Assembly (NCBI RefSeq): GCF_014066305.1
Contig: NW_023501091.1
Location: forward strand, 62,001 to 126,000
Direction of reading: 5' to 3'
Length of the DNA stretch: 64,000 bases
Source: Letharia columbiana
Taxonomy: Eukaryota > Ascomycota > Lecanoromycetes > Lecanorales > Parmeliaceae
Part shown: positions 1-64,000 of the stretch, piece after piece
Layout: the number at the start of each line of letters is the position of its first letter
Position numbering within the stretch: position 1 is the first letter of the stretch
Notes under the pieces: generated by a model
Databases searched by the model: none
Told to the model about the DNA's origin: nothing
Seen by the model: the letters and a program-made list of their open reading frames with translations, nothing else
Translations under genes and position numbers: made by a program

Positions 1-289
1 GAAACAGTGCTGGTGCCACGAATCAGCTGGATACCTCAGAAAAGCGTGATTCGTCGATGACTTGAATATCTTTTTTTTGGGTGAACGGTCGTCCCGGTAT
101 GGATCCTCGTAGCATAAGTAGGTCAGACACATTTGAGCGATTACCTCATTCGTGTGGGTAGGAGTCTTGCCCATAGGCTCTTTTTTACACAATAGGATAA
201 CGTTTTCAGTCTTCAACAGGAATTCCTTCGCAGAGGAATGGACGAACTAGACAGTCATCTCCGCTATGGAACAGTCGACAACTTGACCG

Positions 290-1463
290 CGGATTTCAAT
301 CAGCTATCTGCATGGCTTGCGTATGGTCTCATTGGCATAGAACTCATTCCAAGCATCTGGCAAGTCATCTTTAGGGACTGAGCCCGACATGTCGTCGATA
401 TCGACCAAGAGGCCTCTGTAAGCTCTCGTACCTAAGTGGTCTGCATCGAAAGAGCACTCATTGTAGAAGGGAGAGTACGCGGTCTATTTCATCGTCTGGA
501 AGCTCGGTGATGCCTTTCAAACCTCTTTTATACGTTTGTTCCAGTCCAGCTGGCGTTCCCAATATTACTCGCTGTAGCTGCTTCGTACTTTTTCCGGCCG
601 CTAGGTGATCATACAAAAGTCGAATCCACAAAAACTTTCCATCGCATTTCTCTCAGGCTGCCTGTGCAAGATCTTCTAAAAATTCTCCAGGCTTATTGGG
701 TAGCCGAGCCGCAGCTACACTGTCAGCGAAGGACTTGATGCCATCCTTCGTATCAGCCGGTGTTATCTGTTAGTCCGAGGACATTCGATCACGATTCGAA
801 GTACAAATTCCTGCAGACCGCTCGTTCGGCTAGGATTGCTTGCATCCTGCCAACCTCTCATGAACTCACCCTGAACCTCCGGACTTCCCCAGCAAGTCAT
901 CAAAACGCGGTTTCCAAGATCTCGGCCAGCTGATGCGGGAACCCAGCCCGCTCGTCTGTTATAGATTGCTTTGTATCATCTTAGGTATTCCGTAGGCATC
1001 CGTCGACAGCGAAGAAACACGACCGGATAGCAAGACTCAACTTTCGAAAGATGGACCACAAGTCCACCTCAGAAGCGGTGCGGTCGTTCTGGCTCCGGCG
1101 TTAGTTGGTATGCTTCGTTGCTACCTCATGTTTCACAACGACTGGGCTATCCATGATCGAAGTACGGCCTGAAGATGTTGTTTAGTGTCAGTTCCACGTA
1201 TTATTAAAGAAGTAGCACACTGGTCCTTCAGCGTTGTGACGTAGAGACTCTACTAGGCTTGCATGAAGTATCGTCTCACCAAATCCCAAGGATCTTTGAA
1301 ACGTCGGGTTCACGGTCGACAGCTCTCCACAACTGGAATACAGACCGCTGGAACTTCCATTCGCTGCGACTGTCTCTGGTAGCACACCTGCTGGATGAGT
1401 TTCACACCCGCTGGTCGTAGTCTGATTTCGTGGTCTTGAAGGATATCGCAGTGCAGAGACCAC
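290..1463 (-). pseudogene. Degenerate NACHT-domain (fungal NLR-like) gene
   Basis: Reading the minus strand gives discontinuous stretches in changing frames that match the landmarks of fungal NACHT NTPases in the right order. A decayed P-loop neighbourhood (LGFGETIL, then VCYFFN) lies near 1200-1290. A Walker-B-like LAIRSCFFAVDG lies near 990-1050. A late NACHT segment near 480-690 contains KCDGKFLWIRLL, then GTPAGLEQTYKR and ELPDDEIDRVLSLL. In-frame stops interrupt it, for example just before the KCDGK stretch and after DRVLSLLQ. The P-loop lysine appears replaced by glutamate. These proteins are NLR-like STAND ATPases linked to heterokaryon incompatibility and fungal innate immunity. The effector domain and any ankyrin or WD repeats cannot be seen, and the gene may continue beyond the left edge. 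The family call is fairly sure; exact limits are not. Confidence 0.7.
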
Positions 1464-1574
1464 TATGGAAAGTCAATCAAAAGGATTCCTATTGATGCCT
1501 TCTATCTTTCTACATAATAATAGGAGCGCAAGCACACCCTCCATAGTTCAGTACTACCCATCCTCTCGAAGCCC

Positions 1575-3490
1575 TCACCCCTTCAAATCCAACTCCCTTC
1601 TCACATACCTTCCATACACTCCATCCGTCGCCGTCGCACTCGCCGTCTCCACCACCTGATCCCCCTCTGGTGGCACACTCGTAATGGGCGCCGTAATCGC
1701 TGCTGTATAGCTTAACAGCGAGCTTCCATTCCCCGTAACGGTCGGAATCGCGACATATGGCTCAGTATGTGTCGCATTGACCGTTCCATTCGTCTCGTAA
1801 CTCCCCGTCACCACCGTCTCGCCAGTCGCAATGTCCAAGTTCCCGAGCACACGGCTGAACATAGCCAGTGAAGCGATCGGCTGGTAGAACGGGACTTCAT
1901 GACCTGCTTCATATATACGCATGAAGCTGTAATTCCCATATTGCCGCACTTCGCCATACTCAGTCCCGTCAACGACAAAGGGCGCGTAGCCTGCAGCGCG
2001 GAATTCTGCCGAGTGCGTGTAATCAATTTGGAGGGAGACGGCCTGCCCGCCGAACCAGTTGCAGATGTAGTCAGCATCGCCGTGGTACATAGCTACACGA
2101 ACGGAGTTGTCCAGAATCATTTCGAGGTCTGTGAGGAAATTTGGGTAAACGAAGTCGCCCGTTTTTTGGAAGGCGTAATAAACATCGGTGTTGGAGTCTG
2201 TGTAATTTAAGTTGACGCCCAGGGCGGCTTGGGTGGAAGCGAGGTTGAGATAGTCGACAAAGTAAGTAGGGGGTGTGGGATCACTGTAGGGGTGACGGAT
2301 GCTGTAAAATAATTAGCTGACCATCCAGGCATCAAGTATGAAGACAGTCTCTTACTCGTAGACTCCGCGGCCGCTGTACATGTAGTAGGGGGATTCGACG
2401 TTGGTCCTGCACTGGTCGGTGGCTTGAAAGCATGTTTGCATTCCCACGTCTGTTGACCTGTTTACTTGTTCGCATTCTACACATTGATCAAGACAACCAC
2501 CGATCATGTAGCAGGCGAACTTCATGTACTCGTAAACAGTGTCATTGACAGCTTTGATCCCGTAGGTATTGTTCACAGCGAATTCAGGATACCAAGGGGC
2601 TTGAATTGACTCAGAAATGATGCCGTTGCCAATGCCTAGAGTATCGAAGATAAGGGGCGTGCCGGTCGTCGTGCCATTAGCAATCAGCTCGTTCTGGTCG
2701 TAGAAGTAGTTGTAGAATGCAGGGCCATAATGACCACCGTACGACTCGGTCCACAGGTTGAACGTCTTACTGGCGACCTTGCCGTCCAATTGAGGGAGAG
2801 CACTGAGAAAGCCTTGAAGAACATGCCATGTAGCGACAGCAGCGAGATCTGTCGTGCTGAGCTCTGTAGCGTTGATCACCGGCCATTCTCCTGTCACTCC
2901 GTAGCTCGAGTTCTCTTGCTCGCCGGTGTACGGATTAAAGCTACCGGCCTCTTCTTCAGAGTAGGAGAAGCCCACTCCGAGTGGCTGGGAAATGAACAGC
3001 ATGTTCGATACTTCGCTCCACGAGTTTTCGTTCACGACGGTGGTTAGATTCTGGGTGACGTTGCACGGTCCGAGTTCTACGTACTCTGTTCAGCATGATA
3101 TGTTCAAAACACCCACAGCTTCGTAATGTGTATACCTTGGAAGAGGCCAATTAAAGAGTCACTACCGGGACCACCATTCAACCACAGCGTAAGGGGCGCC
3201 GTTTCTGGATTGTTTCGCGCTTCGAAGAACCAAAAGAATGTGTGTGAAGTTGGAGAGAGGTCGACATAGCCAGCGTATGATCCGACACCAGGAGTCGTTT
3301 CACAGACGCCAGCCTTGCCAGGCTCTTTGTAGCGAATGGTTACGCCTGTGGGCGATTTGATAGTAGTCACGTCAGTGGCATTGGCAGGGATTTGTCTGGG
3401 TTCCAGGCTTGGTACAGCATTCACTGTAGTGGAAATAGAAAAAAGCAAGCCCACTGCGAGCGCAGTGAACTTAGGCCTTTGAAAAAACAT
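1575..3490 (-). CDS. Secreted serine carboxypeptidase (S10 family)
   Basis: Three exons (3490-3136, 3085-2356, 2301-1575) give 603 residues; both introns are about 50 nt with GT-AG ends and the frames add up exactly. A hydrophobic signal peptide covers about residues 5-25. The S10 hallmarks follow in order: oxyanion-hole loop WLNGGPGSD, nucleophile motif [10 protein letters not shown] (Ser233), [10 protein letters not shown] (Asp439) and EAGHEVPF (His496). Known family role: release of C-terminal amino acids from peptides at acidic pH, in the vacuole or outside the cell. Many N-x-S/T sequons suggest a glycosylated secreted enzyme. After His496 there is a long Ser/Thr-rich tail of about 100 residues, as in extracellular or wall-attached members, but no clear GPI signal. 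A TATA-like stretch lies about 55-65 bp upstream of the ATG. The enzyme class is secure; substrate preference is not. Confidence 0.95.
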
Positions 3491-4403
3491 TTTGGGTAGG
3501 AATAATACTTGTCAAAGCTGTATAGACGTCAAAGAGGATGGGAGTTAATGGGTGCAGGAAATATATAAAGCCCTGGCCCAACCTTCTGGTGTGCCCTGAT
3601 GTGGAGCTCGGTGACAGCATGACGCTGACTCGCGTCTTGGCTCCATCATTGTGCGTCTTTTTTCTCCAGGGAAGGAGCAACGAGAACAGATTTAGTACCT
3701 GCCTAGATGAGACCTAGGCTATGTTGAGGTCCCCTGCTGAACGGGCGACTGCATATTGTCCTGAGACGCGATAGGGACAATGGCTGAGAAAGACGCATGC
3801 GAGAGCTGTTTTCCCAGGAAGCAGATGGATCGCCGCATGGGATCTTGAATCTCGCAATCCTGGAGGCACCCCTGCGGTGCCGAATAAGGAAGGTGGTAGC
3901 CGTCTACCGGAAGTCCTTTCCCCGCGGTGGACGAGGAATTGCTGCCTGCGCCATTGCTCTAACGAAAGGCAGGAGGAAATGACTTCATGTTGCAGGTATC
4001 GAGGCAATGCGGAGAGGAAAAAGGAAACACCATCTTTTCTGCAAGGGTAAGAGACGCTCAAACGCAGCCACACGTATTTTTACTGCAAAGCAATAGTAGC
4101 AGCAACACAATCCTAGATAATGTTAACCAAGGGAACATCCAAATACCTTCGGACAGATAGTTGATAGAGTATGCGCCTCAGCGTTTGATGAAACATCCCA
4201 ATGATGAAGTGCAGCACGTGATCACGTGCCGCACCAGAACACGTTTCCTAATCACCCCATTTTTTGTTCTTGTTCCATCACAAAACTACCTCAATCACTA
4301 CACAGCTTCTACCAGGTACCCCTGCAACCCCTCAAAAGTACCAGCATCCTACACTTACACGTTCTCAGCTCTTCCTATCCTTCTCCCTCGCAGACCCTCT
4401 ACC
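3491..4403. promoter_or_regulatory. Divergent intergenic region, carboxypeptidase / RPA3
   Basis: This 0.9-kb stretch separates the divergent starts of the carboxypeptidase and RPA3 genes. The short open frames inside it have no recognisable homology and alternate between strands. The most distinctive element is a perfect palindrome with two CACGTG boxes at 4215-4228. Confidence 0.5.
4215..4228. promoter_or_regulatory. Double E-box palindrome CACGTGATCACGTG
   Basis: The 14-bp sequence CACGTGATCACGTG is its own reverse complement and contains two bHLH-type CACGTG boxes. It lies about 175 bp before the RPA3 start codon. CACGTG is the known core site of fungal bHLH regulators such as Cbf1-type proteins. 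Binding here is inferred. Confidence 0.55.
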
Positions 4404-4964
4404 ATGGCTTCCGAAGCCACCCCCCGCGTCAACGCCAAATACCTCGACTCCTTCACCAATCAAACCGTCCGCATCCTTGGCAAAGTGGTGTCATTGCGTG
4501 GAGAAACGGCTACTATCGATGCGAATGGTACCATAAATGTACAATTGAACAGGGTAAGCTGTCTTAGCCCGGTCAGACCAGGGGAGAAGGCGGGAGAAGC
4601 GGGGCATGTGGAAAATGGGGAGGCGGGAAGAGGTGGAACACCGAGAAGGACGAGGCGCTAGAGGGTGTAGGCAAACGGTGAAAGCGGCTGACAGATTCCA
4701 TAGGATGCACACCTCCAACTCAACAACGCTGTAGAGGTCGTGGGTAAAGTGCAGCAGGATTTGAGCGTCAAGGTGTTCCAGGCTACGGATTTTGGCAGCA
4801 ACATTGGTACGGGCATACCCGCTTTCCTGCACAATGGTCAGGGTCGTTCAAGAGGGATGATCGATGGCTGATCAGGTGTGTGCAATCCAGATTTCAATGC
4901 CGTCGAAGCAGTCGTGGATGCCACACATAGGTACAAGGAGATATTCTATGATAGCAATGACTGA
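4404..4964 (+). CDS. rpa3: Replication protein A subunit 3 (RPA14-like OB-fold protein)
   Basis: Exons 4404-4553, 4704-4806 and 4876-4964 encode 113 residues, and the phases close exactly. The protein has the layout of RPA3: an N-terminal start (TPRVNAKYLDSF), OB-fold strands (VRILGKVVSL, ATIDANGTINVQL, NNAVEVVGKV, LSVKVFQATDFG), and a C-terminal helix ending in VDATHRYKEIFYD, typical of fungal RPA3. Known role: smallest subunit of the RPA heterotrimer that binds single-stranded DNA in replication and repair, joining RPA1 and RPA2 through its C-terminal helix. It is convergent with the Ams2/Spt21 gene (446 bp apart) and divergent from the carboxypeptidase gene. The third exon starts in an unusual GTGTGTGC context, but the frame supports it. 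Confidence 0.88.
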
Positions 4965-5409
4965 GCTGCCAGTTGTGGGAAAAGAGCATTGGGCATGGTC
5001 GCGGGCAGGCGGCTATGAAACAATGGATGAGTAGTCGGAGAAGGGCTTTATAATGACGATAACGCGCGAGTATGCGAAAGAACATTATTGGCACTCTTCA
5101 ACAGTGATTTCGCAAGCGGTGTTTGCTGGGATCTGAAGCTGTAAAATTTATCATGACTGCCTGTGAATATCACAGGTACAAAGCTCATGTATGAAAGTTT
5201 TTGCTAGAGATGTATTGGTGGAAACCCGAGCTACCCCAGCAATCACTGAATGCAAAAGTATGGATATCCTACTGATACTTCTAGCCATTCCGCTCATTCC
5301 CCAGAAACGATCTTTCGCCATCAACTGCCCTCGCAGGCGTCTTAGAACAATATGTACAAAAACGTCATTAGCATCATGAACCGCGTCTCATTATGTCCAA
5401 GACGAACCC

Positions 5410-8400
5410 TCATGTCATAGCTTGAAAGTCAATTCTTGCTCTCCCATTCTCATCAACAACCAGACCTGGAGTCTTTGGTCGCTTAGCGCCATTGACTTCC
5501 TCCTCATCGTCTGATGGAGTAGAAGCCGAATTAGGCAGCGCGTAGTCTCCCCACAGCGATCCAGCACCATGCTCGATCGGATCCTCATATACGCCGAACC
5601 AGGCTGGCGGACTGCTGGGCATTGGAACATCGGTGCTGAGAAGATCCTGAGAATCGAATTGCGAGAAGTCGAAATCCATGGTACGACGGCCAGGTGTATT
5701 ATGCAAGGAAGGTAAAGAGGGGAAATCGAAACCATTGGACCCGGGACTGCCATTGCCGTTATTCGCGTCGGACAGCAGTTGGTTGAGGTGGGCAGTAAAA
5801 GGAGTCAGCTCTCCGAGTGGTTGAATATCCTTGGTCGGAGTGCGCTTGGGCGTGTTAGGAGCGCGGAGGAGTGCTTTGGCGGCGGAAGAGAAGAAGTCGC
5901 CCGTCGTTGGTGGAAGCCGGTTGGGTGACCTCTTTGGAGTCTTGAAGGTGTGTGCTCGGCTTGAGCTGGTAGGTGTCGGAGTTGTGGCACGGGTAAGGTG
6001 GGGATCTTCTGTGAAGAGGTGATCTAGGCCATCATCCTCAGCAGGAGGGCAATTCTCCTTGTCGGCTTGGTCATTATCAGGATCTTCAAACAACTTGCCA
6101 GGAGTTTGATGGCGTCCTTTACCGCTGACCTCGACAATTGAATTACGTTTCGATTTGGCATCTTCAGACAGGGTTGGCGAAGGGAACAGCACTCGTCTGG
6201 TGGGCTGCGGCGTGAGATCTTCTACGTCGATAGGGACATGTTCAGTGCCCCGAAACTTGTGTGGAGAGGATCTGATAGCCCTTTCGAGTGCCGCCACCGC
6301 GGAAGCTTCTTCTGCAATTCTGCGCTTGGCCTGGGGCGATATTGTGTGCTGGCTAGATGCTCTTCGATGTTGGAAAGGCGGCAGCTGAGATTCTGCCTCT
6401 CCACACTCGGTTTGTCCGCCGTTGTTTGCTGACGAGGAATCATAAGAATGCAGAGCTGAACCATTAGGTGCGGCGTCCGCTGCCTGGTCAGATGTTGAGT
6501 TAGCCCTGTGCCTCTTCCCATTTGCCCCTCGTTTTCGCTTTTCGTCAGGACCATTTTGTGTCTTGTCCCAAACCTCCTTTGGTCGCATACATTTACGAGT
6601 ATGCAGCCAAAGCCCACAAGCTGCCGATTGATTAGCGTTTTTTCAGAACTTCTTCAGCAAGCAAAACTTACGGTTGCATAGCAGGATTTCGGTAAAGCCT
6701 TCATCAGTCTTTAGCACTGACTTCTTGACGATCCTGTAGAGGCAGATGATCCCGTTGCAATCTGTCTGCAGAGTTTGCCATGCAATGATGCCTCCCTCTT
6801 CTTCGGAGATGACGACATGTTCTGGCGTACCGCTGTGTATCTTGACCCACGCTTTCCTCCATGTTGGAGTTTCGATAGCACCACAGTTTTCACAGAAAGG
6901 TGGCATCTCCCCTGCAGCGACAGACAAAGCCAACTTGCTCTGAATGGCTTGTTTTCTTCTAACGCCAGAACCAGTCCCGATCTCACTGCCTTTTCTAAGT
7001 CTTGGCACGGGTCTCTCGGTTGTCTCCATTACAGGAGGAATAGGTGTCATATCAGAAGCAGGATGTGGTGCTTGACGGCCGGACCAGGTTTGTGAGCGGT
7101 TCAAAGTGGGCCGAATTGGGTCACTCGCGTGTATTGGTGGCAGAGCCAGGTTTCCCGAGGACGCCGTCCGACTAAGACCTGCTGCGCCCCTAGCAGGCTT
7201 CCTAGATACCGTAAAAGCGTTGCCCTCTTGCTGTTGAGGCTGCGGAAGCTCGTAAGGCTGATGAGTCTGCCGAGAGAGGATATCCGGCCGCTGAAGCCCG
7301 TGAAGCTGCTGATTCTGCTCATGAGGAGCAGTCGGCTGTTGAATGTCGCGAATTTGCTGAGAAGTGTTGGGTTCTGGAAGCTGAGCGGCTGGCTCTTCCT
7401 GGGCAGGAAGCACTGATAGATTAGGACGTTTACTGTATTGAGCTGCGACGTCAAGGTCTTCATCATCAACGGGCCGCGTCTCGTCATCTTCGAAAAGTTC
7501 ATCTATGTTACCACTCATAAACCCCGAATCTTCAAAGTGTCGAGCTTGAGTTGTCTGATTCGGACTCGAAGGGCACGTCGAAGTCCCACGATAAACGGGC
7601 GGAGACGACGCAATATCCACCGGTGAACTCTCGGCTTGACTTGCTTCAGGAGATGTCATCGCAGATTCCGCTAACTTCACATTCGCACCCACGGGATCAT
7701 ACGGGGAAGCATAATCTTTTCTGGCAATAGCAAAAGACTCACGGCGAAGATTGCTTATGGGCACGGGCAGCTGAGGTCTCTGCATGCGATTTGAAGCATC
7801 AGCTATTGGGGTGGGCACTCTTGGCGGACCCTCCAGCGAATTGGCTAGGCTGTTGTTTGGACGCACTGCAGTCGGCTGATGGATCCGTATCGATGCTGCA
7901 GTACTTGCCGCAACCCTTAGAGACTCTGGCTGCCTTCCAAAATCAGTGTTGCCGGACCATTCTGCTTGCATGATTTTTGCTCTTTTCTTATTTGGTCCAT
8001 CCTCAAATCGCTCGTCATTGCTTGCGTAGCTAGTATCCACAGAAGCCTGCCTAGTAGCGGTTTTCACACGGCTCTTTCTGGGATTGGGACCTGGAGGCCT
8101 CCCTCTCCTCTTCTTCGTCGCTGCGGACGCTATACTTGAAGCCGGGCTCGGCATCCGAGGGATTTGCCGTGCTGCATCGGAGATTGCATAGTTGTTGTTC
8201 TGAGGTGCTAAACGTTGTGGCTCCGGTTTTGCCTGTTGGGTGCTTTGCGATTCGATGTTTCTTTGCCGGTAGCCTTCGCCACTTAGCAGCCGCTGCACAT
8301 GTTCAATGCCAAATCCACTAATCTGTCCCTGCCCCACCGCTGGAGACTGACTTCGGCTCTTGTTTGCAAGCTGCCAGATAGCAGGGTTTGCTTGTACAAA

Positions 8401-9077
8401 TAACGTCCAAGCTTGAGGGTCGAAACCTTCAGGCATCATCTGACTTATGTCCCTATACTTCTTCATGCTTTCGATGTATTCGCTCTGCAGCGATGTTGGC
8501 ACAGGAACTAAGCGTAACTTTACTTCAAGGGTCTCTTGTGAATTGCTGGAGAACAGTCCAAGAAGATTTTTGCAGACACGTCCAGTGACAATAGTGCGAG
8601 ATTGGTGAGCGGGAGCGGAAGGCGTCGAGGACGAAGATGCAAGAACCCATGAAAGCATCCCTTGGCCGACAAGAGGTGTCTCGTATTCTGAGTAATCGTA
8701 CGCATAGACGGTGTAATCCTGGCCAAGCGCCGCAACTAATTCTGGGCTAGCAGCCACAATAGCTTGGATGCATGTCTTCAACTCGATGACCCCAATCTGT
8801 GTGTTTTCATCGAGATATGCTGTTCGAATATCGAGAGGCTGCGGCCATCGTGCCAAGCAATTCGTCTTGTTCTCGTTGTCGAAAGAGTAAAGCACCTTGA
8901 CTGAAATCAAAACTTTCAGCATGCTTACAATCGATCATGGACTGTTCTGATATACTTACGTCTCATTGAGCGTACGGTGACATCGTCGGAGCTTTGAGAC
9001 GGTCCTGAAGGCTGAGATTGAGGCCGGGGTGGTGCTGGAGAAGACGCGGCTCCCCTGAGAGGCCCATGATCTGGCAT
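5410..9077 (-). CDS. Ams2/Spt21-type GATA-finger transcriptional regulator
   Basis: Exons 9077-8960, 8900-6672 and 6620-5410 give 1,185 residues. The N-terminal block, with MRLKVLYSFDNENKTNCLAR split over exons 1-2, is the conserved Spt21-like region of fungal Ams2/Spt21 proteins. An AT-hook-like KKRRGRPPGPNPRK stretch lies in the first half. An atypical GATA-type finger follows: CENCGAIETPTWRKAW before intron 2, with the second cysteine pair CNPCGLWLHT created by splicing of the 51-nt intron. The rest is long and disordered, rich in Ser, Pro and Gln, with an acidic stretch near the end. Known roles in yeasts are histone-gene transcription and centromere or silencing functions; the same role here is inferred. 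It shares a 471-bp divergent promoter with SmD2. The start was chosen because this ATG is in phase through exon 1. Confidence 0.85.
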
Positions 9078-9548
9078 TGTGGAGCCGGTGGACATTCAAT
9101 CCCCACACAGCAGATGCTAGCATTGAACGTCATCCATACAAGACGAATGGCAGTAATCGTGAACCCCGAGGTGTCCGAGAATCTTGAATATTTGCCAATC
9201 AAAGTGTTGATGACGCGCTTTGGTATCGTTGAAGACGGAGTGGAGGTAGATTTGTAGATAAGTGAGGAGGATTTGGGGGGCAATCGGTACTTATGCCAGC
9301 CTGCAAGGGAGATTGGAGCGAATTGGGCCGACTTGACCTCGTTGAGGCTGCAATTCAAGGACTTGAAGAGCGTGTATCTTCGTACACGCGCCAAAGCTTC
9401 AAGACGTGGGGGACATAATCCGATGAGTCAGCAGGGCTGAGCTAAGCTCGAACCAATGAAACTCTAGCTTTAAATCTCAGGAACATCTCTGAGTCGATTA
9501 CCTTCACACGACGAAACCACAGTGCAGCGAGTCCTCCCTTTATAGACG
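9078..9548. promoter_or_regulatory. Bidirectional promoter, Ams2/Spt21 gene and SmD2 gene
   Basis: The 471-bp interval lies between the ATG codons of two divergent genes. It contains the 5' leader of the minus-strand gene, in which only untranslated-looking short frames are visible. No other gene is seen. Confidence 0.5.
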
Positions 9549-10135
9549 ATGGCGGACGCAAAGATCCAGTATGTGACTCATCCACGTGCTTTATGACGTC
9601 AGCTCAAGTAGTCAAGGCTAACAACGCTACAGAGACTTGTTGAACAAGCCTCGTATGGAGCTCACGTACGTCTACTTTGCACCCATCCAATTCTACTCAG
9701 CGGCTCCTCTTCTTTCCGCTACCGCCGCTGCTGCCTGGCCAATAATGAAGTCATACTGACAATCGCGCAGCGAGTACGAAATCTCCGTCCTTGAAGAGCA
9801 CGAGTTCACCTCCGGCCCACTCTCTATCCTACAGACCGCCGTCCGCTCGCACACCCAAGTCCTGATATCTTGCCGCAACAACCGGAAACTGTTGGCGAGG
9901 GTGAAGGCATTTGATAGGCATTGCAATATGGTGTTGGAAAATGTGAAGGAGATGTGGACAGAGACGCCTAGGATATCAGGGGGAAAGAAGGGCAGGCCAG
10001 TCAACAAGGACAGGTTCATAAGCAAGATGTGAGCACTTCCCCGGTCTCCAATGATTGGTGGTCATGAGAAGGAGAGTAACGCTGGTTTCTAGGTTCCTGA
10101 GGGGAGATTCGGTAATTCTGGTGTTATTAAGTTGA
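9549..10135 (+). CDS. smd2: Small nuclear ribonucleoprotein Sm D2
   Basis: Four exons (9549-9568, 9633-9665, 9771-10028, 10093-10135) encode 117 residues. The translation follows the SmD2 pattern closely: [14 protein letters not shown], then [18 protein letters not shown], the Sm1 motif with [24 protein letters not shown], a basic [10 protein letters not shown] loop, and the Sm2 motif at the end ([16 protein letters not shown]). It is a core ring subunit of spliceosomal U1, U2, U4 and U5 snRNPs in the nucleus. The first two coding exons are only 20 and 33 nt, and the final exon is split inside a Met codon. Intron 1 contains CACGTG (9583-9588) and TGACGTCA (9594-9601), which may act as promoter-proximal sites. 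Confidence 0.95.
9583..9601. promoter_or_regulatory. E-box plus CRE site in smd2 intron 1
   Basis: CACGTG (9583-9588) and the palindromic CRE/ATF site TGACGTCA (9594-9601) lie within 19 bp in the first intron of smd2, just after its 20-nt first coding exon. Both are known consensus cores (bHLH and bZIP). Occupancy is inferred. Confidence 0.4.
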
Positions 10136-10197
10136 TCTGCTCAAAGCGTTCAAAAGCACAGTATGATACAGTCTCCGACGATATTCCGACAGCACTC

Positions 10198-12092
10198 TTA
10201 CAGGGCTCCCGCAATGCCGGACAGGAATATGCTCAGTCCATGGGCTCCTGGATCTGGTACTTCTTCGAATCCTGTACCACCAACATAAACAGATCTCCCC
10301 AAACTTGCTTTCATTCCTTTCGTCTTGTCGGCGCCCTCCTTTGCAGCCTCGGCAGCTTTCTGAACGTTTCCTGTCTTCTTGAGCACATCCACAAATGGAG
10401 CCAAGGCATCCATCAAAGTCCGATCTCCCGGTTGCGCTGGGGTATATTTGCCGAGGCCTTCGATTGACATTGCAAGAGCTTTCGCCCAGATTTCTGTTGT
10501 GACTGGAGTGGGCGACGACGAATCCTGACTTCTCACGTTGGAAGCCAATGAATTGAGGAAGATGGCGTACAGAGCGCCAGAAGTGCCATCCATGTTCTGT
10601 TCCACAGTCGGCACAATCTTCGCGAAAGTCATCATGGCATCGTGGGATGACAAGCTAGGCAGCACCCTGAGGACTGCCTCCGCTCCACGTTTGAGGCCGA
10701 GACCGCAATCGCCGTCTCCAACGACGCTATCGTATCTGGTAACTTCGGCCTCGGCTGCTATGAGCTTATTGAGAGCAGGCTCCAAGGCCTTCCGTAAACT
10801 CGTTGGATCGACTGTGCGTCGTCAGTCTGCGAAATCCTTGCACGAAAGGATGTGACTCACGCTTCAGATTGCTTGGCTCTGTCTCATCTTCCTCTTCTTC
10901 GGTCTTCTCTGGTGCCGGCTTATAGGTCTTCTCCCACGTATCCCCTGTCACGCACCTCGGCCACCCTATCGCATTTACGGGTGCGTCTATAAGGTCGAGT
11001 AACGACTTACCTGTGCCAAGGCCTGTGTCCGCCAATCTGAGAACGGAAACAATGAAGCCAGGTCCATCCAGGCTTCCAAAAAGCGTTCCCGATATTATTC
11101 TCCGGGGCTTCAATTCATATTTATTCTCCAGCTGTGTCGTGACTTCGGCTGTGATGGCGCCAAGTTCCAAGTTGCTCACTCCACCAAAGTTGTTGATCAG
11201 CAATACTGTCTCATCGGTCTTAATCATTCTCACATATGCCCGGTTTTTGTCGCTTTGATCGAGCATTTGGCTGAGCATGATCTTCACCAAGCCTGGCAAA
11301 TCTGTTTTGACTTTCTCGCATCCAGGTTCATTGTGTATTCCCATCCCAATCTCTACCAGGCCTGGTCCCAATCTCTCTTCTTCTTCCCTTGCTTCTTCGA
11401 TGCCATGTCCGGGCACATGCACCCTGCTCAAACTAGCTCCCAGACTGACCAGGTTATGGACCACCAGCCTTCCCACCCTCGCACAATCCTCCAGCCCAAC
11501 ACCCCGCTCAGCTAACGCGCCGCAGATCTTCACCACCAACGCCGTTCCTGACAAACCTCTTCGGCCAACCTTACCCCCTTTTGCGCGCCCGACGCCCACA
11601 TCATCCCCTACGACTACCATTTCTACCTTCCTCCCCAACGCCCGCGCCTTTTCAACCCCCATGCCGAAGTTCAGCACATCACCTGTATAATTCGTCGCGA
11701 TCACAAGCACACCTTTGCTCTCCGGCGGCAGCCTATGCTGCAAGCACGTTCTCACTTGTTCAGCGCCTGGAGAAGCAAAAATGGTGCCGGCGACGCAAGC
11801 AGTGAGGAGACCGTCGCCTACGAAGCCAGCGAATCCGGGTTCATGGCCAGAACCACCGCCGCAAACGACGGAAACGTTGTGAGGTTGGGAGAGAGAAGAG
11901 GGGTTACGGTACACAATTTTGTTGGGAGTGTCGAGCAGCAGAGATGGATTTGTCAGGGTGAGGGAACGGAGGGAGGAAAGTACGGCATGGGTGGGATCGG
12001 TGAGGTAGTGCTTTGCTGCTGGGGCGAGATGTCAGCACCAGGGCAATTGGGAAAGAGATGTGCTACAGCCCCGTTCCCGACATACCAGACAT
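10198..12092 (-). CDS. dak: Dihydroxyacetone kinase (DhaK-DhaL fusion)
   Basis: Exons 12092-12086, 12015-10861 and 10811-10198 encode 591 residues. The DhaK half has the conserved GGGSGHEPGFAGFVGDG loop and IHNEPG, with His230 expected to bind dihydroxyacetone covalently. After an acidic linker (EEEEDE) the DhaL half carries the metal/ATP motif VVGDGDCGLGLKRG, followed by MDGTSGALYAIF. It phosphorylates dihydroxyacetone (and glyceraldehyde) with ATP in the cytosol, part of glycerol use and dihydroxyacetone detoxification. The first coding exon is only 7 nt (ATG plus four bases), and its acceptor is a tandem CAGCAG, so an isoform with one extra residue is possible. It diverges from the glyoxalase II gene across 366 bp. 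The C-terminus ends in a compact Ala/Gly-rich tail. Confidence 0.95.
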
Positions 12093-12458
12093 GTTTATGA
12101 GAGCCAGTATGGATAGCCGCTATGAGAAGGAGAGTATGGAGAGAAAACGGGAGGCATGAGGCAGCAAAATGTCTCTTCCTTCAAGCCATGGCGGGCCATT
12201 TGTCTCTCGAATGCGGGGAAGATGTGGGGCTCGTGGGGCTCAAGCAGCTCTCGGCAAAGCTTCCCCATTGGTTACATCGACGTAATGACATCGAGTCTCA
12301 GGTACTCTTGCATCTATCTATCAATGTATGTCATCGCGTTGACTCGACCTTCTTTTGCTAAGCCGTTGAAAACTCTAGCAGCTAGTGTACATTATTTCCG
12401 TGCATCCCTGCTGATGGACCCATGCTGACTTTGCTCGAAGCTTGCCGTCACACGCGCG
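12093..12458. promoter_or_regulatory. Divergent promoter, DAK / glyoxalase II
   Basis: A 366-bp interval lies between the start codons of dihydroxyacetone kinase (-) and glyoxalase II (+). No coding signal of its own is seen. The arrangement would allow shared regulation of two steps that limit toxic triose carbonyls, which is an inference. Confidence 0.5.
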
Positions 12459-13662
12459 ATGCATATCCAATCGATACCCATGTGTAAGATGAACGGCTGG
12501 AGCATTACCTCCTGAATTGAACTTGACTAAAGTACATTGGTCTTCTAGGGACTGGATCTAGCAACAATTACGCCTATCTTGTGAGAGACGACAAGACGAA
12601 TGATGCCGTTATCATTGATCCAGCGAATCCGCCGGAGTGTGTTCGGTCCTAGGGAAGCCATGGGGCCATTGTCTGACAAATTCTTGCAGGGTAGCTCCTG
12701 TAGTCAAGGAACAGGTTGATGCTGGGAAGATCAACCTGACTGCGATAGTGAATACTCATCAGTGAGCCCGGCTCAACCCAGTAAGCCAACGAAGATACTT
12801 ATACACATGCCACAGCCACTGGGACCATGCTGGAGGAAACAAGAAGATGGTCGGCGTTTCATCTGAATAGCTACAATCCATTACTTACGACTCCGGTTAG
12901 CTCGCTCATTTCAAAGACCTCCCCGTCATCGGCGGCAAAGACTGTGAAGCAGTCACTCGGACACCCAAACACGACGAGACCTTCAAGATCGGTTCCGGAA
13001 TCACAGTCAAGGCTTTACATACGCCATGCCATACACAAGACAGCATTTGCTGGTTCATGGAAGACGATTCAGAGAAGGTGGTTTTCACTGGAGATACATT
13101 GTTTATCGGAGGTTGGTAAATTCCAGGCTTGAGATGGGACTGAACGCGATATTGATGAATGGTGTCTAGGGTGCGGAAGATTCTTCGAGGGTACCCCAGC
13201 TGAGATGCATACGGCGCTGAACAAGACGCTGTCGGCGCTGCCGAATGATACTAAGGTCTATGTGAGTATTCGCGAGTTATGGAACCAAAGGCTGGGATGC
13301 TGATCGAGTAGCCTGGCCACGAATACACAAAGCAGAACGTCAAGTTCTTGGCTAGCGTGCTGCAAACAGAGCCCGTGAAGAAACTGCAGACCTTTGCAGA
13401 GAACAACGAGCAGACGCAGGGAAAGTTTACGATTGGGGATGAGAAGGTAGGATTCAGGGTCCTTGCTTACTACATACCGAAGGCTGATCAGGAAAAGGAA
13501 TATAATGTTTTCATGAAATTAAATGTGAGCGGTTGCCTTTGGGCATGAAGGCAATGAATCTGTGCTAATCTGCCACAGGATCCAACCGTTCAGAAAGCAA
13601 CAGGCAAAACAGATGCTGTCGATGTCATGGAGGCGCTTAGGGAGATGAAGAACAGCATGTGA
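12459..13662 (+). CDS. glo2: Glyoxalase II (hydroxyacylglutathione hydrolase)
   Basis: Nine exons (12459-12483, 12549-12636, 12690-12761, 12816-12849, 12901-13111, 13170-13261, 13312-13446, 13492-13524, 13579-13662) encode 257 residues, with all phases consistent. The metallo-beta-lactamase motif THHHWDH lies at residues 60-66. It is followed by [21 protein letters not shown], the metal-bridging [15 protein letters not shown] and the glutathione-side PGHEYTKQN. Known reaction: hydrolysis of S-D-lactoylglutathione to D-lactate and glutathione, the second step of methylglyoxal detoxification. Two donors (GTCGGC after exon 4, GTTGGT after exon 5) are weak, but only these joins restore the conserved motifs. 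Eight introns in 1.2 kb is unusually dense for this window. No mitochondrial presequence is visible, so a cytosolic form is likely. Confidence 0.93.
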
Positions 13663-14090
13663 ATACAGTAAAACTCAATTGGTCTGCGTTTCTCCGAATT
13701 TGGGTATATGACTGATTTGGTATCGATGGATAGGCCTGCGCCAGAAAAAGCGAACTTGTAATATTCAACATTAGCGGGTTTGTGTACTATCACACTCAAA
13801 ACCTCATAGAGATCCTCGGAATATTCTTCTGAGACTTGCAATGTGTATATTAACCCCTCATGACGTCAGTTCGTTTTGGGCAGCTCTGCAGTCCTTGGAT
13901 GTCTCGCTCTTTTGCTTGATCAGTTCATTCCCAATTTTCATATACTTTCCACAGATGCACAACACCTGGACTAGGACAATCAACAAGCCAAAACTCACTC
14001 GATTGTGATTTTCAAAGTCGCTCTTGTTTGCTCACAAAGGTTCGCCAGCAATATCTTAGCAATCCAGAAAATCGCGTCATCATCTTCGTC
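13663..14090. promoter_or_regulatory. Upstream region of the DUF1264 gene with a CRE palindrome
   Basis: This region holds the 3' flank of glo2 and the promoter of the next plus-strand gene. A perfect TGACGTCA lies at 13861-13868, about 225 bp before the ATG. No other gene is seen. Confidence 0.4.
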
Positions 14091-15091
14091 ATGAGTGCAA
14101 CGGAGAACGTCACGAACGACGCCCAAGGGAATCCAATCACGACGAAGAGCCAAGTGCTAGAGACAGGGGCGGCAGCCGGACAGGTCTCGACATTCTGTCA
14201 CTCTAGAGAGATCTTACCCACTAACAATTCGCGCCTCGTCAGAGTTTCGGCCCCATCAAAGCTATATGCGCCCATCTTAATGCCTTCCATGTCTACGCCT
14301 CTGACCCTCAACGTTGCGTTGAGGCAAACCACTACTGCTCGCATCTGAATGAAGGTAAGCATCGATCTTTACTTCTCATTCTTCATGTCTCCCAGCTTCG
14401 CACATTGCTGACATATCGGCCCACAGACGTCCGCCAATGCCTCATCTACGATACCCCTGCGCCCAACGCCCGTCTTATTGGCGTCGAATACATGATCTCA
14501 GCCACCCTCTATAAGACCCTGTCACAGTCCGAGCGCAAGCTCTGGCACTCTCACGTCTTCGAGGTCAAAAGCGGTATGCTGATCATGCCGGGCCCGGAAG
14601 GATTGCCAACGGGAATATGGGAGGAGGCAGAGACCAAGGAGATGGAGGATGTGGTGGGGTTGTATGGGAAGACGTATCATTTCTGGCAGGTGGATAGAGG
14701 GGACAAGTTGCCGTTGGGAGGGCCGGAGTTGATGATGAGTTTCACGGGTGAGGGACAGCAGGAGGGGTTGAGTGAGTTGATTGGAGAGAGGGATAGCAGG
14801 TTCAAGGTCTCGAGCAAGCAAAAGAGGGACAAGAGGGCGTATATTGAAGAGCCAGAGGTTCATGAGGGTACGGGGGATATGCGAGACTTGGGTGATTGTG
14901 TACGCTGACAACCATAATGCAGATGCGGATCGCGTATGGAAGGACTCTTCCGCCAGCGAAGACAGCAAACAGCGACCCGCTGGCGCCACCAGCGACGAGA
15001 CTTCTCTCCTCAAAGGTATACACCTCTTAACATCTCCCGCTCTAGACCACCGCTTAGCTGACATTTCCCAGGCACCCACTCATCCACTTAA
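14091..15091 (+). CDS. Oil-body-associated-like protein (DUF1264 family)
   Basis: Exons 14091-14183, 14243-14354, 14427-14867, 14923-15015 and 15072-15091 encode 252 residues. The core matches the DUF1264/OBAP family: [20 protein letters not shown], then [44 protein letters not shown] and a [16 protein letters not shown] block. Plant members sit on lipid bodies; the biochemical role in fungi is not established. No signal peptide or membrane segment is present. The last two small exons encode a Ser/Thr-rich tail after the conserved domain, and their placement rests only on splice signals and phase. The N-terminal 30 residues are polar and poorly conserved in character. The family call is strong, the function open. 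Confidence 0.85.
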
Positions 15092-15949
15092 ACTGTCCCC
15101 TCTCACTCGCGGATCTCGTACGATTGTAACAACATGTTTCCTCCAACTCCCCTCTACCAAGCAAAAAGCAAGGCGTCGAATCCATTGAAGGGCCGAGCGG
15201 GGGCCGGAGGAGTCTTGCAAGCAAGATGGGTTTCAATTTTGCTTCACTGTCCACGCCTGCGCATCCTGTAAGGTGGTGATGGCAGGTTCTAGCTATCTTA
15301 GAAGCGTTGAGAGAGATGGTACGACATGAGACATATGAAAACAATCATGATCCCCATAGAATTTGGGCCCATAAGCCAATGCGATGGAATGAGACACACG
15401 GAGGGGATGAGGATCATATGGGTATCAGGGTCCGGAAGCCCTCCCACCTAAAGACAGGCACCGCTTTTTGGTTTGAAATTTGAGCCACTTCCTCCATGAT
15501 CTTAACAGTCTTGGGCGTCCGTCGCGCACCGAAGAGCCATGCATTAGAAATGAAAGGGCATGATAGACGTCGATAGCAAGGTTCCGGAGGAGAGTGCTAC
15601 CGTCTAGGATTGTTGACAGATATATTAGGGGCAACGTACATATATCTGTGACAGGGCACGATGAAGCGAAGTCGAAGAGAATTTCAGCGCGGTAGATAAA
15701 ACCCCGTCGCGCTAAATCACATTAGTCCCTCGCTTCCGTCGAAGGTCTTGGCGTCCCACACATTTCCCGACAGCAACCTCAGATCTTCGCATCACCGACT
15801 TCAAGAACTTATTCGGCGCCGCCAACACAGTGAGACCGTTCTCTCCTCCTATCGCTGACATTCGAGACCGTGGGCAAACCTTGCTGACTCCGTGTAGGCC
15901 TACAGACAACACCTTAATCCTCCGCTACTGCCAAGCGCGCACCGCAATC
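15092..15949. other. Intergenic region and 5' leader of rps29
   Basis: No gene was recognised in this stretch. The right part (about 15720-15949) is the likely 5' leader of the ribosomal protein S29 gene. It contains a candidate leader intron ending at the GTGTAG near 15897, which is an inference from splice-like signals only. Confidence 0.4.
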
Positions 15950-16351
15950 ATGTCTCACGAATCAGTCTGGTACTCAAGACCTCGCGGATATGGGAAAGGG
16001 GCTCGCTCTTGGTACGGTCTCTTCCACTGCCTCCCTCGTTCTCCCCCTACCTGTACTCAGCTCGTCGGTGCCATCTCGAGCGCAGACAGATCGCGCCTTC
16101 AAATGTCTTGACACAGAGTCCCTACGCGAGAAGCAGATGCTGATAATATGGCCGTGTTAGCCGTATCTGCACCCACCCCGCCGGTCTTATTCGCAAGTAC
16201 GGCTTGAACATCTGCCGTCAGTGCTTCAGGGAAAAGTCTTCGGATATCGGGTTCACAAAAGTAAGAGAGTTCATGACCCACACCGCGAGCCTGGACGGAG
16301 CGGGGACCAATAGGAGATATAGCTAACGCGTTGGACCTGCAGCACCGATAG
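15950..16351 (+). CDS. rps29: 40S ribosomal protein S29 (uS14)
   Basis: Three exons (15950-16011, 16161-16260, 16343-16351) encode exactly 56 residues, the usual length of eukaryotic S29. Exon 1 reads [20 protein letters not shown]. Splicing then creates the zinc-binding pairs C21-x2-C24 (CRIC) and C39-x2-C42 (CRQC) around [10 protein letters not shown]. The protein ends in DIGFTKHR, with the last two codons and the stop in a 9-nt third exon. It sits in the small-subunit head near the mRNA channel. The 149-nt first intron and 82-nt second intron are longer than most in the window, as is common in fungal ribosomal protein genes. No single uninterrupted frame covers it, so it is easily missed. 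Confidence 0.95.
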
Positions 16352-17486
16352 GTCAATGGAGCAATGAGGGTTGTACGGTGGATGCGTGGGGGGGGTTGGA
16401 TGAAAGAGTAGTGGAGGCATACCAAGGAAAATGATGCTGGATCGATGCTTGAGGCGTACGGCTAGTCAGGCACGATAGACGAGAAAACATGATGCTTGCA
16501 CATAAGCTCCCTTGAGCCAAATCGCACATCTTTCGCACAAATGACCGTGTCCTGCCCCCAATGTTGATTTGTGGTCGAGCCGCCTACCTAAGGTCCCCCA
16601 CTTCAGTTGTGGGGCTTCTTAGAGAGAGCATGACAGTCTCTGCTGGGGTCTCAAACGCGTTGAAAGTGAACTCGCCAAAGTTGAGCAAATATTAGCAAGC
16701 ACTAACTACTATCTGAAAGAAAAAAAAGATCCTGGACCTGGATCGAACCCGTGACCAAGGGGCAAAAAGCTCAGGCTGGGGCCAACAACCTCAGACCGTC
16801 GGTCTGTGAAAACCGCGGATCACTTCATTGTGGTCATACCCTACGAAAACCCCAATGAAGGGATTTTATACCACAGCCCCGAAGGGCGAAGCAAATGACC
16901 CTATCTTGTCCTATATTCTAGGGGAATATTTTTTGAAAACCCCCCCCCCTTTCAAAAACCAAACAATCAATCAATCAACCGCCGCTCGACTCCAGCCAAT
17001 CAACAAAAATGGCTCAGCTCCTACAAGAAACTCCAATGAACAGAAATCCCAGCACATCCCCGCGTGACGAACAGGTTTCTTTTGCCCTTCCCGATTTGAT
17101 CGCGCAGTGGCACGAACGGATGGAACTACCAGGAACCCGAATCTAGAATTTTAATGTGTTCCATCCCTCTTCCATCCCTCCCCCTCCCCCCAACCTCCAC
17201 TCCATCCAATCCCGTCTAATGTGTCCCATCCCTCCCCTTCCCTTCCTTTCCTTCCCATCCATCAACCACCCAACACCCAACACCCCCCCCCCTTCTCTCT
17301 CCCAGCCCTCCTTCCCACCTCCCAAGAAGGACACAAACCACAACCCACCCTCCGCCTACAGACGCTTACTCCCCGTTTCGACCCACCCACACGCACGCAC
17401 GCACCACCCAAGGCAGTTCAGAGCTCTGGCGAAGCATCATTCGAAGACGGTAGTGGCAGTGGCTCTGTCAACCCCGTCCGCCAGGG
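16352..17486. other. Gene-free region with pyrimidine-rich tract
   Basis: No gene was recognised. The left part is the 3' flank of rps29. Around 16580-16610 there is a small CCCCAC/GTGGGG hairpin. Near 16727-16800 lies a tRNA-like scrap on the minus strand. From about 17155 to 17350 the plus strand is strongly C/T-rich (repeated CCCTCC and CCATCC), low-complexity DNA bordering the repeat nest. Confidence 0.5.
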
Positions 17487-17831
17487 GAGATAATATCCAT
17501 CGAAGTGAAGGGCTGTTAGGAGGGAGATAATTTCTCGAATAGGGCTTAGAAGAAGAGATGACATCCATCGAAGTAAAAGGGTAATTACTCGTTAGAAAAC
17601 ATATCTTGAAAATACGTATAAGTTATAGCTGCGAGCTACAATTTTTATAAGGCGAGTAAATCACGCTTCTACGATTGAAGAGTAAGGAGATTTTGTTTCG
17701 GGATAAAAACGGTCGATGATCCCCTGTACGCCAAAGATACGTACCCGTAATGGTGCGGCGGTCCCTAATAAAATTCCATCAACCCTATCCATTAGGAGAG
17801 ATGATGTCTATCGAAGCGAAAGGGTGGTTGC
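17487..17831 (+). repeat. Tandem host repeat of ~243 bp, left part
   Basis: A block starting GAGATGACATCCATCGAAG at 17555 recurs at 17798, giving a period of 243 bp. A third related start lies at 17487 (GAGATAATATCCATCGAAG), followed by a truncated unit. The second full unit is interrupted at 17831 by the outer LTR element and resumes at 23483. The repeats contain no open frame and diverge by many transitions. Confidence 0.75.
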
Positions 17832-20800
17832 TGTTGAGATTTGCTGCAGCACCTGTGTTGAAGCTACCCCATATGGTGGCAAATAGGGGTATAAGTAGCC
17901 CACTCAGCACTCTCATAGCTACCTAATCAATCAATAGGGAGTTTCAGACCACTTTTTTTTTTGCTGTGGAATAGTGGAATATTCAGACTTTCAGCTATGG
18001 AAAAATGGAATTATCTAGATTAGTCTAAATACCCCCACTATTAAATAGGCTTCTTTAATAAATTTATAATAAAACCGCTTAGTTATTACTCGAGAAAACC
18101 GTATAATCTTCCTTATACCTAATCCTTTCTACCCTAAATTCTTATACGGCTATACCTCGTTTATCGAAAAAGAAAATATATAGACGTAAGCTATTTAATC
18201 TCTTTCTTATTAGTTATATAAGACGCGGTTCTAGATATTATATAACGAGAAGATAGCTGATAATTTACGAAGTATTTATAGAGTAGCGTTATATAAAGCC
18301 ACGACTCTTTATATCTAAATTAGACTAGGCGAGTTATATTCTTTCTTAATATAACGACGCTCGATAGCGAGTCTTTACCTATATAAATTCTAAGAGTTTT
18401 TAGTATATTCTTTAACTTATCTCTTATAATCCTATATTTTATAATAACTTCTCTTATTAATAAGCTTTAATTAAGATATAACTTAAGATCGTATTATAGA
18501 AGCTAGAATATAATAAAAGCGTAAGTAATTATCGTTTCTTAATTAGTTAATAAAGCGTCTTAAAGAAATATATAAATAATTATACGAGACGAGTTATAGT
18601 AGCTCTATTTCAGCTATAAGAATAGTATATTCGATGATTCTCTAAGATAGAGCGACGATATAAGAGTATAGTAAATAATAATAGAAAAGACTTTCTCGAA
18701 GTAATAGAAAAGGCGGATAAAATAAATATCGTACTATTATATAAATCTAAAGACGTATTTAATAATAAAAATTTCTTTAATAAAAAGAAGAGATATATTA
18801 TCGATCTTTACGATATATATAACTCGTCGAAGAGATTTATCTATATACTTATCGACTTTTTAAATATTACTTATAATATAAGAGTATAAAGTTATACTCG
18901 ACTATATTAAGACTTAAAAGCTTACTTCTTAGTAAGATAGTATATACTCGTTAATAATATATACTCTAGTATAGAGTACTTAGTTCCGCTATATAAAGCT
19001 TTATATACGAGATAAAGAAGAATTTAAATATTTAATAGACGACTTTCCAGTATAAGAATCGATATCGAATATATATTCGATATTCTTAAAAGAGGAGATA
19101 AAAGAGTCTTATCGGGCTAAGATTAATCTTAAATACTAATAAGTAATACGAATATACGTATATATAAATTACTACCTACGTTATTCTTTATAATATTCTA
19201 TTAAATCTTAATAATATTTAGAATAAAGAAGAAGAATAATAAGTCGAAGACGATAACGACGATAAATATAATAATAAACTTATTAGTCTTATATCGCTAT
19301 AGCGATATTAGAAATATAATAAGAGAAAGATAATAAGAGTTATAGTTCTTAAAAAGACGTCTTAATTATATTTTTTTTTATATAGTAAGGAAATTAAAGT
19401 GGAGGTAGAGATACGGTCGTAAATAACGATATTTAATTCTTTTTAAAAGATATAGCGCGATAAATTAATATAGAATTTTAGTATTAGACTTAGCGCGAGT
19501 GCATTTAACGTATAAAATACACTTATTCTTAATAGAATACTTACGATATTTTATAACACTATTTTTTTATACTTTACGAAGAAGAAAATCTTCTCCGTAA
19601 GTATTTTCTTCTTCGACTATACTTTATATAAATCTTATATTTTTTTAAACGAATAGTAGAAGGAGATAATTAAATATTTATAAGAAATATTATAATCTTA
19701 GAGCGTAATATAGTATAAAATTACTATTAAATTAACTTAAGTAGAGTGCTATATATATATTCAACTTTACGTCTCTTCGTAAGTATTTTTAAAACTATTA
19801 TTTAACTCTATATTTAATTATTATTCGAGGATCTAAAAATATTATATCCTCGCTATTATTCTTTATACTTTCGTATTTTATATTAAAGATATAATACTCT
19901 CTTCTTATTTTTATTAATAAGGACTTTAGAGCGAGCTATTTTAGAGATATAATAAAGATTACGCTACTATCTTTTAAGCTTAAATTACTAATAGCGATCC
20001 TCTCTTTCATCTTTAATAAGCTCTCTTTAATGAGAGTTATTTATCTTCGCTTATTCGAATATCGATTCCGCTATAATTATTCGTTCTTTATTAGGTTTTT
20101 AGCGACTACGGCGAGACTTCTCAATATTATCGCTATTCGAGTCTTTCGATATAACTAGCCGTTTAACTCTCTTTAGAATATCTAATTTATCTTTCGCTTT
20201 AAGAGCTTTAAAAGCTTTAAGAGCTTACGTAGAGACTTATTCGAATATCTTTACGAAAGACTACTCTACGGTTTTAACTAAGGCTATCTTAGAGCGATAT
20301 AAGATGGGCGTTTTAGATAGCTAAGTAAGAGGCTTCGAAGAAGACTTATTAAGAATATCGTAGAGATCGATATCTAAAACTAAAAGAGGAGGAAGAATAA
20401 TCTTCTTAATTACCTACTCCGCTATCTTTATCTTATCTAAAGTCGTTATAGCTAAAGAATAAGCTAAATATTTAAAGTCCGAGTCTTCCGCTTTATTAAT
20501 CTCTTTCTCTTTCTTAATTATAGATTTTTTATATTCTTCTAACGCTTTCTTATTAATATTACCCTCTATATCTTTATTATTAAATTTATCTAGATTCGTC
20601 TCCTCGATAGTCTATTTATTACGCCGTAGAGATTATCTAGATTTAATAATAATTAAAGAATTAACGCCGGGATAATCGTTATAGACGCCTTCGAAGTTAT
20701 AGAATTATAAATACTTCTTAAGAATAAAGTTTTCTACTATAGTACTATACGGGCTATTTAAATTATACGTCTTATAAGTATTAGTATTAATATCTTAGCT

Positions 20801-20988
20801 AGACCCTTCGGCCTTTATTCTTATATTCTTATAGTTCTTAATTATAATATCTATTTTATTAGAGATCTTCTTTCTTATTATTAATAGCTTATTAATTAAT
20901 CTCGTATCTTTAAGTATTCTTCCCGCTATATTCGTATATATACTTATTATCTATATCTTATAGTTAACTACGACTTCTTTCTTATTAC

Positions 20989-21153
20989 TGTCAGGACCAG
21001 CATAGGTGCGATACCAGTATGGGTGAGGTAGAATAGGATAATAAGGCTACCGAACTATGTATGTAGGAAGGAGGCATGATATAGTAGGAGATGCCTCCGC
21101 CAAGGCCCGCTAGCCATAGGGCTGAGTGGTGTGTCAAGGGTACGCTCGTAACA
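20989..21153 (-). repeat. LTR of miniature element (3' LTR in element orientation)
   Basis: This 165-bp copy starts TGTCAGGACC and ends CTCGTAACA. It differs from its partner at 22136-22300 at three sites near its right end. Confidence 0.9.
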
Positions 21154-21641
21154 CTACCCCCCCCTCTCAATAGCCATGGCCCCCATGGCTGGTAGACCGG
21201 AGATGCACGCCCATCGCTTGCCCTGTGTCTCCAAACATCCATAGCCCGTGTAGGCCTCGACCGGAGAAGATTTGCCGAGGTGTAGCGGTATTGCCGGGCC
21301 GCATGCTGGTCTTGACTGTGCCATGCCTGCATTGTCCTTCAGAGATCCTGGAGATGTAGCCACATCTTGCCTGCGTACCAGCAAGATTCTCCGAATTCTT
21401 CTCCTTGCCCAGTCTTCTTGCCATAGTCCTTCGGTAGAATTGAAGAAAATCCAACGCATGCATGTGTCGTAAATCCCCCCCAACACCTGTTGGCAGCCTG
21501 GCCTGGGAGCTTCACTGTAGATTTGCCCTGTGTCTCCCATGCTCTTGCCATCAAAAATCCATCCTCCGTTCCATCTCGTCGATTCGTAGGGTTTGGTAGG
21601 AAGGTAGGTGATAAGAATTTGAATGTGTTGAATGCCATTTG

Positions 21642-21850
21642 GTAGCAGGCTCACTATGTAAATGCCGACATGCCATTTGGTAGCAGGCTTCACTATGTGT
21701 GTTGTCGACATGCTCAGTGAAGAGGTCGATATGTGTCGTTTCGGGGCTGTTCCCGTCGCCGTTGTAGCAGGCTCACTATGGTGTTGTCGACATGCTCAGT
21801 AAAGAGGTCGTACGTTTGCTGCCTTTGTAGCAGGCTCACTGTGTGTGTGG
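21642..21850 (+). repeat. Internal repeats GTAGCAGGCTCACTATG in the miniature element
   Basis: Four copies of GTAGCAGGCTCACTATG or close variants begin at 21642, 21680, 21764 and 21827. Two are followed by a shared TTGTCGACATGCTCAGT(G/A)AAGAGGTCG stretch. Such internal repeats are unusual in so small an element. Confidence 0.75.
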
Positions 21851-22135
21851 GGTTTGTGACGATTTCTTTCTATTATCAATTCGCTAGTCGTACGAATAGT
21901 CCCTGTGCCTTATTTATCCCTCGCCCACTGTTCTGGCGAGGCCGTTCCGCTGTCCCGTTAGGCTCTTTGGAATCGAGTTACCCGTCTGGTGGGCTTACCC
22001 AGGGATACGATGGCTCAACTTGGTTTCTTGCCAAAGCCCCTGCCAGCGCATTTCTTTGAATTCGTCCGCTAATTCGAATGGAGTGTGTCCGATTGCATTT
22101 CTCTTCGCCGGGTATACGAAGGAGCCTTATTATAA

Positions 22136-22300
22136 TGTCAGGACCAGCATAGGTGCGATACCAGTATGGGTGAGGTAGAATAGGATAATAAGGCTACCGA
22201 ACTATGTATGTAGGAAGGAGGCATGATATAGTAGGAGATGCCTCCGCCAAGGCCCGCTAGCCATAGGGCTGAGAGGTATGTTAAGGGTACGCTCGTAACA
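22136..22300 (-). repeat. LTR of miniature element (5' LTR in element orientation)
   Basis: This is the second 165-bp copy, followed directly by the ATTAC target duplication. At two of its three differences from the other copy it carries A where the partner has G and T where the partner has C, as RIP would produce. Confidence 0.9.
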
Positions 22301-22656
22301 ATTACGACTATAGAATTATTATATTATAAGATCGATATCTTACTTTATTTATTTAATAGCGAAAGCTCGAAGCGTTCTAAGAGCTTTATTTATAAAGACT
22401 TTCTTTCGCGATATTAAAGAGGGAAAGAAGAGATATTCGCGACGGCGTAGTAGAAAGGACGATAGAAAGAACGATAGAAAAGACGTAGACGTATAAGAGG
22501 TAATAGTAATAGGAGATAAATAGTAGTAGTAGTAATAAGAAGAAAGGCCTTCTAATTAAATAGATTTACTAAGAGATATAGAATATCGATACGAGAAATT
22601 CATCAAATAGGCCGATTTTCTTTATTAAAGATACCCTAGAATACCTTTAATAAATA

Positions 22657-22749
22657 GCGTGGATTTTTTAAATCGTGGGAAAATAAGCGATTTGCCACCA
22701 ACAGTTGGTGGTAAATTGCTTATTTTCCCACGATCTGAAAATTCCACGC
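22657..22749. repeat. 93-bp near-perfect palindrome at the TIR element's right end
   Basis: Arms of about 46 bp (starting GCGTGGATTTTTT and ending GAAAATTCCACGC) meet around the centre CCAACAGTTGG. Only a few mismatches occur. It sits just inside the right TIR and is less RIPed than its surroundings. It could fold into a long hairpin or cruciform. Confidence 0.85.
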
Positions 22750-22802
22750 TTAAAAAAAGTGGTCTGAAACTCTCTAATTAATTCTTTATATTATTTTTAA
22801 TA

Positions 22803-23356
22803 GATTATAAGACTCTCGCGCTATTATTACGTAGTTATTAATTATTAATTTAATCTTTAAGTATTAAGTCTAGCTTAGTTATAGTAACTTCGATAACTTT
22901 TATTACTATTATTACTTTTTCTCTCTATTTCTAATATTATTACTATTTTAGTATAGATTCTACTACGGCTACTATCTAAGTAAGAGATTAAAGCACGTAG
23001 AGATTATTTAATTATAAACTTTAAGCCTATATCTAAGTAATAGCTAGAGCTTTATTAGTCTTTCTATTAGTTAGTATCTAAGAAGTAACTAGAGCTTTAT
23101 TAGTTATACTAGTATCTAAGAAGTAGCTAGATTATTTAATATTAAAATCATTAATAAGCCTACTATAAGATAAATTAAATTCAATCTCTTTATTAAGTAA
23201 GTCGATATTTAATTCTTTCGATATTAGTTACTAGGTCTTAAGTCGTACTCGTATTACGTAAAGAGAAGATCGAGTCTATACTCGTATTATAATTAGTTAT
23301 TAAAGAGCTATTTCGTAGCATAGAGGTGTGGTTAATAATATTATATTATAAGAGTA
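22803..23356. other. RIPed interior of the outer LTR element
   Basis: This is AT-rich, frame-less DNA between the LTRs of the outer element. An imperfect internal repeat of the type AGTAACTAGAGCTTTATTAG recurs around 23027-23130. No gene is visible. Confidence 0.6.
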
Positions 23357-23482
23357 TATTAAGATTTACTATAGTATCTATATTAAAGCTATCTTATATT
23401 ATAATAGTAGATAGAGATATAAGTAGTCTACTTAGCACTCTCATAGCTATCTAATCAATCAATCCTTTATATATTTTCAACA

Positions 23483-23740
23483 GTTGCTCGTTAGGAAACG
23501 TATCTTGAAATACGCATAAGTTATAACTGCGAGCTACAATTTTTACAAGACGAATAAATCACACTTCCACGATTAAAGAGTGAGAACTTTTCATCTTGGG
23601 TGAACCGGTCAATAATCCCCTATACGCCAAAGGTACGTACTCACCAAAGGTACGTACTCACCAAAGGTACGTACTCACCAAAGGTACGTACTCACTCGTA
23701 ATAGTGCGGCGGACCCTGATGGAATTCTATAATGGGCGCC
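23483..23740 (+). repeat. Tandem host repeat, right part, with a 17-bp minisatellite
   Basis: This continues the 243-bp unit broken at 17831 and aligns with 17583-17790. Inside it, four exact copies of a 17-bp unit (CCAAAGGTACGTACTCA, 23627-23694) replace the single copy present in the left unit. Confidence 0.75.
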
Positions 23741-23783
23741 CATTCTATAATCCTTCCTGTAATACTGTTCGCTATCGCTACGC

Positions 23784-23831
23784 CCTGCACAACGACCTGC
23801 ACAACGCCCTGCACAACGCCCTGCACAACGA
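23784..23831 (+). repeat. 12-bp minisatellite, four units
   Basis: Four consecutive 12-bp units CCTGCACAACGA or CCTGCACAACGC. This lies in the 3' flank of the RhoGAP gene. Confidence 0.8.
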
Positions 23832-24085
23832 CCGTAACGAACCAACGCCAAAGTCCGTCACTCCCCTTCGCATCCGTATCAGTGCATCGCCAATCGACGC
23901 GAAAAGTAAACGACGCTCTCCAAGCCATCCAACATGCGTTTGTCCTAAAGTACCGAAAGCTTCCCCTGCAGTGCACGCTTTTCGGCCACGTGGACGCAGA
24001 ATGAGAGCTCGAGCTTTCCAAGCCTCCATTCTTCGCCAGATGTGAAGTCCATCATCCAACGATGCATACCAGCTTTGGCGCCGGC

Positions 24086-27000
24086 TCAGCCGAACCCGTT
24101 CAACGGACTCGCAAAATCGGAACTCCCGTCATCGCTTCCACGGCTCTTCTCCACTGGACTTGTTCGTCTTCCCGCCTCTTTCTCACTGTTGCTCTGACTG
24201 TACTCACTGATATTCAGACTCCGATCCTCCGATCCACGCAAATCCCAAGTACGCTCTTTCTTTTCTCCACTCTCTGTCTCAACGGCTACATATACTTTTG
24301 CCGTGAGTGGTGAAGGAGTCGTGCATACCATCTCACTGTGCGGTCCTTCCTCCATCAGCGGCGCAACCTGAGCCAATTGACTCTCGGCGATGATAGCCCT
24401 CCTCTTCCAAAAGTCTGGACTTTCTTCTTGCACTTCCTGGACGTCGATCTTGATGTCTGCGCTCTCCCATCCATTGATCTGAGCCACTCGACTTTCCGCG
24501 ACGATAGCTCGCCTCTTCCAAGAATCCGGGCTATCTCCCTGCATATCCCGGACACCACCCGCCTGCTTTTCACCATCCTCCTGCTTGACAAACTCAGGCC
24601 TCTCTGTTGGTTCTGTATAGCCCGGATACATCATCTCGCTCTCCCACGACCTATCAGACAACTGCTTCAACCCCGACAACCTCCTCTCCGCCAACTCAGC
24701 CCTCATTTTCCAAAGACTCAATTCTCTCTTCGCCTTCCGAACTTCGTTATGCAAACCGCCTTTCCCAAAGCTCCCTTTCGCTTTGACTCCAGCGGCGACG
24801 GGATTGCCACCCTGAACTTCTTCCAATGCTTCAATTCTACGGTCTTTTGCTTCCTTTTCTTCGCCCACCTGCTGCAGAAGGCGTTGAAGGCGGCAGATTT
24901 CGGCATACATTGTTGCGTTGAGGGAGGCGTGGCGCTCGAGAGGTTTAAGGGCCTCACTGGCATTTAGATAACTGTTGGAGCGAGTAGGGGAATCTTTTGG
25001 GTTAACGTAGATATTGAGAGATGGAGAGTCGGGGCGAGAAGGAGAGACAGGGCGAGCAAGCTCGGCAAACGATATAGTGCGGTTGTGGACACGGCGGATC
25101 TCTGGTGGTGATTCTTGGAGATATGTGCGTAGACGACGGAGCGACTCGGCTGAACGCTGGTGGTGGTAGGCGTCGAGGAGTTGAGTCAATGGTTGCTTAG
25201 AGAATCCAATACCATTAGAGTTGACGATCATTTCGTCGTAAGTCTCTCCTTCGCCGTGGCTAGGTGAAGCTGGAGGGTTGGAGATGGTGTTTTTTTGCAC
25301 GATCTCAGCATCCCGGTCTGTAATCATGCCGAAGCCTGAGTTGCGCTTGGCAGTATGTATTTGCGGTGCAGCTCGCTTCGGTGGAGAAAGGGATCGGCAT
25401 TCCCTACTACGGCCAACGTCATGGACTGGTTTGGGAATGAGGGATTCTTTTGATACGTTGTTGCTCTCTGCAGAGAAGAACGGATCATCGAGACCAAGCA
25501 TAGGAGACTTAGGCGAGGGTACGGAGTTGACAAAAGCGTAAATCCTAGGGATAGCCGTCTCCTTTGCGCGCTCGTTACTGCTGCGCATGGCTCTGGAAGC
25601 CTCGGCGAACCTTTGGGCAAGAAATCTGACCTTGTTGGATCTAGGGCCGCCATCAGGCACTTCGATTTGATCTAGTTGCGCTTCGCTTGCTTTCTGCGAG
25701 ACATTGAATTTTGGAGGAGACATGTAGGTGTCAGCCTTAGCCTTGTATTCTGCTAGAGAAGAGTAGGTCTCGATAGGCTTCAGTGCAAGATGTTTTTCCA
25801 TTGTCAATGATGATTGACGAGGTGGAAACATGGCTTTTTCATCTGTTTGCTTGGTTGGAGATGAAGGCCACTGCCCCGACTGGCGAGACGGAAAGATGGT
25901 CCGCTCTGCTGACTGACGGGGTTTGCGGCTTGAGAAAGAGTTCCTTGACGATTTCCTTGATGAGGTGTTGCGGCGAGGTGGATCGGGGCGCTCATTCCAT
26001 GCAAATGGCTTTGAAGTCGCGTCAATGACATCGCCCTCAGGGCATGAAAAGGAGAGCTCTGCCCTTTGGGTGTCTCCAATGGGCGGGAGTGGCTTTCCCA
26101 TGGATATCTGGAGTCGGGATTCATCTGACTCATGGCTATGTTCCGCAGGTGGCGCATCCCTCAGGGCCGTTTCAGGTGTCTTGCTCGATGAGCTGGAATT
26201 CTGGGTCCTTTGTGGTGTCTCCACAGCAGGATCTACTAGGCGAAGAAACCCTTTGCGTGAAGGGCTAGGCTTGATTTGAAGGGGTGGCAATATTGTACCC
26301 ATCGCCATCTTCTCCATAGCAACATCTGAATGTGTACGATTCTCGACATCGAGCCCGATGTCGTCCGCGAGTGACATGTTCGTCCCCTCCACAGACCGTA
26401 GCTTGGTAGTAACAGCGAATTCGTTGTCTCGTGCAGCGCGTTCAGCAACCCTAGTGTGGCCAGGATTGGGACTACCATGCTCTTCGCTAGCTGCAGGTAA
26501 CCAGGTGTTGTTTGAGCCGTCATCCTCGGATGGACCAATTGCACCCCGCGACATCGGCGACCTGCTTGTCATTCGTATGTTGCTCTTCATTCTGACAGCC
26601 CCTCGAAATTCTTCCGGCAGAGTGCGTCCGCGCAAAATGTCAAGGAACCTCATGTCTTCTTCAGACGTTTTCATCGTGAGCCTGCTACCAGCGTGACTTG
26701 GCATCTTCTTGAGACGCCGCTTGCTTCCAGATTTCAGAGAAGAGTTGACAGTTTTATTGATATCCCGAAGTTGCTTGACGACATCAGGCCACACCAAAAG
26801 CAGCTGTTGCATGACGATCGCAGTGCGATTAGCTCGGTCAACAAATGCAGCTAGAGTAGCACTTTGGTCCAATTTCATGTCTGAATGCTTGCGCTTGTGC
26901 TTCCGGAACTTCTTTGCACTGTCCGTCTCAAGCGATGTGCGCGGACCTCCACCGTGACTTTCACCGCTACCGTGAATTGCACTATCAGTCAAGTTTCCGA

Positions 27001-28617
27001 GTAATAAGGGTCCCAAGACAACGCCTAGAGACCTGTAAGTCATGAGCTCTGATGGGGCCTGGTCTGAGTCGACGGAAGCGTTCTCCGCTTGTAGTTTGTC
27101 GGCTTCATTCCCAAGATAAGACACCAGACCCAAGACCGCTTGGATGAGATATAAGCGATAGTCGGAAGCAACGCTCGAGATTGCCAGCGCAATCATCTTG
27201 GCTCTGAGACTTACGAGGTCAGATTCGGAAAGTTCAGGATCATACTCGAAATTGGTCGTGACGTTGCGAAGCGCTTCGAAGAGCTCGACCGAGCCGAGTA
27301 AACCACCTGGCAGGTCAATGAGGACTCTCTTGAAGAACGAGGCGGCATCGGGTACTGTGTGCTCTATGTGCGAGGGAAGGAGACCTGATCCTACAGTCTG
27401 TTCAACCTTAGAAGGACTTCCAGCGTCTGCGTTGGAGAATTGATGATCATAAAAGTCATATAATGCGTTGACGATCGTGGTTTGACCGGACACGCGGAAT
27501 ATACCAGGTGCGTTACAGCCTGCGCATTGCTTGAGTCAGCTTTGCGGACTTCTCACGACAGAACAAAGGACTCACCATGTTGATATAAGTACGTAGCTGT
27601 TGCTGAGAGACAGGTGGGAAGGGTGAGCCTGTCAACAGCAAAGTCGGGCGGAAGTATGAAAACGCTCAGTCCTCCAAGTCGGCTGAGTTCTTCAAGACTT
27701 TTGCCCTTCAGCACATTCTTATGACTATCGTCTGACAGAACAGGGATTCCCGCAAAGCTCTTCTTCTTTGATATGGGCTTGTAGGTGGTCTTGGCTTTGA
27801 GCGTGTAGGTTGAAGATGATCGTCGGAACAGCTTACGTGCCAGCCAGCCCTGGTGATGAGACTTGGTCGTGGTCTTTGTTTGGCTGTGGTTCTCGTCTAT
27901 ATCACCTTGAACGTCAGCATTTAGATGTGGGCCATGATCAGAGGGGCTGTGCAACGTACCATCTGGCTCTGCTTCTAGCCGAGGTAGTCCGTGCTTTTCG
28001 GCCAACTTGTTGTACTCATCTCTGTAAAATGAAGCCCCCATTGTACGTGAGCTACCAGAACAGTCTGAGAAAACTCGATGACTGACAGTGCTCCAGGTCA
28101 TGCTCGTGAGGCGAGACTCGGTGATCGATTCATCGGCGCCATCGTATGTTTGCACGTTTGCATGCTCTTGTGAGGACGTTGGCGCCAGAGGTTGAGGCGA
28201 TGGTTGGTGAACATGAGGCCGTGGACGTTGAGATGGAACGATGATGACTTCGCGACCACCAAAGCGAGGAGGCGGTCTCCGCACGACGTTAGGCCTGACT
28301 CTATGATGTGATGGACCATGCGGGCCTGAAAGAGGGTCTCTTCGTGGCATACACCCACCAGCCGAAGTTTCGGGCGACCACTCAAAGCTTTCGGCAGAAG
28401 AAGGCATGTTCCTTTCTGGGGATTGGAGCAGGCTTGAGTTGAGGAGCCCTTGCGTAACCTGAAGGTCAAAGGTGCTGGCTTTGCTGGATGGCAGTCTTGT
28501 GCGGCCGGGTATGACAAATGTATCGAGCGATGAGCGGCGTTGCGCTCTTGTTTGTGTTGAAGCTTGTCTCTGCTGCTCAGAGGGAGCAAAATAGGCAAAG
28601 CTCTTGGAGTATTGCAT
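24086..28617 (-). CDS. RhoGAP-domain protein with C-terminal coiled coil
   Basis: Two exons (28617-27576 and 27519-24086) encode 1,491 residues. The intron lies inside the RhoGAP domain; splicing joins LPTCLSATATYLYQHG to CNAPGIFRVSG, which supplies the catalytic arginine finger (GIFR). The domain runs from about residue 310 to 580 and includes the later LVSYLGNEADKL and YRSLGVVLGPLLLG motifs. A Ser/Pro-rich disordered N-terminus carries a basic patch. The long middle is disordered. The last ~250 residues contain coiled-coil heptads (EICRLQRLLQQVGEEKEAKDRR) and two similar blocks around SPDSWKRRAIVAESRVAQI and SPDFWKRRAIIAESQLAQV. Known role of the family: switching off Rho GTPases in polarity and wall synthesis. 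The target GTPase cannot be told. It directly borders the repeat nest. Confidence 0.88.
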
Positions 28618-29025
28618 ATTGATGTCTGTATGTATGCTGCATGATGAGAGCTAGGGGAGACGCGTTAATGAAAGCCATGATGGCCGATTGGTGGGATGAT
28701 TGGGACGTTCCTGCTAGTTACGAGGTTCAAGTGAAAGTGAAATTGAGATCTGGGTGAAAATTTTGGATGTAGGTAAAAGTGAATGCGCGGTCCTGCCAAT
28801 GATGAGTGAAGTCAATACGTTTTCACAATGACAACACCAGGGGACAATAGCGCTTGGTTTCAATTCTTTTCAATGCTACTGTGAGCGATCATGTTTTGCT
28901 TCCACCCATATTTATCCAGGTTGCTTCTATTTACCATGTCGTGACGCCGTAATGGGACTTTCCCCATGCCCCAGGGGATATAGAACACCAAGCAAATGCG
29001 CACAGGGCAGTCGCGGCCGTTCCGT
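28618..29025. promoter_or_regulatory. Intergenic region between RhoGAP and snf4 genes
   Basis: About 0.4 kb holds the RhoGAP promoter and the 3' flank of snf4. No gene is seen. Confidence 0.4.
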
Positions 29026-30411
29026 TTATTGCTGTTTGCTATCGTCCCCTTCTCCTTCAAGAAGTATGTACTCGAGGATATCACTCAAGGTCAACAACCC
29101 AATCAACCGGTTGTCTTCATCTACCACAACCAGGCGATGCACCCGCGATTTTCGTATCGTGTCAAAGATCGTATCTAGACGGTCATCAATGTAGCACGTA
29201 TAGATTCCCGGAAAGTCCTGCAACATTGTCAATACGGTACACTGACTCAGATATGGAACCTACAAACCTCTTGCCGTTTCTGAAGGGCTTCGCCGACATT
29301 GAGGTTGAGATTGTCGTAGTTCGTATCTTTGATCAACGTGATGACATCTACAGCCTCGAATACGTTGGTGACAACGCCTACAAACTTTTAGCTTCCCCCA
29401 TCACTAGGAATGTATCAAATTACCGTCGCTGTTCAGAATTGGCACACTGGATATCGCACTGTTAACAAGCTGATGGATGACCTCAAAAACAGGCGTTTCC
29501 ATCTTGGCAGTCTCAAGATTCTTGTACGTGCCAAGCTTGAGGTGCTTCAGCGGCTTACGCAGCAATTGGGTCTCTGAAACGTTGACCGCAACGAACTTCA
29601 GAATCCGATACTGAGTCACCACACTGACTACCATAGCACGTTTGGTCTCATCGTCGATGTCGACCAATGGTATCCGCCGCGCCCGAGATTCAAGCATGCG
29701 CCGACACGCCTCGTACAGCGGCTTTTGGGGATGTATGGACACAGTCTCGAGAGGCTGGACGCCAATGGCCCTCTCGATGTCTTGCGGTGATATTAGTAGT
29801 GGATTGGCGTTGCCTTGATATTCCGACTTACCGCGTAAGCTGTTCAATTTGAATTGGTCAATGCGGCTCACAGCTTCAGGATTCTGCCAGTAGTATTGGA
29901 TGAGATTGAGGTAGTCGGAAGTAGTCAAGAGTCCTGCGAAAGAGGATGTCTTGGAGTCCCAAAGGGGCGCGGAGACGATGCCTATCAGAGCTCAGCGTCC
30001 TTACTGGGTACACTCTGGGCTTGCAGGAGGCATGTTACCATTCTGGATGAGGATAGTGAGGCTCTTCTTGACCAAGAGGGCAGTGTCAAAGATGATTAAG
30101 CGAAAGCTCAAGGGCAGGACATCATAGCTTGTCCTCACTTTGAGGAAGTCTCTTATTCTTTGCTGCAGTTAGTGGCGCTCCGTCAGCCTGTCAAATGGTC
30201 TCTGGTAGGCTGCGCAAGTACAGAGTCGCATATGTGCATCCACATAAAAACCAATAACGTTACATACCAAGCCGATCCTCTGGTCCCTTTCGATAGCGCT
30301 CTCAGGCTCAGCATGAGGCATTGGCTGGGATTGACCTCGTGGTCGCTGGCCCAACAGGTGTGATTTTCCTACGAGACCCTCGTGACCTGGATTGACGGGG
30401 AGACTAGCCAT
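29026..30411 (-). CDS. snf4: AMPK/SNF1 complex gamma subunit (CBS-domain protein)
   Basis: Exons 30411-30268, 30162-30039, 29981-29424, 29377-29268 and 29217-29026 encode 375 residues. After an N-terminal tail of about 48 residues comes the Snf4 signature [20 protein letters not shown]. Four CBS repeats follow, with motifs [51 protein letters not shown], and a last repeat [21 protein letters not shown]. Known role: nucleotide-sensing subunit of the SNF1/AMPK kinase complex controlling carbon use and stress. The intron phases all close, and each splice join restores a conserved stretch. It lies between NAD kinase and RhoGAP, all on the minus strand. Intron 1 is 105 nt, the others about 45-60 nt. 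Confidence 0.93.
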
Positions 30412-30993
30412 TTTTCTTCCCAGACTTCCCGGCGCAAGGTCAGTCGTTGAGACTTGAGAAAAGCTTGCCGGCCAACGCCCTTCTGCGGAATAACGCGGCC
30501 TGTCGGTTCTCTAACTTCCTTGGGTCTGAACTTGCGGTGACGAACTCTCAGACTCTGATTCGTGGCTGCTGATGGGCATATTGGGCCGATGCTACCGAAC
30601 ACTACTCGTCCTGCATACTTCGCATACTTTTTGCCTTGAATGGGGAAGACAAAGGTTTCTCGTGCGGTGATGGTGAGAAACAGAATTTGGGAGGGGGAAA
30701 AGGGTGATTTTCTTATCTCCACCTCTGTGTCAATTGGCTCGCTTCTCAACCAATCAGAACGAGAGCAATGAGTGTGTTCAAAAGGAAGGCCAAGGAGGCA
30801 TCAACACTACAGTACTCGATTCCTTAATTACGAACTACTCATACTAACTATGTGATTTTCGTTCCTGTGGATGGGCTTTTAATCAATCAAGTGTTTGTCC
30901 TTGCGCTTGCTGGTTCTTTGCCGAGGTTGCTTCGCTGTGTCACTCACAGTGCGAGTAATGTATCCAGACACCGAACACCTGAGCACGGAAGAT
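30412..30993. promoter_or_regulatory. Upstream region of snf4 and 3' flank of NAD kinase
   Basis: A 126-codon open minus frame here (30369-30749) runs into the snf4 leader and has no recognisable domain. It is taken as 5' leader. No other gene is seen. Confidence 0.4.
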
Positions 30994-32717
30994 CTATGAT
31001 TTTGAGTCATGATCGTTGGACCACTCTTGAAAGCTCTTCTGCTTTTGCCTCGAATTCCAGTTCAGCTTCTCTGATATACTGCTGACCCAATCCTCATTCC
31101 TTCTGCCCTGTTGCATCACGTTCGCGAATGGGTACCTCGAAGCGGATATGGTCACATAATCGCCAGGGCATAGCTCGATCCTGTCCATCGTGAGCGTCCC
31201 TTCCAGGGTGATAGTAGTCAGATTCCTATCATACCTTTCTCTTCCATCAAAACTAGCCCAGGACGAAGTCCGAGCGTCGTAGGGCACGCCAACACGCAAC
31301 ACAACCGTGTCAGGTAGTATGATAGGTCTGAAATTCAGCGTGTGCGCGCAAATGGCAGTCACCAATATCACAGGGTTTTCAGGATGGCATAAAGATCCTC
31401 CAGCAGCGAGGTTGTAGGCAGTGGAGCCTGTCGGAGTGGCTACGCAGACACCGTCTGCCTGGACCGTCGTGAAATGCTCGTCGTCTCCGAAGATTTCAAT
31501 GGAAGACATCGCTGACAACGCATTAGCGAAAGTCTGCAGTTTGAATTTCGTGGTCACTGACTAGGATTAGGGCCTCTGTCCACCACGATATCATTCAAGA
31601 TCTCGTAGGAGCCATCCGGCTTGTGCGTATAGTCGTTTTCGGCCTCTTCGCCTATCAGCTCCTCAACCAGATCTCGGTGCTGGCCTTTGGTCTGTGATCT
31701 CATGACCGTGCCCTCGAACCGCAGACGCAAACTCACGGTCACGCCGTCTTTGAAAGCCGAGGTCAGCGTTTCTCGAAAGCCTGAATAATCGAACTTGGTC
31801 AGGAAACCCAGAGAGCCCAATGAGAATGACAGGACCGGAGGTACAATTCTCTGGAAAAGCCAGCTGGCATAGAGGAGCGTGCCATCTCCGCCGAGCTTGA
31901 TCTTTGTTAGATAGGATCTAGCAGGGACTTCAGGGTACAATACCGTTACAGCAAAGTCAAATGTAAGAGGGTGCTGTGCGCAAAGCTCGTTACTCCAATA
32001 CTTCAGGCGACCTTCCCTTGATATGTCTGCGGAGATGATGCTCTTTGCGTCGAACTTGTGATTATGTTCCAGAGTGTCTTCAACGTATCTAAACAGCATA
32101 AGCCTAAAATATATCCTTCCTTGTACTCGGAAACCATACACAATGTACGGTGTGTCCCTCTCTTTTGACAGCAGCCATTCCACCATGTCCCTTGTGTACC
32201 CAATGAGCGACTCGTCATGCGCCTTCGTCAACAGAAATACCGTCTTGACCTTCAACCTTAGCCGCACACTGCCCAATCTCTTTGACAATTCTCGGACTCC
32301 ATATGCCATATCAGCCAGCTGCCTCTTCGTGAGCATTCGAGACTGGGTAGCCGGCTCATTTTTGGTGACGATTGCCTTGTCCGCTTTCGTATCTTCATTG
32401 ATGTTTTGCAGACTGTTGGTATTTGATTTCCGGGATCGCCGCTGTTTTTCGAGAAGATGATGGACAAAGCATGCGGTATTCTCTCTTCTCTCTGCTGATT
32501 CCGAGCGACCTCCTAGGTTGGGATCTTCTGTGGTGACAAGGGAGGATCTGCGACGGTGGGCATTGTCTGCATCGAAGACTACCTACTTGGGTACTTCAGT
32601 GTGGGCGACGGACGTAAGGACAGGAATGAAGATTACCTCAAGAGCATGTTGGTACTCGGACTCGCTGGCGCTGGAGTCGCCATGGCTCTTCGCGTAGTTG
32701 TTAGCTTGCTTCTCCAT
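30994..32717 (-). CDS. ATP-NAD kinase
   Basis: Exons 32717-32637, 32582-32140, 32088-31944, 31895-31562 and 31511-30994 encode 506 residues. The diagnostic LGGDGT motif (residues 224-229) is assembled across intron 3. It is followed by LSFSLGSLGFLTKFDY, NDIVVDRGPNPT (from N324), and the glycine-rich PTGSTAYNLAAGGSLCHP. The enzyme phosphorylates NAD(+) with ATP to make NADP(+), supplying reducing power for biosynthesis and oxidative-stress defence. The basic, Ser-rich N-terminal 110 residues are typical of fungal cytosolic Utr1/Yef1-type enzymes, and no clear mitochondrial presequence is visible. Three introns keep the frame open in the genomic sequence, so an unspliced reading looks deceptively intact. 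The tail is Lys/Ser-rich. Confidence 0.94.
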
Positions 32718-35327
32718 GATTCGCTGACTATGCGCGACCTACTTCATCGCCACGGTGTTTTGCCTCGGGCAAGGTCGTGAAATCGAGTCGCGGAGGGGCA
32801 CCATCAGACATTGCTCGATCCATAATGGCGTACCACCTGGAGAGTACTCGGAGGGAGCGATTGCGCTGAGAGCCAAGCTTGTCGCTCCTTTCACTGAGAA
32901 CATGAATTTATCCAAAGTTGCCTCCGAGGTTTCCAAGTCCCCCGAAGATCTGCCGTTCCCCCACCATTCATACGTAGAAAAGACTCGCACCCTCGCGCCT
33001 CACATCCATCGATTCAATTTCGAAATTTCTAAACTTCGAAACGTTCGAGCGACGAAGTGAAGGCCAGTTTGACGCAGGGTATGCTGACTGCATATTCGGT
33101 TGTCGCTTGAAGAAGAATCTACAACGGATCTATTCGGCGTCGGGTAACTTGTTTCGATGCTGCACGCCGTCGGCGATATTTACGAAGATCGTGGCAAGAA
33201 TCAGAAACAAGAAGTCTCAAGCCCGCATTGAACAGCGCGGGATGATGTCTTGCATTGCATGCCGTGGGGTGAAGCTGCGAGCACTGATGTTTAGCTGGTG
33301 CCGGACGAATCGGTGCTCGTTTCACGATAGCACCCCCGTTTCGACATTTCCCACCAAGCGGGTTCTTACATGTCCATTCATATCCGATTCGGTACGATCT
33401 GAAAAACGGTTGAAGTGAGATGCTCCTCGGCTGTGCAATTACGAAACCTCATTCCTTTTGCATCTGTAAGCGCCGAGGATAGTATCGGATCATACAATCC
33501 TGTGAGCGCCGATCTGGTCTTGTTTTTGCTGGTACCCGGTCAGGATGACCAACACGCATCCTCAGCTGCCTGATCCTTTTGCTGCGCTAAAGCGTTGTTG
33601 CCCAGCAAATTGCAGTATGCATTTCTGTAGTTTGTATGCAAGAATGAGATGACTCGTTCTGATATGCAGCAACTCACCATGGTGGCGAAATTCACTAGCT
33701 CCAATTAAGCAGGCAATGGTAGCGCCCCAAGCATTTACTCGCCTTTGCTCTTCCCTGCAACCTAAAAGCAAGTGAAGGTTTCCTCTTTTGCTGTGACGTC
33801 TCAAGATCATCCGCCCGTAGCCGGTGAGTTCGAGAACATCGCTAATGGACCGAGCAGTTGCTGTTGTTAGGCTCGTATAGTTGGGTCTACTACTGGCCTC
33901 GTATCATCAACTTGAAGCGGAAACTGTCACCACGAGGCGTCCGAGGGTCCCAACTCATTTGTTAGTCTCGGAGGATTACTCTACCACTACTGCATCATCC
34001 TGGATGGAGGCAACGAATTTGCTCTCGTACGGGTACAGACTTCTACCCGTGCCTTGTTGCCGTTCTCCCATAGAAGAAAGGGTGGTCTAACGATGGGGGA
34101 AATGCTGGATGAGACGGCTGATTGGTAACTTTGGCACATAGGCGTCACTACAATCTGCATCATGCGGTGAGCAGCACCAGGATAAGAGATCTCTTGACCG
34201 GGCGCGAACGGCCGTAGTGATGAGACCAGTAAACATCTCATGCTTCGCAAGACCGAATCCTCAATGCAAGAGAGGGTGTGCGTTGGATGACGCATCCACG
34301 ATGATCGTATCGAAGTGAGACTAACAGCGTGGCCGCTTTGAAATAGCGCACATGTTTATTACTCGGGTTCACAGCGCGTTACCGTATGGCATTCCTTCGC
34401 GAGGGCGATCAGCGGGAGCGATGAAGCTGGGAGGGGGTCGTTGATAGACTTGGACTCGCAGAAGCCTGTTACAGTCGAGACCACGTAGGGTAGGTATGTA
34501 GTCGTAGTGTTTTATGCGCGGCCTGCACAATCATACTTATCGATATTGTGGCCCGCTGCAAGCAGTGCTTCGACGTACCGCCGTGGTCCGTGCTCCTTGT
34601 CGCAAGATTGACTTCATACGGGGCAAGAGACCGTTTGAGGAAGAGTTATCTTGAGGCGCGGGATAAGCTGAGATGTTTTCTGCGGCGGGGTTAGAGAATC
34701 TGCAGACTGTTCCTAGTTGTATGTACGGAAGGATTTTTTGGAATTTCCTTTCATCAGCCCAGAATGCCTTATTGACTCATGGTTGAGCTAAAATGAAAAT
34801 GCCGACGCCACCTTGTTCGAATTTCCGTTTGATCCCTGAGGCTGGTGCATGACGGAGAAGTCTATGCCCACCACTAGCGGCAGAGTACCTTGGCGAGACG
34901 TTCAGGTGGTAGCCAATAGCAGCAGCGTTTCTACGACTCCAGGTGCTTTTAAGGCTGTAGGGAACGGGTAAGTACGTGATTGGCAGATTCTTCGCAGCCT
35001 CTCGTTCAAAGGCCGAGGTACCGGTAGCAATGTGATGAAACGAATACGTGATCGTAGGTACTACTTGAACACGTTATCGCCAGCGTGACCTTTGAACTTT
35101 GCCGGCGACATGATGAGACCATGACCTCCGGACATTTGATCCCCCTTCTAACCTACTTCCTGTGATGCTGATTGGTGAGGCTTTCATGGCTGGCGCAGAC
35201 GGAACAACAGTAGTCAGCAGTTGGACCCCGTACCGCAGATGGTGTTAGGGTACCTGCAAGCGAGGCACTTGAACGAGATGACCTCGCAGGTGATGAGATT
35301 TGTTTCGAAGTGATTGACATTATTATC

Positions 35328-35370
35328 ACTACCACTACCACTACCACTACCACTACCACTACCACTACCG
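35328..35370 (+). repeat. CACTAC microsatellite
   Basis: About seven consecutive ACTACC units. The poly-valine minus frame here is only this repeat. Confidence 0.85.
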
Positions 35371-35724
35371 GTATTGTTGTTATTTTGCCCTTGCCTTATC
35401 CTTGCCGTAGTCTTCTGCGGGGCGTTGGGCCCTATCTGTCACACGTTCCAGGGTTCCCAACTTTGTTTTTTTAGGGGCCACCAGGGCTAACCCTTTTGCC
35501 CTTTTCAAGTCTACCGTATTTTTTTTCAATCCGCGAGGGCGGCGTGACCCCACCGAAGCCCACAAATGCAATTCCTTCTTCCCACAAAAAGTAAGCTGCA
35601 TATTTTAAGGTGCATACCTTAGCTTGACCGCTTTGCGTAGCCCCGTTCAGATCTTGATCACCGGGGTTGTGCCTCGCGTGTGCCACTAACGGCCGCCTAC
35701 TTTTTACTGAGGCTAGCAAAATAG

Positions 35725-35853
35725 CAAGTAGCAAGTAGCAAGTAGCAAGTACCAACGTAAGTAGCGAGTACCTAAGTGAGTAGCGGGTAGCATCTAAGTA
35801 GCGGGTAGCAAAATACAGTAATAGTACTCTACTCTACTCTACTCTACTCTACA
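35725..35853 (+). repeat. AGTAGCA and CTCTA simple repeats
   Basis: Repeated AAGTAGC units (35725-35765 and variants to 35815) are followed by five CTCTA/CTACT pentamers (about 35829-35853). They lie 0.7 kb upstream of the gene at 36582. Confidence 0.8.
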
Positions 35854-36581
35854 GTAGTAAGGTAGGTAGTAAAAAGTGCTCCGACTCGTCCTCCTTTTTC
35901 TTTTGCCCATACTAAAAATTGGCTAGACACTGGTTTGAACACCCCCCCTCCCTTTCCACCATTCACTGTTCAACCCCCTCAATCCTCATCAATCAAAAAA
36001 TTCGGAATCGTGATGACTGTGCAGCCGCGAGCCTAAAATGGCCTTTCGCATCAATGCAGAATTGGAAGCAGGAATGGACAAGGATCGTCTCCAACCCTTT
36101 CGTTGGCGTTGGCTAACCTTCTTCCCAAACCCCTTCAAACAAGAGGATGCATGCCTGCATTCCCGTTGCATGGCAATCTGTCTAAATCACTCTACGGAGT
36201 CCTATCCGCTTAAATGCCTTATCCCTTGATCACCCTGCCGTGGGGTCGGCCTATTTCTCATGCCTTGTCCCAATTCTGATGCTCCGTATTTGTGTCAGTC
36301 TCAGTAATAATATACGGGGCGGCTGTGGCTGTTTCCTTGCCTTCTCTTCCACTGTCTCCCTCTACCTCCACTTGTCACCTGTCTAGTTCTTCATCTTTCT
36401 TTTTCCAAAACACAGTAATGATCATGACCGCCGTCTTTGAAAGACCATACCGATAGCAGAAGGTACCAGATCATCCATGTACCATTGACAGTACATCACT
36501 GACCTCATAAAGTCCCCTTCGGAGTCGCCCTTCCGCCCTTCTGAAGTATCAACTCAACTCGTTGCAACACTCTCTAGCACC

Positions 36582-37841
36582 ATGGCTTCCACCTTCCCCA
36601 TGCCTTCCACAGATTACGGCGTCATGCTCCAAGATGCCTCCAATTACCCGTCAAGATCTCAATTCCTCCGCCGCCTATCGACGCACTCGAGCAGCACGTC
36701 AGGCAGCAACAAAAGGGCACCAGCAAGAATCACAAAGCAGAGCAGTGCGGGGAACAGTCCACACAATGTGCAGCGTCGGAGGACAACGGCAAACACAGCA
36801 AGGACGTATCCACCGCTCTCGCAAAGTAGCCCCTATCAGACACAGGAGCAAAGTTTGAGGAACTACTACAGCTCTCGACAGGCAATGCCAGTGGAGAGGC
36901 CCATGAGCTGGCACCCGGGGTCAGAGATGATCAGTACGCCAGCCACACAAGTCCACCTCGGTGAGCCAGGTCTTGGGAATACCATCGCAGGGCTGCAGAA
37001 CCTGGCAGTCTGTGGGCGACCAGCTTCCTCCGTTCAGCAGTCAATTGAGAATGCTTTCGCTGTGGGCTACGGCATTCCCATCAGCAGGCCTCTCACGATG
37101 GACGAGCATTCACCTACCGGAATTGAAGATTATGCATCGGCGCCCGACTCCGTTTACAGACCGGAGTCATTGTACCACTCGGAGTCGATATACAATCCTT
37201 ACTCGTACGATGCGTTCCAGCAACTTCAACATTCTTACATGCCTCAGTCATCAAACCAGGATACGTATCCTCCTGCCAATTATCAAATACCGCAGTGGCC
37301 TGAAGCTCAACCATTCTTTGCCCACGATTTCCAAGATTCGCAAACCTCGGCAGACCTCTGTCAATGGTCCTCAAATCCTGGACAGAGTCTCAACATCAAA
37401 GCCGCGCCTCAGGTGTCGAAGAGAGCAAACAAAGTGCTATCAGGCATCGGTCTTTACGACGACAAGGTACCCGACTCCGTATCCGGCACCAGCGGCGACC
37501 CGAATCGAGATTCAATGGGCAAAGGGCTCAAGCTTGAAGAGACATGGCAGCCACCCAAAGATGAGGACGAAAACGATGACGACGACGACGACGACGAGGG
37601 GAGCTGCTCGACCGACGAAGCAGAAGAGATGGAAGAGGATCTTCCGATCATGACCTCGGCACCACAACATGCGCAGACGGCTTTCTACCCTCCGTATGGG
37701 GATCTGTCGAATCAATCCTTCTTCTTCTCCAATGACGACGATGCGTACACTGGTGATGACCAGTACACCAACTACCTCGCCTTCGGCCAAGCCCAGTCGA
37801 AGCCACAGGATCCCGTGACGGGCAACTTTTTATGGTGTTGA
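36582..37841 (+). CDS. Conserved-looking fungal protein with acidic patch, unknown function
   Basis: A single exon encodes 419 residues; I do not recognise the family. The N-terminus is Ser/Arg/Gln-rich and disordered (RRLSTHSSSTSGSNKR). The middle is Tyr/Pro/Ser-rich. Around residues 280-330 is an ordered-looking stretch KVLSGIGLYDDKVPDS followed by GKGLKLEETWQPP. A run of acidic residues follows (DEDENDDDDDDDEG). The end is aromatic (NQSFFFSNDDDAY). There is no signal peptide or membrane segment. The acidic and low-complexity make-up would fit a nuclear or transcription-related protein, but that is a guess. The long 5' region with pyrimidine tracts resembles that of a strongly regulated gene. 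The single ATG in good context supports this start. Confidence 0.75.
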   Translation: MASTFPMPSTDYGVMLQDASNYPSRSQFLRRLSTHSSSTSGSNKRAPARITKQSSAGNSPHNVQRRRTTANTARTYPPLSQSSPYQTQEQSLRNYYSSRQAMPVERPMSWHPGSEMISTPATQVHLGEPGLGNTIAGLQNLAVCGRPASSVQQSIENAFAVGYGIPISRPLTMDEHSPTGIEDYASAPDSVYRPESLYHSESIYNPYSYDAFQQLQHSYMPQSSNQDTYPPANYQIPQWPEAQPFFAHDFQDSQTSADLCQWSSNPGQSLNIKAAPQVSKRANKVLSGIGLYDDKVPDSVSGTSGDPNRDSMGKGLKLEETWQPPKDEDENDDDDDDDEGSCSTDEAEEMEEDLPIMTSAPQHAQTAFYPPYGDLSNQSFFFSNDDDAYTGDDQYTNYLAFGQAQSKPQDPVTGNFLWC

Positions 37842-39086
37842 TGACAGGGATGAGAGGAGGAGAAGGCTGGACCTAGACGTGGCGATCAGGTATCCGCCAC
37901 ACAGATACGAGGCAGAGCTACGAATGTGAGACAAAGTAGATCACAGGCATGAAAGGTGGCACACATGAGGCGGATGTGGCATTACGAGCTCGACTTTCTG
38001 TACATAGATGCGAAGATACCCCCATGATCTATCCAATTCGGACGGATGATGCTAGTTACATGCATAGGACCCAATATCAATAGATTCACACCATGACAGA
38101 CTTGAAACTTTTAAATTTCTTGATCGAGACGTTGAAATTGCTTTCGCTGTACCGTATTGAGCAGTTGCATAAAAGTATCTGGGATTTATGCCGCCTTGTT
38201 ACCAGGTTTCCCCGATCGGACTCACTAGAGTAATCCGAGAGCCTCCTTTCCATCATACGCTAAGCTGCATCCGGAATAGATCCTCGGCTGTCTGGCCTCT
38301 TTCGGCCTCAGGGACGACACGACCAAGACGACATTTCTCCAAAGCACTGCTCCAATGAAATCGCTGCCTTGGTGATCCGACATCTCCACCGAACATTCCC
38401 TCTTCCACGCTGATATCGCGACGGGCGATTTGCTGGACGGTCTTTGGGAGGGTGCCGTTGTTATTGAAAGAGGAAGAGAGAGCAAAGCAAGGGTGCGACG
38501 AGCGACGAAGGATCCATGGTTGCCACAAACAGCCTGCCATTTTTCCGTCCGGGTGGCTAGTTCGAGGTCTTGCAGGCACCCTTAGGTTACTGTGACTAGT
38601 CTACAGGTTTGAGGTAGGGGATCGGGTGCTTCTGTTGCCAATTTGGACAGGTGCGTCGGTAACGGTTTGATGCCTGCGCAATACAACCGAAGGCATTAGC
38701 CTCCTTCACCGAGTATCATGTCTCGGTCAGCCTTTGTCGTTCTCGATGGGAATGAATTCTCCTTGTAATATGACCCCAATGAGGTGTCGAGACTGGGATC
38801 GTCTTTGGAAACCAATGCTGGGACGCCGACTTTAAGATTGCTCTTATTCTTTTATGCAATCCTAAATTTCTCCTGAGTCTTATCGCGCTGTACATCTATC
38901 GTGCCCTGTTCCCGCGCTTTGGCTGTCAGAGCTTCGAGGATGATGATGATGATGATGATGATGGACGAGCTCTCACTAAAGGCTACAGTCAGGCCACAAA
39001 GAGAACCCCGCGTCTAGTTCACGATTCTGGCAATCACAACAGCGCGTACCATTCTTTCCGGCACCTTTTTTCTTAAATAAAGGCCA
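37842..39086. other. Intergenic region before las1
   Basis: No gene was recognised. A GAT/ATG trinucleotide run lies at about 38938-38962. The short minus frames near 38225-38579 lack any domain. Confidence 0.45.
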
Positions 39087-39861
39087 ATGCCAGAGCGCCT
39101 TCAGATCATCTGGACGCCATGGCGGAACCACAGCGAGCTACTGAGTGTTCGAGAGTGGTTTTTTCCTCAACCAGCAAGTAGTGAACAGGCAGATTCAGAT
39201 TCAAACTCCAGGAAAAAAGCTTGCAATCACGTAGGCATCTCTTGTAATGCATCAATGATAGCTAAATGACGGGTCGAATGCAGGTGTCGGCCTGGAAATT
39301 GCGAGGCAATCTCCCGCATGCCGTCGAATCAACCTGTCTCCTCACCGAAGCAGTTTTGATCGACGAAAAGTCGATTGAGCAGACGCCGGCGTTCGCAATC
39401 AGGGCTTCTTACATTACAGCAATTTCTCGGTGCGTCTCGCCTTCTTCCCCTCCTCCTGGCTTGCTTCATCCAACCAATCTAACAAAAGCAGCTTCGTAAC
39501 CGGCCTCCTCGACTCGCAACAGGAATCCAAGTACAAAGTCTCCATGTACACTCAAGCGCAGAAAATCGGCTTGCCTGCTTTGTTCGTCGATATACGGCAC
39601 GAGGCTACGCATGGAGATATGCCCAATTTGACGAATTTGAGGAGTGCGGCGCAGAGAGCGTTGACGTGGTTATGGGAGGATTACTGGAAGGGCCTTGAGG
39701 AGCAAGCACCGGCGCTACCAGCAAGCCATGGGCCGACCGCGGCTCTGCCGGATGAGGCAGGGTACCAAAGGGAGAAGGTGGAAGGAGATGGGGAGGAGCA
39801 GCCTGGAGGCTGGCAGAAATGGCAAGGGAGGTGGACCCCGAAGCCCATTGGCACAGTCTGA
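39087..39861 (+). CDS. las1: Las1-like pre-rRNA endoribonuclease (HEPN)
   Basis: Exons 39087-39230, 39284-39429 and 39492-39861 encode 219 residues. It begins with the Las1 motif [18 protein letters not shown], then [14 protein letters not shown] and [16 protein letters not shown] (joined by splicing). The HEPN catalytic motif follows in [16 protein letters not shown], with the Arg-x4-His pair. A tail ends in [11 protein letters not shown], as in other filamentous-fungal Las1. Known role: cleavage in ITS2 of the 27S pre-rRNA, in complex with the polynucleotide kinase Grc3. At 219 residues it is much shorter than the yeast protein (about 500), because the linker between the HEPN domain and the C-terminal motif is reduced. 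It is convergent with alb1, another pre-60S factor. Confidence 0.88.
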
Positions 39862-40178
39862 TCAATATACCCCAGCTTGGCAAAGTTCCCGCCAGCCAGC
39901 CAACATATCCATTCGGCTGTCTATGAATGCAGCATCACCCGTCCACCCCCCTTGGCCACGCACATTCGAGTTCGAGGGAGACGGTCCGCCTAGATCCTGC
40001 CGGCAGCCTGACGCTCGCCGCACGGTGCACGATCGAGGAAACCTCAACTCCACCGGTAGCAAATCTAGTCTATCCATAGCTCCCCGGGTATCCCAACAAC
40101 TTTTGCCCGCGACCTTGAATCGTAGCCCCCCGAAAGCCGGTCACGCAACCACGTATGCATACGTCTCCGTGTAAAAGC

Positions 40179-40917
40179 TCACAGTATCTCCTCCTCCTCC
40201 TCCTCCACAGCCTTCATCCCATCCTTTCCCCTCGCCTTATCCTCCAACCCCGCCTTTCCCCCATCGACATCCACATCCACATCCATATCCACACCCTCAC
40301 CCTCCCTTTTCCCCTTCCCCTTCCCCTTCCTCCCCGCAATCTCCGCATTCAACTCATCCCAATCAACCTACGCACGATGAACCGTCAGTCTCTACCCATC
40401 AAACCCCCCCCCCACCCCCACCCAACCTTATAAAGAAAAAAACCCCCCCAAACTCACATTCCTCCCCCTCCCCCTCCCTATCCCCATCCCCCTCCCCATC
40501 CCCATCCCCACCATCCCAACCCTCCTCTCCCTCTTCTCCCCCACAGCCTCCGCCCTCCCCTTGCCCCTCTCGACCCGCATCCTCTGTTTCCGCTTCAGCA
40601 CCTTGCCCTTCCCGTTCCCCTTCGCCTTCGCGACGCGGCCGGGCGCGAGCACGGTGCCGGATCGGGACGGGGGCGGTGCCGGGGTTTTGGGCGGGGTGGG
40701 GGCGAGGGTGGAAGAGGGGGTGGGAGGGGGGGCGCGGCGGGAGGCGCGGGAGTGGGGGGATGGTGCTGTTGGGGGGGTTGTTGTTAGTGGGGTGGGGTGT
40801 GGGGGGGTTTTGTTGGGGAGGAGGGGGGGGGGAGGGGGAATAGGGAGGGGAGGAGGGAAGGGGGGGGGGGGGGGAGGTACCTTTGTTGGAGGTTTTGAGC
40901 CGCGCGGTTTTGGCCAT
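40179..40917 (-). CDS. alb1: Alb1-like ribosome biogenesis protein
   Basis: Exons 40917-40881, 40765-40458 and 40367-40179 encode 177 residues. The start MAKTARLKTSNK, the following PHSRASRRA, and the lysine/arginine-rich helix region (RKQRMRVERGKGRAEAV) match fungal Alb1. The end carries WDELNAEIAGRKGKGKGK followed by an acidic tail with MDVDVDVD and a Glu run. Known role in yeast: partner of Arx1 on pre-60S particles during nuclear export. Introns sit in extremely biased DNA: intron 1 is poly-C on the coding strand (a run of about 15) and exon 2 ends in Gly/Arg/Met repeats. Assignment rests on the short N-terminal motif and overall layout, so it is less certain than the larger genes. Confidence 0.72.
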
Positions 40918-41802
40918 GGTTTCGGAGGTGGAGGTGGATGTTGAATTTGTGGAGGCGATTGGATGCCGGGGGTGATGTTGATGGGGGAAAAATTTTTGAC
41001 GGTAAAGTGTGATGAGGATTTTTTTTGGGTTGGGGTTGGAAAGGCGTCGTTCGCTACTGGTCTAAAGGACGGAGTATACTCGGGCAGATTCGAATATTGA
41101 TCTCTTACGTTCTATGATATAAACGATTTTCTCGAAGGCTTTTACCGCTTCGATTTTACTTTCGATCGAGAGTCGAGTATACGAAGTTACGATTATTCTT
41201 CATGTTGATGTCCTGAAGCTTGTGATGGGGTGGGGTGGTGAGAGGGTAATCTAGGTGCTTGGACTGGGCTGGGTTGAAGGGAGTATTGGAAGGAGGATTG
41301 CAGTGTGTATGTGATGAGAATGATGTTCATCGATGCAAGCACGTATGATAACAATATATCTAGAATGATGAGGTCTACCTGTAGCTGACGGTGGGAAACA
41401 CTGAGTGCCAAGGTGCGCTAGGCCCAAACGGAAATGCCAAGCGCAATCCGCAACGGTACGTAACCGAAGGGTGTACAATGATATTTGAGAATCATGGCAT
41501 GGTACTGCTCAAGTTTGACGGTGATGGGCTGTGATTTTTCTACTTTGGGAGGAGCAGTTGTTGTGAAGGAATGATTGCTGGTCATTTGGTCATCATCAGC
41601 TAGAGGAGGCAAAAGACTCTAGCCACTACCACGGAGCAGAGGGCCATGTAATCCAACTCCCAAGGAACGCGAGAATTTTTGACCTGCAGCTGCAGCGAGG
41701 GCGATTTAAAATCATACTTGCAGCCATGGTACTGATCGACGTCGTGGGTTCTCGTCACGGCGTTGGTGCTGTGCGCCGTGACGAGAGCAGGCTTGGTTAT
41801 CG
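40918..41802. other. Intergenic region, alb1 upstream
   Basis: No gene was seen. A short AT-rich stretch (about 41040-41200) with CpG but little CpA resembles a small RIPed relic. A strong hairpin lies at 41751-41785. Confidence 0.45.
41751..41785. repeat. Perfect 12-bp inverted repeat beyond the secreted-protein stop codon
   Basis: CTCGTCACGGCG and CGCCGTGACGAG are exact reverse complements separated by 11 bp. They lie 18 bp after the stop codon of the minus-strand gene, so the transcript would carry a stable GC-rich stem-loop in its 3' UTR. Confidence 0.8.
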
Positions 41803-42633
41803 CTAAGTGGAGGCAGCGAAAGGGTTAATCCACCACCAGGGGACAGAGGGCCAAGGCCCAGTGTACTGATTGCCCCAACCATTGTAGTATGGATTGACCT
41901 GCAAGGGTAGCACGGGCGCCGCTGACTCATAATCGCAGCATTGGTATTGTCCGTCCGTCGTGATGATGGTGGTCTCTGTTGCAAACAAACAGATGTCAGA
42001 TGATGGAGTGTTGATGCGATGGGAAGGCATTGGGGATGTTGCTGTTTGTTGAGGGGTAGCTTGCAAGAAGGCAGAGAGAAGAGACGTACGATTTTCGTAC
42101 CAGAGACACACGATATTCGGGTTCTCGACACCAGTTGGGCTCGTAAAATTTTTCAAATACACCACCGGGAGTTTAGGATCCCACGTGAAATTCGCCGTGC
42201 ACCCGGGTGCCGAATAAGGGCAGTTGAAGTAGGGTCTGCACGCCCAGGACGGTGCTGGGTATACCTTTTTCCAGATTGTGGAAAGGGTGGCTTGGCCGCG
42301 GTCGCCGAGATTGATTGGGTTGTTCAGTGTCAATGTGATGGGTTGATTTGGGTTGTCGTAGTCAATGCCCACAACGGAGCATACGGATGTGTAGGGTACG
42401 CGGGAGCCATTCTTGTATTCCCATTGGTCGTAGGGGTCGAGGTCGCCTTTCCATCCGTCTAGATTCTCGGGTGCGACGTTCATGCAGCCTCCGTTGTCAA
42501 CCATGGTCTGCGGATATGCTCTTAGTAAGGGCAGATTCGGAGGTGGAAGCCTAAGAAGACTTACCAGCCAGGTGGCTTGGGCTAGGCTGGCGAGGAGTGG
42601 GAAAGACGACGCAATTGAGATGGTTGCGCGCAT
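41803..42633 (-). CDS. Putative secreted Cys/Trp-rich protein
   Basis: The preferred model has exons 42633-42565, 42507-42090 and 41975-41803 (219 residues). Residues 1-20 form a signal peptide (MRATISIASSFPLLASLAQA). The mature part has about nine cysteines, several N-glycosylation sequons, and aromatic-rich ends (WKGDLDPYDQWEYKNGS and NQYTGPWPSVPWWW). I do not recognise a family. Both introns (57 and 114 nt) are multiples of three and contain no stop, so the unspliced frame is also open, at 276 residues. The intron calls rest on clean GTAAGT/GTACGT donors and CAG acceptors. A small secreted effector-like or wall-associated protein is possible, without further evidence. Confidence 0.72.
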   Translation of the reverse strand: MRATISIASSFPLLASLAQATWLVSLLRLPPPNLPLLRAYPQTMVDNGGCMNVAPENLDGWKGDLDPYDQWEYKNGSRVPYTSVCSVVGIDYDNPNQPITLTLNNPINLGDRGQATLSTIWKKVYPAPSWACRPYFNCPYSAPGCTANFTWDPKLPVVYLKNFTSPTGVENPNIVCLWYENRTSLLSAFLQATPQQTATSPMPSHRINTPSSDICLFATETTIITTDGQYQCCDYESAAPVLPLQVNPYYNGWGNQYTGPWPSVPWWWINPFAAST

Positions 42634-44074
42634 GACTGCAATTGGTCAAGCCGGTAGGTATGTGGCGGATTGTTCGTCAAAGTTGATTCGGCAGAGACGA
42701 TGCAAGAGAAAAAAGATAGGATTGGGGGTATGCATCCTTTTGAAATCTATCTCCGCAAATCCAACGGTCCAAGGCCAGCCTTCGATCATTGCAAGGGGAG
42801 TTTCAGATTTCAGTAATCTCGCTATGTGCTGCTCCAAGAGCGTCAAGGCTTACCGTCATCAAGAGCGAGAAAACCGAGGGTGACGGAGAATGCAACGCAC
42901 ATCTCGGCGGCGTTGAGATTTCAGTAATCTCGTATGTGTGGGAAATCAGCATGAGTTCTTTGATAGAGCGAGGACACCAATAAATCCTTCCACTTAGCCG
43001 AATATCGGTTAATCTATTGGTGTCCTCACTCTATCAAAGAACTCACTTCTGGATGATACGAGTACTTCTCAAGCGTGAAACATTGTGTTAGGGCTTCCCG
43101 CGGCGCGCTCTCGGGCTCGTTGACCCTCTTTACTTGACATGAAACATCTTCCAGAAGCCTAATCACGAGATCTTGCAGAAATGTCCAACTCACACGGAAC
43201 TTGTGACAGGATACTGAAAGTCCAGTCACAATTACGAAATAATGAACAAAGAAGGCAGAAAGCAAGCAAGCCACCTTGTGGTAACATCGGCCTACCCAAG
43301 ACGCAGTCGTCTAACCGATCCTCCTCCACTACTGTTTCGGTCAAACGCCGCTGATCTTGTCATCTTCTCTCTCACCTTCTTTGATGGGTTTTGGACTCGT
43401 GTGTATGTCCGCAAAGTTCTGCATTCTGGTTGGATACATCTGGTCGCAAGGGCATTGCTGGAATATGATGAAAGCGTTGGTGATCAAGTCGCTGGCATGA
43501 AAGGTTGTGGACCTTGTACTCTACCGGCGCGGGAGGATGTTGAGCAGTGATGATGGTTCATTATGAACTAACTAAATCCTTGAGGGTGTATGGTACCTAA
43601 GGTACGTACGCCGAGCACACTGCCCTTGATCCGACCTAGTGCCTTCCGTCGTCATCGGATACTCCGTCGCCATCAGATACTCTCGATACTTCCTTCTGAT
43701 CTCAGTAACCTCACGCAATGAGTCTGAGTAGAGGACCCTTGCCAAGTTTTGTTTGGATGTGTTGATAGATACAAAAAATGGTCAGACTGGCTATGCACAC
43801 TACCTGCAAGTACCCAACACTTGCGGATGTAATCTCCTCCATCCACAAGGGGTGACAGAAGTCTGAATACCGAGGTTTACCCGGCTACCTGTAGGCTTCC
43901 CACCAAAACAAACATGGAGACCCCCTGGTGATCCACACCTTTACGACTAGTATTGTCCCATTGCAGATCAGCAGCTCGCTTAGCTACCCCACGTTCAAAG
44001 ACCCGTACAAGAACGAGATCACGATCACTACTGCTACGTCTGAGTCGAAAACAGCGATCTCGCTCCACCGCTTT
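42634..44074. other. Intergenic region with palindromic insert
   Basis: No convincing gene; the frame at 43242-43550 has no recognisable domain. The region contains a 92-bp palindromic element (42953-43044) and two copies of ATTTCAGTAATCTCG. Confidence 0.45.
42953..43044. repeat. 92-bp MITE-like inverted repeat
   Basis: Thirty-base arms starting GAGTTCTTTGATAGAG (42953-42982 and 43015-43044) are reverse complements with one mismatch. They enclose a 32-bp loop. No target duplication is certain. Confidence 0.85.
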
Positions 44075-45667
44075 CTACATGGTCGCGGCGTGTGCGAATG
44101 CGGTGACATCCTCGCCCAACCGTGATTCTATCTTAGGTTGGGGTCTTGAAATAAAAAGTACTAAGATTGTGAAGACCTGGATGAAAACCAAATTGAGAGC
44201 GAGCCATATCACAAATTCGGTTGTTATTGAAAGCCGGGCAGTGGACACCTTATACATTGACCCACGGTAGCAGGGAATCCACATGGTATTTCCAGCTATG
44301 ACTAGCATTAGGCAGTACATCAAGAAGATCAATCGACAGAACCATTGTTCCTTGAAGAGATTATGATAGGACTGGGTAGGACCGTGAGGAACTGTGTTTG
44401 ATTGTTGGATGACACTAGAGGTATCTTTGGCCCGATGGTATGGGCATTGTCGGCCTACCAGATAGCAAAAGGGCAATAGGCATGATCCTTTGAAGTAAAA
44501 TCTTCATCAACGACCTAAGCAGTAGATTAACCATTCTAGGCATTGAGTTTCTCTTGACTTACAATGCCAAAGGACTGTTGGCAATGGACGAGACTAACAG
44601 CCAAGTCTGCCAAACCAGCAGAAACGGTCGTAGGAGCCCGTTAATCATCATCGTGGCCACAGAAGGGTGCCTTGAAAAACCCCATGGCCTGGTAAGCCTA
44701 TATCTAAAAGAGGCATCCCGTCTCCTTTCGCTACTAGGGAGTCTGGATTGAATGTTCAACGAACCTCCATATCTCGGGGATGCCTAAAAGACACCTGATA
44801 GAAAAGAATATCTGCGTGTTTCTCGCCCACCTCAACACCTGTTCCAGAAACAAGGGTGAGTCGAGGACTATTATAAACCTCTGCCTCCGAGGCCGTCTGG
44901 ATCGTGATTTGCCACCCTTTTGCAAGGAGCCAGCGCGTACAGAAGGTATATTCCCAGCCAGAAGTCCCGGGTAAAGCTCTCTATAAAGATCGGAGATTTG
45001 AAAATCTCTGACCGATATGCCGCTGCGCGTCCGGAGAGGCAAGTCACTCCCTGTCAAGGTAGTTCGTTGCAGCTTGATTCCTGTTGCGACTGGCTAACCG
45101 GCCATCGGCGAGCCTCTGCCATATCGACGATGTGTTAAATGATTTTTCGTCTGTGAGATTCGCGCGTTGTCGTGTTTCAACACCACCGACCTCTGATTCT
45201 CAAAGCATGCTAGGTAGGACGTGTCGAAGGAGAAGTGGCTGCCAGAAGACGTCGTCGTCGACGAAGACGGTGATGGAACCTTTTGCGCGCTCCAAATCAC
45301 GGGCCATTTGTTTCCTCTTGCCCGCGGCAAATCGGACGAGGACTGTCACTATTGCTCTGGAGTGTTCTGTACCCTCGAGAGACTTGTCGATGAGCGCATT
45401 CAAAGGCTGTACCTGGTTGTCAATGGTCACCATGATGACTTCCAATGGATCAATGGCTAGCCAGGAAGCCAATGCTCCGACAACAAACTGGATCCCGGTG
45501 CCATTGGTGGGGATAATGATGCTGACATCCCTGGCGGCCAGATTCGAAGATGAAGCGGACAGAGCAACTGTTTTCAAGCGCTGCGAAGCGGCTTCCATGA
45601 ATCTTTCCAAGGTTCTTTGCCACGCCTTACTTGTTAGTAATATGAAGGCGTGACAAAGAAATGGCAA
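44075..45667 (-). pseudogene. Broken family-2 glycosyltransferase (QXXRW type)
   Basis: Minus-strand fragments in changing frames follow the order of processive GT2 enzymes. They are DVSIIIPTNGT, the DXD-like VFVDDDVFWQPLLL, SGRAAAYRSEIFKSPIF, KGWQITIQTASEAEV and the product-binding LEQVLRWARNT (QXXRW). Hydrophobic segments follow (LIFLMYCLMLVIAG and FVIWLALNLVFIQVFTILVLF). The frame is broken by a TGA at 45198-45200 (after LPSML), a single-base shift before the GVTCLSG region, and further shifts near 44920-44960. A block including the usual GDD(K)FLTRW region is shortened. The intact relatives are membrane synthases related to hyaluronan or chitin synthases. The gene is dead or, less likely, badly assembled. 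No repeat sits inside it. Confidence 0.75.
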
Positions 45668-46229
45668 TACCAGTAGATGGCGAGTGTCGGGCTGAATCCA
45701 TGATCAAGTACAAGTCATAGCCTGATTTTCTGCTCGAACAACTAACGACCAGGACACTCGCCAGACCGCCAGAGGCAGCGCAACAGAGAGCGGTAGTCGG
45801 GGGTCAAGGGGACTGTGATGGAGAGTCCGAGGATAGGTGTGACCTGCCGGGTTTGGTGCGATAGCGATGGGCAAGCACCACACGGAAGAGCGCAGTCGCT
45901 GCGGGAGGCTCTCGATCGAAGGTGACCGCGTCGAAGCCGAGGTGAACCGCGATTCTTTGGCTGAGGTGGCAGCTAGAGGGGCGAGAGGCTTGAGCAAGTC
46001 GGTCATGAGACGGTAAAGTATACGCCGATGGCGGCGCAAACCTGCGCAGAGCCTGTGGGCGAGGGAAGGGAAGGGAAGAGTCGAAGATGGAGGAAGGACA
46101 AGCGGCGGTAGGCGCTTTGTGTGGAAGTCGCACCGCTTGAGGCACCCTCGCTCGAGCTTCTGCGATTGCTTTGCATAGATAGAAGACATTAGCTATAAAC
46201 AACGGCATACAGCGAATGTGAAAGGGCAA
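45668..46229. other. Region between two pseudogenes
   Basis: Two overlapping minus-strand frames (141-161 codons) occur without recognisable domains. This may be promoter and leader of the lost glycosyltransferase. Confidence 0.4.
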
Positions 46230-46986
46230 TCACTGTACAAGCGACCCTCCACTGGTACCAATCATCGATCCCATAGCGTTTGTATCTTTCATGAAATAGA
46301 TATAGGCCTCCGCCACTTCCTCTGCTGATCCCGCCTTACCCAGAAACGCACTCTTCGCCACCGTCCCTCTCATCTGATCCCCCTTCTCACCGCAGAGCTC
46401 GGTATCAGTGCCCCCCAGACTCACCAGATTCACTCTTGCCGGCTTCATATCCAGGGCGAGGTTGCGCGTCAACCCGTACAGGGCACTGGCGTATGGCGCG
46501 AAGACGGACCAGTTTGCAAGTGGCTTCTCCCCTACCCGGCCACCTGTCAAGATCAGGAATGAGGTGTAGTCACTCTTGACAGATTTCGGTACCAAGTTTA
46601 CAATCAGCAGCGGTGTCGGCAACGGAAGTGGCGCCGCCTCAATGAGGTAGGTGAAATCGACCTCGTGGAAAGGTTTCACGACGGGAGAACCCGCTGTGTG
46701 AGTTAGATGATGTGGTCGAGAGGATCGGCAGCAGTGGCGTGCGTGAGTGGCTGCTCGAGACAGGACTCGGTGTCGTCTCCGCCGAGTTTGGCAACATGGC
46801 CCGTTACTTGACCGTTGGGGAATGCGGACTTGAGTCTTTCAACGGCATTGTTCACCTTGTTTTCACTCGAGGACGCAATGGCGACGCGGACGTTCTCGTC
46901 GAGGGTTGTTCTAGCTTTGCGACCGCGGATCCGATGCCTGAGGAGCCGCCGATGATGAGAATTGAGTGGCCGGAGATGGAAGACAT
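46230..46986 (-). pseudogene. Frameshifted short-chain dehydrogenase/reductase
   Basis: The start MSSISGHSILIIGGSSGIGSAVAK gives the Rossmann glycine motif. The frame then shifts: ENVRVAIASSSENKVNNAVERLKSAFP continues in another frame up to DPLDHII and a stop. A third segment runs SPVVKPFHEVDFTYL to LVQ in the original direction, with ASALYGLTRNLALDMKPARVNLVS and GKAGSAEEVAEAYIYFMKD. At least two indels are therefore needed: one near 46915, and an apparent 5-nt insertion near 46700. The classical YxxxK pair is replaced by YGLTRN in this subfamily layout. The last 149 codons stay open, suggesting recent decay. It may have formed a pair with the adjacent broken glycosyltransferase. Confidence 0.75.
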
Positions 46987-48113
46987 CTTGTTTCTACAAA
47001 CACGTGCTTCGAAAGCACAGGTTCTGCTTTTTGATAGTCAAAGTAGTCCTTCGATTACGAACAACTGGATGCTGAAACACGACTCAGGCTTGTGATTTCT
47101 TGACAGCTACACGTTTCGATTCTGTCCCAGGGGGAATGGCAGGTGTAAACAGGCATAGTATGTGGTTCTGAGACGTACGATTATACTATGCTGAACAAGT
47201 TTTACACAGTCAAGACTGCAGCTCGCTGGATAGTCTGAAGTGAATACCTTACGAGTCATCCTTGCTGGTACCGGTCCCAACGAGGACAGTGACTATAGTA
47301 GGCATTTTACCACACCAAGAACGCATGGATGGAAACATATCCTTCCATAACTGCACACCAACCCTGCTTGCTATACTGGTCTTATTGTTTGCAGATATAA
47401 ATCCCTTCTTCAAAGCTCAGCACGAGGCATGAAGCATCAATGAAAGAGTTTGCAGCCTCTAAGGTGAGGAAGACCATCAAAAATTGCGCGAATGAGGTGC
47501 CCGAAGGCAACTCAATGACTTTTGCCTCCGCGATGTGCAATGCAGGGCTCAAATCATGAGCGAAGGCCTTGTTGATCGCCCAGCTCCTCACAAGGTAAGT
47601 ATGAGGAGGAAAAATAAGAGTGTGGGATGGAGGCTTAATTTATACCCGAGGATTCGTTAGCGCCACGCTAAGATTTCACATCTGCTACCCGGATTCTGTG
47701 CTAAGCCTGGGGGTTCGGGACTTGAAGGAGCCTAGAGGCTATCGGACTTCTGCTGTGGCGGATGCTGCCACATCGAGGCAAAAAATGCCTGCAACACCAA
47801 GCAATCCTTCTACCTTTACTAACTGAAATAATACCTTCAATACCCTCTTCACAAGCTAATACTTGCCATGGAGTTATTGTTTACGCTAGTATCTGTATAT
47901 TTCAGAGCAAAATCTTCTTGATAGGCCTTTCGTTGGCAAATTGTGTTAGATTTACAGATTTTGAGGGTGTGCAGGGTTTTCTTTCACCCGCGAGCCACCA
48001 TAGAACGTGTAGCCTACCGTACGACTTTGAGACTTTCCCAATTCTGCAAGAGACATAGACAGCAGCAAGCATTCGATTCAAGCTTCCGCAACCCACGACC
48101 TGCCCCATCAGCC
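46987..48113. other. Intergenic region
   Basis: No gene recognised. The 69-codon minus frame at 47382-47591 has a plausible amino-acid mix but no known domain. Confidence 0.4.
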
Positions 48114-49028
48114 ATGACGAACCCTCCACCAACCCTCCTGACACTCCCCGTCGAAATCCGCAGCAGCATCTTCTATCTCGCCCTGCTGAACACACCAGAG
48201 GTTTGCGCCCCCGAGCCTCCCTACCGTCATTCTCTCGACCTCTCCCTCCTATCCACGAATCGACAGGTCTACTACGAAACCCGCACCATCCCGCTCGCTC
48301 TCCATCATGTCGGCAACCAATACGATCCCCAAGTCAACTTCTTGTCTTCCCTACGCCTCCGTCCATTCCAGATAGCGGCCTTGAAAACCTTAGTTATCGA
48401 GTCCCTCTATCCTGGTCACCTGACAAATTTCTTGGCGCTCGGCAAAGACAATGGATATCTCTTCGGTGAAGAAGCGCTTGGACTTGATCTGCTGATATAC
48501 GCGGAAGATTGGATTGTAAAAGGCGCTCGGCGGTGGCGTTATACCGCTTCTCCAGAAGCTGTTCACGATCATCTCCCAAAGTCCAGTAGATGGCTGAGGG
48601 CCTTGTGTGGATTGAAAGGGTGGAAACGATTGGAGATCGTTTTCGGCACCAGAGATTTGGTGAACGAGTATTGGGACCGTGGTGGGTTTATGCAGACTTT
48701 GTTCGATGATTTCAGATCACGCTTGGGAGATCTTGACGACGGCTTCACGATATGGCACGAAGGTCGAGATGTACCGAGTGAGAAGATCGTTGTGCTGAGA
48801 ACAAGAGAGCTCGGGAGATACAAGCAGACTGAATGGTGGAGGGCAGACGTTGGGAGATTGATGGATGGAAGCGAGTGCGTCTTGCGTGGATCTATGGATA
48901 TAAATGAAGACGATGGAGGAGGAAGGCCAGGTTTTCATGTCCAGGAAAGGTGTGGGGTTCCTGGGAATAGGAAGAATCACTGCACGAGGTGTCAGCCGGG
49001 TTGCGGATGCTATACAACCCAGCGGTAA
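48114..49028 (+). CDS. F-box-like protein of unknown specificity
   Basis: The frame is open from 47943, but the ATG at 48114 is preferred because the conserved N-terminal motif PTLLTLPVEIRSSIFYLAL follows at once. The product is about 304 residues. This motif, followed by LSLLSTNRQVYYETRTIPL, is the pattern of the large fungal F-box-like families. The rest has scattered hydrophobic positions but no clear repeats. The C-terminus has a cysteine-rich HCTRCQPGCGCYTTQR tail. Known F-box proteins recruit substrates to SCF ubiquitin ligases; members of this fungal group are mostly uncharacterised. No intron is needed. The neighbours give no functional hint. Confidence 0.7.
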   Translation: MTNPPPTLLTLPVEIRSSIFYLALLNTPEVCAPEPPYRHSLDLSLLSTNRQVYYETRTIPLALHHVGNQYDPQVNFLSSLRLRPFQIAALKTLVIESLYPGHLTNFLALGKDNGYLFGEEALGLDLLIYAEDWIVKGARRWRYTASPEAVHDHLPKSSRWLRALCGLKGWKRLEIVFGTRDLVNEYWDRGGFMQTLFDDFRSRLGDLDDGFTIWHEGRDVPSEKIVVLRTRELGRYKQTEWWRADVGRLMDGSECVLRGSMDINEDDGGGRPGFHVQERCGVPGNRKNHCTRCQPGCGCYTTQR

Positions 49029-49337
49029 ATCGCGGCACCTTCTCTACTTAATAGAGTTCACCGGTTTTGTTGTTCTGGATATCAGGCGTTTGTTATAGCA
49101 AAATTCGCGGGTTGTTCCTATTCTCGAAAGAACAGCCTAGTGTTTGCAGAACTACTTTATGCGTCTTGAACTGCATCCATGAGTCGATTTTTCTCCTGCA
49201 TACCAATCGACCATTTCTACAATCTGCGTTTACTACACTAGAAGTCTTCATCCTCTTCACCATGACGTCGACGCAGCCCAGCGCAAAGAAGGCCTCCAGC
49301 CCTTCCTATCTCACATTCATTCCGTCCAGCATCGCAT

Positions 49338-49910
49338 TCATACTCTGTCTGACACCGCACGTAAGCTCGACAGCAGCCAGCACAATCCACACAACACCAA
49401 AGGCAGTAAGACAGACGCTACAAACCCCACAGCAGACAGACCTGCCATCATAGATTGCAACACCGCAATGACGACATCCAGCGGGACTACTCGCGCAAGG
49501 GTCGTCAATGTTAGGGTGAAAGCACCGTATGTGAAGGTGATACGCACCGAAGGCAGAACTGAAGTGGACAAATTGACGGCGGTGGCGTACATTTGCTTGT
49601 ACATTCGAGGCTGACTGTGAGTTGCATCTGCCGATGGAACGAACATGGACATGGTGTAGTAGACAATGCGCAAGTTGGAAGTCATTTTTCCATCAACCGC
49701 GTTGCCGGGTGAGGGCGGGATGCCACCACCATGGGTCGTGGGTGATATGTATGGCATGAGCGAATTCCCGATGCTGTCACGCTCACCAACTCGCTCCTGG
49801 CCATCAGGCACATCCTGGTCCGAAGGTAGAGCGGACCCCACGTTCAAGATTTGAAGAGGCAAGAAGAGCAAGGTCAGGATCGACGATAGGTATAGTATAG
49901 TTGACTGCAT
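49338..49910 (-). CDS. Hypothetical membrane protein
   Basis: The single open frame encodes 190 residues. It has an N-terminal hydrophobic segment (residues 4-27, signal peptide or anchor) and a strongly hydrophobic C-terminal stretch (about 140-180, containing VASVLLPLVLCGLCWLL). Between them is a polar loop. No family is recognised. A short plus-strand frame overlaps its 3' part (49263-49453), so the strand choice is not fully secure. The minus reading is preferred for its length and its ordered hydrophobic segments. Confidence 0.45.
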   Translation of the reverse strand: MQSTILYLSSILTLLFLPLQILNVGSALPSDQDVPDGQERVGERDSIGNSLMPYISPTTHGGGIPPSPGNAVDGKMTSNLRIVYYTMSMFVPSADATHSQPRMYKQMYATAVNLSTSVLPSVRITFTYGAFTLTLTTLARVVPLDVVIAVLQSMMAGLSAVGFVASVLLPLVLCGLCWLLSSLRAVSDRV

Positions 49911-51822
49911 TCGTTAGGATGTCTACAATGAAAGGTAAGGATTTCGAAGACGTCACCTCTATCCAGTTGACCGTGAATGATAGATAGAGTCGAGTAAATC
50001 GCTCATGCGCGCCTTTAGGTTCCAATTTGCTCTTCTAAAGGCGCACAGTGGACCCGAGCTCCCTCTACCTGCACTGTCCTTCGCATTCGCTTGTCGACTC
50101 ACTCAATGTTACGTTTTCCCTTGCTTGTTGCATGACCAACTTCTCTCGTCCCGTCCCAGGATAGCAACTCCGAATAGACTCACTCGCTCATTTGCCTCGA
50201 AGGCACTCATCGTCGTCCAAAAGCTAGGGTAATTGCACTGTCCTGGACTATGAGAGAGGAAGAGCTTACCGCCTTATCCAAGTCAATCGCAGCCTGATAC
50301 TTACATTGAAAAGTGATCCTCAGACTTGACCGTAGAATCATCGACTCCCTGTATAAGGTATCAAGGGGCGAAGGGGCTGACTCTAGTACAGATTATGGGT
50401 GCATGCTGTTCCAAAAGCACAAACTTCAGGCCGGGGTACCCGTGCATGGCTCTTGGACTCTCGTTGAGAATACTACCAAACACTCTGTACTTGGGGGGCC
50501 ATGTCTACAATGCGGCACACAGTAGGCTTCCACGTATCTTGATCTATGCGAAATATAAGGGCTTTGTTTGGTCACGGCAGCATGAAGCAGGAGATGGGAG
50601 CGGAGAACAGAGAAGACCGAAGGTGCCCACCAGGAGGCCAAAACTACCAGAGACAATAAAGAAATTTTCATGTAGTGAGGTAACTATAGGGCTATGGTCC
50701 AATCTGGGGGGACTGGTGATCAATAGGAAATGTTGTAGTCTAGATCTCTGCAGTAGCCTTGTCCATTTGAGGAATGGATAAGTGGTCAAAGACAGTCAAT
50801 AGAGCACAAATATCAAGCAACTTGAACTTACCCATGTACCGATTACGCTGGCTGGACATTCGGTTATCGAAGTGTGTTCACACCAGATTTGGGAGTTTTC
50901 AGAGTGTCTTTACGGTTGTCAATCAGGAATGAGTTCCACGCTAAAATAGCGCCGGGAATCAGCAATAGTTACTCAGTTCTCCGCAAATCGCACTAAAGTT
51001 CATGAGAGAGGGGCTGCCACTGAGGTATGCTCTATACTGTTTTTGAGAGATCTGATTAATTTTTTCGAGCCGATCCTCAAGCGATCGAGACTCTTGGCTG
51101 CTAGAATATCGTGAAATCCTTTTCGGCTTTTTATTGTCTGCTACGTCCGTAAGGCGAAGATCTTTATTCCCCATTTTTTATTAAACTTTCGCATAGTGTT
51201 ATAACTAGCTACTCTAGTCTGACTATTTCGATACCGTTAGGCTTTGATTATTTAGCTGGATTTGATGGAATAAATGATAAAATTATTTGGGAGTTGAAGC
51301 CTAATTTTAGGTGTTTCCTGGATAGAAGACCTTCATATCGAGGCTCGCAGGGTGCCATTGTAACAAACATCTCTAATAGAACTCTACCTTGTGTACCACC
51401 TATATCAAATTACACATAGAGTCCAAACGTAAATATTCTACAAATTTGTAGATCGGGAGATGGAGTTGACGCCTTAAAGCAAATCGAAAGGAATTATTTT
51501 GTGGTTTTCGACAAAACCCCCAATTGGTTCTAGCGTGGAAAAGATTCACTCCGCCCACCCGGCACCAGTGGGGCCAAATTCTACAACAATCACATGTTGA
51601 ATCACTTCAGGTCTGATTCAGGGAGCAGATCCTCTTGTGAGCGAAATGAGTGATACCCGAGTGGTGCTGACAAGCTTCTCTTTGGCCTCACTTTTAGTAG
51701 TGTCGTTGGTCTTGGATTGGACCATCGCAAAATTGGCCAGACACTATCTCTCCGCCGAGTAGTCCTCTGAGCTGCACTTATACAACCCTGACGACACGTC
51801 TCTACGCCGCCTTCTTTGCGCC
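49911..51822. other. 1.9-kb region without a recognised gene
   Basis: A 151-codon plus frame (50326-50781) and several minus frames lack domains and overlap each other. From about 50960 to 51480 the DNA is AT-rich and may be an old degraded repeat. The minus frame 50959-51174 (with KRISRYSSSQESRSLEDRLEKI) looks faintly protein-like but is isolated. Confidence 0.45.
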
Positions 51823-53319
51823 ATGTCTTCTAAGAAAATGACCGCAAACCCTGTCCGGCCGGCTAGATACCGCCCTGGCAAGGCAGTCGCAGAGGAGCCA
51901 TCGTCTGACGAAGAAGACGCATCCGCGGGAGAAGAGGAGCAATCTACACCGGCAACCAGAGCACCAGCCCCGACGGCGTCATCGTTCCCTTCAGATGCTA
52001 CGAGAATCGCCGGTAGCCTCAAGAATGTCAACCTAAATGAGCGGAGACGGCAAGCTGCTGCGCAAGAAGCTGCACGTGTTGAAGCCGAAAAGGCGGCGCG
52101 GGTCGCAGAGGAAGAAGGCTTTGTGACCGAAGAAAGCGAGGAGCAAGAAAGCAGTGATGAAGAGTCGGGGCCCGGAAGCGGAAGTGACGAAAGCAGCAGT
52201 GAGGAGGAAGCTCCAAAGGTGCTCTTGCGGCCTACATTTATCAAGAAGGACAAGCGGAAAGACAGTGTTGTCGTCCCAGACACCAAGACTGAGGAAGACA
52301 CGTGGGCTGAAGAGCAAGCGAGGCGGAAAGAGAAGGCTGATGTCATGATCCAGGAGCAACTAGAAAAGGATGCTGCTGCTCGAGCTGCTGGAAAGAAGGA
52401 TTGGGATGACGATGAGATCGAAGAAGTTCAGCAGGTAGACGATACAGATGACCTCGACCCCGAGATCGAACGAGCTGCGTGGAAGCTGAGAGAGCTAAAG
52501 CGGGTGAAAAGGGAGAGGGAGGCCATCGAAATAGCTGAAAAAGAGCGAGAAGAGATCGAAAGGAGACGCAACCTTAGCAAGGAGGAACGGGATGCAGAAG
52601 ACAAGGACTTCATCGAGAAGCAGAAGGAAGAACAAGAAGGTAAAGGCAAGATGGGCTTCATGCAGAAATATTATCACAAAGGCGCCTTCTTTCAGGATGA
52701 TGCCAAAGCGGAAGGCCTGGATCGACGCGACATCATGGGTAGTCGCTATCAGGACGATTCGAACCGTGAGCTACTCCCGCAGTATATGCAGATAAGAGAC
52801 ATGACAAAGTTGGGAAGGAAGGGCAGGACTAAGTACAAGGATCTCAAGAGCGAAGATACTGGGCGATGGGGAACCTCCGAGGGAAGAGGTCCTCGAAAAG
52901 CCGATGGTACATTTGACGAGCGTTTTATGCCAGATCAAAGAACTGGAGGGAAAGGTGGCTCTGGAGCAAATACTATCCAAGTTGGAGAGCGAAGACGGCC
53001 GCCGGAGGGCGCACCAGAAGGTCCGCGTGGACGCGATAGAGGCGGACGCTTTGACGAGGGCGGGGGAAGGAGAAGCCCACCAAGACGGTCCTACTCACGC
53101 TCACAGTCACCACCCAGGCGGAGGGATCATTCTTACTCGAGGTCACCGCTACCGCGGAGAGATCGAGATAGAAGTCGGGGACGATCCTACTCATACTCTA
53201 GGTCACCTCCACCGAGGAGAGATCGATACCGCGACGAGCCAAGCAGACGAAAGCGGAGCCCTTCTCCAGATCAGGACCGCTATGGAAGCGACAAGCGGCG
53301 AAGAGTAGATGTCTCTTAG
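51823..53319 (+). CDS. MFAP1-like spliceosomal protein
   Basis: A single exon encodes 498 residues. The layout is that of MFAP1: RPARYRPGKA at the start, acidic Ser/Glu stretches, the conserved VLLRPTFIKKDKR, then a long charged helix (ERAAWKLRELKRVKREREAIEIAEKEREEIERRRNLS). The C-terminal signature KGKMGFMQKYYHKGAFFQDD follows. After residue 400 comes an RS/RG-rich tail (repeated SPPRR, SYSRSP). Known role: component of the spliceosomal B complex, binding Prp38. The RS tail is an addition to the metazoan layout and may mediate phospho-regulated interactions (inference). It ends only 160 bp from the convergent Trs31 gene. Confidence 0.92.
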   Translation: MSSKKMTANPVRPARYRPGKAVAEEPSSDEEDASAGEEEQSTPATRAPAPTASSFPSDATRIAGSLKNVNLNERRRQAAAQEAARVEAEKAARVAEEEGFVTEESEEQESSDEESGPGSGSDESSSEEEAPKVLLRPTFIKKDKRKDSVVVPDTKTEEDTWAEEQARRKEKADVMIQEQLEKDAAARAAGKKDWDDDEIEEVQQVDDTDDLDPEIERAAWKLRELKRVKREREAIEIAEKEREEIERRRNLSKEERDAEDKDFIEKQKEEQEGKGKMGFMQKYYHKGAFFQDDAKAEGLDRRDIMGSRYQDDSNRELLPQYMQIRDMTKLGRKGRTKYKDLKSEDTGRWGTSEGRGPRKADGTFDERFMPDQRTGGKGGSGANTIQVGERRRPPEGAPEGPRGRDRGGRFDEGGGRRSPPRRSYSRSQSPPRRRDHSYSRSPLPRRDRDRSRGRSYSYSRSPPPRRDRYRDEPSRRKRSPSPDQDRYGSDKRRRVDVS

Positions 53320-53479
53320 TCTGTCCATCGTGCTCTTAGACCATCATAATGCCAACCTTACGAACTCCGTGCAATGCATATGCCCATTGCAGCGCCACGC
53401 TATGCTCATGAATCTACTTCGCCTTTTTTCCCTCATTGAATGTCTTTCCCAGTTCCATCGACTTGCTTGTCTATGTTCC

Positions 53480-54274
53480 CTACTTCGTTCCCTCTCTCTT
53501 CACAACCTCTTCTTCAAATTTAATCAAGAACACCGTCTTCCCAGGCCACATTCCCCCCTCTTCCCCAGCATTGTGCGCGCTTACCCCTGCTTTACACCCA
53601 ACCCCACAACAAACCCCTTCTATTATCCCCGCAACGTACGCTGCACAATTCAATTGCGACATCTCCTTTGGCACTGATATGTACTGATTCACCAAGGGTT
53701 CATTATCTGAAATCATGTATTCATGGTTGTTGGTGGAGGAACTTTCAATGGAGTCTGCGGAGCGGGCAAAAAGGTGCCGCCAGAGAGTGTGGGCGATGAA
53801 CTGCAGGAGTGGGAGGATGCGAGTGGGACGGGGAGCGGGGTGGGTGGGGGTTGAGGAACGGAGAAGTAGAAGGGGGAGGAGGCGCTGGCCAAGAGGATAG
53901 CCTGCTTCGTTGAGTCTGTAACATGACTACGTCAGCTCAGTCCGGTCATCAATCTAGCTAAAGTGAAGCTGTTCGCCTGGGTGTCAATAAGTGACGAGAA
54001 ATCGTGAAGCATACCGTCGCTCCAGATCCTGTATCCCCGTCACCCTCTTCTGCGCATAACCAACCATCTCACCAAACAAATACGCAAAGCTTGCCCGACT
54101 CAGCTCGGCGGTACGTGTTCGATTGAGGTTCCGGTCGTAGATTGTTTTGCGGTTCGAGGGCGTGCGGAGTCCTGCATGGTGTTGCGGGGACTGCTGGGGC
54201 ATGCGCTGTGGTTGGAGGGGGGTGGACGAGACGATGGTTTTGGGCCCTTGTTGGGCTGGAGCTGCGGTTGTCAT
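53480..54274 (-). CDS. trs31: TRAPP complex subunit Trs31 (Bet3 family)
   Basis: Two exons (54274-54015 and 53915-53480) encode 231 residues; the intron is 99 nt. After a Gln/Pro-rich N-terminus the conserved core begins: RKTIYDRNLNRTRTAELSRASFAYLFGEMVGY, then AQKRVTGIQDLERRL across the intron, GYPLGQRLLPLLLLR and LLQFIAHTLWRHLF. It ends with MISDNEPLVNQYISVPKEMSQLNCAAYVAGIIEGV. Known role: Bet3-fold subunit of TRAPP, the Rab GEF and tethering complex at the Golgi. It diverges from the ubiquitin protease gene (312 bp) and converges with the MFAP1 gene. The C-terminal KREGTK tail is slightly longer than usual. Confidence 0.93.
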
Positions 54275-54586
54275 CGTGAGAGGTGCATCTGTGGTGGTGT
54301 GGAGGAAGTGTAGCTCTGGAGTTGGAGGTCACATTCAACAACGCTAGTGAGAAGGCACTCTTTGCGGAGCGCTCTCCGCTTGATCAACATATTCCTCTAC
54401 CTTTGACACTACTACCACCTTTTAGCATTATTGATCCATACTGGAAACTGTCATATCTCTCTCAAGTTAGCTCAACCCGAGATGTCTCCTACTACCCGCT
54501 TCCCGGTCTGACTCGGCTTCGCACCTTCCATAATTGTCTCGAATATACAGGCACCCCCCCCCATTTTGGCTCTTCACCGCTTCATA
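54275..54586. promoter_or_regulatory. Divergent promoter, trs31 / ubiquitin protease
   Basis: A 312-bp interval lies between divergent start codons. It is pyrimidine-rich toward the protease gene. No coding signal was found. Confidence 0.45.
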
Positions 54587-56986
54587 ATGGACTTCGCAGG
54601 TGGCTACCACGACCCAAGCCATCTGCAAGTTTTGCACCATACTTCACCTTATCCATCAAGAACATCATCTACCACAGCAGCATACGGTGTTCTCTTTCTA
54701 ATTTTCATCTATTACGTCCTCCAGTACCTTGACTACACAAATCTCCCAATGTCTGAGCTCCTTTGGAACTCCTTAGTCTATATAACCCCATCACAGATCT
54801 TATCGGCTCTGGACAGTGGCTTTGGAACAGCAATGGCCCACGATGCGCAAAACGACAGTACAGGTTTCAACTCAAAGGGTCATGCAAGCAAGAGTAACAC
54901 CATGAGACGGATCTTTGGTCTGGATGGTACAGGCATCTTGACCACAATCCAGCGGACGAGGACGATTTCGAACGTTGGCAGCGTCTTCAAGGCACGGCCA
55001 AGCAATAGTCTACCGGGTTTGGGCAATTGGGACAACTCTTGCTATCAGAATAGCGTTCTACAAGGTCTGGCTGCACTGGAGTCTCTGCCTGCTTTCCTGA
55101 GGTCGAATCCAGCAGGGACATCAGGACCTACGCAGAAAGCTCTGAATGAGACGATTGCCAGGTTGAACGATCCAGCCAATGTGGGAAAGACATTTTGGAC
55201 CCCTGCAGAGCTGAAGAGCATGAGCAGCTGGCAACAGCAGGACGCTCAAGAGTACTTTTCGAAAATATCGGATGAGTTGGAGAAGGATACTGCGAAGGCT
55301 GCGAATAAGAGACCTGGTAGTAGTGGACTGGAAACCTTGCTAGGTGTAGAACGGAGTGATACGCGGACGAGTTCGCCAGAGACGACCTCGGTCCCTCGGA
55401 CAAGCAGTATTGCTTCTTCTGAAGATACGATACATGTTGAACGGCTTCCCGAAGAAGTCGCATCTCTCATAGTACGAAACCCTTTGGAAGGCCTCCTGGC
55501 ACAGCGCGTTGGCTGCCAGCAGTGCGGCTACGTCGAAGGCTTGTCTCTGGTTCCTTTCAACTGCCTCACCGTCCCACTAGGTAGGCAATGGATGTACGAT
55601 GTTCGATCGTGCCTTGATGAGTACACTGCTTTAGAGCCAATCAACGGAGTCGAATGTGCCAAGTGCACGCTGCTGCGAGCCAAGCAGCAGATGGAGCAGC
55701 TACTTTCTAAATTACATCCAGACACGGGCGAAGGAGAACCAGCTCCAGATGAGGCGACAAAAGCTTTGCGACTCTCTTTACGAGAAAGACTCGATATCAT
55801 CACTCAAGCCCTGGAAGATGAAGACTTCTCGGATCAATTGCTGAAGAAATGTCAGATACCTTCGAACAAGCGTGTCTCAACGACGAAGACGCGGCAAGCA
55901 GTCATCGCTCGTAGCCCAAGTTCATTGGTTGTTCACGTCAATCGAAGCAACTTCGACGAGCTTACCGGCGTCCAGAGCAAAAATTCAGCCACCGTTAGGT
56001 TTCCTCAGCAGCTGGACTTGGCGCCTTGGTGCCTCGGTCGTGACCCAAGCTCGGATAACGAGGATGACAGTGTGGAAACGTGGAATGTCGATCCGTCTAA
56101 GTCTATGCTGTCGACCGAAGACAGCATTGAGAAACTTGACTTTGGGAAGATGTACGAGCTTCGAGCTGTTATCACGCACTATGGACGGCATGAGAACGGT
56201 CATTACATTTGCTATAGACGATCTCCGTACAGTTGCAAACCAGATGTATACACAAATGTTGAAAGCTCTACTACGCCTTGGTGGCGCCTCAGCGACGAGG
56301 ATGTGACAGAAGTTGACGAGGACACTGTTCTGGCGCAGGGAGGGGTGTTTATGCTTTTCTATGAGCAAGTGGCACCTCTTACGCCGGAAGAAGCGCCTAG
56401 GCCCGTTCTCGACGAGCCAAAAGCGGAGTTGCAGACCATAGCTGAAGAGGGCAAAGCTTTAGACCCCACTCAAGTCATTGATGTGCCAGAGATGTCGATT
56501 TGCGATGATAGCCAATCTGTAAAGCTGGAGCAAGAAGAGCTGGCTTCTGCATCTGCACATCCAGCAAACCTTGTCTCCCTTCAAGCGCCGACTGAAGGCA
56601 CAGGAAGTAATGCGCCTGTCGTCGAGAACCCAGAGCCTCAAGAAGCCCCGAAGGTCAATCCCGTCGCCACTATCCGTGACCCATCTCAACCTTTGTGCCT
56701 TGGGTCACCGAAGACTCCATTGCCGGCTGCTTCAGAAGCCAGGCCAAGCTCTCCAGCTCCAGCACCAGCACCACAGCCCAAAACAATTGCGAAAGTTGCG
56801 TCTCCTGAGCGCAAGGAGGTTGCAGTTGAGCCTGCAGAGCCTGCGACCCAAGTTGATACGCATAAGGAGAACCAGCCTGTCAGTCCTACGTCAATGCGAA
56901 CGGCAGGCCCTCGAAACAGCAGAAGCAGTGGAAGCAGAGCTGGGAAGGCGATGGGATCAGTGGCTGGATTTGTGCAGGCCAATTGA
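54587..56986 (+). CDS. Membrane-anchored ubiquitin C-terminal hydrolase (UBP1/USP30-like)
   Basis: A single exon encodes 799 residues from the ATG at 54587. A hydrophobic segment at about 31-49 (YGVLFLIFIYYVLQYL) anchors the protein. The cysteine box GLGNWDNSCYQNSVLQGL places the nucleophile at Cys152; QQDAQEYF follows. Zinc-finger pairs GCQQCG and CAKC lie in the fingers region. The His box GRHENGHYICYRR places His539, and WWRLSDEDV follows. Known role: removal of ubiquitin from substrates; the N-terminal anchor resembles yeast Ubp1 and mitochondrial USP30, so an organelle-membrane site is likely but not decided. The last ~180 residues are a disordered Pro/Ala/Glu-rich tail. Confidence 0.92.
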   Translation: MDFAGGYHDPSHLQVLHHTSPYPSRTSSTTAAYGVLFLIFIYYVLQYLDYTNLPMSELLWNSLVYITPSQILSALDSGFGTAMAHDAQNDSTGFNSKGHASKSNTMRRIFGLDGTGILTTIQRTRTISNVGSVFKARPSNSLPGLGNWDNSCYQNSVLQGLAALESLPAFLRSNPAGTSGPTQKALNETIARLNDPANVGKTFWTPAELKSMSSWQQQDAQEYFSKISDELEKDTAKAANKRPGSSGLETLLGVERSDTRTSSPETTSVPRTSSIASSEDTIHVERLPEEVASLIVRNPLEGLLAQRVGCQQCGYVEGLSLVPFNCLTVPLGRQWMYDVRSCLDEYTALEPINGVECAKCTLLRAKQQMEQLLSKLHPDTGEGEPAPDEATKALRLSLRERLDIITQALEDEDFSDQLLKKCQIPSNKRVSTTKTRQAVIARSPSSLVVHVNRSNFDELTGVQSKNSATVRFPQQLDLAPWCLGRDPSSDNEDDSVETWNVDPSKSMLSTEDSIEKLDFGKMYELRAVITHYGRHENGHYICYRRSPYSCKPDVYTNVESSTTPWWRLSDEDVTEVDEDTVLAQGGVFMLFYEQVAPLTPEEAPRPVLDEPKAELQTIAEEGKALDPTQVIDVPEMSICDDSQSVKLEQEELASASAHPANLVSLQAPTEGTGSNAPVVENPEPQEAPKVNPVATIRDPSQPLCLGSPKTPLPAASEARPSSPAPAPAPQPKTIAKVASPERKEVAVEPAEPATQVDTHKENQPVSPTSMRTAGPRNSRSSGSRAGKAMGSVAGFVQAN

Positions 56987-59040
56987 GCTTGGGTCGATGA
57001 AGGAGAAAGAGCAAATGATTCTTAGGTTTTGGTTTAGCACTAGCACACGAAGTCATTTCTGAGAGTTGTTCTTATAGGACAAACACGCTTGTATTGTTAT
57101 ACCCCACGGTAGGTATCAAACGCAGAAGAGATAATCCATCGATCGTATTCCAGCTTCCAATCGCTAATCCTGATAGATGTTCGTTTGATCATGCTATCTT
57201 TGTCCCAGTGTTTGTTGAACATCACCTTTAAGTCTCTACTTCATGTGAAATTGCCCATATTCACAACACCGTTTTGTGCTTGGTGAGATCGTATGCTTTC
57301 TATGTTTCATTGGTCTGATTCCCTTCCAAGAGCCCAAAATCAGGGGCGTCAACCCCCGCATCTATGGCAATTTCCATGCCTTCTACGTCTGACGGCTAGG
57401 AAAACCCCGGCTCATTTCCCCCAATTCTGACACCCTAATCCCCAACATCCAGCCTCGGCGTCGTCTCATCTTTTGTCCTCCCTGCCCAGCACAAGAAAGC
57501 TGGCTGGATATCCACGGCGTCGGACGCAGACCAACCACTTGAATTCCCCGGATGCCTGTCTGTCAGACACACCCGATATCGAAGGCTCTGCAAATACAGT
57601 CTCCACTCTCTCCCCCAACCAAATCCTGCACGCAGATCCAAAAAAGAAAAAAAAGGAAAAATCTAGATAATACGCGAGTCCACACACGCCCACGCCCACG
57701 CCCGAAACCTCCCCACCACCGGCCGCCATCCTCTCCCCATCCCCATCCAGCCCGCACCGGTCGTCCCCGGGCGCCCCACATCCGCAAAAAGACCCGCGCC
57801 ACCGACGGTCCGTCATCGCGACGGTGACGCCGCGGACGCCGGGGGCCGTTGAGGTTGTTTCCGCCGGCGGAGATCTCGACGGCGCGGCTGCGTTGTCGGG
57901 GTGGGGGGTGGGAGTGGGAATGCGGCGGTGGGGGGGGTGCGGATGGGGTTTTGGGGGCGGTGGGGACGGTTGTGGGGGGTGGGGAGGGTTGGGGGTGTGG
58001 AGTGGAGGGGTGGGGGGGCGTGGTTGGTGGGTGGGTGTGGAGATCGGAGGGAGGGGGGTTTGGGGGGGACCGGCGAGAGGTATTTGGGGGAAGGAAGGAA
58101 GGGGAGACGTGGGCGGTTGTGCGGGATCTGGGGAGGCAGGGGAGGGGGATCGTGTCCTTCTTCCGCGAGTGGGACGGAAGCCGAGCGAGTTTTCCAGACT
58201 CCGGGATGGCTTGGCTGAGACTTTTGACGAGTGAGGTGGTGGTACGTGCCAGCTGGCAGGTTTGGGGGGTGCGGTGGGGTTCTCCGTCCGTTGGGATGGG
58301 CGGTAAGAGACGGTGACGAACAGCGCTTGCTGTGCATCTGGAGCGATGGTCGAAGAAGGGGTCTTGAGTAAGCTCTCAATTGAGAGGACGGGGTCGTGCC
58401 ATTTCGGTTCGCGTGGTGCCTTGCTTTCTTTCGCTTTCCGATGAGGTTCTTGCAATGTTTCCGGTCAAACAGGCGAGTCATATGCGAGCTCGTGTCCCTT
58501 GATAAATGCTGTTTCACGCTTTTGTTGACTAGTATGTTTCGTTTCCTGAACCGATCCTGCCGACGGCAAGTCTCTAGCTTTGCTTTCTCCGTGTCTCGCG
58601 TTTTCTCCAAGCGCATTTTGCCTGGTGCCTTATTTTTGAACTAGCTGTTCACCTCTAGGATTGTTTACCCTAATTCTAAAAATCTCTTCAAGCGCTTTTC
58701 CCTAGTGCTTTGCAATCATGCGCCTACCTCCCTCCGTGAGAGGTACACCCTGAAGGTGGGGGTACACAGGGCATTCGGACCATTCGCATGCTTCTTCGTG
58801 GGCGCAAGCGGAATTGCATGTCCTTCCAGCCAACCGGTGCGTTGCGCTGTAATATGTACAGCCGCCACGCGGTCGGGGTTTTTTCGAGGAGACCCTGCAT
58901 TAAGTTCTGAGATATTATTACGAGAACACGAGCACAGTATGCCGACAGGCTCAGCTAGGCTTGGATTATAAGAGGAGGATATCCTCTTCGGCGGCAAAAA
59001 GTGGGATACGTACGACCCGGGGGCCTCGAAGTGGTCGATC
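56987..59040. other. 2-kb region with a G-rich tract and a doubtful Pro-rich frame
   Basis: The minus strand is open for 329 codons (57466-58455), giving a Pro/Ser/Arg-rich product. The first ~60 residues (PKWHDPVLSIESLLKTPSS) look more protein-like than the rest. The bulk comes from a G-rich plus strand (about 57895-58150), so it may be a by-product of composition. No domain is recognised, and I do not call it as a gene. The rest shows no gene. Confidence 0.4.
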
Positions 59041-59643
59041 ATGTACGTCTGGGGGAAGCCGCACGGATTCATCCTCTCCGTCATCCTCATCTCCATCGCA
59101 GTCGCAGCGCCTTCCGCGATCCCCGTTTTCAAAAACGACGATGTATCGGCGATTGCCCCACCACAGCCTGCCCCATCGACCAAGGCGCTCTGCCCCGACC
59201 CGCTCCTCCCCAGGATCCCCATCATGCAGCAACTCCCCGCCGGCGCCCACGTCACCGTCGCCCACGGCTGGGTCATCACGGCCCGCGCCATCGCCAGCTT
59301 CATCATCCCGGTGCAGACCATGGCCGCGGTCCTCGACTCCTTCTACCACGACGCTCTCGTCCAATTGGCCACGAGCTCTTTCGAAAACAAGCCGCATCCG
59401 GGCAGTGCTTTCGGGTTGAGTATCGGCAGTGTGAGCCTCGCGCTGCGGGCCGTCAATCCGGGCGATTACCTGACGTGGGAGGCATGCGAGGTTGTTGTGG
59501 CGAGTCTGCTGCATGATGCCCAGATGGGTTTTACGGGCCAGTTCCAAAGCGAGTGGTATCATGCCGAGTCGGGGGTCTTGCTGTACGTTAGTTTGGGGGT
59601 GTTGCAGAGGGTTGGTTTGGGGCCTGTGGGTGGGGGGGTTTGA
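59041..59643 (+). CDS. Putative secreted or membrane protein, unknown family
   Basis: A single exon encodes 200 residues, with a hydrophobic N-terminal segment (FILSVILISIAVAAPSAIPV) typical of a signal peptide with cleavage after AVAA or nearby. The remainder contains a mildly hydrophobic helix-like segment (ITARAIASFIIPVQTMAAVLDSFYHDALVQLA) and a regular FGLSIGSVSLALRAVNPGDYLTWEAC stretch. Codon use is GC-rich, like real genes here. I do not recognise the family. Only two cysteines are in the mature part, so it is not a typical cysteine-rich effector. Confidence 0.65.
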   Translation: MYVWGKPHGFILSVILISIAVAAPSAIPVFKNDDVSAIAPPQPAPSTKALCPDPLLPRIPIMQQLPAGAHVTVAHGWVITARAIASFIIPVQTMAAVLDSFYHDALVQLATSSFENKPHPGSAFGLSIGSVSLALRAVNPGDYLTWEACEVVVASLLHDAQMGFTGQFQSEWYHAESGVLLYVSLGVLQRVGLGPVGGGV

Positions 59644-61067
59644 GTTTCGGTGGTGTGTGGGGATGGAGTCGTATGGGTATTAGATGTTAGAGTAGCGGAC
59701 GAGAGAGAGCTGACTGTGCGGAAAGGTGTATGTAGATCCTTCAGGAAGCCAGCTTACCGATTCCGCTCGGCGGTTTGTGTCGATACTGCGCGTTTGTTTG
59801 TCGTAGCTGTCAGTCGGCCTTTGACCCCAAATTTCCTAATGAATAGCCGGGTGCAGCGATCAATTCTTCAACTCTGGAATCTCTTAGAATTCCCAGGCTT
59901 TTCGGACACGGTGTCCCAGCATTCAAAACTTCAGGTTTCTCCTCCGAAACCCAACGGGCAGACCACACGCTCAAAAATAATCACATTGCCAGTCATGGAG
60001 AACGAGCAGTCTAGCGTCCATTTCCCACACACGCAAATATCGACGCCATTTACAACTTCGCCTGGAAACACAACAACCTGGCGAACTCGGCGCCATGCGG
60101 TCCTGACGACGGAATCCGCATTACCGGCCCTCTCGAACCGACAAGCAACTCCCCTCCCCATCTCTTGTAGCCAGCCGGGACCGAGAACAAGGTGAATCCG
60201 GACCACACGTACTAAAAAAATTCGTAGCCAAAGGCGCCGTACGCGATGACAAGGAAGCAGCGGTCGAGGGAGACCGCGACGCAATGGAGGATGAGGAGAT
60301 GGAATGAGAAGCCAGAGTGGCAATCTGGATACGGGTTGGACATGGATGCCGAACTCGGAGGAAGAGGTGGGCGAAGAGGGTATCGAAAGCGGGGGACCAG
60401 ATCGGAATGCCGGTTGAGAGAGGAGCTGAGGGGAAGGGGTGGTGCTCGGGGATGATAAGGGAAGGAGAATGTTATTGGTGAGGTTGTCGGGTTTGTGTGC
60501 TCTGTTTGAGGTGACTGAGCTGTAGGGTGTGCGCGTTGACGGAGGGGGGAAAGAGGGAGGTGGAAAGAGGGAGGCTGGCATCGTCGTTGATATAGGGTGG
60601 GAAATGAGGATGGGGGCTCCGGTACGATATGATCGTAGAAATGGCTGGTTTCAAAGCCTTGGCAACTTGTCCATGAGAGCTTTCCGAGAAGTCAGATATT
60701 TACAGACATTCAGGTGAAAAGCACCTGAGTAGACAACAGATAAGGAGCGGTCTTTTGCATGAATCATCAAGTCCCGCTTTTCTGGATCCAGCTTTAGATT
60801 TCTAACATGCATGCATACATACAACGCACGAGGTATAAAATGTCGCTAACAAGGTCATTATTCCTTCAAATTGGGGGTATCTTTGATGTGTGATCTCCAC
60901 TCAACGCCGTTTTTGTTTAGTCTCATACTCTTGCCTTGCCTGCCTTTTCTTCCTAGATTGGTTGATGCCTCTGCGCTGCAACTTCCGCATGAATTGCTGT
61001 CTGATGAAATTGCGCCTAATATAAAGGTCAGCTGCATCTCCAGGATTCGAGGTTCATGCTGCAGATC
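59644..61067. other. Intergenic region with a cryptic broken coding relic
   Basis: No intact gene is recognised. Protein-like sequence appears at 59995-60307 in three successive frames, and is listed separately. Confidence 0.4.
59995..60307 (+). pseudogene. Possible small broken gene, unknown family
   Basis: From an ATG at 59995 the reading MENEQSSVHFPHTQ leads, after a one-base shift, into IDAIYNFAWKHNNLANSA and DDGIRITGPLEPTSN. After a second shift it leads into VASRDREQGESGPHV and KKFVAKGAVRDDKEA, ending at a TGA (60305-60307). The pieces have coding-like codon use and read as one protein of about 100 residues. Undetected introns or sequencing errors could equally explain the shifts. The family is unknown. 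Confidence 0.3.
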
Positions 61068-63034
61068 TCACATCAAATAGATCGTTACTACGAAGCTGAC
61101 AGGAGCTGCGATCTCCCAGAAGTAGCTGCATGTTGTTAGGAAGGACCTTTGAGTAGGACTTTGGAGTTGGTAGTCAAAAGTTACTCACCCGTCGCCATGA
61201 TTATGTGCACCAGTAAAATTGACAAAATTCATACCGAAATAGCCCTAGAAAATCAGTTGGTAGCCTTGGGCTGTACGTAGGAGCACCTACGGTTAAGAAA
61301 GTCAGAGGAAGAAACAGTATGGTGACAACCGTGAGTTGTTTCATCGTCTCGTTCTGACGGGCACCGTTCTTGTTAAAGATCAGATCAATCATATTATCAG
61401 CCGCGTGCGTCATCTGGCCAAGTCCGTCTGTAATCTGGATAACGTGATCTTCAACATCCCCAAGATACACTTGTGTCATGGGGCTGATGGTAACACTTGA
61501 GGAGACGCGTTTCGGAGGGTTGCCGCTCAAGCCTGACGCAGGAATAGGGTCGCTCGTGTGGTCTCGCAGCGCGTTGACGAGGTTGACAACAGGAGACAGA
61601 TTGCTCTTGAACTGGACCACCTCGGATGTCAAGACATATAACGACGTTGTGTGGCTGATGTCCGCTTCTGTAAGCACATTGAGCTCCAATTCACCGATGG
61701 CATCCTGATAGGCTTCGGCTACTGGGATTGCCAAATCGATGATGGCATCGATGATGGCCTGTGTAATCATACTCGCATCTGCCGTGCGTCGCAGAATGGT
61801 CTCTTTACTGCTCAGTCGAGTTATGATGGGAGATTCAATATCTTGGGCCGAGGATTCGAAGAAAGAAATCACAGTATTGTCGGAGATCAGGAAGACTGAG
61901 ACCTGCTCAACGCCCACGCCTAGATCTTTCGATGCGAGCGCGGAGTGCTTCTCCATGAACTCGATACGCTCCTCATTCGGGCCGCCATGGTATCGTTGAA
62001 GTGTGCGGACAGTAGTAACAGGGGTATCCATGGTAGAAGAGGAATGGGCCTTGACGAAAGCATTGCCTGCATCAGCGAAGCCATTGCTCGTCGGGTCAAC
62101 GTAGCCATTGCTGGGGGTGTGCATTTCTGCCGCTGAGTCCAGGGGCTTCGGAGGCTCCTTTGCGTTCTTCTCATTCTTCTTCCTTCGGAAAAACGAGAAA
62201 AGCCCCTTCTTCTGTTTCCTTTTTCTGGTCATTCCGTCGTCAGAGCCCCACTCCTCGCATTCTGAATCGCAATGGGTATCGGAGTGGAAGTGGATGAGCT
62301 TCTGCAAAGGAAGGACGATGTAGGTGTGATCTGAGTACCAATCGGCTTTGGTTCTGTTCCTAGGGTTTATGAGATCTTCAACGGCCAGCCGATGCAAATG
62401 TTTATCATTTCCCAGCAGCTTAATCACATCCCAGCTTAGCCCGTTGACGTTGATCCATCTACATGCTGCCCAGTCAGGCCTTGGATTGTCCATGAAATCC
62501 GGCAGAGTCTCATTGTCAAGGTGTGACAGTCGTATATCATCCACCGAAAAGTCAACGATTGTTATGTCGCACTGAGCATGCAGGTTCGGCGCCAACGACG
62601 GGTGCGGATGCGTTGCTGAAGTGTCTATGCCTGGCTCTTGACCTGGATGCCAGTCTTGACCTCGTATTTCGGGCTTGTAGGTCTTGGCTGTGTTGGAGCG
62701 ATTTGGCCGGCGAAACCTAACGGACTCCTGTATGATTTGGCAATTAGCAGAAGTTTTCTAGGGTCAAACCCGGGTCGTGAGAGATGTTCCAGGAGTATTT
62801 TACTCGGCGACATGTCTAGCAACTCCAGATGCATTACAACTGGGAAGATGTGACTCGGAACGCACGACTCACTATTGGAGAAATAGGTTGCTTGTATCCT
62901 TTCTCCTGAGACTGGATGGGTGACTTTGGGGACTGTGCCTCAAGATCGATGTGTGATGGTCGCATAGGCGATGACGAGGTGTTCAATTGCACCGGAGTGG
63001 CACCATCGCGGCCATAATCTCGTACCTCTGACAT
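61068..63034 (-). CDS. CorA-type Mg2+ channel/transporter
   Basis: Exons 63034-62873, 62727-61291, 61244-61189 and 61125-61068 encode 570 residues. The cytosolic part includes SVRFRRPNRSNTAKTYKP, GQDWHPGQEPGIDTS and ITIVDFSVDDIRLSHLDN. A basic insert follows (TRKRKQKKGLFSFFRRKKN). The first membrane segment TVVTILFLPLTFLTGYF leads into the signature GMN (residues 537-539), assembled by splicing of intron 2. The second membrane segment is YFWEIAAPVSFVVTIYLM, ending at the stop. Known role: Mg2+ uptake across the plasma or vacuolar membrane in fungal Alr/Mnr2-type proteins. The frame runs on past the intron-2 donor, so an unspliced reading loses GMN and the second membrane segment. The first intron (145 nt) could contain a tiny extra exon. 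Confidence 0.9.
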
Positions 63035-64000
63035 TGTTGCGGTCTCGTTCCTCAAGGATTGAATCTGCCAACATTCTCCCCCGAGTTCCCCCACTTTGAT
63101 GTACCTTAGGCATCGGGATAGCGGCACTGGTGCCGCCTCACTAGGAGTACCTTAAATTTTACTCTACAATCTCCTCTCGTCCCCGCAGCTAGTCAGTACA
63201 GATTACTTAACCTAGGTACAGTAATGTACTTGAACCATTGTCATCTTCCTTTTCCATCTTCCAGAGCTTGAAATCTGATCCGCAATACATCTGCTTTCAT
63301 CTCTGATTTCTATCCACCACTACTCGTATCCCTTGACATCTTTTGCAAATACGACTATGGTGGCTTGCGAAAAAGAGTGGCTAAACAAGATTTGCCTGTC
63401 ACCATAGTCGTTTGTTAATCTAGGTATCACCGTCTTGGCTCTGCGAAGGGTATGATAATCTCGAGAGAAACAGATATCAAGTCTCTCGAGATCAGGGACT
63501 CTAAACGATTGACATGATAGATTGTGAGTAAATATGCTAACTACAAGCAAAGCAAACAGATTTCAGGGAGAACCCGGCATGCCCGTCCTTATATCTGTCT
63601 CATACAATCATTTTGTACTACACCCAAATCTGCCGTACTGCTCACCACCTTGAACCAAGAGACAGAGATATCGGGCTTCGCATCTGATTTATTCTTCTTT
63701 GCTCCATGGTCTTTTCTCTTGCCGTAAGAATCAATACAGAAGGTTTACTTGACCCTCAAAGTAAGTCCTATCAAGGGCAAGCATCAAGTCGAATTTATCC
63801 GTCGGCCAAGCGAGTGTTACGAACGCGTCGTCGCCAGATACAAGGGATTGCGCTGAGTTTCGCATCTCTCGGGAAAGAAGGTTTGGCGGGAACCCTTTCC
63901 TCATTGGGACTGGTCGCAAACTCTTTGCTGCTCACCTCTTGAACAGTGAACTACGCCTCTCCAAATCTACATGTGAAACTTCCTTGTGCCGCCCGCGGCG
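63035..64000. other. Right-edge region
   Basis: The left part is the promoter and leader of the CorA gene. An inverted repeat around CGACTATGGTG lies at 63352-63410. Near 63731-63860 the minus strand reads SGDDAFVTLAWPTDKFDLM to a stop, which could be the 3' end of a gene starting beyond the window. It is too short to name. Confidence 0.35.

What the first reader, a model, noticed from the sequence alone, without database searches (positions are those of the whole stretch)
17487..23740. Three-layer transposon nest with every junction readable
Target duplications resolve the order of events: a 243-bp tandem host repeat, then a small LTR element (TSD GTTGC, ends TGTTGA/TCAACA), then a TIR element (TSD TA) inside its 5' LTR, then a second miniature LTR element (TSD ATTAC) inside that. 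Joining the flanks restores each older layer. Two of the three layers are non-autonomous LTR elements, which are rarely described in fungi.
Basis: seen in the sequence. Interest (0 to 1): 0.85.

Follow-up and report, generated by a model that had tools for sequence, protein, structure and literature searches.

The report
Three nested transposons, innermost self-primed
A fungal DNA region holds three jumping genes inserted one inside another, and the youngest is a tiny retrotransposon without proteins of its own that appears to start its copying with the front end of its own RNA, as a protein-coding relative in the same genome also seems to do.

Summary
The nest is real. A small LTR element (17832-23482, TSD GTTGC) sits in the second copy of a 243-bp tandem unit; a TIR element (17936-22775) lies in its 5' LTR; a second small LTR element (20989-22300, TSD ATTAC) lies inside that. 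Genome copies confirm the three sets of ends. Corrections: (1) The TIR element is a full-length, RIP-killed PIF/Harbinger transposon with a 3-bp duplication (AAT here), not TA. (2) Copies of the outer element carry a half-tRNA-iMet-type primer site beside the LTR, as a copia element of this genome does. (3) The inner element reads on the minus strand; its primer site is complementary over 11 nt to its own LTR, as in Tf1-type self-priming. A reverse-transcriptase-bearing relative with the same LTR, leader and polypurine tract has its own 11-nt pair, changed on both sides by matching indels: the best evidence for self-priming, and a likely helper. The inner element arrived after RIP, since both TSD copies carry a RIP-type change. 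Fungal TRIMs are already annotated, so the nest itself is ordinary; the self-priming miniature with its partner is the interesting part. In passing: an initiator tRNA gene apparently cut by three GT-AG introns.

The parts
17555..17797 (+). tandem unit, copy A (empty site for the outer element)
   Evidence: alignment with 17798-17831 + 23488-23740; only 2 matches in the genome search
17798..17831 (+). tandem unit, copy B, left part, ending in TSD GTTGC (17827-17831)
23483..23740 (+). right TSD GTTGC (23483-23487) and right part of copy B; a 17-bp word repeated about 4 times at 23627-23695
17832..23482 (+). outer element (LTR1), 808 bp of its own sequence, copia-type non-autonomous LTR element
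   Evidence: ends and TSD; 35 genome matches; of 6 solo LTRs measured, 4 have exact 5-bp TSDs and 2 have 4 of 5
17832..17935 (+). 5' LTR of the outer element, left part (continues 22779-22802)
22803..22814 (+). primer binding site of the outer element, decayed (GATTATAAGACT; GGTTATGAGCCC in full-length relatives L065 and L067)
23357..23482 (+). 3' LTR of the outer element, 126 bp, AT-rich
17936..22775 (+). TIR element, PIF/Harbinger, 3.52 kb of its own sequence, RIP-degraded inside; TSD AAT 17933-17935 and 22776-22778
   Evidence: relative L080
17936..17959 (+). left terminal inverted repeat
   Evidence: pair I5
22752..22775 (-). right terminal inverted repeat
   Evidence: pair I5
20989..22300 (-). 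inner element (LTR2), 1312 bp, self-priming-type non-autonomous Gypsy derivative, not RIPped; TSD ATTAC 20984-20988 and 22301-22305
22136..22300 (-). 5' LTR of the inner element (in its own sense)
22185..22195 (-). predicted self-primer AGCCTTATTAT = expected 5' end of the RNA, LTR position 106; TATA-like word at about 22226-22230
22123..22133 (-). primer binding site ATAATAAGGCT, complementary to 22185-22195
21154..21172 (-). polypurine tract, TATTGAGAGGGGGGGGTAG
20989..21153 (-). 3' LTR of the inner element (in its own sense)

Best explanation
Three successive insertions. First, a copia-type non-autonomous LTR element, with a primer site matching half of the initiator tRNA, entered copy B of a 243-bp tandem unit. 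Second, a full-length PIF/Harbinger transposon entered its 5' LTR with a 3-bp duplication. RIP turned the Harbinger interior and the right part of the outer element into AT-rich DNA (the outermost 100-140 bp of the Harbinger and the first 103 bp of the outer LTR were spared). Third, a 1.3-kb non-autonomous Gypsy derivative, on the minus strand, landed in the dead second ORF of the Harbinger. Inferred mechanism of the inner element: a protein-coding relative that shares its LTR, leader and polypurine tract supplies the proteins. The RNA starts at LTR position 106; its first 11 nt fold back on the primer site just after the LTR and are used as primer, as in Tf1. Shown: anatomy, ends, TSDs, order relative to RIP, partner and paired changes. 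Inferred: helper in trans, RNA start and priming.
For: Junctions. Inner family: exact 5-bp TSD at the predicted ends in 16 of 27 distinct rows (29 rows, 2 of them repeats of the same element), near-constant sequence after the 5' LTR and a G-rich polypurine tract. Primer site and LTR complementary over 11 nt; 11 nt or more in 10 of 20,000 dinucleotide shuffles. LTR positions 105-119 are the only 11-mer run conserved in 52 of 52 clean 5' LTR instances; they were selected by primer site, not by primer. 34 of 34 further copies, chosen by exact primer site, keep AGCCTTATTAT. Partner at C116: 146 of 165 LTR positions identical, leader shared, own pair ACCTTAGTTAT/ATAACTAAGGT with matching indels on both sides; 11 nt or more in 5 of 20,000 shuffles. 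Of 16 pairs of a reverse-transcriptase hit with an LTR2-type PPT-LTR junction 0.5-7.5 kb downstream, 14 are on the same strand (13 different hits), 8 at 3.40-3.46 kb; upstream 4 same-strand and 2 opposite. Harbinger: PF13359 E 1.3e-25; window copy full length with 636 C>T/G>A, 18 reverse and 49 transversion differences and 29 stops in ORF1. After RIP: L080 reads ATTGC where both TSD copies in the window read ATTAC; RIP index -0.36 for the inner element against 1.21 to 1.53 in the Harbinger arms and outer internal region. Outer element: GGTTATGAGCCC abuts LTRs of two full-length relatives and of a copia element, L083.
Against: No RNA start site, cDNA or mobility data. The predicted stem is only modestly better than shuffles (z -2.19, 4 of 200 as good), and the TATA-like word is absent in some copies. 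Co-changes between primer and primer site among RIPped copies (8 of 14 copies with GACT) are explained by RIP at CpC and count for nothing. The paired indels rest on one partner copy. Partner clade and integrase were not tested. No coding element with the outer element's LTR was found. Empty sites in other isolates or species could not be looked for.
Confidence: 0.85

Rival explanations
1. The inner element is primed by a tRNA like a classical TRIM, and the 11-nt complementarity to its LTR is chance in AT-rich sequence.
For: 11-nt matches do occur in shuffles (10 of 20,000), and a single site cannot exclude chance; the site was not compared with all nuclear tRNAs.
Against: The sequence after the LTR does not begin with TGG. 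The coding partner has a different 11-nt pair, changed by matching insertions and deletions in LTR and primer site. The primer stretch is the most conserved 11-mer run of the LTR.
Confidence: 0.08
2. The TIR element is a Tc1/mariner-type element with a TA duplication, as the first reader's TSD suggests.
For: TA lies at nearly every end.
Against: The base next to TA is also repeated in 8 of 10 end pairs. The full-length relative encodes DDE_Tnp_4 (PF13359) and a second ORF; 79 of 83 relatives in the protein search carry PF13359 and one is named HARBI1.
Confidence: 0.02
3. The inner element is clean because it escapes RIP, not because it came after RIP.
For: Many clean copies stand in AT-rich DNA.
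Against: Other copies of the family are heavily RIPped (for example L013, L030, L167-L170). The RIP-type change in both TSD copies of the window shows that RIP had already hit the target.
Confidence: 0.15
4. The direct repeats of the inner element are a segmental duplication or a composite DNA transposon, not LTRs.
For: No coding sequence is conserved in it.
Against: TG..CA ends, 5-bp TSDs in 16 of 27 distinct rows, primer site and polypurine tract at fixed places, and the same LTR on an element with a reverse transcriptase hit.
Confidence: 0.01

Closest known systems
Self-priming LTR elements of the Tf1 kind (Tf1, Tj1, Maggy, Skippy, Boty, Grasshopper)
   Same: Primer site next to the 5' LTR complementary to an 11-nt stretch of the LTR expected at the RNA 5' end; the coding partner has an RVT_1 hit.
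   Different: The window element has no gag-pol. Clade membership of the partner was not tested. The list of self-primed elements is from PMC6934838 (passages) and PMC4600332 (passages); the clade name Tf1/sushi and the 11-nt length in Tf1 are recalled.
TRIM (terminal-repeat retrotransposons in miniature)
   Same: Short LTRs, no conserved coding sequence, primer site and polypurine tract. The outer element fits in size (808 bp).
   Different: The inner element is 1312 bp, and its primer site appears to pair with its own LTR, not with a tRNA as the definition quoted in PMC6934838 asks.
Copia/Ty5-type half-tRNA-iMet-primed elements
   Same: The outer family's primer site GGTTATGAGCCC abuts the LTR and matches the anticodon arm of the initiator tRNA; a copia element of the same genome (L083) has the same site.
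   Different: No coding copy with the outer LTR was found; the half-tRNA mechanism is recalled, not tested. Donnart et al. (PMC5445492, passages) give a tRNA-Lys-type site for FunCo1 and no primer site for fungal GalEa.
PIF/Harbinger and its MITEs
   Same: DDE_Tnp_4 transposase, second ORF, TIRs, 3-bp duplication, short copies with ends 517-620 bp apart.
   Different: Target word is ANT rather than the TWA that I recall as usual; the second ORF has no Pfam match.

Membership tests
TRIM (outer element) | under 1000 bp, LTRs of about 100-250 bp | tested here: met
   808 bp, LTR 126 and 128 bp, from the coordinates; full-length relative L065 about 0.93 kb
TRIM (outer element) | primer site complementary to a tRNA | tested here: met
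   GGTTATGAGCCC in two full-length relatives against GGGCTCATAACC in the initiator tRNA at C10; decayed in the window copy
TRIM (outer element) | no coding capacity | tested here: met
   longest ATG ORF in full-length relative L065 97 aa; not scanned against Pfam
TRIM (inner element) | under 1000 bp | tested here: not met
   1312 bp
TRIM (inner element) | primer site complementary to a tRNA | tested here: inconclusive
   site pairs with its own LTR instead; not compared with all nuclear tRNAs
Self-priming Gypsy (inner family) | primer site complementary to the RNA 5' end, within the LTR | tested here: inconclusive
   complementarity and paired indels shown; the RNA 5' end itself is predicted only
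Self-priming Gypsy (inner family) | Gypsy-type reverse transcriptase in the autonomous member | tested here: met
   RVT_1 hits, 8 of them 3.40-3.46 kb before LTR2-type 3' LTR junctions; shared LTR read at C116 only; clade not tested
Tf1/sushi clade, chromodomain integrase | phylogenetic placement and chromodomain | not tested
   partner's coding region was not fetched
PIF/Harbinger (TIR element) | DDE_Tnp_4/HARBI1-type transposase | tested here: met
   L080 ORF1 PF13359 E 1.3e-25; 83 relatives found, 79 with PF13359
PIF/Harbinger (TIR element) | 3-bp target duplication | tested here: met
   8 of 10 end pairs, the window among them
PIF/Harbinger (TIR element) | second ORF with Myb/SANT-like domain | tested here: inconclusive
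   257-aa ORF present, no Pfam match at E 0.01

The most novel reading that the evidence does not exclude
The inner family and its coding partner are a natural primer/primer-site swap: each lineage has its own exactly matched 11-nt pair, changed by insertions and deletions on both sides. If the primer RNA is copied into the new primer site at every round, an indel in the LTR is written into the primer site automatically. Such pairs would then drift in lockstep and could be used to sort miniature elements to their helper lineages.
Probability: 0.5. Interest if true: 0.65.

Novelty: new variant of a known kind. Interest (0 to 1): 0.5.

Why it matters
Nests of this kind give a relative clock: here the duplicated target word shows directly that the innermost insertion came after RIP. 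The miniature element with its coding relative gives two different, exactly matched primer/primer-site pairs within one family, which makes the self-priming model testable by comparison alone. In the paper searches made I saw no description of a self-priming miniature LTR element; I saw listings and a few passages only, and the library holds open-licence papers only.

Tried and rejected
Co-variation of primer and primer site among inner-family copies looked strong at first: of 82 instances, 8 of 14 with primer site GACT have AGTC in the LTR, against 2 of 61 with GGCT (one of these with a further change) and 1 of 7 with AAGCT. The test was entered as 2 of 62, one too many; its p value (6e-6) is therefore slightly off. 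I rejected the co-variation as evidence, because in the 8 co-changed copies RIP has changed 68% of CpC sites.

Preference of the inner family for RIPped DNA looked absolute at first (mean flank GC 0.231 over 29 rows). But 22 of 40 random genome samples are also under 35% GC. The samples came from the 44 contigs whose length I knew, 28.4 of 52.2 Mb. The separate sample of 34 sites gives 29 of 34 under 35%, Mann-Whitney p 0.03 (200-bp flanks against 300-bp samples): a weak preference only.

Search for coding partners by primer site failed; search by the polypurine tract-LTR junction succeeded. The C116 partner's primer site differs, which explains the failure there. Both scans list only part of what they found: 100 of 110 primer sites, 100 of 176 junctions, 150 scored of 250 reverse-transcriptase candidates (RVT_1) and 150 of 222 (RVT_2). 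For the outer LTR, 34 of 35 places were entered. The reversed-pattern control for the primer-site pattern at 3 mismatches is high (45 against 110), so I rely on the 62 exact matches. L081 and L082, two genome stretches with reverse-transcriptase hits, showed no usable LTR pair in the part fetched. An ORF of 185 aa in the inner element has no Pfam match and is broken or shifted in the other copies compared.

In one search the script demanded exact LTR ends, so 8 of 16 fetched outer-element loci were measured and 8 were dropped. The 52 instances include a few copies seen twice through overlapping loci, and instances under 88% identity were left out.
Full report
The genome is an unnamed assembly of 52.2 Mb in 161 contigs; the window is C56:62001-126000. 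That it is a fungus is inferred from its RIP and its element families. In a sample of 40 random stretches of 300 bp, 22 have under 35% GC, so about half of the genome may be AT-rich, probably RIPped DNA. The DNA on both sides of the nest has 52-53% GC, and the window holds 8 ATG ORFs of 350 aa or more.

Layer 0. The 243-bp unit at 17555-17797 aligns with 17798-17831 joined to 23488-23740, apart from a 17-bp word expanded to about four copies and small differences. A genome search gives only these two places, so this is a local tandem duplication, made before the first insertion because copy A is empty.

Layer 1. The outer element runs from 17832 to 23482 with TSD GTTGC. Its 5' LTR is split by layer 2; joined, it aligns with the 126-bp 3' LTR. 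Genome copies fix the ends. Of 16 loci fetched, 8 had LTR ends exact enough for the script: 6 look like solo LTRs in the stretch fetched, 4 with exact and 2 with 4-of-5 TSDs; of two full-length copies, one has an exact TSD (GTTTC) and one 4 of 5. Directly after the LTR of the two full-length copies stands GGTTATGAGCCC. The same site directly follows a 152-bp LTR of a copia element in this genome (L083). Of 49 places with the site and LTR end (3 for the reversed pattern), some lie 3.6-6.1 kb upstream of five RVT_2 hits on the same strand; controls are 2 upstream same-strand and 2 downstream opposite-strand pairs. The site is complementary to the anticodon arm of the initiator tRNA. That such elements use half a tRNA (copia, Ty5) is recalled knowledge. 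None of the 150 scored RVT_2 hits lies 0.5-7.5 kb from the 34 outer-LTR places entered, in the three arrangements counted, so a coding partner with this LTR was not found.

Layer 2. The TIR element 17936-22775 is full length: without the insert it aligns end to end with L080 (C25), a 3.56-kb copy, at 78% identity. L080 has a 403-aa ORF with PF13359 DDE_Tnp_4 (E 1.3e-25) and a 257-aa ORF on the other strand without Pfam match; a protein search finds 83 relatives, 79 with PF13359 and one named HARBI1. This is PIF/Harbinger. Ten end pairs were read, the window among them; in 8 the 3-bp word ANT stands on both sides, and the window has AAT/AAT. By hand, agreement of the middle base in 8 of 10 has a probability near 4 in 10,000 if only TA were duplicated. 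In six of the ten pairs the ends are 517-620 bp apart, MITE-like. The window copy differs from L080 by 636 C>T/G>A, 18 reverse transitions and 49 transversions, with 29 stops among 404 codons of ORF1 and 11 among 257 of ORF2. That is RIP. Its first 100 bp and last 136 bp show no RIP index (-0.25 and -0.17).

Layer 3. The inner element 20989-22300 is 1312 bp with 165-bp LTRs and TSD ATTAC. Copies in the genome show that it reads on the minus strand: TGTTACGA..TCCTGACA, then TTATAATAAGGCTCC after the 5' LTR, and a G-rich polypurine tract before the 3' LTR. Of 29 rows (27 distinct elements) 16 distinct ones have an exact 5-bp TSD at the predicted ends. I found no ORF kept open across copies. In L080 the target reads ATTGC; both TSD copies in the window read ATTAC. 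So a RIP-type change was there before the insertion. The RIP index of the inner element is -0.36 against 1.21 to 1.53 in the Harbinger arms and the outer internal region.

How the inner element works. Two nucleotides after its 5' LTR begins ATAATAAGGCT, which pairs exactly with AGCCTTATTAT at LTR position 106; 10 of 20,000 shuffled LTRs reach 11 nt or more. A TATA-like word lies about 35 nt upstream of that position in the window copy and several others, but not in all. Folding the 81 nt between gives the 11-bp stem, z -2.19, 4 of 200 shuffles as good. In 52 clean instances the only fully conserved 11-mer run of the LTR is 105-119. Co-changes in RIPped copies are not evidence, since RIP here also hits CpC. 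The decisive comparison is with a coding relative. 176 genome places match the polypurine tract-LTR junction with up to 3 mismatches (14 for the reversed pattern); 100 of them are listed. Of 16 pairs with a reverse-transcriptase hit 0.5-7.5 kb upstream of such a junction, 14 are on the same strand, 8 of them at 3.40-3.46 kb; in the other direction there are 4 same-strand and 2 opposite-strand pairs. At one of these, C116, two short stretches were read. The LTR shares 146 of 165 positions, and the leader is shared. The pair there is ACCTTAGTTAT in the LTR and ATAACTAAGGT behind it: against the inner family one base is inserted and one removed in the LTR, each with its complement in the primer site (shuffles 5 of 20,000). 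RIP makes transitions, not paired indels. This is what Tf1-type self-priming predicts. Self-priming as such is known from Tf1 and proposed for Tj1 (PMC4600332, passages). That the coding relatives supply proteins in trans is inferred.

Comparison with print. TRIMs are described as under 1 kb with a tRNA-complementary primer site (PMC6934838, passages). The outer element fits; the inner one does not in size, and in primer type it looks different. Fungal TRIMs are annotated elsewhere (PMC4646964; PMC13041039; passages). In the searches I saw no self-priming TRIM, but only listings and passages were read.

A lead outside the finding. Looking for the initiator tRNA, I searched for a 17-nt anticodon arm with up to 2 mismatches: 2 matches, against 8 for the reversed pattern. 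One (C4) is not tRNA-like. Around the other, C10:345841, the gene reads as four exon pieces separated by three GT..AG introns of 50, 49 and 57 nt, each with CTAAC before the 3' end. The joined 72 nt are called tRNA-Met (cat) by ARAGORN, the genomic stretch is not. A genome search with the joined 72 nt finds only this place. Two other tRNA genes looked at, on C72 (Ser) and C45 (Leu), have single introns that ARAGORN reads. Introns at these places with mRNA-type signals in a tRNA gene are unusual as far as I know; searches (listings only) showed no title or abstract start that describes it. Splicing was not tested.

Noticed in passing
L181:1377-1604 (G000:C10, about 345717-345944): Initiator tRNA-Met gene in four pieces, split by three GT-AG introns (50, 49, 57 nt) with CTAAC branch-site-like motifs, followed by a T-rich stretch; the only place found in the genome search with the joined 72 nt.
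   Followed up: partly
G000:C116:about 51785-58790 (L182, L183): Coding relative of the inner element with the same LTR, leader and polypurine tract and its own matched primer pair; only its two ends were read.
   Followed up: partly
window 22656-22750: Near-perfect 95-bp palindrome (47-nt arms, 89% complementary) at the right end of the Harbinger copy; similar sequence stands near the ends of some other copies, such as L034.
   Followed up: no
L004, L009, L012: Inner-family arrays: L004 has three LTRs, L009 and L012 two internal regions, each flanked by one outer 5-bp duplication.
   Followed up: no
LTR2 family, many loci: Distances from primer site to the next polypurine-tract junction on the same strand are mostly 0.83-1.35 kb, with a second group at about 1.7-3.7 kb and three outliers (0.27, 6.5, 7.7 kb), so longer forms of the inner element may exist.
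   Followed up: no
L030, L167-L170, L172-L174: RIP-type change in the LTRs of these copies hits CpC (68%) nearly as much as CpA (85%), CpG (13%) and CpT (18%) far less.
   Followed up: partly
G000:C94: tRNA clusters repeated at an offset of about 90.5 kb on C94 (63 of 1723 candidates scored); looks like a mitochondrial contig assembled more than once round (inference).
   Followed up: no
window 23627-23695 and 23780-23830: Short tandem repeats of 17 bp and 12 bp (about 4 copies each) at and next to the right flank of the nest.
   Followed up: no
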